From contig JAIXMN010000014.1 in assembly GCA_025716815.1 (NCBI GenBank), positions 744,001 through 808,000 of the forward strand: DNA of 64,000 nt, read 5' to 3'. The notes beneath the pieces were generated by a model. It was not told the origin of the DNA, ran no database searches, and saw only the letters and a list, made by a program, of their open reading frames with translations. Shown in pieces: positions 1-64,000 of this stretch; position 1 is the first letter of the stretch; the number at the start of each line of letters is the position of its first letter. The DNA is from Dichotomocladium elegans. Taxonomy: Eukaryota; Mucoromycota; Mucoromycetes; Mucorales; Lichtheimiaceae. A program made the translations under genes and the position numbers.

Positions 1-2919
1 CAGTTGACCTAATTAGGACCTCTGCCATAAATCATATAAATAGTAGATAAATGTGTGGCGATGGAGGATCTTAATTCCGATTTCATTCGAATAAAAGACA
101 TCCACGAGTCTCATCGTATTCTAACTGTCCAACTTAAAAAACAACTAAAACACCACACATGGTGGTTGAATGGAATAATGAAATATGGCTTACCAGCTGT
201 TTAAGGTCTATTGCCATCAGTTTATAACCCAGCTACAACTACGGGAATCACGTGGATTATTGGGTTCCTCCGCTTTTCTAGGACAATTGTTCGTCAACAG
301 AAAGCGTCAACCCTCCTACTTGCTCTTCAACTTACCCCGAAAGCAGCTAGGTGTACCATTGAAGTAACAACCGTGAGACTGGGAATTGGATGTGTCGGAT
401 GAAGGAACGAGGAGGAAGGGCGACGAACCACCGGCAACACAAGCAGCAGAAGCCGACAGCACGTCGACGAAGCCAGGGTGGGGGACGTGCGCGGGAGCAG
501 CCAAATCGCGGTCCACCCAAAGCTTCACCTTCTCTCCCGCGGCACTAGTTAGGATCCGGATTATTGCAAAATAGAACAAGTCAAGATGATAGCGCTGTAC
601 ATGCCTGTTATTTAAAATAAAATCAACTTGGAAATAATCACGCGAGTGATTGATCGACTTGGTAAAAGCAAGCGAATCGATACTCAAAAGAGCAGACAAG
701 CAAAGACAGAATTCTTTTATATGATTCAAAAACAAACAGACACAAAAAAGCTACCTTTTTAGAAGAGAAAAGGAAGTCATGTGTTTAAATGTTGGGGTGA
801 TCTGAGTTTATCTATGGGTCGCGGACGGACAAGGACCAAAGAAGTGTAGCGCGCTGTAAGAGCGGAAACGGACGATGGAGCAAGACGAGAGATCAGCAGA
901 TAGGCATGGACTGAGAACGGATTGGCAATGATAGTGCAGGTAACCGAGTAGGAAAAGGATTAGTAAACTACTCTAAAAACCATTGCTAACACTACTGACC
1001 AGAAATGTGCCCGACAAAAAAAGATCAAGACAGGACAAGACAAAGGTCGAAGGATAAGACAAGAACAACACTGTGGGTTTGACTTTTAACACTTCCCGCC
1101 ACACAGCATACATCGAGTTAGATAATCGCCAGAATAGGCAGAGCTGGAGGGACCAATACAAGAGAGAGAAAGCGAGCAAGATGGAGGGAGGGAGGAAGGA
1201 AGGGAGGACTAAAACCTGACTCGATCTCCTCGAATTACGAATATACGCGTTTAGCCTACGGCCTCCGCCAAACGAATCATTATCGTTCGTTGTTGGTGAA
1301 GTTCAGGGATTGTGTCTTCAGCAGTTGAACGTTCTTGGCTGCCCAAAGTCAAGGTTGCGAAATCATTGTTTGTTTGATTAACTGGAGAGTCTGTAAAATG
1401 TGTGGAAGACTTCCTGTAAAATACAAAATCTATGAGACATCGCATCATTGATTGTGCCTCCAGCTTGGTCTGCTCTGTAGATCCGAGAGTTCGTGGTTTG
1501 ATGCGCTTATGGCCAATTGGACAAAGATGATGCGATATTTATGGAGGGAATATACTTGCTAACCCTTTGAGCTCGAATTAATTTGGTGGTATTGCGGTTT
1601 TGCGAAGAAGACTATCAATGACTTCAGGGGAAAGCATGGGATGTTTTACTCGAGAAGGAACCTGGTGATATTTTATGTATGCGCTGGCCCACTCGCTTTT
1701 CTGTCAGGGCGACTATCACTAAGTGAAGAGACTCGTCGACAGCTGCTGAGTCCCTTTTATCCAGGTCGATCTGCTCGCTCAATGATCAATGGTAACATGA
1801 AGCCACATACCCTTAGAAGCCAACATAGCTTTGCTGCTAAATCTCCCTGGTTCAGTCCAGCATTGGATATTTATATCTGCAATATTGTTAGGACGAATAT
1901 AACCATCACGTAGTGCTTTGAGAATATCTGATATAGGCAGAAAGAGTAAATGGATTGGTGGTTTTCATATGGGTCTATTATTGCAGAGCGGTAACTCTCA
2001 ACTGCGGCCGTTGACCGCTCATGCTTTCGCTGTCCTTGGGCGAGAAATTTGCTGTTGAATAGGATTTGCATACTGTGCAGGGCTCCTTTGTCTGTTGGGT
2101 GTAAAATGGTGGCCCGGACGTCATCGTCCGCCCCCGCCATGGTCAATTGCCGTAGCTTATATTACATGCCCACACCTTCCACTGGAGATTCTTGTCTAGT
2201 ACGCTTGTAAGTGCCCCAAGTGCCGGCGACGAATGCCTGGCGTGGATTATGGAGAGGTTATTTGCGTTCGGCCTTGACGGGAAGATCGACCGGGTGTGAT
2301 CCCATATCGTGCTCAGTCGTTTGAAGAAGAGGGGGTGTAGACGTCATTCCAGTTGGAGAAGACACCAGCGAGACGGCGCGTTGGTCCGGGTCGAAATGGA
2401 ATGTAGCGTAGGAGAATCGCAGACGTGTTCCCGTCTTCAAGCAGAAGTTCCAAATACAACCCGCCAGTGCAATACTGTGCGTCGTTGCAGGGAATATCAG
2501 ACAGCGTTCTCTCTCGGGACTGCGAGATCAACCAACAGCTTCATCTTCGACGGATGAAGCTAGGATGTCCTTTATGATATTGGGTTATACAAACAACGAA
2601 CTCGGCTTTCGGTTTGCACAAGTACGATTTTTTCGATAGTGAAGGAGTACTCTTCCATTATGCTACATTCTCCCTTCAAATTACACGACACCTTCCCGAT
2701 AGCATTTCGAAAGTCTCGAGATGATAAAAATCAAATATCTTTAATCCGTCTTGGATATCGCCACATATAGCTACTTGCGGCATTTTTTATTCTTGAAAAT
2801 GAAGCACCAGGATCGAGGAGGATATGATGAAACATGCCTTAATGAACCGACCTAAAGCGCCATGATAAGCATAATAACCGACAAAATGAACAGAAATATG
2901 CCGTGAAAAAAACATATCT
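1..2919. other. Gene-poor stretch, no supportable gene
   Basis: No ORF here has both an ATG start and a recognisable domain. A GC-rich patch at about 400-545 is open on the minus strand and has a good splice acceptor at its 5' side (CTAAC followed by TAG near 541-555). It lacks any in-frame ATG, so it is at best an orphan exon or gene remnant. A second minus-strand patch at 2313-2531 also reads like coding sequence but has no clear start. Neither resembles a family I know. Confidence 0.5.
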
Positions 2920-3470
2920 ACCCCAGAGCAACGATATCTCCTCAGGACGAAACCGACAAGGCCATCATGCTGTTAAATGGTCAACCGAAAGAAGCAAAAA
3001 AAAAAAACCACGCCAACATCAGAGCTGGGACATCTCGTCGGGACGAAACCGGCGAGGCCATCATGCTGTGCAATGGTCGAATGAAAGAAACAAAAAAAAA
3101 AACCACGCCAACATCAGAGCTGGGACATCTCGTCGGGACGAAACCGGCGAGGCCATCATGCTGTGCAATGGTCGGATGAAAGAAACAAAAAAAAAAAAAC
3201 CACGCCAACATCAGAGCTGGGACATCTCGTCGGGACGGTACCGGCGAGGCCATCATGCTGTGCAATGGTCGAATGAAAGAAACAAAAAAAAAAAACCACG
3301 CCAACATCAGAGCTGGGACATCTCGTCGGGACGAAACCGGCGAGGCCATCATGCTGTGCAATGGTCGGATGAAAGAAACAAAAAAAAAAAAAAACCACGC
3401 CAACATCAGAGCTGGGACATCTCGTCGGGACGAAACCGGCGAGGCCATCATGCTGCGCAATGGTCAAACA
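2920..3470 (+). repeat. Minisatellite, six copies of a 95-99 bp unit
   Basis: Six head-to-tail units. The landmark CGCCAACATCAGAGCTGGG begins at 3011, 3106, 3203, 3299 and 3398, giving periods of 95, 97, 96 and 99 bp. The first unit (2920-3010) is clearly diverged and the last is cut off near 3470. Units 2-6 are almost identical outside an A-tract of about 9-15 bases, and the length changes come from that tract, as replication slippage would produce. Each unit also contains a short dyad, TCGTC-GG-GACGA. The array lies about 75 bp beyond the PEX2 stop codon and may be transcribed with its 3' end. Confidence 0.95.
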
Positions 3471-3544
3471 GAAAATAGAAAAAGGAAAAGAAAGGATATT
3501 TTGTTTTGCGGATATGGAAGGAGAGCGTGTATGCGGACTAATTT

Positions 3545-4984
3545 TTAATGCCCCGCCAACTTGAGCGATTCTGACTTTGGATCATCTACCTTATTCATTA
3601 CTTTAGCTATAGACTCTACACGCTCGCCACAACGCAAGCAAGGCCACTCATCACCAAACACAGCAACTTTGCTCTGGATGCAGTAATAACAGAAGATATG
3701 GCCGCAGTTTGTCCTGTATGGATTATGCACCGTATAGTCAGGGATTTGACCCACTGGTCCCGTCTCAGCTCCAGACGCATTGTCATGGCAAATGACGCAT
3801 TGATTCTCGGGCATCTTGTCATATCCCTTTGACGATACTAGATACGACTTGGGTAGCAGTGTCCGCATCATTCGCAGTTTAAGTTTCTCGATATTGATCA
3901 GCGGTACCAGGAAGAGCAAGAATTCCTGTCATAATGCAATATATCAGAGTGCTTCCTTATATCTCTTAGGATTCAGAGACTTACGGTGAATGCATGCCAA
4001 ACCATCTGTCTATTCAGGAACTCGAAGCTGACTTGGCGATTCATTGATTTCTGGGCATATACGAGCCGCATGGCCAGTATGCGATCGATTAGTGTGCGGT
4101 ATCTTTTTTTTTTTGCGATATTAGATCAGTTTCGATACTCGATAGAGAGCGGGTTCACATCGGTTTTCCATCCAACTCACTTTCCGTTCCATAAGAACAC
4201 CAAAAAGTTGAGCAATGAAAAGGCTTTCCAGTATTTCTCTCCAGTCTGCAAGAGGCGATAGATCTTGTTCCGGGTGTCTGACTAATGATGTTTCTTGTGA
4301 GTACGGCGACGATGGGTCGCAGAAAGAGAAACGAACAATCACCTCGTCCAATTCACCCCAACCCCGCGCAGTGATGTATCGATTGGCTCGCGACCATGCA
4401 TATTGACCGCCTATGGTCAGCACACCGTAAGCAATCTTTTGTCCCTGCGTCAGTGGAGCATCTTTTGCGACTGACTCTACTGTTGGTAAAAACGATGGAT
4501 GGTTGACTAAGGCGATCTACCGCAATTTTTTTTATATAGATCATCCTAGGACTTACATGCGCCACCATGCTTCCATTCGTTGCGGTACTTTAGATTCTGC
4601 AACCCTGCGCCGTAAGTCGCGCCAGTATCATACACTGAGAACTTGAAAAGGACAAAGTTCAGGACTGCCAGCAGCTCTGGTTCGAACCGTTCCTTCAGTG
4701 CGGGCTAAAAGGCGAGCCGTTAAAAGAGAAAAAGATCGCTTGCAGATATCTGTACTGGAGATTACCTTGACTAAGGATAAACCAGCCCAAAGCTGATCCT
4801 TTAGGATCTCGAACAACTCGCCGTCGAGAATATCGGAATCCAATTGACTCACGCGCATGACCTTGATGGGGAGAGTACGAGCAGTGGCCATGGATCGCCG
4901 TAATTTGGCTAATGTTGGCTGGATTTCTCTCCAGTGAGATGTCCATTCGGGTACGGGAACGTCGGTGGGAGATCGCGAGGGCAT
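3545..4984 (-). CDS. PEX2: Peroxisome biogenesis factor 2 (RING E3 ligase), PEX2
   Basis: This peroxisomal membrane RING protein forms, with PEX10 and PEX12, the ligase complex that ubiquitinates and recycles the import receptor PEX5. The model has six exons on the minus strand: 4984-4766, 4704-4557, 4479-4343, 4281-4181, 4102-3985 and 3925-3545, encoding 367 aa, close to the usual family length. The N-terminal half carries the conserved Pex2/Pex12 membrane domain with the blocks RVSQLD, LFEILKDQLW, YGAGLQNLKYRNEW and GEKYWKAFSLLNFLVFLWNG. The C-terminal C3HC4 RING starts near residue 284 with CVIC and continues with NCGHIFCYYC and CLRC. The start is the first ATG of the open exon. All introns are GT..AG; the fourth ends in an A-tract before AG. 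The gene runs in tandem with the arrestin gene upstream and is followed by the minisatellite. Confidence 0.95.
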
Positions 4985-5301
4985 GCCCAGAATTGTGGGT
5001 TTCTGTTCTGTGTGTGAGTCGGTGGGTGAGAAAGAGAAGGAAAGTGAGCTGAGGAGAACAAAAGCTATCGGGATTCCATTTAGTCAGACCCCACATGTTT
5101 GGCATGACAAAGACCATTTCTTCAAAAATATGTGGCATCTTGCGTCGCTTTCAATTGTTATCCGGAAAACACAACTTCTATTTCTATGACCTACAACTCA
5201 GAGTTAACGGGACATGATGTTTATTGCGGAATAGATGTATGAATAAAAATGACTTGCTGATGCAAAAAAAAAAGAATGGACAAGGTATATTTTGTGCAGT
5301 A
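4985..5301. other. Intergenic between PEX2 and the arrestin gene
   Basis: About 320 bp separate the arrestin stop codon from the PEX2 start. The segment must hold the arrestin 3' end and the PEX2 promoter. I see no distinct motif beyond short A-tracts. Confidence 0.4.
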
Positions 5302-7550
5302 TTATAAATCTAGATTGAATTCAGAGCCAAGGGATAACCTGGGTAGCATGATGTCTAAAGTTGGATGCTGTGGCTGCTCCTGCAGCGCAACGTATGCGGA
5401 TGAATGGGTGAGAGGCGGAGACGGATCAATAACCTCGTCATCACTGTCCTCAACATAGAGCTTTGTCATGCGATGGGCTTTCATGGATGGCTTTTGCGGC
5501 CGCGGGCGTGGAATCGGAGGAAGGTCAAGGTTGACATAGGGATTGGGGTCACCAGTTAAGGATTCGAGCCCTACCGGCCTGGGTTGAGGAAGAGGAGGAA
5601 GAGGCGATTGGGGTGGGGGCGGTTGCGCCGGTAAGGATGGTGCGGTAGTACTGGGTCGTGCGTAAAGTTGGTCGAGAAGTATTGTGGTTGGAGAAAGAAT
5701 AGCCGACGACGCGATGGTTGCAAGACCTGGGGATCGATCACCTCGATGGACAGTGTCAGACACAAAAGATTCTTCGGGAAGGGATGAGGAGGCTTCTTGC
5801 GGCATCAACACAGTGGACGCAGGCAGTCCCGGTGCTGCACTATAAACAACCGATGGTGGGCGGGATTTGAGGCAGTCATTGTTATCATCGGAGGAGTCGG
5901 TTGACGAAGACTCATTGTAGACTCTATCCAGTTGCAGAGATACTGCACGCGCCCTGTTCTTTCTGTTAAATTGTTCCGCCTTCTTTGTTCCGTTCGCAAG
6001 ATCGACATCGATTGGCCGGAGAATGTGTCGTTTACGCCTGCGCTGGGAAATAGGTAGGTCGGGCGCCGAGGTAGCTGGAGACACCAGCTGGCGCTGTTTA
6101 CTTGTTTGAGGTATGGCTAGATAATGTTGATGCTTGATTGCCTCTTGTCCTTCGCTGTACTGATGCGTCTCGGGCTTCTCGTTGTCGTTATCGTCTTCAT
6201 CTTCTTCATCGTCACTTCGTCGTGACATGCTGCTGAGGTCACAAGCAGACGCGAATTTCCGAATCGGGCCTGTCGCAGAAACCTTTTGCTCGTGCCGCCG
6301 CGGAAACAGGCGCTCTTCATCAAGACTATACTTGAGTTGGGGTTGCAGATGAGCCTGATTGCAGTGGGGGCGCCTCTCCGGGGGACTTGTTTCTAAGGTG
6401 GCTTTGGATAGACGGGCATACTTTTCTTCGAATGGGTATTTTGGCATGGGCTGAACAGGAACAGCAAGTTGGTGTGGAAGGGAGGTGATGATGATAGGTA
6501 TCTTTGCCTTGATGTTCTCGAATTGATGCTCAAATTGAAAGGTTACTTCGAGTTCGTGTTCGATGGTGACTAGAGGCGACTCAAGGGTCAGCGTGATCTG
6601 CTTCTGCAGGTTATGGCGGATGATTATAGGTCGGACCCACGTTGACCGCTCCTGGTCGCTATCGACCGAGTGTAGCAGGGCCGGTACAGTCCGCTTGACG
6701 TATCGCTTATGATTTCGGGTATTATTGCTCGAGATGCTATTGCTTCCCGAGGCTGCAGGGAAAATGATGTTATCGCCCATGTATTGCAATTTTCGATAGA
6801 CGTTTTTTCCGTCCGAGCTTTTGGCACATGTTAAAGACCTCTTTTTTTTTTTGGATACATGTCCGTGTAACGTTACCTATACACTTCAATCTGTCTCAGT
6901 TGAGTTCTAATCGCCCGGACCGATTTTTGCGATGCAAAGCAGAGGTATTTTACTGCAGCAGGAATAGATCCCTGCTCAAGGCTCACGATGCGAGGGGCCT
7001 CAATTTCGTAATGAAACCTTGCTGGGAAGGTATCCTGACAGATCTGTGTCTGCACGAGCGGTGCCATTTCGCGATAGCGTAACAAATGCCTGCGGACTTC
7101 AATCGGATATTCTGCGGTGATTGCCTTTTTCTGCAGTCCTACAGCAATGGAAAGCTCGATACGATAGGACACCGTGGCACGTTTGCTTTTTAGTGAAGGC
7201 GGATATATATTGGGTACTTCGAGGAGAAATGGAATGACATGTTCACCAGGAGGTAGAGTGGTTTTCGCAAATAGCACTTGTTTGAGCTTGGGGAGTATAG
7301 GCGTCTGGAGGTTAGTGCCTTGGAAGTTGGAGGTGGCCATGCCTTTAAACTTGACGGTTAGACCGCGGATCTTGATTGTCCGACTTAGTGAAAACAGAGC
7401 TTCGCCTTTGAGCATGATGCTGTCAGCCACTCTCGAGCAGGATGATCTATCGGTCTCGTCGGCAGTGGACGAGGCTTGCGCCCTGCCCATAAATTCAAGC
7501 ACTGTCTGAGAGGGTACAACCTCAACATACTTGATTCCGACATCCTTCAT
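5302..7550 (-). CDS. Arrestin-domain protein (alpha-arrestin / ART-like adaptor)
   Basis: Alpha-arrestins recruit Rsp5/NEDD4-type ubiquitin ligases to plasma-membrane transporters. The model has two exons, 7550-6877 and 6838-5302, encoding 736 aa. The N-terminal arrestin fold includes VVPSQTVLEF, LFSLSRTIKIRGLTVKFKG, a PPGEHVIPFLLEVP strand typical of arrestin_N, and a TVSYRIELSIAV block. The arrestin_C part follows with TWVRPIIIRHNLQKQITLTL and ITLTLESPLVTIEHELEVTF. The rest is long, low-complexity and proline-rich, with no certain PPxY seen (PPLP and PPPP tracts are present). The joining intron, 6876-6839, is only 38 nt and ends in an A-tract; without it a stop follows at once, so it must be spliced or the gene is broken. 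The gene is divergent from ALG12 with 294 bp between the starts. Confidence 0.85.
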
Positions 7551-7844
7551 GACTGAATGTTTGAATGAGAGGAACGGTGGTTAGAAATAGAAGAAAAAGA
7601 GGCGAGAAAATGAGCAAAGAGGGGGTGGAAGGAGAGGGAAGGGATTTACAACCTCCTCAGCTCTCTGCAATATAAAAGAAGGAGTTCAAGAGGAGGGGGA
7701 TGTGTGTGTATGGATAGATGCAAAAAAAAAAGAGAGAGATTGATAGATGGGGCTCGAGGTACCTAGCAGACATTCTGTGACACACTTCATTTTTATCCAG
7801 CCTTAGGGCGGGAGAGCAAGTTGTCTGTGAAAGAAAGAAAGCAT

Positions 7845-9672
7845 ATGAAGCTCCTCGTGTTCCTATTTATTGGGCTGTACTGCGTCCTCTGCCCGTACAC
7901 CAAAGTTGAGGAGAGTTTCAATCTCCAGGCCATTCACGATGTGATTCACTACGGTCCCGATCTTTCTCGTTATGATCATCTCGATTTCCCCGGAGTAGTT
8001 CCACGCACCTTTGTGGGATCGGTGATCATTGGTGCCATCAGCAAGGTGATCTTGTCCATCCCAAGAATTTACGAGTATGTTCCGGTGGATGAACAAGTAG
8101 TGGTGCGCCTTGTGCTCGGTGGGATTGTCTCGCTTGGTCTGAGCCGGCTTCAGATGGCAGTAAAGAAAGTGTACGGGTCGCGCGCCTCGACAGCCTTTGC
8201 TCTCCTGACATGTTGCCAGTTCCATATTCTATTCTGGTCTAGTCGCACGCTCCCAAACACGTTGGCTCTGCCCCTTGTATTGGCCGGTCTGGCAAACTGG
8301 CTCGAGAGTCTTGACGAATATACGCCACACACCCGCGCTGTCTATCATCGTCGCATGATCTGGTACATGACCATGGCGGGTATCGTGTTTCGCTTTGAGG
8401 CTGGGATCCTACTCGCCATTCTGGTAGGTCTTGAGTGGCTTGTCTACCAAACGCTTCCGCTCAAGACATGGCTATTGCATGGCGTGGCGTGTGCAATCCT
8501 GTCGCTTGCCTTGTCCGTCCCCATCGATTCGTTCTTTTGGCAGCGCTGTCTGTGGCCCGAGGGCGAGGTGTTTTACTTTAACGTTATCCTCAACAAGAGT
8601 AGCGAATGGGGCACAATGCCGTTCTATGCCTATTATGTGAATTTTCTGCCACGTCTTCTTCTGATCGCTTATCCCCTAGCTTTGATTTCCTATGTCACCA
8701 ACGGTCGTGTGCGTCGGATGCTCTTGCCGAACCTGCTCTATATCAACCTCTTCTCGATTCTCCCGCACAAAGAATGGCGGTTCATCATGTACACTATCCC
8801 TATCTGGACGATTGCTGCGAGCTCCCTCGTCGCATCGCTGCGCTCTCGTCTTAAACTGTTTCTGGTGATCTGTGGTGGTCTGGGCTCTTTCGCGGCGTCT
8901 TTGTTGATGCTATATGTATCGATACAGAATTATCCTGGCGGACATGCTCTGCGCCGATTGCATATGCTAGAGGACCCTGCGCATCCGGTCAAGGTACACA
9001 TCGATGTCCCGGCAGCGATGACGGGTGCGTCTCGTTTTGGAGAACTATTCCGACCTAGGTGGTCGTACTGGAAGACCGAGTCGCACATGGCGGTGGACGA
9101 TTATTTAGCAATGGAATACACACATCTTATCACGAGCCATCCTGAGCTGTTTTCGGACGCTTTCGAACCAATCGATGTGATATCTGGCTATGACGGTCTT
9201 AGGTTCCAGAGGCCTCGGATGACTGATGATTACACCACCCTCGTGCCCTTCAAAATTGATATCAGTCCAAAATTGACGATCATGCGGCTTCGAAATCCTC
9301 AAGTGACATGGGTCCAAGCAACATTAAGAAATAATCCGGTTGTGTTGTACAGTAAGACATACTGGTATGTGTAACATGGAACACTCAACAAAGGAAGATC
9401 CTCATGTTTATCCGTCTTATCTTAGTCCATACTGCCGACATGCCAAAATGATCTTGAACAAATATTGCAGCGATAACTACACAATTATCGAGGTAGACCT
9501 ACGACGAGATGCTCAGGAGATGAAGCAGGCACTATACGAAATTTCAGGCAGGCACACCTTCCCGAATGTCTTTGTTGATGGTAAAAGCATCGGAGGATCA
9601 GACGATCTTACCAAGCTGGATACGAGCAAACAACTCCAGAATTTACTGCCATGTTATGAGCATAATCGCTAA
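7845..9672 (+). CDS. ALG12: ALG12 alpha-1,6-mannosyltransferase fused to glutaredoxin
   Basis: The N-terminal ~495 aa are ALG12, the ER GT22 enzyme that uses dolichyl-P-mannose to add the eighth mannose to the N-glycan precursor. Family hallmarks are PYTKVEESFNLQAIHD, YDHLDFPGVVPRTF and the lumenal HKEWRF, with many membrane spans. The first in-frame ATG is at 7845. Exon 1 (7845-9364) runs without a stop into NNPVVLYSKTY and then a GTATGT donor. The intron is 9365-9425. Exon 2 (9426-9672) restores the frame and completes a dithiol glutaredoxin: CPYC at residues 507-510, then TFPNVFVDG and GGSDD. The spliced protein is 588 aa. If the intron is retained, translation stops three codons later and leaves ALG12 alone. 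An independent glutaredoxin transcript starting inside the ALG12 C-terminus (a Met precedes RLRNPQ) is the alternative. Confidence 0.9.
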
Positions 9673-10438
9673 TTAAGCAGCAGCTAGTAATACTTTGAAC
9701 AATGAGTGCCTTGTATCTTGTATAGAATAACGATATGCCACTGGCATAAAATATTCCAGAATGGCTGTCGCACCAGCGTTTTGTCTTGTCTATATGGTAT
9801 ACTTACGCCCTATTCATCTCTGCTGGAATGCGGTATCCCAGCAGCAAGAAGATGGTGTCGCATCTAGTAGCGATTAACGAAGGAGGGATATCTCATGAGA
9901 CCTGAAATGCGTGAATATGCCTTATGTGTTATTAAATACACAGCTACAATATCTCCACCGTCTCTATCGTCCCCCAGATGCGTTCACACATACACAATTA
10001 CAGGGATCCATTTTAACGAACCCGACTTCAAGCAATCGATACAACATCCATTGTAGAATAGGCTTCGTTCCTGTAGCATTGCGCACTTGCATTTGGCATA
10101 TGATTGTATGGCAAGTTAAGGAGACCTGCTCAAAATTGGTGCTGCAATATTATTTCAATTGGGGCACATGGGAGCTATCTTTGGAACAGACCAGGTTTAA
10201 GTGAATCTTTTAGCTTCATGGCCGAGTAAACCAGGACTTCCTCCCAGCCCCTCCTCTTTTTCTCTCCGAAATGCGCGTACCTGAGAAGAGGAAGGAAAAG
10301 ATTTAGCCGCTTAAATTATCCCACGCCCTATGAAAGCGCTATTTCATTTCGCGGCGCATGAACCGCGAGGAGCCGTTCCCTCCTTGTTTTACTACCTCCT
10401 TCGGGTATATATATATATATTATATACTTCACGACGAA
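9673..10438. promoter_or_regulatory. Intergenic / upstream region of the dihydropteridine reductase gene
   Basis: No gene is evident. The last 40 bp before the ATG at 10439 carry an alternating TA run (about 10407-10426). It resembles a TATA-like element but sits very close to the start codon. The first part should include the 3' end of the ALG12-glutaredoxin transcript. Confidence 0.35.
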
Positions 10439-11528
10439 ATGAATCACCTCGCGGTCTATGGCGGTGCAGGCGCTCTCGGCCGCACATTGGTCAACTACTT
10501 CAAGGAACGGGGTTGGGTAAAGTATCAATGCAACCACCGAAATAAGATTTACGCGATTACCATTCATATGGACTCACATTCTACTATAAATGACATTCTT
10601 ACCAAGTACGTGACAAATATTGATCTCATCGAGAACCCTGCAGCGAATGGCAATGCCCTCGTGAATTCAAAGGATTCGCTTGCGCAGCAGGCGGCTCATA
10701 TCGAGAAATCGCTTGCGTCTGTTCTAGACGGACATAAACTCAAGGCACTTTTCTGCGTTGCTGGCGGTTGGGCCGGCGGCAATGCCGCAGATAAAGGTAG
10801 GCGTGACTCACATTAGGCTGGATGCAGTATTAAACTCGGTAACAAGGGTTCCTGGACAGCGTGGAATTAATGATGCAGCAATCTGTCCACTCATCGGTCA
10901 TTTCGGCACAACTGGCGACGCGACATATGGGAAGGTACCAATAATATTGATGATCACAAAGGTTCGGCTAAAACGATTCTTCATGATCTAGAGACGGTCT
11001 CGTTGTCCTCACCGGTGCAGCTGCTGCGCTGGGTCCTACTCCAGGTATTGTTGTTTTTTGGTCTCATTTCAAACCAAGTATGACGGCCACTTATAGTGTA
11101 ATTTCTTCTCAAATATCAGGCATGATCGCTTACGGCATGGCCAAGGCATCCGTCCATCATCTTGTCAAAGACTTGGCCGTCGCAGGAAGCGGTCTCCCAG
11201 AGTCTGTAAAGACAATTGGTATTTGCCCGTACGTACAGCAACCCCCATTACGCAACTAGCATATCGCTAATGTGAAGATTAGGGTCACGTTGGACACCCC
11301 CATGAACCGCAAGAGCATGCCTGGCGCCGACTACTCTTCATGGACACCTCTAGAGGCTATTGCAAAGTAATGCTGTTTTATTACACATGTGGGTTGTTGG
11401 AAGTGAGTGATCCTGACAATAGATATAGACAATTACATGGGTATGCTACAGGCAGTGTTCCTGTCACCAACGGGAGCCTGATCGAGGTGATTACCAAAGC
11501 GGGCGAAACAAAATTTACCGAGAAGTGA
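10439..11528 (+). CDS. QDPR: Dihydropteridine reductase (QDPR-type short-chain dehydrogenase)
   Basis: Predicted to regenerate tetrahydrobiopterin from quinonoid dihydrobiopterin with NADH, which aromatic amino-acid hydroxylases need. Seven small exons: 10439-10516, 10607-10796, 10847-10934, 10992-11044, 11120-11228, 11283-11366 and 11429-11528, giving 233 aa (animal enzymes about 240). The nucleotide-binding start reads YGGAGALG. Next come [11 protein letters not shown], an [19 protein letters not shown] helix, [14 protein letters not shown] and the catalytic YGMAK. The diagnostic QDPR block [14 protein letters not shown], with SSWTPLE, closes the core. The last acceptor is ambiguous between 11423 and 11429; the latter gives a better match. 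The stop codon lies 21 bp from that of VAC7 on the other strand. Confidence 0.93.
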
Positions 11529-11549
11529 TAATGCAAAATAAATGGACCA

Positions 11550-13542
11550 TCATAACGTATCTCTGCTACTGCCGTCCTTGTAACAGTACAATCCTTGTTC
11601 GGGCTTCTCGTCTACTACAGTACCGGTTGTTGGGTCTACATGAGCCACGTCACAGATGGCCGTGGATTGGGGGTATATAGCAAAGTAGGGTATAGTGTTG
11701 TACTTGAGGATGCCACGTGTCACCAGTCCATATGGATACCGGATCATACGCGACCATCGCTCGCTGCCGCTTTTGTCCGCTCCAGGCGACTTGATACGTA
11801 TCTGAGAAATTGCTCTCGTAGGAGTGCCTGTCATGAATGTTGACGGAAACGAGAGCGGTTCGTCGAAATGATAGAAGCTGCCAAGATACTCGGCAGGATC
11901 AGCTGCTGTTGTGACGGTGCCATTGCGGTTGACGCGCTGGATTGCGTCCGCAACCCCAAGCGGGACAATCTGGCTGAAGGCAAACACGCCAATATCCGCC
12001 TCCGCAACCCGCACTGTCCACCAGTTCCAGTTGTTTGCGTGTACATGAAGATCGAATATGAGCTCCTTATCCGATGCTAGAACGCGGCCTAGTTCGACAG
12101 ACATGTCCGTGAGTGGTGTTGCACGGTACATTGTCACCAAGAGAAAGAAAAAAATGGAGCAGATGAACCCGATCGATAGGTTGATGCACAAGCGGCCACT
12201 ATGATTGCACACAGGACGTGTTAAAAAGAAAAGTAACAAAAACACCAGAAAGGGCTGCCCGCATTCGAAAACTCACCAGCACCCGAGTCCCGAATGTTTA
12301 CGCTGAAGTGGACTCCCATTCACTCGCAAAAGGGGCAACGCTTCGTCATCATCGCTTGTGTACCCTCCATCTGCATAAAAGTTCATTCGCATCCGTCGAG
12401 GAATATAGCGCAGCTTGCCACCGCCTGCATTCGTATCAGACCATCCATAACCACCGCCTATACTTAGGTCGTCGGTTTGCTGTTTCTGTTGCTGTTGCTG
12501 TTTCTGTTGCTGTTGCTGTTGCTGCTGCTGTTGTTGTTGTTGCTGTTGCTGTTGCTTTGGATTATAAGGATAGTCCACCAAGTGGCTTCTAAGTTTAGGC
12601 CGTTGGTCTGGTTGAAGCCAATTTGTTAGCCAAGGGTTCTTGTTTTGAATAGGCATTGTCTGAATCCGATATAACGACGGGCGCTCTGTGTGTGGGTCGT
12701 ACGGATACACGTAGCGCTCATTCTCGTCCGAGTCTATCACGAGTCATCCGATGAAAAATATTGGAAAGCAGGGACCCCGATCGCTCACTATCAGTTTCCC
12801 TCTTTACCTTCAACGCTGTACATGGCATCAATGAGGTTGCGATGGAATACTTCGGAAGGACTAGCGGTACCATGCATAGGTGGAGGCGGTCGTCTTCGTT
12901 TTTTCGCAGCAGATCGAGGACGAGACCGGCTGCGTTCACTCTGACCGAGGACCGGACAGGAGGGTGGGGGCCGAGCCCTTGATATCTTAATAACCTCTAA
13001 GAAACACAAACAAAAAAACTGGACACACTTACCTCGCTTCCCCTGTCATTCATATTACAGTAGGGCGTATTGCTCGTAGAAGCCGAGGACGAAAAGGTAT
13101 TGGGGTATCGACCTTCTGCCGAAGAAGAGAGCAAGGACTCATCTGCGCCGTGATTAAGAACAGGCGGTGCCTCTTCTACGGGGGTGATCAAGTGTGGCGT
13201 CTGAAATCGCGCCTTCTCTACAGTGAGGTTCCGGTCAAAGTTGCTTGTCAAGAGCAGATCGCGCCCTAGCTGCGAGGGGTATTTTTCATTATGCAGAGTA
13301 GGAAACTTGTTCATTCGTTGTTGTCGCCGATTGGTTACGGATGGTTGCTGTCGAGTGCTGGCTATAGACTTGCTGGCGCTTGTCGAAGGGACCATCAAAC
13401 TGTTACTGCTCTGCGTTGGCGGTGTCGGCGTTTGCAAGACTGAAGTGTGAGAAGGGGGTGCCTGATCCGTTTCTTGTTCATTACGGCGCTGCAAACCCTC
13501 CATGCCGCCATGGGAGGCAGCACCGGACTCAAGAACAGACAT
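11550..13542 (-). CDS. VAC7: Vac7-like vacuolar membrane regulator of Fab1/PIKfyve
   Basis: Vac7 is a single-pass vacuolar protein that promotes PI(3,5)P2 synthesis by the Fab1 kinase. Four exons: 13542-13033, 12940-12808, 12733-12277 and 12198-11550, giving 582 aa. The cytosolic half is low-complexity, with an Arg/Ser/Pro basic stretch and a polyglutamine tract (17 Q, K, 5 Q, K, 2 Q). One membrane span (INLSIGFICSIFFFLLVTMY) is followed by the conserved lumenal LEA-2-like domain, recognised by PLTDMSVELGRVLASDKELI, VTMYRATPLTD and ADIGVFAFS. The same fold occurs in yeast Tag1, so VAC7 is the better but not the only assignment. Start choice is uncertain because the N-terminus is disordered. 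It converges on the dihydropteridine reductase gene. Confidence 0.85.
12478..12556 (-). repeat. CAA/CAG polyglutamine tract inside VAC7
   Basis: Trinucleotide tract coding for glutamine on the minus strand, mixing CAA and CAG codons and interrupted twice by AAA (lysine). Codon mixing suggests the tract is kept as protein sequence rather than being a pure slippage product, though such tracts commonly vary in length between strains. Confidence 0.9.
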
Positions 13543-13643
13543 AAACGATAAAGAGTTTAAAAAGGGATTATTAATAGAAGAAAAAGGCGATAGTTACAAA
13601 AATAAGAAATTGGATACAATTATTAAAGGTCAAAAAACAGCGA

Positions 13644-16600
13644 TTATACTGCTATTGGAATTGACACATCCTCTGACCCTGCTGTGTCAGCAGGAGGAAC
13701 AACCACAGCCACCACTCGAGTGCTGAACTCCGGGATAGGGTCCTGTTCCGAGGTCACTGGCACTTCAATGAGGTTGGCGGGTGGACAGAGCATATCGGAT
13801 GGGTCATGCATATGGTTTTTTAATGTCAAAGGCGTACACGCGGACACCTGGCGTTGGAACGCTACTCCAGTTTGCCATAGCGTTTCCATTTGCTGGATAT
13901 TCCCCCACATATCCAGTAATGGAAGTCGTTGCCAGTCTGGTAACATCTGCCTTGGCAACATCTGACGAAGGTCCATGCTGCTGTCCATTAGTGGCACCCG
14001 GAGAAGTAGTGCAGCTTGTGAAAAATCCACCATCACATGCTTCCCGGGCTCAAAATGATACGTCGACAGGCTGACATGATCCTCAAAATTGGGATAAAGC
14101 AGTGTGTATGATCGCATGTACATCAATTCGTCCATGTATCGGCGCCAAGAGTTGACCCATTGACTGGAACGCGCGTTGGGGATGCTGATATTTTGAAGCT
14201 GTTTGCGATTCATATCCGTCAGACGAGCACCAATATAGTCATGGAATTCACGCCAGTGTTCTGGGAAGAATACCGCCCCTGCGCTGGTGACAGCTTGCAT
14301 ACGATAAGGTACCTGAGGATCGAATCCGGCTCCTACCAGTATCTGCGACGGATTAAATAGCTTCCGCTCGTTGGCATCTGTCTCGATGATGCGCGGAGAG
14401 TACAGACTAATGCCCATCAAGTGGGCAGCGTCCTTGGGTGTGCTGGGCGAATAACGGTATTTTAGAATAGCGTATTTGGCCCACTCATAGAACATTTCCG
14501 ACAGCTCGATATTCTGATCCAGAAGTACGGCATACTCATGATCACTCGCGGGATACCACGACTCGACATGAATTGGCATCTGATTAACTTTGGTGATACG
14601 GTGTCTCAGATATTTTGTACCATGCGGCCATTGCAACGTATTGACAAACGTTTGTGTGACTCGGTCACTTGACTGTTCCATGACAATTGCAAGGTCGACT
14701 GAATCTCCAAAATAGTGTGCTCGTACTGCTGATCGAAGAAGTCGAGCCAAGGCCTCTGGACGTCGATCTGTCACCACTACTAGCTTGATTGAGAAAGCAT
14801 TCCATTCTATTTCAACGAGACGAGCCACTTAATGCAAATTCTTTCCCATGGTCAACTTATGCCTTACTCTCGAGCGCCTGAATAGGGAGACTAGCCATCC
14901 AAAAGGCGTGATGGATATCGCGAGGTGGAAGCGCAATGCTAGGGACCTTGGTGATATCGCGAGCTGTCTGTATGCCTTTGAGAACTGGACCATTGTGAGC
15001 CATGTGAATCATCAGGCGGGGCCGCAGCAATGTAATAAGGCGTGTCAGGTCATGAATGTTTTCGTTCAAAAGCACAAATCCATTGTCCCCAGTGGCCTTC
15101 GTATGTCGCCCATATCCAATGTCAAGATCGTGCACACGCACTCTTTCTGCACAGGATGGATTATGATCGATGAGAGAAGCCATGAGATTGGTTGGAGAAA
15201 GTCCTCCGTAGTCTCCAGTAGTAATCACATGAATGTCTGCGAGCTGGTTTTGAACAAATTCGCATATTAATGACTTGAACTGATCGAACTGCTGCATTCC
15301 ATCAATCACAAATGCGATAGATGAATCGAACCTCCCGGGGATTAGCATATCTTCGCGCCAACTCGTCCCCTTCGACTGAGTGACACTAAGATGGTCACGA
15401 ATGGAGTCGCACAGGTTCGACGAAGACGCCTGACCGCTGGGATCTTCAAGATATTCCACAATGTAATTTCTGTCGCCGGGCTCTGTAGGTATGATAACTG
15501 AAGGGATATCAGCATCAACAGCAAGGCTACGGCTTAGGGAATAACCGAGTAGATGGGGTTTCGGCTCCTTTGTAACACTAGCTTTTACAGATGCAAGCCA
15601 TGAACGGCGTACAAACCAGAGTTTACTGATCATATCAACCACTTGGGTCACATTCGCCGTCTCGACATCTTGGTGTATATTGTTCATGCATTCCAAGTCA
15701 CCATTTTGGTGAAATTTAAAGCTGATGGCTTGCGTGCCGAGCAACGATTGCCGATAACCATCAACGAACGAGAGCCGCAGCATTCGTTCAAGATATTGTC
15801 TTCCGGGAATGATATTTTCGCTGAGAATCCAGATATAGTCGCTTGGCGCTCGTAGCGCCAGCTGCAGCCATTCATTGGATTCCCAGATCACAGTCTTGAT
15901 CATGCTGTATTTTCTGCTCTTTGTTAAGTCTATGATTTTGTCTTCAATTTGCGGCCGTGTCTCGGAGTCGCACACAATCCAAATAGTTTCGGCCACCACG
16001 GTCTGGGAGAGGACAGATTGTAGCTGCTGATCTAGCGACTGTTGGGTGGTTGTCTGCGTATTAAAATACAAGATGGCGGTCACAGGAACCGTTCTTGAGC
16101 GCTCATCCACGTAGGGTATTGATACAGCAAGGGACAGTTGATCCACCTCGTGTGATGAATGCCCAAGGATCGATCTCAGTTGCTGTTGCTTAGAAGAAAA
16201 GCTGCTCGCGGCATTAGCCAGCCATTCAGGTGTGCGTTCTTGGCGGTTGAATTGCTTAGGATGTTTAGCTGTTATAGAGGAGATTAGCAATTATCCGCAG
16301 TAATTATACCCGCAGCAACTGTTACCATAATCGGGCTTCAATAGCCGATCGAGAAGTTGATAATCAGTCATCTCTGTCGTGTCCTGATACTCGACTAGAT
16401 CGTGTATAAATAAGACTTCATGTTTTGGCTTTTGCGGACGCGGTGATGATGACGGCATTCGAGTGAACAACAAAAGAAGTAAGCAGAACACAATGCCCCA
16501 CCAGAAGTAGGCTGGCCACTGCTTAATGGAACGCCGTATTCGATGTACAAATTGTATTGACATTATATCCGACTTGGTCTCATAAAGAGCCTGCCGACTA

Positions 16601-16851
16601 TGTAGGTGGTCCCCAGACGAAGGCCGCGCTTGTAAAAACGTGCTTGATCTCGCTGGTGTGTGTCGGCGAGGGAACATGACTTCTTCATCACTTGCTTCGG
16701 GTGACTCACGTAGCATCGTAGGCTGACGGGGTATTGAGCAACAAAGCTGTTTGGCTCCCTTTCTCTTTACAGGACAATAAAAGCAGAGCGTTAGCTCAAC
16801 TGAGATTGAAGTTCCTCGTTTCAACGGATCCCCACGGCTTTTGCGTACCAT
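13644..16851 (-). CDS. Large type II membrane glycosyltransferase with repeated GT-A-like domains
   Basis: Probably a Golgi protein. Three exons: 16851-16326, 16268-14868 and 14827-13644, giving 1036 aa. One signal-anchor lies at about residues 112-130 (WPAYFWWGIVFCLLLLLF), leaving the bulk in the lumen. A first GT-A-like unit starts near residue 236 (VPVTAILYFN), with LSENIIPG near 325 at the place of the metal-binding DxD. A Rossmann-like middle section follows. A second GT-A-like unit begins near 657 (LVVVTDRRPEALARLL) with LLDQNIELS near 746 in the DxD position. It resembles the large fungal/plant proteins annotated loosely as glycosyltransferase 2. Both DxD sites are atypical, so donor and activity are unknown. 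An in-frame ATG at residue 46 is an alternative start. Confidence 0.7.
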
Positions 16852-17159
16852 TTTGCCTCATTTGGGTAATTCATTTCATGATGTTACACTCCTAAAGCCT
16901 CTTTGGTTAGATTGGATGGTTCTTTCCACTGATAGACCCGAATCTGGTAAAGGCCTCGTCCTTAATGCTTGGTGAATATCCAACGTATCTAGGATGGGAA
17001 ACAATAACCGGTCGAAAATGTAGCGCGAAGAAAACAGGATTACAGTACTCCAGATGTATTATCTATTATCACCAAACCACGAGATTCTTCTGACGAGTAT
17101 AGATGTGTAAAAGCAGTTACAAACATGAATACAAGAACTCAGCGAGATTTCTACGGCTC
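16852..17159. other. Intergenic between the glycosyltransferase and the MoaB-like gene
   Basis: About 310 bp with no ORF of note. It should contain the MoaB-like gene's 3' end and the glycosyltransferase promoter; no clear element is seen. Confidence 0.35.
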
Positions 17160-18262
17160 TCAGACTTTCTCTGTATGCGTAGTGGGTTTGTAGATCCATC
17201 CATTGATCTCACGCACTAGTAACTTTCCGGTTTCTTCGACCATCTTTTCGTCACGGCCGACAACGCTCACCACGACACGCGCTCCTTCCTTGTTGCCGCT
17301 CCATCTAGGGTAGCTGCCAATTTTGATGTTATGCTCATTCATTTGTTGTTGTAACGTCGATAGGCAATTGGCAATGTCGCCTTCTGTCAAGCTAGTAGCT
17401 ACTTGGACTCGGTAATACCGCCCTAGGGCCCCTTTGTCCTTGACCATCTGCTCAAACCTAGGACGGAGTAGCGTTAGGAGCCGCTCAAAGAGGCGTGGAA
17501 TACCAGGGAGAATATGAATATTGCCGTTGACAACCACGACAGGCACCCAGAGCTCCTCAGGACTGGTTCGCAAAATCTGGGCCGGATAAGGGAAGGTGGC
17601 CATCCTCTTTCGCGCCTCAGTAAGAGTCCAATCTTTGCTTCGAGCACTCATTGTTCTCTCCATCTCCTCGCATGTTTTGGGATCCAGTACAAGCGGTAGC
17701 GAATAAGCGCGAGCAATCGCTTCGTAGCTTCAATAAAAGTATTGCGAGTTTAGTCCATCCGCCTTAAAGCCAACTCTGTAGCCTCATATGCTGTCTAACC
17801 TGATATCATCATGCGTCGGGCCTATTGTGTCAAAACTTAATGATAATTCATGATGTTTGCCAGTGTGCTCATATACCAATCCCTCCACTCGTGAAAACGA
17901 TATCGTGCTGTTCAGAGAGCCGGGTCACTGATTCAGCAATCGCTCCATAATCGTCCCCGACAATTTCCACACGCTTCAGATCGATTCCGCAATCAAAAAG
18001 ATACTTTGCTGGCATAGAGAAACAAGTTAGGATGCATAGGATTTCTGAGCTGATCGGTGGATATACCTAGAAAATGAGAATTTGAATCTCGCGTCTTGCC
18101 ATTAAGGATTTCATCACCGATCAGACAGCAGGCAGCAGTGACTGGAGAGAGCGATTGGGTACTCATGGTATTGACGCTCATGTATCTCCAACGAGAAACC
18201 GAGCATGCGATAAAGAGTGATCGCCGGTGTTTTGTAACCGAACGCAGCGTGTGAACCAGCAT
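17160..18262 (-). CDS. MoaB/CinA-type molybdopterin-binding domain protein (FLAD1 N-domain like)
   Basis: Five exons: 18262-18067, 18008-17877, 17821-17800, 17727-17160, with exon 3 only 22 nt; the product is 305 aa. The core is the MoCF_biosynth fold: AACCLIGDEILNGKTRDSNS, KRVEIVGDD, VFTSGGIGPTHDD and then YEAIARAYSLPL. The GGIGPTHDD loop is split across three exons, which forces inclusion of the 22 nt exon. Family members include CinA-type proteins, fungal stand-alone proteins and the N-terminal domain of FAD synthase FLAD1. No PAPS-reductase/FAD synthase domain follows here, so molybdenum-cofactor synthesis or FAD synthesis should not be assumed. The N-terminus is basic and Ser/Arg-rich and might be a mitochondrial presequence. 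It is head-to-head with ATG101. Confidence 0.85.
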
Positions 18263-18401
18263 GGGGTAGTTATTAGGAAAGTTTGGGTTGTAAAAGGAAT
18301 TGGGTTACACAGGTATTACTGTGAATACCCCAATTCAGGACCGACCGCATGATTAGACTGCGTAACCTTTCTCTTGACTTCACCACCCTAAAGCAACAAC
18401 G
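18263..18401. promoter_or_regulatory. Short bidirectional promoter of the MoaB-like gene and ATG101
   Basis: Only 139 bp lie between the two divergent start codons, so both 5' leaders and core promoters must share this segment or extend into the neighbour. No clear TATA box is visible. Confidence 0.55.
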
Positions 18402-19583
18402 ATGACCACCAACGCCCAAGAATTCAACATTAAGGTGGTAAGTACTCCCTCTGTATCTCAATTATCCTATCGCAGCTACCCACATGATGCCGCCTTGAAG
18501 GTTTATTATCGAGACGATAATCGCTCCTGTATTAGACCTCTGTGCCTAGGGAACATGTCAAGGACATTCTTCGAGGTATCATCTACACGATGACGATGCA
18601 TCACAAATTAACTTGCTTAAATTCAGCCTTATTACACTCCATCTTCTTCCACCGTTTACTGGTTACTGTGACGCCCCGGGAACGACGTTTTCTCGATACA
18701 ACCGTAGTATGGCTCTTGCATTTTCGATATATAAACGCACATGCTCTAAGTTTTACTCTGTCTCGGATCATAGGCAACCACAGATAATCCGGAAGTTGAA
18801 CGTCTCATCGAAGAGCGTGCTGCAGAATTCTTTCAAATTATATCATCGAACACCTCAAAACAGGGCAAGGTAACCATGCGCTAAGGATGGTGGTTGCTCA
18901 GAGGGAGGAAAATGTGGAGCTCCAGCTATTTACCGCCACGACAAAAGATTGCAGTTCTATTCTATGAGCAAAGGGATAAAAAGATATGGTTCCAATTCTC
19001 AAAAGCGCAGGAACTGGTGTGCTGGGAACGATGGGGGATCACAATCAACTTGATAAAGCCCAAGTCAGATCAAGGTATGCTCTGCTCTTGAAAAGGATAG
19101 ACCATGAAACAGCTAGCTTAAAAGCCGTACAGAGCGTCAGAAGATCGTCCGTTCTGTCGAGAGGCAGCTCTCCCAATGCCTGCTTGATATACTTCGCTGC
19201 GCAAATGATAATAAGGAACATATACCTTCTATCAAGACCAAAGAAGGGAACCCATTCCCATATCACGTACGTGTCGGGTGTTTGGCAATCTATCAGATCT
19301 GATCCTTATTGATCTTTTGCAGATTGCGATATTAACCCAATCAGAGTCCTGGGGAGGCATGATAAAGCGTCTCTTGATAACAGACGCACCTACTTCCAGT
19401 AATACAGAAGGAGATGCTACTACTCTGCCGTCTTCGTCCGCACCTGAACCAACCAACCAGAGTCAAGCAGAAGGAAGTGGCAGTGGTGGCAGCGGATTTG
19501 TGAAACCGGTTCCACTGAGCAGCAAAAGCAGTAGTAGCAGTACCGGTATTCCAGACAAAAGCCAGCCACGATTAAGCAAATGA
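18402..19583 (+). CDS. ATG101: Autophagy-related protein 101, ATG101
   Basis: A HORMA-domain subunit of the Atg1/ULK1 initiation complex that stabilises Atg13. It is present in fission yeast, animals and many fungi but lost in budding yeast. Seven exons: 18402-18437, 18536-18575, 18627-18706, 18774-18869, 18948-19074, 19133-19266 and 19323-19583, giving 257 aa. Conserved stretches are REHVKDILRALLHSIFFHRL, NPEVERLIEERAAEFF, KIAVLFYEQRDKKIWF, ELVCWERWGI and HIPSIKTKEGNPFPY, then a WGGMIKRLL helix near the family C-terminus. About 45 residues of Ser/Thr/Gly-rich sequence form an extra tail. The first exon has only 12 codons. Exon 3 could also end three nt earlier without changing the frame. Confidence 0.93.
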
Positions 19584-21246
19584 TTGTTCCTCCGCTTCCC
19601 TTTCTCCCTCCTTTCTATAGATCATGTGCCTTATGCGTTCATCTTGTTGATGGAATGCTATACGTTTGATTTCTCCAAAAATTGGCATTGCTGTAGTTCC
19701 TATTTCTTTAGTATACTACGCATATCACTATAGCAATATCATTACTTTTTACTTCTAGACCCATGCATCAACATACCAGATACTCAGCTTTTTAACCAAA
19801 TCGGTTTCTGTACCCAAACTTTCATCTGTAGCAAGGGGAATGAACGAGTTTTGACCTGGAGCATGCACTCTAATGATAGGTACTACTTAAGACCCTCAAT
19901 ACCGCGTTCTTTTTCATGGTTCTCTCCGAACCATTAGCGTCTTGTGCTTGGCCCCCGGCGTCATTAGTGCAAGATCGACTGTATCAGAAAATCTGGAAAG
20001 TATGTATATTGAACACCGAATTTTTTATGGCATATGATGGCCAGGAAATCTGATGCTGTTGATGTTGCTATCAGGAAATGACCCATCATTATGTCAGTCA
20101 CAGAATCCAAGGCACTTATTATATATAACAGGCGCTTATAGGCCAGGGCACGTTCAACTACCATATACATCGACGAAAGTACTTTATTGAAAGGGCGGTA
20201 TGCTCTATCTTGGTTGACTGAGGGTTCGGTCGTAGTGGATACCGATATCTTCTTTAGTCCATGCAGCGAGTTGATTTGAGAAACAAGGCTACTACGTATG
20301 TGGCACATCCGCCAGAATATCCCATTTGGGTATAATGGTCCGGTTTCTTTACGCAGCTATTCTGTGCAGAGAAAGCCCAAAATTAAGAGAACACTTAACT
20401 TTTTGATGACATAGCCCATAACTGTATCCATTATCAACATGGCCTTATCCATCGTAATGATGAAATTGATAGTTCATTTAGAGTATTAAATGTGTAATAA
20501 AAAATGGACAGCCCCAAAATAACCGGCATGCTTTTAAAAAGATAACCTTGTCAAACACTTTATGCAGTATCATCTCCTTCTCATGTGTATGGCATTTCGT
20601 TTTTCATCTGGTGCAAAATATTTCTTTTCATCCTGCGACCTCTGAATTGGTCGGCATACACCAGGATCTTGAGCTATGTGTGTTCACATCACCGACCCTA
20701 TTGTTACATTCACGTGAATAAAAAGTGACCCATGTTCCATATACGGTCAACAATGTGCCACGCAGGCTTCTTAGATACTTTGTTATCATTCTCCATCAGC
20801 TTCCCGAGGTAAGGCATGAAATATCTGGAGTATACCCCTACTATGTATAAGAGGGAATGAGCCCGCGCCTTAAACAGAGTCATGTAAATTGAAGAGTGTA
20901 TTAATAACGACTTAAAACTTCAGCTGGATTTTCTGGACTATTGATAGCATTCGATAAGATTTCTGATGTTGAGCTCAGTCGTAACATAGCGACGGACCGA
21001 CCTTTGCACATCTGGTTACACTACGCCACATATATATTTAGTTCTATGGTAACGGGTGAAGAAACACAATCGCCTAGGCTGGCTGATATCATTCATCAGC
21101 GTGTTGCGACGTCATATACTGGCGTTTAAACCCTATTCTTGTTCTTACACAAAGGCAAGATCTGCACTGATCTTCCATTGAAGGTATAATTTTAATTATA
21201 TCTTTGGAATAAAGGTAGAGATCCATATAAAGGTGGAGAAATCTGG
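19584..21246. other. AT-rich gene-free stretch
   Basis: Short ORFs on both strands (for example 19964-20308 minus, 20941-21129 plus) have no recognisable motif and are interrupted by the high A+T content. Nothing supportable beyond the likely ATG101 3' end. Confidence 0.45.
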
Positions 21247-21513
21247 ATGTTGAGAACATCAAAATCCGCGTCAGAAATGAACGACACGATAGAATGGGTT
21301 TACAATGCTGGTTCCTCCTGGGCTCCCTTGGATTCCTATACTCAGCAAACCATTGAAGTTCTTTGGTCTCAAAACGGCGCGACGTGGATCCAAAGCAGCC
21401 CTTCTTTTGGGGGTAACTCGATCTTCATCGACACATCGCAATTAATTCTTACCTGTAGTGGCCATTCCTTTCACATCGCGCGCAGATGTAAGCGGAAGCC
21501 GAGTCGATATTGA
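21247..21513 (+). CDS. Small protein with a WWE domain
   Basis: An 88 aa ATG-started ORF in an otherwise empty AT-rich region. Residues ~15-75 fit the WWE domain: a first Trp in IEWVYNAGSSWAPLDSY, the second Trp with the following proline, the IE pair in QQTIEVLW, a FIDTSQLIL strand at the usual YxVDFxxM place, and a final IARR. WWE domains bind poly- or iso-ADP-ribose in ubiquitin ligases and PARPs. Here no partner domain is attached, and I could not find upstream or downstream exons that join on. It could be a stand-alone reader, one exon of an unrecognised gene, or a decayed fragment. Confidence 0.5.
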   Translation: MLRTSKSASEMNDTIEWVYNAGSSWAPLDSYTQQTIEVLWSQNGATWIQSSPSFGGNSIFIDTSQLILTCSGHSFHIARRCKRKPSRY

Positions 21514-24192
21514 CAGATCCATGTTCATCCCAATCCTGCAGCATTTGAATGCAATGTAAAAGCCCCACTTTTTCTGTTTCCTCGATGCCTTCATATAATT
21601 TCTATTATATTGCCCTCTCTGTATTTATGCGCCTTTATGAACAACCCTCTATGTATTTTCCTTCGCTTGTTTATTCCATACACACAGATATATATTATAT
21701 TACTTTTGCAACTATGGTGTGAAGATATAAAGACATATTTAGATCAATTTTAAAATTCAAAGAAATAGGCATGTTATAATAAATATTCTCTTTTCTACTT
21801 CATGTAAAAGTTCATCTTAATGTCTGCTTAAGCAGAATTATAAGTAGATGTCCTTAAACTTGTATCTTATTCATTTCTTCGTTGACCTTCGGCTACATTT
21901 CTATCATCTGAATTAACATAAATACAATCCGTTACAACGTTTTGACTTCAAATCAAAAGCTGGCACTTTAACACTGGAAACTTTGTTCAACCTCGCCCGA
22001 CAGTCGGCTTTCGGGAAAGTAATAACTACACACGAACACATTTCCCGCCAACCTGGTTCTATTTGATATATCTTTAGCGTTAGGACACTGACTGCTTTTC
22101 CTTCATCATCGGTGATATTCACCATATATAGCAGCCGCTAAAATTAGACGGTTGTCCACACAAGCCACATCTGATACCGAGCTCGGATATTTGAACGGGG
22201 CAATCGGGGCTCAGTCATGTGGCCGCTCTGGCATAGTACAGAGCCTATTGCAATGTCATGCAAAGCTTAGGAGCGTGTTCTTTGTAGTAGGTAGAGAACA
22301 GCGAACACAGGTACATTCTTCTCTACCTAATATAGATATTTCGTCACCAAAGAGTAAGTCGCAATTTTTATTTTTTTCAATCCGTGGGCTCATACTTGAT
22401 GTCATCACGCCGATCGCAGGGCGCTCTCTCAGCCACAGCATTACAGACAGGGCAAAGCTAAGTTTTGAGTAAGCAGATTTGAGAAACTGTTATCCGACAA
22501 AGTGCACGAGGATTTTCGATTTCCTTCGCGTCCTTGCCAACTGTCGAATAAGCTCTGTGCGAGTTTGTAAATCAGGAGATGGAACCTCAACAGATGTGAG
22601 AGCATGAGTCACCCTGTACACGGTTAAAACAGTGCCGCATGTGCTCAGGGACGGGAATATCATAGCATTGTAAAGAATCACATATTGATAACAAGCCTCA
22701 GCTGCCATCATTCACCACAAACCTCCTTCTTTAATGTACCATGGTAGTTTTACATCAATTTTATGGTGATCACCTTCCTAGTTCTAAAAGAACAGAAATG
22801 GGTTGTATATATCTCAATTGCAGCAGCATCAGGCTTATGTATTTGTATTTACAGAGTGCTGCACCCATTCATAGTCTTGCTTGAAGCACACTATAGCTTA
22901 TATGGTAACATACGCCACTGGCGACACAAAGATAACGCCAGTGGCCAAAGAACTGCTCCTTCAATCTAATTGGACGGTAAAGAACTGGGAAATGACTGTA
23001 AGCAAGCATACTTGGTAATCGTACTACTGAAATACTCGACTATACAGATTTGTCTGACGAATTTCATCATCATCCTGAAGTTAAACAGACTTCTGGGATG
23101 CGTATATAATCTCTTGTCGCTGGACATGGTGATTGCCCCATATCATAGCTCAAGCGTTTCGTATGTGACGCAGGCCAAGCAACAACACCTGGGCGTGCTG
23201 CTTGGGCAACAGGTCAGTCTTCACATGATAGTGCTGGCCACATGCCCCGGCCTACTTGGCCAAATCTAAATGTAATAGATCTTCTTATTATTCTACGAAT
23301 GTTGCATGTCAGACGCCCGGCTAATCTTGATACGGGTCTTATAAATCGGATAAACTCCTTCAAAGTGAATAGGTTCTTAGTCTATGGACCAAATTCCAAG
23401 CGCCAGATCATATTAATAATCCTCCTTCCCTATGTCGACTTAAAAGATATTTTTCAGGTACCAAAAAAAGGCAGTCATCAACAATGGCAAGGCACAACGT
23501 GAAAAAGTCGTTATGCAACAAAAGAATCATACTACATACCCTGTAGGCCGGAAAAGTTGATATCATATTCCGCGGAACTTCGCTACTATATTCAACCGGT
23601 TTCAGGCTTCCATAATAGTGACCGAGGAGAAGTGGCCCGTATCTACCACTTGCAAAATGACATGACATGTTTCATTTTTATATTTGATTCTAGTTATATC
23701 AATAGCTATGGAATATTATTAGTTTACCATACAAAAAGTCGTTTACTATGCATTTAAGTAGGGGATATGTAGAACTAACGAAATAGACGGTTGCGAAAAG
23801 AAAAAGTGACACAAGTGACATCATCTGTGTCCCGACAAGGAATTTTTTTTTCTGTTTTGGACTATAGTTGGAAAAAAAAAAGTAACCTGCCCAGGAACGA
23901 TAGTACATCAAGTCATTAGTGATGAGTCTATTATCCCTACCGAGATACACCTCATCCCATCTAGCCAATGGCGACTATAAAAAAAAGGAAAGGGCCGTTC
24001 CAACTCATCTCCAGAACAATCCAGGCACCGAATAATTTTGTACATGGAAAAACGTCTAACGGCGACATGTATTTGGAACAATCACATCTAATGTAATTTT
24101 TTTCTATCCAGGGTGTCTGGAATGATGTATTAGGGAGAGGGTGATCGATGATGCGTCTTTGATTGAGATGGTCTGTGTAAAAGTGGATGCAC
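21514..24192. other. AT-rich gene-free stretch with small uncharacterised ORFs
   Basis: ATG-started minus-strand ORFs of 70 aa (21913-22125) and 74 aa (22490-22711) have fairly protein-like composition but no motif I recognise. They may be isolated exons or chance. The remainder looks non-coding; no transposase or reverse-transcriptase signature was seen. Confidence 0.4.
22914..22945. repeat. Perfect 10 bp inverted repeat
   Basis: GCCACTGGCG at 22914-22923 is matched by its reverse complement CGCCAGTGGC at 22936-22945, with a 12-base A-rich loop. The GC-rich stem stands out in AT-rich surroundings. No U-tract or gene context supports a terminator call. Confidence 0.7.
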
Positions 24193-25323
24193 TTATTTGC
24201 TGATCTCAACACCGCCAGTGGCACCAAGAACACGCTTGATGTCACCGTAGATGGCGAACTGACCGGCAGTAAGAGTGGCAACCATGACAATACGGGGACC
24301 AAGACCCAAGAAGAGACCCTTGACACCGAGTTGGCCGGCCATCTGGACGAGGCGAGAGGTGACGGACTGACCCTCAGCACCAGGGGCCTTGTTGATCTTG
24401 GACAACAGGGTATCAGCGGGCTGCGAGATGATGGCAGCGGCGGTACCGGCAATGATACCGGCAGCGAGGTTAACAGAGGTGGCGGTGCTGGGAGCGACCT
24501 GATCCTTGGGAGTGCTCATAGTAGCGTAGATAGCCTCGCTGATTATAAGCAGTCAGTATGATGTCTTTTCTTAGACCCATGCCATCTCCCTTTTTAAATT
24601 TGATTTCTGATACTTACGCAGCACGCTCGTAAACGACGAACTTAGCCATGGTGTAGGGGACCTGCTTGAAGAGGATAGGACCGAAACCAGAGTAGAAGCC
24701 CTTGATGACACCCTCCTCCTTCAAGATACGGGCGAAACCGCTGAGAAGGCCAGAGGCGAACGAGGGCTGAGAGACAAGACGAATGCGAGTAGCCTCCAAG
24801 GGGCAAAGAGCAACATCAGCGAAGAATTCGGCGATGGCGGACGAACCAAGGTAGATAGCGGTGCGGTTCTCGCGGGCAGCATCGACACCAATGGCGTCAA
24901 TGAAGGTCTTCTTCCAGAATTCATAACCACCGAACTTGAAGGCACCCTGCAAGAAGTAACCAGCAGCAGTGGGACCGAAACCGGTCAACAAGGCACCAGC
25001 GCCCTCAGCGGCAACAACCTGACGGAAGCCAGCAATCATACCCTATACCCAAGTTTAGCATCAGTCATCAGTGATTGGAAGCTTCAGGCGCAAGGGAAAC
25101 CCGGCAAGCATATACACACCTTGTTGTAGACCTCGGGGGAGAGCTGGATGCGGGTCTTCACGACATCGACGGGGGTCATGGCACCGTGGGTGATAGCACA
25201 GCACACGGCACCGGCGAAGGCGAAGCGAGCGTAGAGATTGGCGCCGGTGGGGGCAGCAGCAGCGTCAGCGCCAGCAGAGGGGATGTAGAAGTTCTTCTTC
25301 AAGGTCTCGTGGGAAGGGAACAT
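24193..25323 (-). CDS. MIR1: Mitochondrial phosphate carrier (SLC25A3/Mir1 type)
   Basis: An inner-membrane carrier that imports inorganic phosphate for ATP synthesis. Three exons: 25323-25120, 25042-24618 and 24538-24193, giving 324 aa, the normal carrier length. Three tandem carrier repeats have signature motifs [21 protein letters not shown] and a degenerate third motif [12 protein letters not shown]. Other phosphate-carrier blocks are [29 protein letters not shown] and [15 protein letters not shown]. The ATG at 25323 is the conserved start region; a longer N-terminal extension in the same frame has no ATG advantage. Codon choice is strongly biased (C- or G-ending codons, AAG for Lys), as in highly expressed genes, and is shared with KGD1 across the divergent promoter. 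Confidence 0.95.
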
Positions 25324-26013
25324 TGTCGTTATGAGGAGCGGAGAAGGGTGGATGAGAAAGAAGGGAAGCAATACAAAGATGCGTGCCCTTTGTTATTTTC
25401 AATCCCAAGTTGAGGGTCAGCGACAGAAGACTTTTTTTTTCGCAGGGATTCCAGCCAATGACATGTCGTCCTCGAGCAAACGCAACCTCAACCGGAGTAT
25501 GGAAAAGAACCCTGGCAAAAACGGATAAACAAAACCGATACTGACATGTGGATGCGATTTTCAGTCCTGTTATGTCGATCATCACACAAGCGATAGGATC
25601 ACAGCATCAGCCCTGATTGAGTGACCATGTTTCATTGTAGTAGCAGTTCAGAAAAGCGTTTGGAGACAGGAGCCAGGGACATCCGATTCAAACATGTACA
25701 TATTTGTTCAATCCTCCGCAGACCCAGTACATTATGGGGTAGCATGCGCGCAAGACAGAAATGAGATGATTTTCTTTCCAAGGAGACATGATCCGGGCCA
25801 GGCACATAACAACGGATGATCATATAACTGTGATGGGCTGCATATTCGACCTGTCCAACCTTCATCGTATTCTTCTCCTCCCCCCAAAGCGCTGAAAATA
25901 AAAACAAATATAAATTAAAAGATTTGCCGACGGGAGCCGTATGCTTCCGAGGCCTGTGTTAAATATTAAATGGCGCGGAATCCAAGTACCTCTTTCCTTC
26001 ACTTCTCATCACC
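25324..26013. promoter_or_regulatory. Shared upstream region of MIR1 and KGD1
   Basis: 690 bp between the divergent starts of two nuclear genes for mitochondrial proteins. No obvious TATA box or long repeat; a T-tract lies at 25432-25440. A common respiratory-gene regulator is plausible but no known site is identified by eye. Confidence 0.45.
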
Positions 26014-29000
26014 ATGTACAGATTGACGGCACTGTCCCGTGCCGCGAAACCCCTTTCCTCCTTTGCGCAACGTGCCCCCTTGGTGGCAAAACGCGCCCCT
26101 GTCCTTGCCAGCTCATTTCACACGAACCAATCGCGCTTCGCCAAGGCTGCTCCTGAGACCAACGATGCATTCCTCCAGGGCGGCGCTGCGAATTACATTG
26201 AAGAGATGTACGAGGCGTGGTTGAAGGATCCCTCGGCTGTCCATCTGTCGTGGCAGGTGTACTTCAAGAATATGGCCAACGGCGTTACCCCTGGTCAGGC
26301 CTATATGCCTCCCCCTACCTTGGTTCCCTCCGCAAGTGCCCGCCTTCCTGCCTTGCCCGATGCTGTCGTCCCGAACGCCGCCAACGTCTCCTCCTCCGAA
26401 ATCATCGATCACATGAAGATCCAGCTTCTTGTGAGAGCCTACCAGGTTCGTGGTCACCATCTTGCCAGCTTGGACCCCTTGGGAATCCAGCATGCGGACA
26501 TCCGCAACTCCAGCCCTCCAGAACTGTCTTATAGCTACTATGGCTTCACGGAGAAGGATCTCGATCGCTCATTCTCGCTCGGTCCCGGCATTCTGCCTGC
26601 CTTCCTGGACCGTGGCAAGTCCCTGACCCTTCGTGAGATCATCGACAACCTGAAACAGACCTATTGTAAGTGTGGAGAGTTAAGAAAGCGGGTGGGGGAG
26701 GCTTGTGCGGAGTTGGATAATCACTAACACATGGAACAACAGGCGGTTCGATCGGTATCGAATACATCCACATTCCCGACCGCGCTCAGTGCGACTGGAT
26801 TCGCCAGCGTATCGAGACCCCTCAACCTTACAAGTACTCGGTTGATGAGAAGCGCATGATCTTTGACCGACTCACCTGGTCCGAAAGCTTCGAGCGTTTC
26901 GTTTCCAGCAAGTACCCCTCTGAGAAGCGTTTCGGTCTGGAGGGTGGTGAGTCCCTTATTCCCGGTATGAAGGCTTTGGTACGTAATTAAAAAGTATATT
27001 GCTCCGAAAGAAGTGGCTTGTACTGACGGAGCTTAGATTGACCGCTCTGTCGATCTTGGCGTGGAGTCGATTGTGATCGGTATGCCTCATCGTGGTCGCT
27101 TGAACGTGCTCAGCAACGTCGTCCGCAAGCCCAACGAATCCATCTTCTGCGAGTTCAGTGGCTCCCTTGAGCCTTCAGCCGAAGGCTCTGGTGATGTCAA
27201 GTACCATCTCGGTATGAACTACGTTCGTCCCACCCCCTCTGGCAAGCGCGTCCACCTCTCATTGGTTGCCAATCCTTCCCACTTGGAGGCCGTCAACCCT
27301 GTTGTGCTCGGTAAGGTTCGTGCTCTTCAGTACTATAGCAAGGACACCGAGCGTAAGCACTCGATGGGTATTTTGATGCACGGTGATGCCGCCTTTGCTG
27401 GTCAAGGCGTTGTGTACGAGACCATGGGCTTCCATGATCTCCCTGCCTATTCGACCGGTGGTACCATCCACATTGTTGTCAACAACCAGATTGGTTTCAC
27501 CACCGATCCTCGCTTCGGTCGTTCCACCTCATACTGTACCGACATCGCCAAGGCCATCAACGCTCCCGTCTTCCACGTCAACGCTGATGATGTTGAGGCC
27601 GTCACCTACGTGATGCAGCTTGCTGCGGACTGGCGCCAAACCTTCCATAAGGATGTTGTCATTGATCTTGTCTGCTATCGAAAGCACGGCCACAACGAAA
27701 CCGACCAGCCCATGTTCACGCAGCCCAAGATGTACGAGGCTATTGCTAAGCAGACTCCCGTCGCAAAGAAGTATGCAGATCAACTCGTCAAGGAGGGTAG
27801 CTTCAGCAACGAAGAGATCGAAGCCACTAAGCAGCGCGTTTGGGGCATCCTTGAAGAGAGCTATGCCAAGAGCAAGGATTATAAGCCCACCTCACGCGAG
27901 TGGTTGACCTCCTCGTGGCCTGGTAAGTTGTGTCATTTTAAACAATGCGGTCTACCATTTTGGATGCTAATATATAAATGAAGGCTTCAAGTCGCCAAAG
28001 GAATGCGCCGAGCAGATCCTTCCTCACAACCCCACCGGTGTCTCCGCCGAGACTCTCCAGCAAGTTGGCGCTGCTTTGACGACTCTCCCCGAGAAATTCA
28101 ATGTTCACCGCAACTTGAACAGAATCATCCAGGCCCGCGGCAAGGCGCTTTCGTCGGGCAAGGACATTGACTGGTCGACCGCCGAGGCTCTTGCCTGGGG
28201 TTCGCTTTTGCTTGAAGGCAAGCACGTCCGTTGTTCAGGCCAGGACGTTGAGCGTGGTACTTTCTCTCAACGCCATGCTGTTCTCCACGATCAGAAGACG
28301 GATGAACTCTACACGCTTTTGAACCACATCTCACCTGAGCAAGGTCAACTTGCGATTTCCAACTCGTCTCTTTCCGAGTTCGGTGTCCTTGGTTTCGAGC
28401 TTGGCTATACCCTTGTTGATCCCAATGCATTGGTGATCTGGGAGGCCCAATTTGGTGACTTCGCCAACGGCACCCAATGTATCATTGATCAGTTCCTTGC
28501 TGCTGGTGAACAGAAGTGGCTTCAGCGCACCGGTCTGGTCATGTCTCTTCCTCACGGTTACGATGGTCAGGGTCCCGAGCACTCGTCTGCTCGCATCGAG
28601 CGTTATCTCCAGCTCTGTGATGACAACCCATATGTCTTCCCCTCGCCCGAGAAGCTTAGCCGCCAGCACCAGGATTGCAACTTGCAGGTCGTCTACGCTT
28701 CCACGCCCGCCCAGCTCTTCCACGTCCTCCGTCGCCAGGTCAACCGTGAGTTCCGCAAGCCTTTGATCCTGCCCTTCTCCAAGTCTCTCCTGCGCCATCC
28801 CATGGCACGCTCCACCCTCGAGGAGATGACCGGCAACACCAGCTTCCAGCTGTATCTCCCTGAGCCCCACCCCGAACATCTTGAGGCGCCTGAGAAGATC
28901 ACCAAGCACATTCTCTGCAGTGGTCAGGTCTACTACAACTTGCTCAAGGCCCGTGAAGCTAACAAGTTGAACCACATCGCCATCTCGCGTGTTGAGCAGC

Positions 29001-29266
29001 TCAACCCCTTCCCCTACCAGCAGGTCAAGGAGCACGCCGACAAGTATCCCAACGCTGAAATCGTGTGGTGCCAAGAAGAGCCCTTGAACATGGGTCCCTG
29101 GGCCCACGTCCAGCCCAGAATCACCACTGCCCTCTCGCAGACCATTCACCATGCTGGCAAATCCCCTCGCTACACCGGTCGTGAACCCTCGGCCTCCGTT
29201 GCCACCGGCAACAAGAAGAAGCACTATAAGGAAGAGCAGGAACTCATTGAAGCCGCCCTTCTGTAA
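26014..29266 (+). CDS. KGD1: 2-oxoglutarate dehydrogenase E1 component
   Basis: The thiamine-diphosphate-dependent decarboxylase of the mitochondrial 2-oxoglutarate dehydrogenase complex in the TCA cycle. Four exons: 26014-26665, 26743-26978, 27037-27922 and 27984-29266, giving 1018 aa, near identical in length to yeast Kgd1. The first ~45 residues are basic and Ala/Ser-rich, a mitochondrial presequence. Then [48 protein letters not shown] (ThDP site), [85 protein letters not shown] and EEPLNMGPW. No key residue appears to be missing. Codon bias is strong. Confidence 0.98.
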
Positions 29267-29552
29267 TCGTCCTTTTTTCCTTCCTTCTTTCTTATGTACA
29301 GTTTAGACTCTAGCGCATTTATAAAATAACCAAATACACGCACGCACGCACGCACGCATACAAGCTTATTTTATCATGTCACTAGGGGGTGAATATTTTT
29401 GGGGGGTGTTAAGCGGGAGAGTCTGTGTTTTTTTCTATGTGGGGAAGTGTGGGGGGTTGGGGGTAATTGCCGTGGTGGAAAAACCCGGTTGTTGCGTGTT
29501 TCGGAGTTAAGACGAAAGGGTTGGGGACGGTGGGCGGGAAAAACTTTTTCTT
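29267..29552. other. Convergent 3' region with a CACG microsatellite
   Basis: About 290 bp between the KGD1 stop and the stop of the opposing kinase gene. It holds a CACG/CGCA tetranucleotide run at 29337-29358 and a G-rich segment at about 29385-29470. Both transcripts must end here. Confidence 0.6.
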
Positions 29553-32156
29553 TTACGTTGTCGCTGCTGTGGTGGCTGATTCATTGAGCTTTTGCTGCAG
29601 TTCGTCAACGCGTCGTTGCATGGCATCCATTTCTCGTTTACTATTGAGTTCGAGCTGTTTCATCTTATCACGTAGCGCTTCCATTTCTCGATTCTTTGTG
29701 TCTAACGCAGCCGACTGAGCCTCGACTTTGGCTTGTAGCTGACAAAACATGTCCTCCTCCTATTTTTTTTTTTTTTTTCACAATCACAAACACCCATACA
29801 TACATGGCACGCACGTACGCATGTATGGCAGGATTATGTAATAAGATAAGAATGTGCGAGAGATTTTGGAAAAAAGGGAAATAATATTACCGGTGAAGAA
29901 AACAGTTCAAATTCCAAGAGCTGATAAGCGGACGGTCGATGGGACGGGTTGGTGTCCATGGCCCATAAAATCAATGCAGAGACCTTGGGATATTTTTCCA
30001 CAAAGCCGTCTGGAAACACGCCATGCCTCAGCTGATCGATAGCACAAGCTCGTTCCATTGCCGTTGAGAACGGCTGATAGAGCTCAAAAAGGATGATACC
30101 AAGCGAATAAATATCGACCTTGTTATCGTACATCCGTGGCGGGTCCTCCAATTGCTCTGGAGCAGCATACTAAAGAGATGGATCCGGCCATAAGATTACA
30201 GAAAGACCCAATCGAGGCTCTCCTCCTCCTCTACTTCCCCCGAAAAAAATAAATAAGTAATACACTCACTGTCCGCGTGCCCACCCCACTTGACGGTTGC
30301 TGTCTACATGTCATAAGGGCTGAGAGCAGTACCTGCCCTCGATTGCTGCTCTCGTCACTTGCTCGGCCGCCAAAAGGCGATGAGAGTGTCGGGAAACCAT
30401 GACGAGGCCCTATTGTCGCCGGACTGATGGAGCACTCCGGCGTCGGTGGGGGCGGACTCCGGATGGCTGGCGCTGCTAGGCCAAAGTCGCCGATCTTCGG
30501 CACCCATTTTTCTTCCCACATGCAGTCTCGGAGCGTGCCGTCCATGTTTGTGACTGATCCGAACGAAAAACCATGGTTGTCGTTGCTCTGCGACCGCCAG
30601 TGGCGACTCCGGTGGCCATTGTTCTCCGGCATTGCCAGAAAAATGTTGCTTGGTTTTAAGTCTCGGTGTATCAACCCCTGGGCGTGAATGTAGGCAGCAC
30701 CCTCTAGAATGCCTTGGAAAATCTCAATGTTTCGTGTCGGATCAACTGGCTCAGCGTTTTGGTTGCGATGTTGAATGAAGTCGTGAAGGGTGGCTAATTG
30801 TATATACCATTAGACCGAGATTCAAAAGTGAGAGATAGTGCGGGGGGAGGGTTTTGAACATGGGTGATCGGGATGCATTCACTGACCAGGACAAAGGTAC
30901 ATTTGAATATAAAGTGTCCATCCCAAAGTTGAGCTTTTCCGTCTGTCACGACTACTCTTCATGCTCACTCGCCTCTTTGATTGTCGGCGCCGATGGCTTC
31001 GATGGTCTTTATCTAGAATACACATAGATGTGTCGTCCTTGCAGGATCCCGCCTCTTCCTCTTGTTCATCCTCCGGGCTTTGCGCTGCGTTGCCCTCTCC
31101 AAATATGATGTGCGACATATCCAAAGATTGTTGGTTATCAAGGTCATCGTCGTCAAAGGTAGGATCCCGTCCATTAAAGATGCTGTGCTCGTCATCCTCA
31201 AAAATCTTTTCGTCCTGCTGATATAATGGAGGGGTCGGGCTTTCGTCAGTGTACTCGAGCCAGGACGCATAATAGCGTACGACATTTCGGTGTTCCAGAC
31301 GGGCAAGATGCTTAATTTCTCGGAATATCTTATCATAAGGAGACATGCGATGGCCGCCATCCTCGCTGCTACTATCAACGAGGTCTGGGCCGAGGCGAAT
31401 ACGCTTGACGGCATACTCGATCCCGTCAAGCTTATTGCGTGCACGGTAAACGCTTGCAAATCCGCCTCGGCCAAGCAAGGAGACCTCGACAAAATCATTA
31501 CGGTACCTTGAATTCTGGACGTTCAGGTTAAACCCGCCGTTGCAGCTGTCCGGTGGCGTGCTCTCCAGGTCGCGGCAGCTGTGCTCGCAGCTTCGGTCGA
31601 AGCTGTTGTAGTCGTAGTCGTAGCCGTTGTCATGGGAATCTTGAATCATCCTTGACTGATCGAGACGGAACTCAGTACTGCGGACCGTCTCGACAGCGGT
31701 GTAAAAGAGCTTCTGGAACGCAGACTGGAACGTAGTCCGCACACTTGCCATCTCGTCCACAAACTCGGCATCGATAAAGCCAAGTGAGCTCAGTGTCTGA
31801 CAGATCAGAAAAAAGACCCGACGGTTGGCTTCAGGAGAGTCGCCATGAACACGACAAAAAGATTCAATCAACGACACGAGCAGCATTTTTGTTTGGCGAC
31901 GCTTGGAAGTACCCTCCACCTCGGCATTTGGACTAAGAGGTGCAAGCCGCTCTAATACGACGAAGAGGGAGAGTGAATCAACACAGATATGAGTGCTCTA
32001 TCCCCCAGCTGGCAAAGATATAAAAAATGAAAGGCCTCCACCTTCGGAAGATTCCTGGACATCGAGATGCTGGCGCGTCCAGAATTTATTTGAACATTCA
32101 GAGGAGTCAGAATCAGAATTAAAGTCAGAGTTTGGGTCATTTTTACAGGTTGACAT
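29553..32156 (-). CDS. HRI: HRI-type eIF2alpha kinase
   Basis: Predicted stress kinase that phosphorylates eIF2alpha Ser51 to curb translation, related to animal HRI and fission yeast Hri1/Hri2. Five exons: 32156-32042, 31951-30887, 30793-30270, 30169-29891 and 29759-29553, giving 729 aa. Features in order: acidic N-terminus; a KMLLVSLIESFC/ICQTLSSLGFID helical region typical of HRI; glycine loop GRGGFASVY (~199) and Lys in AVKRIRL (~221); an acidic kinase insert of over 100 residues characteristic of eIF2alpha kinases; HRDLKPSN (~436), IGDFGLA, a second Ser/Pro-rich insert, then YAAPEQL and KVDIYSLGIILFEL. A ~65-residue coiled coil closes the protein. The last acceptor could lie at 29759 or 29756. 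The first intron assignment is inferred. Confidence 0.9.
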
Positions 32157-32452
32157 AAGGCACTTTAGTGGATAAACAAAGGGGAAGAGAACTTGGGAGA
32201 GGGGCAAAAAGGAGAGGAAGAAGACTAGCAAGATAAGGGAATTATTATTGGCCTTGAGTCAAGTGAGCATGAAAGCAATGGCACTACAAAGTGTCGGCCA
32301 ATCATTGGTAGCTTCCACGGAAGGTTCGAGCATGAATGGAGAGTGGGTGGGGTGCGGGCTGGAAAGCGGAGTATGGAAGTGCTGGCCTTGCTGAGGCAAA
32401 CATGCATCAAATCATACATGGATATTCCTCGCTAGATATACAAATGGAATAT
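32157..32452. other. Intergenic upstream of the HRI-like gene
   Basis: About 296 bp between the SH3-protein stop and the HRI-like start, both on the minus strand. No distinct element seen. Confidence 0.3.
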
Positions 32453-34058
32453 TTATGAATACGTAGTGTTATGCATCTCATACGACCCGTTCGACATATG
32501 GGCAGGCGTGGGCGGAGGTGGGTAAGTGCGAGCCTTGGCGAAGAGGGAAGTGGGGGAGGACGGGGTGGAATCGAAGGGCGAGCGACGACTTAGTGGAGGC
32601 GCAGAAGAGAGGACTGGCGATGAGGGTTCTTCGGGCGATGATACCCGTCTAGTCGGCATTGTCTGGTGATGCTGCACCCACACGGGCGGTGCCTGCCGAG
32701 GCATTTGGCTTATCCGCTTCAAGGACGTGATACTGATCGAACGCCGTGCAGCTTCCCTGATCTCTTGAATGCGTGCTGCAAGCATGGTGCTCGTTGTGGA
32801 TCCATGCGTTTCCATCAGTCCTTCGTCTTCCTCTTCAGCAAGTGTTTTTTCGTTGTTTGCAGCATTTTCAGGTGTCACTGGCGTCTGCAAGAGTTGTTCC
32901 AGCAACTCATCCTTTACCTGCACTACACAGAGGAGTGGGAACACGCCCATCTGCCCCGTGGTCACATTGTAACCATAACCCCATCCATCATCCAGCTGAA
33001 ATATCAGATAAACAATATCATTCTTCTTTAGATCAACCTCATCTCCCATCTGCGGCTGATACTCGTGCACCGCCTCACAAAACACCTCATCAAGCGCTAC
33101 AGGTGTGCTTGATGGAATTTGCGTTTTTTCCCCGATCTCTCCCGTGGGAACCGTAGTGACAAGATTCGCCCGTGTATCGTCATCTCGATGCCGCTTGAAA
33201 ATAGGCGCAAACTGCGGCCGCGCTGTCTGCTTTCGCCGTCGCCAGAATAACACCCCAAGCACAGCTACAGCAAGTGCCGCCACACAGGCGACCACAATAC
33301 CTGCAATTGCACCTCCCGAAAGAGAAGCTCTCTTGCAGGAAAGCGAACTGCAGCAGGCATCGTTGGGGCCGTTCGCCGTCTGACAATATTCGCATGCGGC
33401 GGAGTGGTTGTCCTGGAAGCCTACGTGGGTGCGAGCGCGTATATGCGTGTGTTTGTGTGTGTCAACCAACACAGTATAAATATATAAAAGGAAATCGGTT
33501 TCACCAACCACAATTGTCAGGCTCGTTGTCTGAGCCGAGGACGCAGCTCCCGACCGATCCGTTGAACCCGGGCCAGTCACATTCTGACCGCAGCGCCGAC
33601 AGACCCGAGATACAGGTGGCATTGTCGGAGGCAGGGACGGTCGATATGCCCGAGATCCAGTCATCACACGTAGAACGGCACATCGGTGGTGGGTTGAGAT
33701 CGAACTTGAAATTGCATGGCAACGAACCACTAGATTCGTGAATCAGATTGGCGCAGAGGTGGGTGAGGGAATATCGTGTGTATTGGGTATCGTTGGTGCA
33801 GCCAATTTGTTGTGCAATTGACGTAGAGTTGATGTAGTTGTATAAGCTCAAATCAAACGATGATACGTCAGTGACATTGGATATGAAGGGATACGTTGGG
33901 GCGAGATCTGTAATGCCAACATAGTATTGTGCAAATCCGCGACAGGCTCTCGATCCGGTTAACAGGAGACAGCCGTCATCGTCCAGTTGCGCTTGCGCGC
34001 CTCCCGTCAGTAATGCTGCGATGAAACAGCCTAACAGAATACTGCTATGTAAAGACAT
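32453..34058 (-). CDS. Single-pass membrane protein with cysteine-rich ectodomain and cytosolic SH3 domain
   Basis: Two exons, 34058-33509 and 33420-32453, giving 505 aa. A signal peptide (LLGCFIAALLTGGAQA) is followed by an ectodomain of about 200 residues with many cysteines and several N-glycosylation sequons, ending in CEYC/DACCSSLSC. A transmembrane helix (AGIVVACVAALAVAVLGVLF) has an RRRK stop-transfer, then a canonical SH3 domain with HEYQPQMGDEVDL, DDGWGYGYN and GVFPLLCV. A Ser/Pro-rich tail with PPPPTPAH ends the protein. The arrangement suggests a cell-wall or osmotic sensor that recruits polyproline partners, similar in outline to Fus1- or Sho1-like proteins but not orthologous on what is visible. 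Role is inferred; domains are seen. Confidence 0.85.
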
Positions 34059-35608
34059 ATCCTACTTGGCCAAAAGCAAAGTAGAAATAGGGAGTTGGTT
34101 CAGATGCGTGAAAGAGAATATGAAAATAGCATCTGTACCTTAAAGCGTTGCTCTGTCTATATATAGTTCTTATGCTCGTTTCTGGAGATGATAACTATAC
34201 ATGGTCAGCCGCCACAGCCCTGGAAGGAGCTTTTGTTGGCCTCGCTCTGAAATAATTTACCGCTGATGAAAGAGCAATGGACATTTCTGTCCTACTGGAA
34301 CGAAGAAGAGGAAAGAAAGAAGTCTGGCATTAGGAAGACAAGCGAAAACCGTCGTAACGCGCTGTTCGGGGGAGATGGACGAGGGGTAGTGGGCGGGGTT
34401 CGGCATGCGCCGCATAAAAATAATGAGCCACAATCGCCACTTCAATGCTGTTTTTAGCATCAACCGCATGTTGCGTTGCTGTTATCGGTTCGCCCTGCAC
34501 TCTAGCTATAACATTTTTGCCCATTCAGATCCTCCCGAACGGCTGACATGGCTGACTTTCTGGCAAGAAGAAGCTAATGAGCAAGGTTACGGGCGAGTCG
34601 GGAAACCCTGGCCTCTCCTTTTTTATACAACGATTGATGGATGATGGACCAAAATCTGTTTGCTTGTGCTATAGGTCTTCGCTGATAATCATAACCATGC
34701 TACTGATCCTACTACTGGTGTCGATGCTGCTGCTGCTGCCGCTGCCGCTGCCGCTATAGCTACCTCCTATTCATGCCACCTCTCGGCTACCGACCGGGCT
34801 AAACCTTCCGTCACTTCCTTTTTTTTTATACAAAAAAAAGCTGGGCGATCTGGTACAACATTCCCCGGCTATATTTAGCTGATGGTAAACCCTTTATCCT
34901 GTGCTATTGGTTCCTCGACTTTATTTTAGCCGCGGCTTTAGACGGGGCTGACGTCAAGGGAAAATCGTGTGCAAGGGCCCAGAGAAAAGTACAATCTTGG
35001 TATTTAAGCACGCGTTCCACATCATTCTTTTTGTCGGTATGAAATGAAAATGATAAAATGATTCCTTATAGAGGACACTAGCCATCCGGCGCCGCTGAGG
35101 TTCTTCGCTTGCTTCATATTTCCCCCACCTCCCTGAGAACAAAGGATTGCTAGGTAGAAGCCTTTCAGCAGCTATCGAATTGCTGGAAATTTATTCCTCC
35201 GTCTGGTGTTACTAAGGTGACCATAGACTTGGATTCTCTCGACCAGATACATCCTTTTGAAGCATTCACATTACGACGGCCACCCGTTTAAAAGAACTGT
35301 GGCGTGTGCAGGAGAAAGCCGGATCAAACGTTTTGGTCGGCGACACTACATAGTCTGCATTACCATCTGTGTGCAAATAACCAGTTTTCATTCTGATACA
35401 GACATATCATGTTGTTTTAAGCAATCAATATTTTCCATTTCTTAATGATGCGGCTATTACTGACCGCTGGGCTAGAATAGACGCTGTGCAATGTTGTTGT
35501 TTTGTGGCTGTGTCCCCCGTTGCAGTAAGATGCAATGGAACTGGTGGAATATTCGTGTGTGTTATGTGCAAATCCCTTTGCGAACAAGAATCCCTGTTAC
35601 TTACATAG
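34059..35608. other. Gene-free stretch
   Basis: Short ORFs only. A CTG/CCGCTG trinucleotide run lies at about 34724-34755. No recognisable coding or RNA feature. Confidence 0.45.
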
Positions 35609-36091
35609 ATGGCTATACGAACACTCCCAAAATCGAAATTGGAGGAGGACAAGAAATCTTCGCGCATACATCGAAAAAGAAGTCGCTTTATAAAATTATG
35701 TCAGCTGTTCTGGGCCTTTTGGGCCTTTTCCTTTGCATACTCAGGCATGTTTTGGAAACGAGCAATCAATTTCTTTACGAAGATGAACTACGATCACATT
35801 AATCAATATGCCCGCCCTGAGCGTATGAGCTACGTTGTTGATGAGGAAACATATTCTCTTCGATCTGCTTGTTCCAACGCAGCATACCATAGTTTCCTAT
35901 TACAACGGAACTCGGAGCTCCTTGCTGCGCATATTCTCAAGTGAGAGAGATAGAGATGTCCTGGGTGTGCATCAGCTGCTGCACTTGAACCATCCCAAAC
36001 ACCAGAGTACCGTTGCAAGCTAAGCTACGAAGATATGCTGTATGTGAAAAACCAGATTAGAGAGAGCACCGCTTCCTCATCTATGACATAA
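35609..36091 (+). CDS. Hypothetical small basic protein
   Basis: Two-exon model, 35609-35940 and 36025-36091, giving 132 aa. It rests on an ATG-started ORF with balanced composition and a GTGAGA donor at its end; the acceptor CTAAG at 36021-36024 continues the frame for 21 codons. Residues ~5-30 are rich in Lys/Arg; a hydrophobic patch follows (LFWAFWAFSFAYSG). That patch may itself be a 45 nt intron (about 35700-35744, GTCAGC..CTCAG), since removing it keeps the frame. No domain recognised. It lies tail-to-tail with RFWD3, 145 bp from that gene's stop. Confidence 0.35.
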
Positions 36092-36236
36092 CCCAAAGGC
36101 CCAGACAGCCTCGTCCTTCAAACCACATGGCGCTGTATTGAGAGCTATACTCGTGTACGAAAAGGCAACTCATTTATAGGCATGGAAGCCGTTGTCAATG
36201 CACACTTCTTTTTATAGCTGAGCCGCTCATAATTTG

Positions 36237-37977
36237 TTATTCGTATTTATAAAGGTGCAGTTTCTGCTCGGTTACGGCTGCCAGAAAACGGGTAGGGCCG
36301 ATGCATTTTGATTTCACGTCTAAAACCGAACTTTTGACATCGAACTGTTCAACCTCCCCTTCTCGAGAATTAATAGACAACGTCTGGTCTTTGGAGAAGC
36401 ACACCAGGAATTCCTCATTGCCTGCTTGCTTGAAGAAATGGGTGCGCGCAAGTGGGACCTGAGGATGGGGACTTTCGATTGACCACAACGGATTTGTGCC
36501 TGAATCTTGCACTGTGTATAGCGTGTGTTTCGTGCCTGCCCCATGCTCTGCATGCTTGGACCTGCGATATGATACTAATAAGGTCTCATTCGAATCCAAA
36601 CTGAGCGAGTACGGATTATACCCTAATACGGAAAATTAGTGAATCTGAAATGTTGGAAATAGAGAGCTATTCGCCACCTTGTTCACCGCTGATCCTCTGT
36701 AGAACAGGGTTTGCGGGATCACTCATGTCCCAAAAATATGACTCCATTGTGTTGGAACAAAAAATAAACTTTGCTCCACTTTTGTTTGTTGCAACATCTA
36801 TGGAGTGTATGGGGAAACAAGTCGAATTTCCAGGGAGACGGTGGAGTGTCGCATTTGTCTTGCGGATGTCATATACCATAACAACATTATTGTTAAGACC
36901 ACAATAAAGATAGTTACTATGGCTGTCATCAAAGCTGCAGGCCCATCCCGGGCGCTCTAGGGTATATTGCTGGATTATATGTTTGTTCTTCGCACATGTG
37001 ATTTTCAGTGCTCGATCCATGCTAGTCGTTAGCACAAGTGATGGTTGGTAAGGCGAACATTTGACGTCCCGGATATGCTTCTCGTGAACTGTGAAAAAGT
37101 CGATACTTGATGAATCGATCAAGCTCACTTTCTGTATGCCAAACTTCTTTTTCTCATTGCCGACAGATGTTATTGCCATTTCCTCTTTCCAGTTTAACGC
37201 AACGCTTCTTCCAGTCATCTATATAGCCCACGAAATGTCAATCTCTTTGAAAAAATTGACCGTCTCAATGTCATACCTCGACTGGAAATGATGGGGTATG
37301 GATTGGGTGGAAAACTCGGCGAGTGAATAGGGTGGCAGTAGTTTTAATTTTTTCACAAAGATTCGACTTGGACTTCATCATCAGCGCCTTCAGCGCCTCG
37401 TTCTCTTTGGAACCCTCGAGTAACCAGCGCCGACATTGGGCAAGTGCCATTTCCGACCGTGCAAGTTTTCTCTCTAACTCAACATTCTGTCTTTTTTCAT
37501 GCTCCAATTCCTTCTTCACCCGTTCGAGCTCGCTCACGTCGTGCACTATTAAGCGGCTCGTAACAAGTCGCCGGACATCTGGCTTTTTGAAAGGTGACCT
37601 ATTATCATGATCGCGATCAATTGGACTTTTTCGTGGCCAAAATAAAGCACCTTCTTACTTGCAGCTCGGACACTTTGCCCGTTCATTCTTTTTGATCTCC
37701 TGGATATACCAATCCAGGATGCAGCTGTGGAAAAAGAATGCAATTTATTAAATAGAAACCTAATTATCGTGCGAGATCTGTACCTTTCGCAAAATAAATG
37801 GCCGCATTTTATGGACGAAATACATCGGCTGCCACTATTGACCATTTCTTCTAGGCAAATGGGGCAGGTCAGCGCAGCGTCATCGTCTTCAACATCTTTA
37901 CAGCTACGCGATCGTTTTTTCAAAATCGAGCTGCTTGCAACCGGTAGAAAATCGTCACATTCTTCAATGGGGTTCAT
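36237..37977 (-). CDS. RFWD3: RFWD3-type E3 ubiquitin ligase (RING, coiled coil, WD40)
   Basis: In animals RFWD3 ubiquitinates RPA at stalled forks and acts in interstrand crosslink repair. Five exons: 37977-37784, 37724-37659, 37598-37277, 37218-36678 and 36622-36237, giving 502 aa, shorter than the animal proteins (~770) by lacking most of their N-terminal SQ-rich part. The RING begins at CPICLEEM (~38) with KCGHLFCESC, the ILDWY helix, and CPSC. Then comes KPDVRRL, a coiled coil (SELERVKKELEHEKRQNVEL), and WD40 repeats with VHEKHIRDVKCSPYQPSLVL, RPGWACSFD, YLYCGLNNNVVMVYDIRKT and a terminal KLHLYKYE resembling the family end. This fits a minimal RFWD3. All splice phases agree. Confidence 0.9.
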
Positions 37978-38587
37978 AAGGTAATGTGCTTATGGTGGTC
38001 AGCCCAAGGTTTAGCGAGTCAAATAAAAAAATTGTACGCACAAAAAGATATCGTTCTCATGATCCCGCCGGAGAACACTCCACCATACAAAAATATACTT
38101 CCTGGTGCTCACACCTGCAAAATTCTTCTGCGCGTCCTTTGCTCATGGCAAAAGTACCAGTGATATGTGCTTATTACCAGTTTCGCAGTTATCGCGATCC
38201 TACTTGGCATCTCCAGCTTGCCCATCAGGCGCTCTAATATCACTTCTCCTCATGTCTTCGGATTACGAGGTCACCATGGAATGCCTCGATGTCAGATACT
38301 GAGTGATGCGCTCCACAGAACCTCCTTCTTGCCCTAGGTGCTAATAGACTTCTGTTGGTGTTCGACCAGATACTTCTCCTGCTCGCTAGCGATGACCTAT
38401 GCATCTTCCTTATGGTTAAATACCATCCACGGGCGCTGATTTACGATAAAGCCATTCATTCGTCGTGGCAGATTCAAAGTGGTTGCGGCGTACTTCATTT
38501 AGGCAATTGCCTTCGCTCTCTTTTGCCACCCGATCTTTGGGCCGGAAATCACAGCATCTGTTTGCTATCGTTACCATCCATCAGCTA
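37978..38587. other. Gene-free stretch upstream of RFWD3
   Basis: Small ORFs only; no motif recognised. Should include the RFWD3 promoter. Confidence 0.35.
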
Positions 38588-38773
38588 TTAGTAATAAATA
38601 CAGCACGTTCCATCTGGTTTTTGTCTGTGATACTGATACTCTTCCCTCTCCTCATCGCCCCGAATAGCAGAATAGGGAAGAGCCACGCGATCCGCATCAG
38701 TGAGTTCACTTTTCAATTTCGGTTTTCTTATCCTACTCTTTCTGCGTAAGGGCAGAGTAATGCTCAACGACAT
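38588..38773 (-). CDS. Hypothetical 61 aa protein with C-terminal cysteines
   Basis: A short ATG-started ORF, strongly basic at the N-terminus (LRRKSRIRKPKLKS), acidic in the middle (RGDEEREEYQY), ending GTCCIYY. The composition looks like coding sequence rather than chance, and a TATA-like ATAAG/ATAAT sequence lies about 45 bp upstream. A terminal Cys pair suggests lipid attachment, but the last four residues are not a typical prenylation box. No family recognised. Confidence 0.35.
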   Translation of the reverse strand: MSLSITLPLRRKSRIRKPKLKSELTDADRVALPYSAIRGDEEREEYQYHRQKPDGTCCIYY

Positions 38774-39072
38774 GTTGCTCGGGAACTGTTGAATTTGGGA
38801 ATTTGTGGGGGTGGGCTTATAATGCAAATAGGGGAAAATGAGTGTTAATGGGTATAACAAAAAAAAAAGCCATAAAGAATCATGCAGCTTCAAGTACTTT
38901 TAAAGAAAACACTCATCATAATAAAAATGCGGCTTAGGTTTGCTCTCATGCTTTTTTTGAAGGGACAATCTCCCCCAGGCGAGGATTTCCGAGTTGAAAT
39001 ATTATGCAATTGGAGTACTTCAAAATCAATTAAACCGCTTAAATACCTCATAAGTCGATTCAATAGGTTTAA

Positions 39073-42000
39073 TTAATGAGTATCAGCCCCATCGACGGTG
39101 GGTTGTGATTGCACATCTTCGCTGCGCTCTTCAACTTCGTTTTGCAGCAATTGGATATCATCCAATGGGATTGACTGTGCTTCGTTGTCCCTAAAATCTG
39201 CGACGGCAGTTGTCGATTGTGGAAAACCTTTAATCTCGGCTTCCTCCGTCTCCAAACGCTGTTCATCAACCGTTTCAGAAACATGGGTACTGGTATTATC
39301 CAAATCCGAGACATTGGATAGTCGTTCATGGTCAAGCTCGATGTCTTTGGCGTTTTCTGTCTTCATCTCTTCGAATAGCAGCTCTTCCTTATCATCAGCG
39401 CCATTAGCAGATGGCGATTTTGGAAGCGCTTCCATTTCATCATCCAAGTCGTCCAACGCAGATGCAGGTGTATCGCCAGAAGCCATAGGTTTCTGAGAAT
39501 CGGTACCCGCTTTTATGTCTTCGGTTTTCTCCTTACCAGCTTCTGTCACGTCAAGGTAAAGTTCATCTTGGTTATCGTCTTGATCATCAATGGGAGTTTC
39601 CAATTCTCCCATCTTATCAACTTCTTCAAGGATAGATTCGTCAAATTCTTCTCCAATGTCGACTCCCACTGCTTCAGCTATTTCTTCTGTAATTGCTAGT
39701 GCCGGTGATTCTTTTTCGCGGTCCTCAACTTCAGAATCCAAGAGATCACCTAAATCACCCTCCAAATGCTTTGGCAAAAGAGGAGTAGCCATAGTTAAAG
39801 CCTCTGCAAGCGCGTCTGTTTCATTCACAAGTGGCGGGCTGACATCTTGAGTCGCATCGATTTCTAGAATACTTGTTTCCGTCTTTGCCTCGCCTGGTTC
39901 ACCCGAATCTGCCATGTTTCGCTCCTCACTGTTATCAGTAAGTATATCGCGACGATCTTGATTATCAGTTACGGAGCCTCGGTCAGAAGCTGGCGCGGAG
40001 CCATCTTCAGCATCTTCCGCTACGGCTTGTGGTATATCCTCTGTAACATCAACCATTGTAGACTTTTCGGCATCGCGTTCTGCGTCATCCGAAACTACTA
40101 TAAGAGGTTCTGCCTTGTTTTCGTCCTCGTCTTCAATGCTAGATGTAGCATCAATCATCGTAGAGTCTTCAGCATCGCGTTCTGCGTCTTCAGGAATTAC
40201 TATAAGAGGTTCTGTCTTGTTTTCGTCCTCATCTTCAACAGCAGGTGCAGCAAGCGAGATGCTTTCATGCTGCTCCTCCTCTGCAGCGTCAATCATCGTA
40301 GAGTCTTCAACATCGCGTTTCGCGTCTTCAGAAACTACTACAAGAGGTTCTGTCTTGTTTTCGCCCTCATCTTCAATGCAAGGTGCAGAGACGCTTTCAT
40401 ACTGCTCCTCCTCTGCAACATCAATCATCGTAGAGTCCTCAGCATCGCGCTCTGCGTCTTCAGAAACTACTATAGGAGTTGCAGTCTTGTTTTCGTTGTC
40501 CCCCTCAATGCTAGGCCCAGCAAGCAACACGTTTTCATACTGTTCCTCCTCTGCAGCATTAATCATCGTAGAGTCTTCAGCATCGCGTTCTGCGACTTCA
40601 GAAAATACTGTTGGCGATTCAGTCTCGTTCTCATCGTCATATTCGATGCTATGTGCAACGTGCGAGGCGCCCTCCTGTTGTTTCTCCTTTTCAGTTCCAA
40701 TCGTCACAGGTTGCCCAGCATCACGTTCAGCCTCGTCTGGAATTGTTATAGGAGATTCAGCCTTCTTTTCGTCCTCATCTTCGATGCTATGTACAGCAGG
40801 AGAGATGCTCTTACGCTGATGCTCCTCCTCTGTATTATCGATCGCCAAAAGATGTGCTGCATCAAGCTCTGTGTCATCGGAAATTGCTATAGGAGATTCA
40901 GCCTTTTTTTCGCCACCATCTTCGATGCTTTCAAGCTGCTCCTCTCCCACAGCATGTTCCGCATCCTGTTTTAGGTCTTCAGAGACTGCTGTAGGAGATT
41001 CTACCTCCTTTTCATTCACCAATTCGACGCTAGGCACAGCAGATGGGGAACGTGGTTGTTCTTTTTCATAACCCTCTTCGTTGCTAGGCGCAGAAGGTGG
41101 GGAGTTTGTGTGTTCCTTTTTATCAGCTTCTTCAATGCTATGCAAAGCGAGTGAGATGCTTGGCTGTTGCTCCTCCGGGTGCTGCGGATTTTCCATTGTA
41201 AGAGTGGGATGTGCCTCAGCGTGTGTAGAGCTCTGTGGGATAGTAGGCGTAAGATCAGATGGTGAAGCTTTGCTATATAGATCCACACTGGAGGCATCTG
41301 CAGACGTTTGAGATAGCCTTTCTCTTTCCTGTTTGGAGCGTAATTGCTCAGCTTTCAGCCACTGCATCCGTGACAGCTGATATACCGGCGACTCATCCTT
41401 TAGCTTCAGTAATATTTCATACTCAAGTTCAACTGTGGCAATGGCCCACTCGTATCCACAGACGGATTTTATAAATGGGGATGGGCGAGGTGGTGGAATC
41501 TGTGCGTAGTTCGAGTTGACCCAGGGACAATAGTCCCGATGTTTCTGGACGAGATTGAGTTGTATATGGTCAGCATCATAGAGGGGATTTGGGCTGATTT
41601 GACGAAGGCAGAAAGGGCATTTGAGCATCCCATTATCATGAAGTTTCCAGCCAAAGAGAGGAAGAATATAGGAACTCCAAACAGCGTCCGATAGTGGAGA
41701 AAGAGGAGTGGGCGAGAATTGGTAGCGTCCTGCGGGATTCTCAGCATCACGAATGAAATATTCCAGCTTCTTCAACTGCTCGGGGTCCTGAGTTGAATAC
41801 AATTAGAGCGCTGTATAGTAGTTTAATGCACGTTTTGAGAACTCACCAGAGGATGTTCGATCTTAAGCAAATCTGCCCCATGCTCCATTAACCTTTTACC
41901 TTCCTTTCGTATTTCTTCGATCGCTTCGTGATGCGTTGTTCGAGGAAAGGAGTATATTTGCGCTATTATAGATGATAAGAGAAGGGAATTAATGATTAAC

Positions 42001-42693
42001 TGCAGCTACATTCATGGAGTAGGCAGATGCTTACGTGGACATTGATAGTTTCTCCAAACACAGCTGTCCTTATGGAAAAGCTTTAAACCTGATGAATATT
42101 TGTCAAGAATTGCTTGCACTGCAACTTGAATAGTTAGTAATTCTGCCTTAAGTCCTCATATTCTGTAGTTTGCTCTGCTTACGCTGATGGTCGCTCGCAT
42201 TCATTTTGGTGAAGTCGAGCACATAATTGGTATTTTGGCATGTTTCACATACAAGTTTACAAATATCGTGGTTCGGTCCTTCGAGAATGTGGGTATCGAT
42301 AAAGCCATGCATAGCGCATTGGACAGCATTAACGGGCCGATGACGAGTGATGAACGTATCAGTGAAAGTCCCAAGACGCCTGAGAAAAGCTTCCCGGTCA
42401 AGCACAACAGCAGGTGCTTCAACAATTGCCCCTGTTGTTTGTTCTGAGGCGCTGTGAGAAGCTGGGCGATCAGATTCGGGGTTGACATATGATCTGCTCC
42501 GTTTTGACCTATAACAGCCGGTGGGTCAGAAAAACATTTATATGCCTAATTATTTCACTTACGGGGAAGCCGAATCGTTGGTCTGCAAAGGTTTCTCGGC
42601 TTGGCGCTTCAGAGGAAGACGGCATTTTAGGGCTTCTGCTATAAGTTCTCTGGTTTCGTCGCAGGTTTTGAGTAATCTGGAAGTCGCGTCCAT
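39073..42693 (-). CDS. C3HC zinc-finger protein (NIPA/ZC3HC1-Rsm1 like) with long acidic repeats
   Basis: Relatives include human NIPA (ZC3HC1) and fission yeast Rsm1, which act at the nuclear basket and in mRNA export. Five exons: 42693-42563, 42508-42183, 42124-42035, 41962-41847 and 41787-39073, giving 1125 aa, against about 400-500 in the family. The N-terminal SPSKRSRSY is followed by the C3HC finger: QCAMHGFI, CETC, then HKDSCVWR and CP. A second, BIL-type zinc module follows with LFGWKL, CPFC, and HRDYCPWVN. After about residue 380 the protein becomes extremely acidic with degenerate repeats for roughly 300 residues, then a disordered acidic tail. It is divergent from the Mso1-like gene. 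Confidence 0.88.
40030..40990 (-). repeat. Degenerate ~45-codon acidic repeats inside the C3HC protein
   Basis: About eight to nine head-to-tail copies, each with a core like SEDAERDAEDSTMID, then AEEEQYES and IEDEDENKTEPL. Central copies are close to each other (for example DAEDSTMIDVAEEEQYES versus DVEDSTMIDAAEEEQHES) while the outer ones have decayed, a pattern of recent internal duplication. The DNA repeat also keeps a long antisense frame open. Confidence 0.9.
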
Positions 42694-43613
42694 TTTGACT
42701 GTGTGAAGTGTTAAGTGGAGAAAGAAATTTTCACGGTGAAGCAGCTAGCTCGGGTGTTTAAAAAATGGTGCGGACGGCATTATCGACGTCCTCAGGATCA
42801 TGACACTCGTCCTTCCTTCCGCTCCAATATCCGAAACGAGGTTGCTCATTGCAAGCACTGTGGCGTTCCAGAAAGCGGATGACAGGGACTTACTGTCCTA
42901 CAGGGAGCATCAATTGCCAATATCATCCGAGCTGGTATCCGCACCAGAGTAATAAACACGCCGATGTTCGTCTTAATCAACAATGAGCAGTGTCCACGCC
43001 ATTCTCTTGTTTTAAATTGTTTTTGATTGGCCTTCTGGAAATTGGTTTTGTTCTTATTGGTTGCACGTTCCTATTAGCTTTGTCGGCAGCCTTTGTTCAG
43101 CAGATGACGCTTGAGGGCTGTACAACACAAAGCACATGGGAAAACATCATTTATAATTTGATAACTAGTAACTAGATCTTGATCAGATAGCACGCCAAAA
43201 GAAAGAATAAAGAGTGTTCATTTCGACAGCCAACTCCAAGCACGAGGATAGTGTGCTGTGTAACATCAAGGTGTCTATGATCCATTACACATGCAGATGC
43301 AAGGAAAGATGTGAATGAGTGCGCCAGCCTGCATAGGTCGGCTGACCGGAAAGCGAATGGACTTACAACCATCGCATGCGCACGCGACCTGAAAGGGTTA
43401 ACTGCCCACACTGAATCTAGAGCATTCAGACTGAGAGTCGCTAAACTGCGTTTCTTACTCCTCCACTTCCTTTCTACCTCCTCTCCCACCCCCCATCACC
43501 CCACCGAAATCCCCCTTCTTCTCCTACTCCCTCAGCAACCCCGTTCCTTCTTTCTTACATTCATTCTTCCATTCTTTACTTTCCTTTAACCTCCAATTCC
43601 ATTCATCGTTGCT
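42694..43613. promoter_or_regulatory. Divergent intergenic region with a pyrimidine-rich leader
   Basis: 920 bp between the C3HC gene and the Mso1-like gene. The last 150 bp before the ATG at 43614 (about 43455-43605) are almost pure C/T on the plus strand, a CT-rich leader of the type seen upstream of strongly expressed fungal genes. No gene is evident in the rest. Confidence 0.5.
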
Positions 43614-45173
43614 ATGGGTGCCCAAGCAGTTGACTACCGAATATCCAAGGTCGTTGTCTGTTGCAAAGATTGCGGCCAAGATGTCGGTTTATATCCAGCA
43701 CGACACAAATGTCAAGACGTTATTCGTCCCCCTTTACCTCCACTACCCACCGCTTTTGGTGACGACTTGAGAGTGCCTAAAAAACTCGGCTCGCCTTCCG
43801 ACAATGACAATCGCTCGAGATCAACCTCCGCAACATCAACTTCTTCGAGTAGCTTCACAAACTCTAATAACCTCTCAGACACGTCCTCGGTAACTTCCAC
43901 AGGCAGCAAATGGGCACTTTTCGGCCGCTCCAATCCTGCTACGTCTGCACCGACATCCTCCAACAATCAGTCCACAGGCGATGAGAATGAGGAGTCTATA
44001 TATTTTAACAACTTTGCAGCGCATCTCCCCGAAGGGGATCCGTCTTCTACCGGTGTAGGTGGCAAAAAACTCTGGGGCAAAGTGCGACAGAACGATAAGT
44101 GGAAACAGCTCAGTGAGAAATGTAAGCTCCCTGACAGCAATTTGGGAGGCTGCGATATCTTCTTTCTTTACCCCAACTGCTTACAACGTTCATATTTTCT
44201 CAGACGAGAAGCCCAAGCAGAGCACCAAATTATGGGGCAAACTTGTTCAGGCGACCCAGAATATGGCTGAAAAGATGCCTGCACGCGATGATCATGGACC
44301 AGGTAAAACTGTTAAGCCTCCTTTAGAATGTCTATCCATCTAACGGATGACTCGGGAAACATAGATTCCGACGAGTCAGATTGGGAAGGCGAATCTCACG
44401 TATCACGTATCTTAAGAGAATACTATCAAAGAAAGCACGAGCCATTACCTCATTGGCTCTTTGATGAGCACACCCCAGCTCAAGCAAAGACACCAGCAAT
44501 GTCAAGACATAACCCAGATCCTCAACAGGATGATCTCGATCCGGCAGAGCATTCCAGGTCTCTGCGCGGGAGAAAGCAGCGTCTCTGGGAGTCCTCAGAG
44601 CCCAAGATGACACAGAGAGAGCGTGAGCGTGAAGAGCTGCGACAGCAACGTCAGGCTCATAATATCAGTCTCGCAAATGCGAGGGACCCCCCTGAAGAGC
44701 GTGGAAGATATAATAGATCCTATTCTGACGAGAATCCACGCTACGGCAGAAGCGGTGGCCGATACGATGACCAGTTCCAGCGGTCGCCTGCAGGCAATGG
44801 AGGGGTCAGATACGAAGATCACCAACAGTCACCTCCTGGCAATAGCCGGTACGATGACTACCATCGATCCCCTTCAAATGGAGGCAGATATGATGATTAT
44901 CAGCGGTCTCCTCCCAGCGGTACTAACCGATACGATAATTATCAAAGATCCCGGTACTCTGGCTACGAGGAAGACGGCGATAGTTCAAGGCCATACCTCA
45001 GCGAGCGCAGAGTTCCACCTATGCGATCAAGGTCGCCGGCTAGGCCTTACGAAGACGATATTGTGTCTGATTACTTCAGTGAAAACCAGCGTTACGATGA
45101 CCGACCCCGCGGCCCTCGAGAGATTCCACCATCCCATAGCCGTCGGATGGAAAGAGCGGGTGGTTATTTTTAA
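43614..45173 (+). CDS. Mso1-like Sec1-binding protein with N-terminal CxxC motif
   Basis: Three exons: 43614-44121, 44204-44302 and 44365-45173, giving 471 aa. It starts with VVCCKDCGQDVGLYPARHKC, a possible zinc knuckle, followed by Ser-rich sequence. Two LWGK motifs (KKLWGKVRQNDKW, TKLWGKLVQATQ) and the block ESHVSRILREYYQRKHEPLP with PHWLFDE match the Mso1 family, in which this region binds Sec1/Munc18 and helps SNARE-mediated exocytosis. The C-terminal third has RYDDYQRSP-type repeats (about six) and is Arg/Tyr-rich. Assignment rests on the short LREYY..LPHWL block and is moderate; a generic polarity scaffold is the alternative. PHO88 follows on the same strand. Confidence 0.6.
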
Positions 45174-45490
45174 GTTCTACTTTTTTGTTTTTTTTTTTCT
45201 TATCTGTTACAGTATAAAAAAATGATTTCTGCTAAAGAAAAGGCAGAGGGACCAAACGTATATCGGGAGTGCGAGAACGCACTTGCGTTTGATCCTCAGT
45301 GAGCGGGAAAAGAGGGGAAGCGGAGACTCATTCTGGGGAGATAAACTTCGGACAAGTCACCTGACCCTCTACAATTGGTGCTTTCGGTATTTTTGCACCA
45401 CCCTTCCAGAAATCAGCGCAAAAGTGGGTACGCGGGCGTGTCTTCGTTTCCAGCTCTTTCTCTTTTGCTCCCTCTCTTTGTCCTTCCCCC
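45174..45490. other. Intergenic between the Mso1-like gene and PHO88
   Basis: 317 bp; T-tract after the upstream stop (about 45181-45200) and a C/T-rich leader (about 45450-45490) just before the PHO88 ATG. No ORF supported. Confidence 0.4.
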
Positions 45491-46245
45491 ATGCCATCGC
45501 TCTCGACAATTACAAATCATCCGCTCTTCAATTTCGCGGTTTTCTTGGGCATACGGCAGGTGACCAAGGGGCTTCCTCTGGAAGACCCTACTTATCTCTG
45601 GGGTCTCCGAGCTCTGTATATCACGACCCAGCTGATCATTTTTGGCCTGAACTGTTATCTCATATGGAAGGTGAATCAAAAGAATGGTAAGCATGGAGGA
45701 AAAGGTGTATCTGATATTCTCAGAAGCTGACCGGTCATCGATCGGACACAACTGATAGACCAGACGCCGCTTCGTTACGTTGAGGCTGCACAACAGAAAT
45801 GGGATGGGACTGAAGAGCCAGAGACTCTCGTGTCAACGACATACAAAGGTACTGAGGCGGGGGAAAAGGGGACAAACGTCTGAATGGATATACGATCTTT
45901 TTGTTGGATTTGTGGTTTCTAATGTAATTCTGTATATCAGACTATGATGTCGCGGAAATCAAGAAAACCATGCGACAAGCGTTGCCTCAGATCTTACTTC
46001 TTGGTTTCATGCATCTCAAGTTTAAATATGTCCAGCCATTGATCATCCAATCGATCATGTCCTTCAAGACCTTCTTCACCACTAAGGAGGCACGCATCCA
46101 CCTTTGGGGAGAGTCGACAACCTCTGGGCCACTTCGCCGGCCTTTCCGTGTCGAGACGCCTTTCAACATTGGAGCTGCAAGCAAGCAACCGAAAACAGAT
46201 AAGGCCTCGATCAAGCGTGCGGAAAAGGCAATGAAGGCGGAATAG
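45491..46245 (+). CDS. PHO88: ER membrane protein Pho88/Snd3
   Basis: First linked to phosphate uptake, Pho88 (Snd3) is an ER membrane component of the SRP-independent SND targeting route. Three exons: 45491-45686, 45759-45848 and 45941-46245, giving 196 aa (yeast 188). Family blocks seen: NHPLFNFAVFLGIRQ, LRALYITTQLIIFGLN with a hydrophobic span, TPLRYVEAAQ, then DYDVAEIKKTMRQALPQIL and HLKFKYVQPLIIQSIM, and a basic, lysine-rich tail KASIKRAEKAMKAE. The ATG at 45491 gives the usual N-terminus. All phases fit. Confidence 0.95.
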
Positions 46246-46769
46246 AATAGATCAGTCGTATTTAGACGAACAAAAGAGGGAAAGAACCGTTGGGACGTGA
46301 AGAATGCGGATGGATATCACTTTCATCACAATCTCCTGGGGAGGTGGATGTAATTTTTATCCAAGTGTGTGTAACCTTGCGATTGCTGCTGTCTTTTAAT
46401 TGATTCCAGTTGATCTGTGCCATCAACTCAATTAACAGAGGAGGATATGGGGGAATATGGGAGGTGCAGGAGGAACTCAAACACTGACCTCCCTTTTCAC
46501 ACGTCAAACTCCTAAGCTATTCTCAACGGGAAGCTCAACAATGCGGGGAATTGCACGAACTCCCGTTTCTATTTCGAAAATAGCTGTTGCACACACATTA
46601 CGAAGTTCCTGAAATAAGCAGGCGAGAACTCAGCAGGGTTGCACTGTATACCCTTACCATGGTTATTCCCCACTCGACCGGGCGTGGGCCATCTCTTCCT
46701 AGCAACATTCCTAATCGTTCCTTCTCGAACCCTTACCTCGTCCCCAACTTCATTCCTTTTCAAATCAAC
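46246..46769. other. Intergenic upstream of the acidic repeat protein
   Basis: 524 bp without a supported gene. An open frame runs upstream of the ATG at 46770 with further ATGs, but only the one at 46770 places a signal peptide at the N-terminus. Confidence 0.4.
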
Positions 46770-48154
46770 ATGCGTGGTCGAAGCCTTCTAGCATCCGCTA
46801 CTTCGTTAGCGGCAACGTTGCTCTTACCGGGTGCAAGCGCAGCGCCTCCCTATAACATGAACAAGGAGACAAACAAAGAGCTTGTCAACAAGCTCACTGA
46901 CGAATGGGCCGATTATGACTATAACCATGATGGCGCTCTTCCACGTAACGATCAACGCGACCTTAACCGCGATCCTCCTGGTCGCACAGACGGCCGTGAC
47001 ATAGAAGAGGATATCTTCATTGACGCAGCTTCCGTGCCCAGTATTCCTATAGCCCAGCAAGTCGGCTTACTGGATGATGACGACTACCAGGTCGGTCTAC
47101 TGGATGACGATGAGTTTCAGGTCGGCTTATTGGACGATGATGATACCGAGGTCGGACTACTGGATGATGAGAACGATATGAGAGTTGGACTTTTGGATGA
47201 TGATGAGGAAGGGCCCGAGGAAGACAATGAATCGATCGATGTTTCATCAGACGACGATAATTACGACGATTTGTCTTTTGACGACGACGACGACGACGAT
47301 GATGATGATGATGAAGTGCCAGTCCAGCTTAGCAAGTCAAAAAGTGACAACCAATACCCGGTATTGAATCTTGATGCTACCGATCCAGAGGAGATGGAAG
47401 AAACGACTGTCGTTGACGATGAGAACACAGACGACAGTGACCTCACGGAGGAGGATCCTTGGGATGCTCAGCAGAATGGAGAGACCGACGATGACGACAA
47501 GGGCGTACCTAACTTATTTGATGACACAAAAGAGCAGCACGCGAATCCCGGGTCAAAGTCAGGGTCCGGGCGTGAGTCCAAGATGCTCGTTAACAGCAAA
47601 AGCGGCAGCCTTATTGTCGAAGACCAAGTCAACAAACAGAGCGAGAAAATGCAGTATCCAGGAAGAGTTGAAGAAGAATTGCCCAGCATCCAAACGGACA
47701 AGACGGCTGAAGAAGAATACGTTACAGAGAATGACTTGGTTACGTTGGATGACTATCAAATTGACAACACGGTCGACAGCATCAATGATTCATTGGAGAA
47801 AGCGCTCAATACTGTAGAGCGTACAGACACTCTTCCTCTCAGACCCATGGATGATATTCCATCCTTCGAACTCGATCAAGCGGGAAGTCAGTTCTTCCCT
47901 GATGAAAACGATCGTCGGTTTGTCAATTCAAAGCCTTATATCAAACCCACAAGTAATGACGACGGCCCTTCTGTTGGCTTAATTTTCTTGGCAACCCTTC
48001 TCCTCTTTTTACTGTATAAGTCACCCAGAATCAAGGTATGTGCATATTCGATAGAGCGTACGAAAGAATGTGCTTATCAAGGCTTGCCTACTCATAGCGA
48101 TACGTTGTATCTCGAACAAACGATTATAACAAAACGTTACCAGTAAGTATATAA
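46770..48154 (+). CDS. Secretory type I membrane protein with acidic VGLLDDD repeats
   Basis: Two exons, 46770-48035 and 48098-48154, giving 440 aa. The start gives a signal peptide (LLASATSLAATLLLPGASA). Residues ~40-60 contain DYDYNHDGALPRNDQRD, an EF-hand-like calcium loop (DxDxNxDG). Five copies of a ten-residue VGLLDDD-xx-Q/E repeat follow, then a run of eleven aspartates and a long acidic, disordered segment. One transmembrane helix (VGLIFLATLLLFLLY) lies near the end. The intron 48036-48097 (GTATGT..CATAG) replaces an unspliced tail with RYVVSRTNDYNKTLPVSI. No known family; an ER or Golgi calcium-buffering or cargo role is only a guess. Confidence 0.7.
47061..47206 (+). repeat. Five ~30 bp repeats encoding VGLLDDD units
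   Basis: Five direct repeats with the core GTCGG-CT-CTGGATGATGA and variable last codons. Unit lengths are 30, 30, 30, 30-33 and shorter at the end. The protein core V-G-L-L-D-D-D/E is strictly kept although synonymous positions differ, which points to selection on the peptide. Confidence 0.9.
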
Positions 48155-48438
48155 ATGTATCGTTTCGAAGATGGATCGTTGACGCGTCATTTTAGTATCA
48201 TGCTGGAAAAATGAGAGATTAAATGGGATAATATGTGATATGAAGTTAAAGATATAAATTGACCCGTGCATTCGTCACTTCACGTGCCCTCCCGCGGGAC
48301 ATGTGGGTCAAATCTTCTTGTACAATCTAATAAAGTAACGCATGTTCTGTACATCAAGGACATATTTCAGATGTTCAGGATGTCTGGCGAACAGCAAGAA
48401 CTTTGAGCATCGAACAGATATTGACTGGCGGATGGTTA

Positions 48439-49468
48439 TTATTTCACTTGCCTGTACCAACGGGAATCTTCTGCAATGATGCATCGAAGGTCCTTAATAG
48501 CATCAAGGAGCATATACACCATATAGGTTTTGCCACCAACCTTAAGATGGGAGAAGGAGCCAGCCGATTCAACCACCTGTAAGCATGTCAGTAATCGGTA
48601 ACTATGGTACCCCTTTGTGGGCAAGTTCTCCTTTTCTTTACCAAAAGATGGGCCCCTTTCTTCATATTCCGGACGAGGGACTGTATGAGTTCCATGGCAG
48701 ATGCTTTTTTCACAAAGAGCTCATTCATGACAAACATAAAAGTAATTAAATCTGCATTCTGGATCTTCTTGTTCCGTTCCTCGAAACCTGCAGGGTCAAG
48801 GACATCGCCATGTTCGTAGGTGCAGAGTAGCTGCTGATCGGAAATTTTCCATACTTTTCTGACAGTAGCCTCGAAGCTCTTGAGGACACCAGCCCAGTCT
48901 CCGAGATCTTGCATGACGAGGTTGACCTTTTGGTGTTCTGCAGGCGAGCGCGTCATAGCGGCCGCCAAGCTCACCAATTCGGACCCGCTTCCGGAACCGA
49001 CCGCATAAATTGTTGTTTCTTTGGCAAGCAGCTTTCGAAACTGGGTCTGGCTGAAGATTTCAAAGTAGCAGAGGGCTCTCCCGGGCACGTATGCCGCACT
49101 ATAAACAGCTAAGCTGTTCGCATCCGCTGTAAAAATACCCTCATAATCCCGTTGTACAAAGTTGGCTTTGATGCTCTGCAGCGTCTTCCCAAAGTCATCC
49201 CGTAAAAACGTCTGATGGCATGCCTGTCGTACAGCATTAAGAATGCCTATCCATCCTCGCCCTGTTAACAAACGGCACAGATACCCATATTGCTATCTAT
49301 ATCTACACATATATATGCATTCATACTTTGTTCAGGATCTCGTCCAAGGATTTTGTATCGTTCCTTGAGTGCATTCCGATCATACTTTGGAGTTAAGGGC
49401 TCATTGGTAGACTTAGGCGATGACTGAATCGTGAGATCATTGAGCTGCTTAGCGACAGTGTCAGGCAT
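48439..49468 (-). CDS. BMT6: 25S rRNA (uridine-N3) methyltransferase, Bmt6-like
   Basis: Predicted S-adenosylmethionine-dependent enzyme modifying 25S rRNA, similar to yeast Bmt6. Three exons: 49468-49327, 49261-48642 and 48576-48439, giving 299 aa. Seen: RRGWIGILNAVRQACHQTF, YVPGRALCYFEIF, then the SAM motif YAVGSGSGSELVSLAAA, VMQDLGDW, an ADLITFMFVMNELF block and the C-terminal VESAGSFSHLKVGGKTYMVY with LLDAI and EDSRWYR. The ATG at 49468 sits in a CACC context; another at 49504 would add 12 residues. The family match is from memory of the conserved C-terminus; another Rossmann rRNA methyltransferase cannot be excluded. Confidence 0.8.
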
Positions 49469-50206
49469 GGTGTCTCCTTGGAAAGTGGGCCCTCTTCTCA
49501 CCATCCACCTCTTTCTATGTTCCTTCGCGCCCCGCTCACCAGCCTTCCCCCAATCAAAAACGGTTTCCAAGCCACGGGGCCGAGAAAATGGTGAAGCGCG
49601 CGACTATGCTTCATTTCGATCAAGGGGATAGGCCTCGGATTTCCTCTACCCTATCGAATCATTTGAGAGTGTGGGAAGGAAGCATAGATCAGCGAGCCTG
49701 CAATATCATATACGTTCTAATATTTTCTCTCTCTCGAATTTTGGGAAGCTGAAACCTGATGTGGAATTATTCGACGTGTGGGTACATTTGAAACCGTGAA
49801 ACGTACATTTTCGAGTGAAGCCTTCACGCTTTTGAAAGGATCGTGGCAAGTTTATCTTTTCTCGTAGTGCCATATTCAACTCTGACAGACTCAACCAGGT
49901 CCTTTGGATATGTAGCCCACGGAACCGTATCTGCGTCGAGTACCTTGTTAATCAAGCAACCGTATATCCATAGGAATGGGGCGGACTGATATAGATTATT
50001 ATTAAAATGAATTTGTAGCTACGGTTGCTCACATTGATGCAAGGACAACCAGGATCCGATTTTTCTCTTAGGTCATTAATTTTCTGCGGGGCATTTGTAA
50101 TTTTTGTTGTTATTGTATACTTACTCTCTCTTTCTCTCTCTCTTTTCTCTCCCCCTTAGTTATCCTATTTTTTTTTCTCGCCCCACCATACAAGCTTTTT
50201 AATATA
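49469..50206. promoter_or_regulatory. Divergent intergenic region with a C/T tract before the bHLH gene
   Basis: 738 bp between divergent starts. A tract of CTCTCT/TTTCTC at about 50124-50160 ends in CCCTTAG and could be the polypyrimidine tract and acceptor of an intron in the bHLH 5' leader. Nothing else is recognised. Confidence 0.4.
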
Positions 50207-51007
50207 ATGAACATACCTAATGGCCGTAGTCTTTTAGCCGTGGACAATGAGCAAAGGCTGCCCTTGCATAAGCTATGTCACTCCGCTACTGATGCTCCTG
50301 GTCTGCCGTCTTTTCAGAATTTTACTGGCTCGACGCATAATGCGTTGCCAATGGACACGACTCCGGCACAACACCCGACGACACCCAATATTATGCGACC
50401 TTCGCCCCTAGATCACCGACCTGACCTCACGGGGCGAACAGACCGCTGGAGACGAGACTCCTTACCTTCCATTGCGCATCTCACTGGACGTGATTCCTCA
50501 CTCCCTGGCTCGCCCGACACCTCGTCCGCCCAAGCAAATATCTTCAACCAGAATGGTTCGTCGTCAAAAGAATCGGTAGTAGAACCTATGCGACGGCATT
50601 CTATACCGAGCATGCTACACGTGGACGAACAACGTCGAAAATCAGAAACCCCTTATTCTCGGACACCCGAGTTGCGCGAGAGTCATAAGCTGGCAGAGCG
50701 CAGACGCCGCAAGGAAATGAAAGAACTATTTGATGACTTAATGAATGTCTTGCCGGTCGAGAAGGGAGCAAAGACAAGCAAATGGGAGATTTTGAGTAAA
50801 GGTATGTCCTGCTTACTCCGTGCACGTCTGCCGATTTTGGATTACGCATTGATAGGGATTCTTATTTTTTTTTTGCTCATAGCGGTGGATTACATTGGCG
50901 ACCTTCACAAAAGGCAAGAGATATTTGCACGTGAGAAGGAGCTTCTATTGAGGGACAGGGCGAACTTGAAAAAAGGTGCTTCTTCTACGAAGACTGGATG
51001 GGATTGA
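50207..51007 (+). CDS. bHLH transcription factor
   Basis: Two exons, 50207-50801 and 50883-51007, giving 239 aa. The N-terminal ~160 residues are Ser/Pro-rich with several RRxS sites (RRDSLPS, RRHSIPS, RRKS) resembling PKA sites. The bHLH domain lies near residues 160-225: basic region ESHKLAERRRRKEMKELFDD, loop with KGAKTSKWEIL, helix 2 SKAVDYIGDLHKRQE. His, Glu and Arg at the H-x3-E-x3-R positions predict binding to CACGTG-type E-boxes. A short Lys/Arg-rich helix follows, possibly a leucine-zipper remnant. It resembles fungal Esc1-type factors. A GTGCTT after NLKK might be another donor, but no further exon was found, so the nearby stop is used. Confidence 0.85.
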   Translation: MNIPNGRSLLAVDNEQRLPLHKLCHSATDAPGLPSFQNFTGSTHNALPMDTTPAQHPTTPNIMRPSPLDHRPDLTGRTDRWRRDSLPSIAHLTGRDSSLPGSPDTSSAQANIFNQNGSSSKESVVEPMRRHSIPSMLHVDEQRRKSETPYSRTPELRESHKLAERRRRKEMKELFDDLMNVLPVEKGAKTSKWEILSKGMSCLLRARLPILDYALIGILIFFLLIAVDYIGDLHKRQEIFAREKELLLRDRANLKKGASSTKTGWD

Positions 51008-51255
51008 ACATGCCTGCTTGATATTCTCCTCCTCATCCCTTTCCAATCACAAAAGAAAAGAACAATACCCGCCCCTTTTTGACCATCCACTGCCCCCCTC
51101 TTCTTCCTTCATCCGCCGAGTAATAGGCTCCCCTTCTCTTGCCCTCTTTTTGTCTCGCCTCTCTTCATCCTCTCGTTTTTCGCTCTTCCTTTCTCTCGTT
51201 CTGTGTCTCAGTGGTGCTAGTGATTCTTTCCTCCCCCCCCCCACTTCCTCCCTCC

Positions 51256-51696
51256 ATGAATTTATTTGTACTTTTCCTATACGCTCTCAGTGCGAGAGTG
51301 ATATTAGCTCAAGAAGGCAATCAAAACCCAACAACCGCGAGCATCAGCAGTCTGGCACCATCACCCGCAGAAACTGCACCTGCTGCCGTTGCAACGACCA
51401 GCGCCGTTACCGCCAGCAACAGTAGCACAACAAGCACGCTTTATACATCGTCCGCAATTCACTCTCCTTCGCCAACCACCACTGTGCTGACTCATTTCCC
51501 TATACCTTCGCATCCTGCTAGCTCGTCTACCGTCTCTAGTTTCCACCCTACCCAATCCGCACCTTACCCGGACGATTCTATTGGAAAGTATGGCCCGCTT
51601 CATGTCTCCCTTGCAACCACACCACTCTCACATTCAAGCGGACATCATTGCACCTTTGCAGTCATCTTTGTTGCTTACTTGCTATTCTTATTGTAA
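51256..51696 (+). CDS. Small Ser/Thr-rich secreted protein, probably GPI-anchored
   Basis: A single-exon 146 aa ORF. The ATG at 51256 gives a signal peptide (FVLFLYALSARVILAQ). The mature part is dominated by Ser, Thr, Ala and Pro, so is probably heavily O-mannosylated. The C-terminus HSSGHHCTFAVIFVAYLLFL is a small-residue site followed by a hydrophobic tail ending the protein, the pattern of a GPI-attachment signal. A pyrimidine-rich leader precedes it (about 51015-51255, with a C-run at 51231-51241). Likely a cell-wall or surface protein; no family recognised. It lies 248 bp after the bHLH gene, same strand. Confidence 0.65.
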   Translation: MNLFVLFLYALSARVILAQEGNQNPTTASISSLAPSPAETAPAAVATTSAVTASNSSTTSTLYTSSAIHSPSPTTTVLTHFPIPSHPASSSTVSSFHPTQSAPYPDDSIGKYGPLHVSLATTPLSHSSGHHCTFAVIFVAYLLFLL

Positions 51697-51843
51697 AACT
51701 CAAAAAGAGCAACAATACTAAAAAAAAGTTTTCTTAACGAACATCTCTTCCGTCGGCTTCACCAGACAGCAACCAAATAATTTTTTCCGTCCCCTCCAAA
51801 TGGTTTTCTTCTCTTTTCTTTTCGATCACATCCGAAGATACAC

Positions 51844-51845
51844 AC

Positions 51846-51876
<31 letters not shown>

Positions 51877-51880
51877 TATA
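51844..51880. repeat. TA dinucleotide microsatellite
   Basis: Alternating TA with a few interruptions in the convergent 3' region between the GPI-type protein and the Arf exchange factor. Confidence 0.9.
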
Positions 51881-51978
51881 CAAAGAAAAATATCAGAGAG
51901 ATTGTATGTAGTATTCGGTGATCAAGTGTCATATATATACAATTGATCTTAGCTTGACCAGCAGCGGTTACGTCCACG

Positions 51979-54900
51979 TTATGGTGGGCCAATGAATTGT
52001 GCCAGAGTATCGCAATAAGTACGGGTCTTGATAAGTTCCTGGATCATATACTGTGCCTTCCGTTCCCAATTGTCAAGCGCCCTCTGAATTTGAGAAGGCG
52101 ATCCGGAAAACTATATAAATAAATGAGCGGATGGGAAAGACATAGTGTGTGTATAGAAAAGAATAGAAAGGGAAGAGGAGAAGAAGAAGTACCCTAGCAT
52201 ATATATGCCGTCTTCCTTCGCGATGAAGGTCGAGATCTTTATCAATCGCAAGAACACGCTTCTCGAGCGCTTGCAGTTGCTCTTTCTCCGATAACGTACT
52301 CGGCACTACGCAAGGAAGTGGCGGCTTCCATTCTGGCAAAGGAGTAGTAGCAGTCACAGCACCAGCAGAAACGGACTCTTCCGGTTTGACAAGGCTTTGG
52401 TCCGAGGAAGGAAAGGACCCTCCCCAACCATAATCAAGGCTACCCACAGCACCGCTAAGCGGTTCTTTGCTTAGACGGGCGCCCCAGTAGTTGCATATCG
52501 AGACCCATTCCAGAACCGAGCTATGATCTGCAGCTTCAAAGAGCCACACCCCACCATCAGCTGTTTGGAGGCAAAAGACGTGATGGTCACCAGCTGATGT
52601 TGTTGGCGACGGCAGTGCGGTTGCTAGGGCATGCTTAAGGTCTATTCTATGAAGAACTCGGCTTGGCTGCATTTCATATTAAGGTTCCGCATTACTATGC
52701 ATTCACGCTGTATACACACGCATTTCCTCTCCCTCTCTCTCTTTATACTTTTTTCCTTACCAACGGATGGCGAAGATGATATGTTTGGTGTAGCATGTTG
52801 GACGTTGTTTTGTGTAGTTCTAGATCAAGCCGTCGGTTCTCGTGGATCTGACCTGGCAACAGAATGGAGAGGCTCCCCCGCCGTCGATCTTGGGAGGTAG
52901 CTCCACATACACGTTTGTCACAGTCCGCAATCAAACCTGTGGGTTGGTAAATGCTCAGAGTACCATCGCGAGCGGATAAATAGCAGAGCTGCCAGTCCCG
53001 TTGTCTTGGCTTTCTATTGTTTGCCCCCATCACGTGCTTTTTCATCAAAAGTCCTTCTCTGATGGACTTTGGCGATGCATCGGTTACTGGCAAGGGCGAT
53101 GTGAAAGCTCCATCGGTGTTATCATCATCCATCTGGTGTTGGCTGTCTTTATCATGGCTATTCGGAGCGTCTCTGATATAAAGGAGCGACCGACCGCGTC
53201 GTTTCCGTCGTTTCTGTTGCTCCTCGCCAATGTTACCCTCGTCGTCGCCAGCCTTCGAGAATTTTTCTGCCTTGATTGCATCATAGATGTCTTTCAAGAG
53301 TGCCTCCACTTGAGAGAACCATTGATTCATATCTTTACTCCGTATTCCGCTGCCTGAGACTTTTGGTATCCAAAGGGAATGACGGCTGTTGTTGTAACGG
53401 ATGTCATTTGGTCCGGCCAAGCTCATACTTCGTCGAAGTATTATCCACTTTGGAGATGATGGTGGAGCTGCAGTCGAGCTGATGGACATGCCTGACACCA
53501 CGCTCTCACTTGAGGGCAACAGCGACCGAGATTCTCGTTCTTGAAAGCATGGGGTATTCGCACGCAATAAAGGGAATGCCAGGTCATGTATGGTAGCCAT
53601 GGTATTTTGGATAAACTTTGAGCGTGTCATTTTGTGTCGATTTTTCTCTTGCGCCACATGCAGATCCGTATTAAGCAGTAGCATGGAATAAGCAACTGCA
53701 TACACAATGTCTGCGAGGTTTTTTTTTTTAGGAAAAAAGAAGAAAAGTCAAAAGGTTGGAGAAAGAATCTCGGTTCATCACACCTGAGCTCCGTAGCACA
53801 TGCGTGGGATTGCATTCCCAGTAGCGTAACGCAAACACCTGAAGAATACGGTCTATCTGTTGGGCCTCGGCTTTAAAGTAGAACTTGTTGCACACCATGC
53901 GGAATGCGTCGTCGAGTCGTTTATTTGCAAAGTCAAAATGGCCCATGTAATGCTTCAATACATTTGCCCTGAATGGGTCGCTGAAAATAAAAATATGAGA
54001 TGAGATATGTGCCGGATAAAAAAGACAGATTACCCGGGGGATAGGGCAGGCGAGCGCTACTTCAGACTTACTTCTTCCCTAGCCATTCTGCAACCCCTTC
54101 GCGACCACATAAAGACGGGAGAACACTCCTCTTTCCCCCATTGTCCCATAGCTCTTGAGCGATGTCTTTTGCAGAAGAAGAAGAAGAAGAATCAATGGAG
54201 GGTGCTGCATGCTGCAGTCGCTCGCTCGATGCATCGCGGTTCTTTATTGCTGACGGGTCACTTTCATAGTTCTGTTTCGTTGCTTCTGTAGCAGCAGGTT
54301 CGCTTTGATTATCGATATTTTCCTGGTTGTCCTCTTGTACGTCATGGAGGTCCGGGGACAGCGATGAAACAACCCCGTCTTCATCGTACTCGTCGTCACA
54401 GCAGAAGAATGTGTTAAAGACGGAGTGCATTGTGAAATCACTAGATGATTGGATTGTTCTGTGGCTCACAGCACTATTGCTATTTACATGAAGGCTGACT
54501 TGGCGTTCTGGACCCTGCTTGTTTGATGATAGCTGGCTCTCCATTGATCGGGTGCTTACCAAGGGATAAAGGGATAGCGTGTGCGCTGGTGCCTTATCGA
54601 GCGCGCACCTTTCAGACTCCAGGTGTAATGGAACAGACGGTGACCGCTGTAATCCATCGCGTTTCTGATTGACGCGAAGAAAGGAACGGGAACACGGTGT
54701 GCGTGCACGTTTAGACAAGTGTTAGACCCAGCGCAAACGTTGAATTTTCTTTGTCTCTCTATCTCTTTCTTTCTTCTCTATTTACCGAACGTATTTTCCT
54801 CATCAAGGCAATTAGGGTCTAAAAATTAATGAGCATATGTGTATGTATATGCAGGGCGATTATGCGCTGTCCAGGCAGCTATCGGGGTAACTTACTCGAC

Positions 54901-55279
54901 CCCAGGGTAATTTTTTTGTGTTCTTTCTGGTTGGATCATTGTTCTTGGTTGATCGTTGGTTGTTATTGTCAAGATGAGCATTGGAGAGAGAGGCTGAGAC
55001 AGATTTTAACCGTTTACGAAATAGGGACCGTTGTTGGGTTTTACGGCTCAACCCAGGGTTGTCAGCGAGACTGGCTCGGTGGTGTGTGCTTCCCATCGGT
55101 CTGCTTTTATTATTACATGTGATAACTGTTTCGTACTCCGTGTCAATGAACGTTCTTGATGAAATTAGATTCGTAGTTCTTTCTGCTCTACCGCTCAGAT
55201 CGGTGTCGAGATACGCCGCCAAGGAGACACCCAACATTTGCCGTGAATTAGGTAATGCTGCTGCCGGGTGATCGGGCAT
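51979..55279 (-). CDS. Sec7-PH Arf guanine nucleotide exchange factor (EFA6/Yel1-like)
   Basis: Activates an Arf GTPase, probably of the Arf6/Arf3 type at the plasma membrane. Model: 55279-54896, 54664-54072, 53980-53784, 53710-52761, 52666-52193 and 52110-51979, giving 909 aa. A disordered Ser-rich N-terminus precedes the Sec7 domain (~290-430): REGVAEWLGKNDPFRANVL, the glutamic finger in KAEAQQIDRILQVFALRYW (Glu ~364) and AYSMLLLNTDLHV. A PH domain spans ~608-772 (REGLLMKK, RDWQLCYL, HVFCLQTADGGVWLFEA, VLEWVSICNYWGA), then a coiled coil as in EFA6. Uncertain points are the first junction (a 33 nt exon near 54797-54829 fits in frame) and a possible 48 nt intron at 52936-52889 inside the PH domain. 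The domain content is firm. Confidence 0.85.
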
Positions 55280-57302
55280 TTGTTGTGAATATGGAGATTT
55301 AAAGAAAGGGAAGAGCAAAAAAGATCGTCTGATCAGAGTGGCTGTTATAATACATACTATGCAAAAGAGAAGGGGCGTTGGTATATAAAAACGAGAGATT
55401 CGGCGGAGATATATCACATATTAAAATGGAGGAGCTAAGTAGGGCAGAGGGAGAAATAGAAAAGGGGTGGGGAAGGAGAAAGAATACATTTGCCTTTCTG
55501 ACAAACTCGGCACCTGTGCGCAAATGAACCAACCATCCTCTTGTTTGATTCTGGGCGAGCACACAACAAACATAAAATGAGATGATATAAGAAATAGCGC
55601 AGGGTTCGACGAACCCTAATAGTGGTTGGATTGAGAATAATGTACAGTTATATTGAAGCAAAAAATAGCTTTTCATTCTGTGATTGTAGTAGTTCGCATC
55701 TTTCCTTATGTAGCACGTGGAAGGCTACTTTTATTCTTATCTTTTCAGAAAAATACAATAGATGTTGATGCAGACAAGCTCATTAGCTCGTTCTTGCACA
55801 AGTATATTCTATCACCACAGCTGGCACTAACTCGTACTCTAAAACAGTCGACTCCTTCTTATCTCTCTTTCTCCCCACCCCCTCGTGCTGTTGTCTGCAG
55901 TCATCACCACAAGAATTATAATACTCCTTAAGTCGTCCTACTGGTATTGTCGATGGTACTATTATCTTACTTTTTACCATTCGCGCATATATTTAATATA
56001 TATATCTATACTTGTGATTGAACGTGTGTGTGTTTTAAACAATAGCATCGGAAGTGAGTTAGATAATCTCTACCACTATAAATCCTCATTTGATGAGTAT
56101 TGGGGTAGAAAGGTAAGATTAGAGAATATGTGATGATGGCGTATTTGAGGTCTTATGAGGGTTGCTGCTACACCTATATATTTGTGGTGTGTAGATTTGA
56201 AACAAGTAAAAAAAAAATCAAGCTTACAGATCGCTGCATCGCAATTCGATCATCGCATACGTACATACATATATAATATATATTACATATATTTTAGTTC
56301 GAAGGCAACAGTAGCGTATCTCCTCCACGCAAACATGTGAACAGACAAGGAAAAATGCGGGGATAGAAAGGGAGGAAAGGAATAAGATATCTAGCCACCC
56401 TGGGGCTTTCCTCGGCTTGCGTGTAGAACGAACGAGAACGATAATAGAAAAATAAACCTTAACCAATATCACTTTGCTGGCGCATTCATTTAGTCTTTGC
56501 GCACGTATGAACGCCACATTATCGTCCACATGGTGACACGAGCAATCATCGACCTCGAGAACCCCCGCCGGAACTCGTTTCTACGTAATAAATGAGAGGC
56601 AGCCGCTTGTGCTCCCCTTTCATTTTCTCCTTATAAAACACCGTATTTAGTTATAAGAACGATTAGAGTCACGGAGGAGGGGGAAGGGGGGAAGCGGATG
56701 CTAAGGTGAGGAGGAGGAGGAGGAGGAAAACCATCTATTCCTGGTCTAGTGAGCTGCAATAAGTGGAAAATCGAAGATCGACGTTGCTTTCTTTCTTAGC
56801 ATGCCACAGTTCGGTGTTAAAAAACTATAAATGCTCGCATTGTTCTTTCCTGCCCTGGCTGGGCTTCGTAGGGATAAAAAGTGAGACGAGAAATCTTGGC
56901 TACGCAGAGAGGATGACCACGCATCAAAGGATTGATTCCCCCCTCTTGCAGCCCACTTCCCCACAGAAACCTCTCCAATCGGGTATCTTAGGAGAGCAAT
57001 CGCTTTTACAAATGACAAGACTTTGGCATGTGGTACAGAGGTATTATCGAATTTAGAGTTGCTACCGAAATTGGGATTCTCGTCTGTCGAGTAAACCATC
57101 AATTAGATGCTTGTAATGCAGTATAATACACTTGTTACATCGCTTGGATGTAAGAAAAGGATATTACTACGTATATCTCTTCTTTCATCTATTTTTTTTA
57201 CAAGGGTGGATTCTTCAGTAATTTACAAATACATTTGTTTGTTATCATCCACGTTAGAGCGAGGGCATGTAATATCAGCACACCAAAGAAAGGGAGCATC
57301 AT
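55280..57302. other. Gene-free stretch
   Basis: Two kilobases with only short ORFs. The longest ATG-started one (56746-57099, minus, 117 aa) has no recognisable motif. A GGA-repeat lies at 56708-56727 and TA-rich runs at about 56268-56290. Confidence 0.4.
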
Positions 57303-58208
57303 TCAACAGATGATACAACAGCAGCCTGCTGCTGTTGCTGCTTCCCGCCTCTCTTCCATCTCGTATTGTCTCTTTGCATCTGCGTCCGTCTCGACATGTG
57401 GTGGCAAATGATCGGACATGGACCAATGTTCTCGGTACGTCATTGGTCGTAGGGCGGGTTGGGGTGGGTTGATAGGTGACGGTAACTGGCTCATATCAGG
57501 AATATTGCTACATGTGGTAGCGTATGTACTACCACTTTCATGATATTTCTCCATTGTGTTGGACCTGCTAGCGCTTTTAGTGCCGTCCCGCTGGTTCTGG
57601 TGCATGCGAGAGGGTGGGGGTATCGTGGCTATCAAATTGTCACGCAGGGCAGTGTTAACGCATACGTTGGATGGTGTGCTTTTGGTATAACAAGTTGAAG
57701 AAGTCGAGGAAAACGACGCCGAAGACCACGTTGGTTGACTGATATCTTTGTCCCTGGATTCGACTTGCAGGAGTATCTCCTGATTGGAGCGGGTAGGTTT
57801 TGGAATCGGGTGGGATCCCTGTTCCGTCAGCTGAAGAGGAGGAGAAGAAGAAGGAAGAGCGGTCATAGTTGGAGACGCTTCGGCTAGCAATTTTGAGTAG
57901 CGTAATCGTCCGTTTATCACATCGTCTTCATCATATTCTTTTATTTACTGTCGCCATTCAGTATTCTCGAAGATCTTATAATTCATTTATGGACAAGAAT
58001 TTTCGTACCGTATGGTAATTTTTGCTCGTTGAATTCATTCTTTTTTGACAAGTCAAACACTTGGACGATCTACAATGGCATGTTAAACAGCAAAGATGAG
58101 ATTTACATGAGTTAATCGGCTCTTTTCCCCCGCCTCTCCCCAAATCTTTCTCTCACACACATTGTCTTTGCAAAAACGAATCTCGTATGCTGCACCTCGT
58201 GTACTCAT
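57303..58208 (-). CDS. Unknown protein ending in a cysteine cluster (CCCIIC)
   Basis: Three-exon model: 58208-58107, 58069-58009 and 57937-57303, giving 265 aa. The first two exons read as compact coding sequence (YEIRFCKDNVCERKIWGEAG, THIVQVFDLSKKNEFNEQ) and join in phase to YEYDEDDVINGRLRYSKLL. The rest is Ser/Pro-rich and probably disordered, then a helical KRQYEMEERREAATAAG and the C-terminal CCCIIC. Terminal cysteine clusters of this kind are often palmitoylated, so membrane tethering is likely, but this is inference. The first intron is only 37 nt. No family recognised. It lies between the Arf-GEF and the rhomboid-like/glycosyltransferase gene on the same strand. Confidence 0.55.
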
Positions 58209-58654
58209 TGTAAGACGAAAGCGAAAGCGAGAAAAAGCCATATAGGAAATGGATTGGAAGACTTTTATTGGTATTCGAAAGGGCTATTTCCTCCTTGCAG
58301 ACATTTGTGTGCGCACGTTGCAATAATCTCGATTTAGTATATTGTCAACACTGTACCAACACGCTTCATGCGCACAGATAAACTAGGCAGTTTCATATGT
58401 ACCAGACATATGTGCATTTCTCTCGGTCACAAAAACAGCAAGTATGATAATGATAATAACGACATAATAAAACTAAGTTTTTCTTTTTCTTTTTAAAAAA
58501 AGCAGCCAACGAACAGATCTGTACTATTTTACAAAAGATGTATATGGTGTGTAATTAAATATAGTCTAGTAAGATGCGAAATCAAGGATAGATGGAATGG
58601 TATCAAGGGCACCCAATTGAGCCCGTCGTTGTCTATGGAGTTATTGTTGCATTA
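58209..58654. other. Intergenic stretch
   Basis: 446 bp with A/T-rich runs and no ORF of interest; includes the 3' end of the glycosyltransferase fusion gene and the promoter of the cysteine-cluster gene. Confidence 0.35.
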
Positions 58655-61018
58655 TTAAAGAGTGATAACGTCCGGATCGCCGTTCTACAAATGTGCGAAT
58701 CAGCAGAATGCCCCTTATGTAAGCTCAGATTGTACTTACAAAAGGATGTCGCCATCCACACTGAAATTCATTTTTTTTGTATATACGGTCTGTGCTCGTC
58801 GATGTGTTGAAACCGATATGGTACATGAGAAGCGTCTTACTAGTAACTAATGTGTTTTTGCATTGTTGGCATTCAGGAAGATCACCGCGTAAACACTTTT
58901 GGATGACAATATCCGGAGGCGTATCTATGTAGTCGAATAGGAGCTTTGACACCAATGCTGCTATCTCAGGCTTAAGAAATAGGCCACTATGGTTGGAAAT
59001 GTGTTGAGCGACAGTCAGAATAAAACGCATAATGCTACGTTTGTCCTTTTTTTTTTACCTTCCACCGGTACCAACAAACACGCCGCAATGATCGGGCACT
59101 TGCTGATGAGCCTTGTAAATTGTATTTTCGATATCCCGCCATGCATTCGACCCACACATCGGAAAGTCATCCTCCATCAATGCAACATAAGTGCTCTGGA
59201 AAGTTCCAACAGCCTGTCGAAGAGCCTTGGACACGTGTAACCTCTGATTCACATCCGCACCCTCTTCGCGCAGCCACTTGATATAGCGCTGTGCTTTGGG
59301 ATCAGTCGAATAGCGTTCGCGCGCAGCATCAAACCCAGAGTGATTGCTAAAATGGGTGTACACAATGACCTGGATCCGACTATAGAGTGACTCGGGTTCT
59401 GGGTTGGTTGGCCAGTTGGAAAGGTACGAATCAAGCGTGCGCGATAGGAATGCCGGGTCACCACGACGAGGTGCAGTCATGACAACAAAAGTAAACATGT
59501 ATCTGTCATCAGATAGCTGATTAAGAAGGGCTAGATCGACAGACCCTTCTTGGGACAAGTAATAGGCGTTAAAGAGCAAAAGAATGGAGAAAGCGAGCAT
59601 GGCGACTGCGCCAGCCTTTTTCAATGCTGACCATAACAATCGCCATAGCGGTGTAGGCCGGGTGAAATCATCAAAGGATGATTCTTCTTTGCTCCAAGTC
59701 GAATGGCGCTTTCCTCGAAGGATGGTAGCTTGGATGATAAATGCAGCGATATAGCCAGTTATCAAGCCAGTGAGAGACCACCAGAGAATGTTCTTTACAA
59801 GGTAATTCACGAGGCACATGAAAAGCTGTAACGTAACTTTGCGCACTGTCAATTTGTGATTAGGATCGGTGTCGCCATAGAGCATGATGTACTTGTCTTC
59901 GAGGCTTAAGGATTGGACCATGAGCAGTGCGAAAAGGAATGGCGCAATTCCTAATGTTAAACTCTGGAATTAATAATCTATTTCGTCCATACCAAACGAG
60001 GAGCGGAAAAGTACCCAATCTATTTACCTTGACTGCATTCATGCACTGAGTCGTTGAAGAATAAAATAGGGACAGCCCATCCTGTCGATTTTGTAAATAA
60101 ATACCCTAACCCCTGACGGATCACGGATACACCGAGCACGATTCCAGCCAGCAGACGGATGAATTGCCGCGTTCCACCGAGCATATGGGTCAACGACTCC
60201 TCAAACAGTCCGAGCACAAGCACGTTCCAGCCAAATATGAGAATACCATGGAGCGACCATGTGAACAAAAAGGGTGACAAGGCAAGATTCGCGAAGTCGA
60301 GCCGATAGAGAACTAAGGAAGGCGAAGAGCACGACACATGCAAGACGTCGAAAAAATTTAGGCACGATATCAAGAGTGACAGGGCGATGATGTAACGCGT
60401 AATGACAGGAAGCGGCCAGAGACAAAGTAGCTTTTGCGTCTTGCTCTTGTCTTTTGGGTTCACGTCGAGCGTTTGGAGATATTTGCCTGGTGATGCCCAT
60501 GATCGGCTAAGTCTCCGGCCATGGCTCGGTGCAGTTTGCACCACCACCGATTTAGAGAGTTGTCTCGAGCGGCGAATGCTCCGAGAGCTTCGTCTAGAGT
60601 GGTTGCGTGGATTTGTGGTACTGGCGGGCGGCAGAGTTGACTGGGTCGATGCCCCGCCAAACAACAAATCCCGGACACCCCGAGTCGGTTTATTGTAGGT
60701 ATAGGACGAGATCCACATTGGTAAACTCGGCGTCGCAGGTGTATAATTGTTGAAGCTGAAAGGTATTGGCTGCACAGAATGGGTCGGCCAGTAGCTACTG
60801 TACGAAGATGTCGTCGGGGATGGCGATGGCAAAAGAGGTTCTGAGTTGCGCTGAGTGGAACTGCTTGCATCAGGTGAACTGGACGGAGAAACCTCAACTG
60901 CCGAGGGACCCGAAGAGCTTGGAAGATTAGCGGTGGATTGCGATTGCGCAGATGATGATCGGGACACCTCCTGTACAAGTTTGACTGAACCAAACATTTT
61001 GAAGAGCGAATCACGCAT
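58655..61018 (-). CDS. Rhomboid-like membrane domain fused to a PGAP4/MGAT4-like glycosyltransferase
   Basis: Four exons: 61018-60028, 59950-59059, 58986-58740 and 58684-58655 (the last only ten codons), giving 719 aa. The N-terminal ~190 residues are Ser/Pro-rich. About six hydrophobic spans follow, with an order like rhomboid proteins (LFEESLTHMLGGTRQFIRLL, then a Ser-containing span at ECSQG, then ILWWSLTGLITGYIAAFI); the catalytic His position is not His, so a pseudoprotease is more likely. After another span comes a glycosyltransferase domain: FTFVVMTAPRRGDPAFLSRT, VIVYTHFSNHSG, the acidic YVALMEDDFP (DxD-like), GVFVGTGGRSGLFLK and CGWRHPF. The last resembles PGAP4/MGAT4-type enzymes that extend GPI or N-glycans. 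Substrate unknown. The ATG at 61018 is the first in frame. Confidence 0.7.
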
Positions 61019-64000
61019 GGCGCCCGCGATTAAGTTCAAGTCGATGACGAAGGTTGATAGAGAGGGACAAAGAAAGCACAGGGGAAGTTCCTCGGCCAAA
61101 TCGATTTGGGATAAAGCGGTGAGTGCGACAGCGAGGTGCAAGGGTGTGGGGTCGGACTGGGAGTGAAGAAGAGAGGTTGCCGGCAAATGACAAAACAGAA
61201 AAGTCGAACAAAAGAAACGGATAGTCGGGATACAAGCTTGAAAAAGAATGTCGTAGGGATGCACACAGCGTAAAATTAGAACATCGTGCTTACCAAAAAA
61301 AAAATGTGTTTGTGTGACAAGCTCTTGTTTAGTGTCTTTCGACGATCCAAAAAGTCAAAGCCAAGCCAGGCACCCAAACATCCAGCCTCAAATGAGCCGC
61401 TTCGCCAAGTACTCCACCTTGACCTAAAAAGAGCTGGGTTCTTTTCGCTCATTTAATGACAAGAGAAAAATTCGGAAGAAAAAAAGTTTACTATTGCTTT
61501 AAAGAGCCAGCAGGTAGATACATCTCTTCTCTGTTATCCTAAAATGAGCATACTTCCATACGTGTACCCTTATTTAAGGGGATGGAGGTTGGAAAAGAGA
61601 GATCTTCGTGGCTGTGATTTGATGGCGCCTTAAATCGGGGCTTTTGCCTTTCACACACAAAAAAAAGGGGATCGGCACACACACACAGAAATGAAAAGAT
61701 CGATTTCTTTTTAATTTGGAACATTTCATTCTTTCGTTCCTTTGTTCCCATGCAGCGGTTGTGCGCAACACTTCCGGAAACTACTGACAAATGGTTGGCA
61801 TGAAAGATACAACAGCAAAAATATCGCCATTGGACAGCTGAGGAGACTCTCTGCCCGCACTTGTCTCACCTGCCTCTATTGGTCGATGAGATCATCGGAC
61901 TTTGGTTTGTTATTGTTCCTACTCATTTTGTTATGTCGTTGAAATGCCTGACACGGGGCGAACTAACGGGTGGCGGGGCCGGCGGGACATCCCCGATATT
62001 TGTGCGGAAATAAAGTACCCAAGGGCGCTTTTCGTATTGTTTGACTAGGCGCAATCTAGGTTTGTGTCTGAAGTCGGAGATACCGCAGTGCCTAAGAAAC
62101 TCTTTTGGTGGGTTTCATTAAAAGTTTCTTTTTCTTACCAGCAAGAATTTACAAATCGGCACAAAGAATGCACTTGGAAAAATTGCGTTGAGTTTCGGTG
62201 TGCAATGGATCGGACTATGGTATCAGGTGACTACGTTTAGTGACAGATGAAAATGACGTCATGAGCGAAAAAAGCCAAAGCAACCCAGAACGGCGATTAT
62301 CAATGCTATTCGCTAATTACTATGGATATTGATTTCTTGACAGTCGCTGTTTCTGTAAAATTGATTCAAAGGTTAGTAGGCTGTGGCGCTCCTGGAGTGG
62401 TTGGTCTCATCAAACCGAGTGGCGAGAGATACCCGTGACATTTTATGCTTCAGCGGGAATGATTGGGATTGATCCCCATTGAATTCTGATTGGCTAAGCA
62501 GTCGCGTACGCCTTTTTGATTACTAGGCATGCTAGGCTTTAGCCCTTGAACCACTTAATACTCGCCTATTTCTCCAATGTCACCGAATACAAGATGCTTA
62601 TATGCTCTTTAGACTTAAGCCTGTAAATATTCGTGCGATGATTTTGCTGTGGCTATTCGCAGGTATTTGAAAAGGTTAAACTAACGACAGCAAACCTCCT
62701 TTTCACGATCCACCCTCAACACATAACTTGACACACATCACCGAATACGGTCTTAATGCTGACGCCTAAATTGTGGTATCTATGACCTGGACTCTTAATA
62801 TGATAAATGGTTACTTCGGGCAGCAAGAAAACCGTTTGTCGCGAGGTCAGCAGATCAACCCTGTGTGGGATACGGTAGTGCCTACCTTTTAACTGCATAC
62901 TTTGAAGTCAAGAATGCAAAATTTACTTTGGCTTGGCAGCATAGCAAGCAGTTATGAGAGAAGAAGACGCGATAAAATAAGAAATGGATTATGTGCGAGT
63001 CTGCTATTTCAATATCTGCAGAATCTAGCTATCCATCATTCTGGTGCCGCATGAGTCGTGTCCACCGCAACTATGAGTTTAATCAGGGGCTGAGGTTCCC
63101 CTGACGTCCCATGCGAGATGTATCGCACAATAAAGATACAATTATGTTCTCTAAAACGTTATCGAATCCATCCCGCAAGCCAACAATGCTCATCGCTCTT
63201 CGTAAACAATTCTCGCTCAGACGACTCGACATGTTGTTGGTAATAATAATCTGTCAAGATACAATATGAACCAGTATCGGTTTACAAGTACCGTCACATT
63301 AGTGTGGATCACGATGTTCCAGAGATATATCACTGGCTAGCATTGGCAGGAAGGAAGAACTTAGAAACAATATGGCTCCAGAATATCATTATCTCAATTG
63401 AAGAATATCTACCCATCCAGTTTCTACGTCTCTTAAAACGCTAACGATAGCATAAACCACGATCAGTCACCTCCCCGAGTTGACCAGTAAGATCACCACG
63501 AATGCGAATATACTTTCATGAAGTTCTTATCAAGTGTAATAGAAACGGACCTGATGAAGAACATTATTACATCACGATTGAAGAAGATTAAAATGACTAT
63601 ATCTTGTGCAATTTAAAGTTGCCATATGGAATCCGATCTAACATGGCATTGGGTCTGAAATCAGTACCTGAACCATAGTGGATCATGTTTCTCAAAGAGA
63701 AGTTGTTTACTGCCCTCAAAGCTTTCAACTGTTCACTCTGTTCGTCGGCATCTTAAAACTGTCAAGACTTTTCAGAACGCATGCAGTACCTTTACCAACC
63801 CACCTTTTTCATATCGTTTTTTACTATTCTTTTACCGTAATTGATAACCGTCACAGAAGTACGGCCTTTGTCGCTGTAGTAATAAAGGCATATGTTACTA
63901 AATTAACTATAAACAGTAAATCCAAAAATCATGTAATTCACACCTTATCAGAATACCGGATACCCCAAATTTTGATCTTCTCTTAAAAGTCGTCTGTGAT
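61019..64000. other. Gene-free stretch to the window end
   Basis: Three kilobases with no supported gene. A CA-repeat-like patch lies at about 61675-61690. Between 63180 and 63990 some frames look weakly protein-like but are broken by many stops; a decayed element cannot be excluded and none can be named. Confidence 0.4.

Follow-up and report, generated by a model that had tools for sequence, protein, structure and literature searches.

Is the ALG12 locus of the fungus Dichotomocladium elegans (Mucorales, Lichtheimiaceae; genome of 39.4 Mb) a single gene whose product ends in a glutaredoxin, and if so, what would a redox domain do on a mannosyltransferase of the endoplasmic reticulum (ER)? 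The locus lies in a 64,000-nucleotide stretch of contig JAIXMN010000014.1 (hereafter, the window). An initial annotation, made from the letters of this stretch, had described an in-frame fusion of ALG12 with a complete glutaredoxin and had proposed that the intron between the two exons acts as a switch for the redox domain. Here, we analyze the structure of the gene, its relatives in other fungi, and the likely place of action of the fused domain.

Results

An Open Frame Joins ALG12 to a Glutaredoxin

Once spliced, the two exons of the locus (Table 1) encode a protein of 588 amino acids in which a complete ALG12 runs directly into a complete CPYC glutaredoxin. Exon 1 has no stop codon between the two parts, and its final two bases are the first two of the codon for the active-site residue Cys507. 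When GT-AG joins were tried around the glutaredoxin motif with intron sizes of about 40–260 nt, a single one restored the motif, confirming that the splice itself creates this Cys codon; the remainder of the domain, including TFPNVF and GGSDD, is indeed supplied by exon 2 in the 588-residue product. Thus, exons, intron, product length, the presence of both Pfam families, and the relatives described below all bear out the fusion and the coordinates first assigned to it. The glutaredoxin adjoins the last ALG12 strand nearly without a linker, both in the alignment and in the Lichtheimia orthologue. The deposited D. elegans protein (P0001) is identical to residues 171–588.

Table 1. Features of the D. 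elegans locus (positions in the window).
Feature	Position	Strand	Basis
Exon 1: complete ALG12 alpha-1,6-mannosyltransferase (residues 1 to about 480–482) and glutaredoxin helix 1/strand 1	7845..9364	+	
Start of the glutaredoxin domain, residue 484, NPQVTWVQATLRNNPVVLYSKTY	9294..9364	+	Alignment; Lichtheimia orthologue
Intron, 61 nt, phase 2, GTATGT...TCTTAG; Cys507 codon cut between TG and T	9365..9425	+	
Exon 2: remaining glutaredoxin (PYC, TFPNVF, GGSDD) and stop codon	9426..9672	+	
Cys510, second active-site cysteine (Ser in Cokeromyces and Benjaminiella)	9433..9435	+	Alignment
Cys521, where the CPYC helix ends; putative partner of Cys583	9466..9468	+	Alignment
Cys583, near the C-terminus, co-occurs with Cys521	9652..9654	+	Alignment

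The gene is flanked upstream by a divergent neighbour (minus strand, 6873–7580) that has an arrestin-like N-terminal domain and gives a weak, sub-cut-off match to Rgp1. Downstream, an ORF on the plus strand (about 10440–11500), apparently with several introns, gives a weak, sub-cut-off epimerase-like match; by eye, it resembles a dihydropteridine reductase. No match to Rfam was obtained for the window.

Both parts of the protein were assigned by profile and structure. ALG12 belongs to family GT22 and is the Dol-P-Man:Man7GlcNAc2-PP-Dol alpha-1,6-mannosyltransferase, the enzyme for a late mannose of the N-glycan precursor; the fused protein is predicted to have this activity. Pfam Glyco_transf_22 covers residues 4–392 (150.6 bits, cut-off 23.8) and Pfam Glutaredoxin residues 499–562 (57.5 bits, cut-off 22.9), and the NCBIfam profile GRX_euk gives 91.8 (cut-off 87.25). 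OST3_OST6 was absent among the four Pfam families found by this profile search, and a single-sequence search with the glutaredoxin part returned no candidate sharing three words. The structure of chicken ALG12 (9s6t) aligns to residues 3–480, its C-terminus falling within a few residues of the start of the fused glutaredoxin, and a structure comparison over the full length placed the protein nearer to ALG12 than to ALG9. The fused domain shares fold, active site and family profile with the eukaryotic CPYC glutaredoxins (GRX_euk; human GLRX2, 2fls; Chlamydomonas Grx2, 7ncv), but differs from them in that it is membrane-tethered via ALG12 and has an additional cysteine pair, Cys521/Cys583. Searches of NCBIfam and PDB with the domain match numerous classes of glutaredoxin, so that they do not, taken alone, assign it to one of them. 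The residues of the glutathione site are kept, and C-x-x-C, T-x-P and G-G-x-D are invariant in all 15 aligned domains.

The Fusion Recurs in Mucorales and Umbelopsis

A search for the same architecture in other Mucoromycota, suggested in the initial annotation, was positive: among the 120 matches listed of 2040, at least 38 homologues from at least 33 named species carry both Glyco_transf_22 and Glutaredoxin. Among these listed matches, the fused species belong to the Mucorales, with two Umbelopsis species (Umbelopsidales). Seven more Mucorales entries in the list lack a Pfam glutaredoxin mark. Two of these are deposited models that stop at the intron, P0007 from Apophysomyces sp. (523 aa) and P0036 from Mucor lusitanicus (512 aa); the protein models of Mucor mucedo (P0050), Rhizopus microsporus (P0054) and Sporodiniella (P0064) end before the glutaredoxin; P0060, another Mucorales entry without the mark, is a partial model. 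Cunninghamella blakesleeana (P0078) has kept the ALG12 part, next to a degenerate glutaredoxin that has lost its active site. Together, the three models that end before the domain (P0050, P0054, P0064) and the Cunninghamella domain suggest that the glutaredoxin may be dispensable in some lineages.

The domain is absent from seven outgroup ALG12s (Jimgerdemannia, Rhizophagus, Acaulospora, Gamsiella, Mortierella, Dipsacomyces and a bird), all of which end within about 15 residues of the junction point. Jimgerdemannia, represented by one sequence, also belongs to the Mucoromycotina (order Endogonales). Thus, on this sampling, the fusion arose after the Endogonales split or was lost there. By its distribution, the fusion looks real and conserved over Mucorales and Umbelopsis rather than an accident of one genome.

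We built an alignment of 37 fused rows, made up of the query, Cunninghamella P0078 and 35 of the 38 homologues (P0001, P0053 and P0058 were omitted as repeats of species already present), and added ten rows without a glutaredoxin. The last ALG12 strand and the first active-site Cys are 35 residues apart in 35 of the 37 fused rows, the exceptions being Lichtheimia (36 residues) and a Syncephalastrum model that retains the intron. With Cunninghamella, Syncephalastrum and P0016 excluded, the remaining 34 rows had a mean pairwise identity of 55.6% in the glutaredoxin. The corresponding values within ALG12 were 56.6% (residues 171–380) and 50.1% (lumenal tail), and residues 483–498 reached 42.3%; ALG12 residues 5–170 gave 55.3% over 19 rows. 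The glutaredoxin is conserved to the same degree as the enzyme. The first active-site Cys is found in 35/37 rows (missing from the retained-intron Syncephalastrum model and from Cunninghamella, whose site is the only degenerate one) and the second also in 35/37, the two misses, Cokeromyces and Benjaminiella, reading CPYS.

Could annotators have wrongly merged ALG12 with a downstream glutaredoxin that has its own start? In D. elegans, Met480 (9282) could be such a start. Moreover, in 18 fused models, including P0001, the first residue is the Met equivalent to residue 171 (window 8355; 16 models) or lies close to it (two models). However, the position of Met480 is a Met in only 5 of the 37 rows, 14 of the junctions contain no Met at all, exon 1 of D. 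elegans is open throughout, and the in-frame junction is constant across two orders. A separate glutaredoxin gene was therefore rejected for want of a conserved start, and a merging error is scarcely credible. The D. elegans frame is also open upstream of the residue-171 Met: starts at this residue probably spread from one annotation to another but may mark a transcript start inside the gene, and a 5′-truncated transcript could be hidden among the 18 models. Judged on frame and alignment, D. elegans very probably encodes a true fusion protein.

The Intron Is Most Likely Constitutively Spliced

Is the intron a switch? As predicted, its retention brings a stop after three codons (...SKTY-W-Y-V-stop), but the product is not exactly the plain ALG12 that had been expected: at 509 aa, it still carries about 23 N-terminal residues of the glutaredoxin. 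Regulated retention, toggling ALG12 with and without the redox domain, would be in line with the 26 unspliced frames present among the 120 listed matches, since 21 of them end exactly at the W and three end 2, 8 and 26 codons later, and two of the frames that stop at the intron (P0007 and P0036) are deposited models. However, the stop follows from the phase-2 donor itself: TG followed by GTAA necessarily encodes W and then a stop, and GTATGTGTAA gives W-Y-V-stop. The remaining two frames, from Syncephalastrum racemosum (P0006, deposited) and a Syncephalastrum-like source (P0012), read through the intron without a stop. Furthermore, 19 of the 26 frames come from the source "lgn" and four from "jgi", and plain genomic DNA would end in the same way without any retention.

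Introns in the same motif also occur in three standalone glutaredoxin genes of D. elegans, 2–3 nt away from that of the fusion; the offsets into the active-site Cys codon are 2 in the fusion and 4, 4 and 5 in L005, L008 and L019 (the CPYS gene, on contig C79). Thus, an intron inside the CPYC/CPYS codons is ordinary for this genome. The shared motif makes homology between these introns and that of the fusion suggestive only, given the differing offsets. With a stop that is a by-product of the donor, read-through in Syncephalastrum and standalone genes built alike, the proposed switch is unsupported and regulated retention appears very improbable; the intron is most likely an ordinary one, constitutively spliced. 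One fused frame, P0016 (579 aa), comes from a 1823-base contig and is probably a spliced transcript, resembling a full-length cDNA of the kind that would speak against a merging error; we infer its RNA origin, and its last residues resemble a translated sequencing adapter. The break falls at one and the same codon in frames, such as P0039, P0044, P0048 and P0049, that resemble Mucorales or, judged by likeness, Umbelopsis; this is consistent with a single origin.

A Second Cysteine Pair and the Origin of the Domain

Outside the active site, Cys521 is present in 34 of the 37 fused rows and a Cys is found among the last residues in 33. Both extra cysteines occur in 33 rows and neither in three (Rhizopus arrhizus, the Rhizopus-like P0027 and Cunninghamella); P0016, which has Cys521, is truncated C-terminally. 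Among the 120 listed standalone-length matches (of 237), a C-terminal Cys appears in four, all of which look like exon-2 frames of the fusion, and Cys521 in one, a rough count that scores one automatic alignment column. The glutaredoxin fold packs the CPYC helix alongside the final one, with both terminating at one pole of the domain. Consequently, a structural disulfide between Cys521 and Cys583 is plausible, as their co-occurrence also suggests.

What is the origin of the glutaredoxin? In a tree without outgroup, the fused domains fall between a Grx6/7 clade (99/92) and a group of plant and Grx1/2 proteins (100/99). With two CGFS proteins as the outgroup, the fused domains join the plant and Grx1/2 proteins (96/93), and a grouping with Grx6/7 is not rejected (p-AU 0.291). 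Hence, the two trees settle neither an origin from Grx1/2 nor one from Grx6/7. The fused rows do not form one clade in either tree (two changes), Phycomyces and Spinellus being nearer to the plant and Grx1/2 group (85/92 without outgroup; 82/95 rooted); a single clade is not rejected (p-AU 0.4), and the signal of about 106 columns is limited. The common junction and intron argue for one origin. Yeast Grx6 and Grx7 are glutaredoxins of the ER/Golgi membrane, and the standalone fungal relatives have TFPN and GGSDD motifs similar to those of the fused domain; by contrast, Grx6 and Grx7 have CSYS/CPYS sites where the D. elegans fusion has CPYC, a second-position Ser occurring in 2 of the 37 fused rows.

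Two scenarios of replacement were considered. Substitution for a lost secretory glutaredoxin was rejected because D. elegans keeps the separate CPYS gene of contig C79, which has a hydrophobic N-terminal anchor by eye, and compensation for a lost Ost3/6 redox site was rejected because the Ost3/6 protein of this species retains CIPC. The fused domain thus looks like an addition.

Discussion

Taken as a whole, the locus is probably best explained, as far as genomic and protein sequences go, by one gene that places a glutathione-dependent, lumenal class I glutaredoxin on a functional ALG12. On which side of the membrane would this domain lie? In the published topology model, the C-terminus of ALG12 is in the ER lumen, where the enzyme works on the lipid-linked precursor (PMC6801728). 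The question of membrane side, raised with the initial annotation, thus resolves towards the lumen. This GT-C topology, together with a cysteine pair that suits an oxidising compartment, makes a lumenal position of the fused domain very likely.

How could such a protein work? Given the open frame and the conservation of the junction, the enzyme and the glutaredoxin, one gene probably gives one spliced mRNA and one polypeptide. The predicted product would be an ER-membrane ALG12, functional as an enzyme, to whose lumenal C-terminal domain a class I glutaredoxin is joined directly. Using glutathione, the CPYC site would resolve disulfides and thiol adducts carried by lumenal proteins, by exchange or removal, and would do so close to the site where the N-glycan precursor is completed, like the thioredoxin-like domain of Ost3/Ost6 beside oligosaccharyltransferase. 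Ost3/Ost6 (MAGT1/TUSC3) likewise have a thioredoxin-fold CxxC domain at the N-glycosylation machinery, on its lumenal face (PMC7563561), but they belong to another family and form a separate subunit rather than a fusion. For yeast Grx6, a role in modulating glutathionylation in the ER/Golgi lumen has been suggested (PMC5053157).

We consider it likely that the glutaredoxin is redox-active in most species. Action in trans, with thiols elsewhere in the lumen and not ALG12 as the target, has in our estimate somewhat less than an even chance. Alternatively, the glutaredoxin could sense the glutathione redox state and alter the activity or stability of the mannosyltransferase in cis. The close abutment of the two domains and a confident predicted joint model are compatible with this idea, which also fits the fusion of redoxin modules to their redox-control targets that has been discussed as an evolutionary strategy (PMC2679010). 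However, the fused proteins in the alignment are not distinguished by any new, conserved cysteine within ALG12. The commoner ALG12 cysteines occur in fused versus unfused proteins at 8/22 versus 4/9 (position 16), 20/22 versus 6/10 (position 124) and 14/37 versus 1/10 (position 305). We consider regulation in cis unlikely. Still less probable, and in our view quite improbable, is a domain that serves mainly as a structural or [2Fe-2S]-bridging dimerisation module rather than as an oxidoreductase. The yeast Grx6 dimer does bind a [2Fe-2S] cluster (PMC5053157), Cokeromyces and Benjaminiella have CPYS sites, and Cunninghamella still keeps a degenerate domain; against it stands the near-universal retention of the second active-site Cys among the fused rows.

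Glutaredoxins joined to other proteins are known (Trx-Grx, Prx-Grx and glutaredoxin with pyridine-nucleotide disulphide oxidoreductase). The 2009 survey of glutaredoxin domain combinations names no glycosyltransferase fusion in its section 7, and "mannosyl" and "glycosyl" are absent from its main text (PMC2679010). The fused architecture itself is already in public protein annotation, and we found no description of an ALG12-glutaredoxin fusion in the open-access literature searched.

What does the fusion mean for these fungi? To our knowledge, the part played by glutathione and glutaredoxins within the ER lumen is not well established. With one of these proteins attached covalently to a known glycosylation enzyme of the lumen, and conserved in two fungal orders, the question can be tested at a defined place, and the apparent losses and the monothiol variant offer natural controls. 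Tentatively, and with a probability that we rate as rather low, Mucorales and Umbelopsidales may possess a second redox arm of N-glycosylation. In this view, the glutaredoxin on the lumenal side of ALG12 would link glutathione in the ER to the final stage of precursor assembly, either by freeing nascent glycoproteins of glutathione adducts on site or by gating the step from Man7 to Man8. The fusion also suggests that redox state and N-glycan assembly are connected in this group of fungi.
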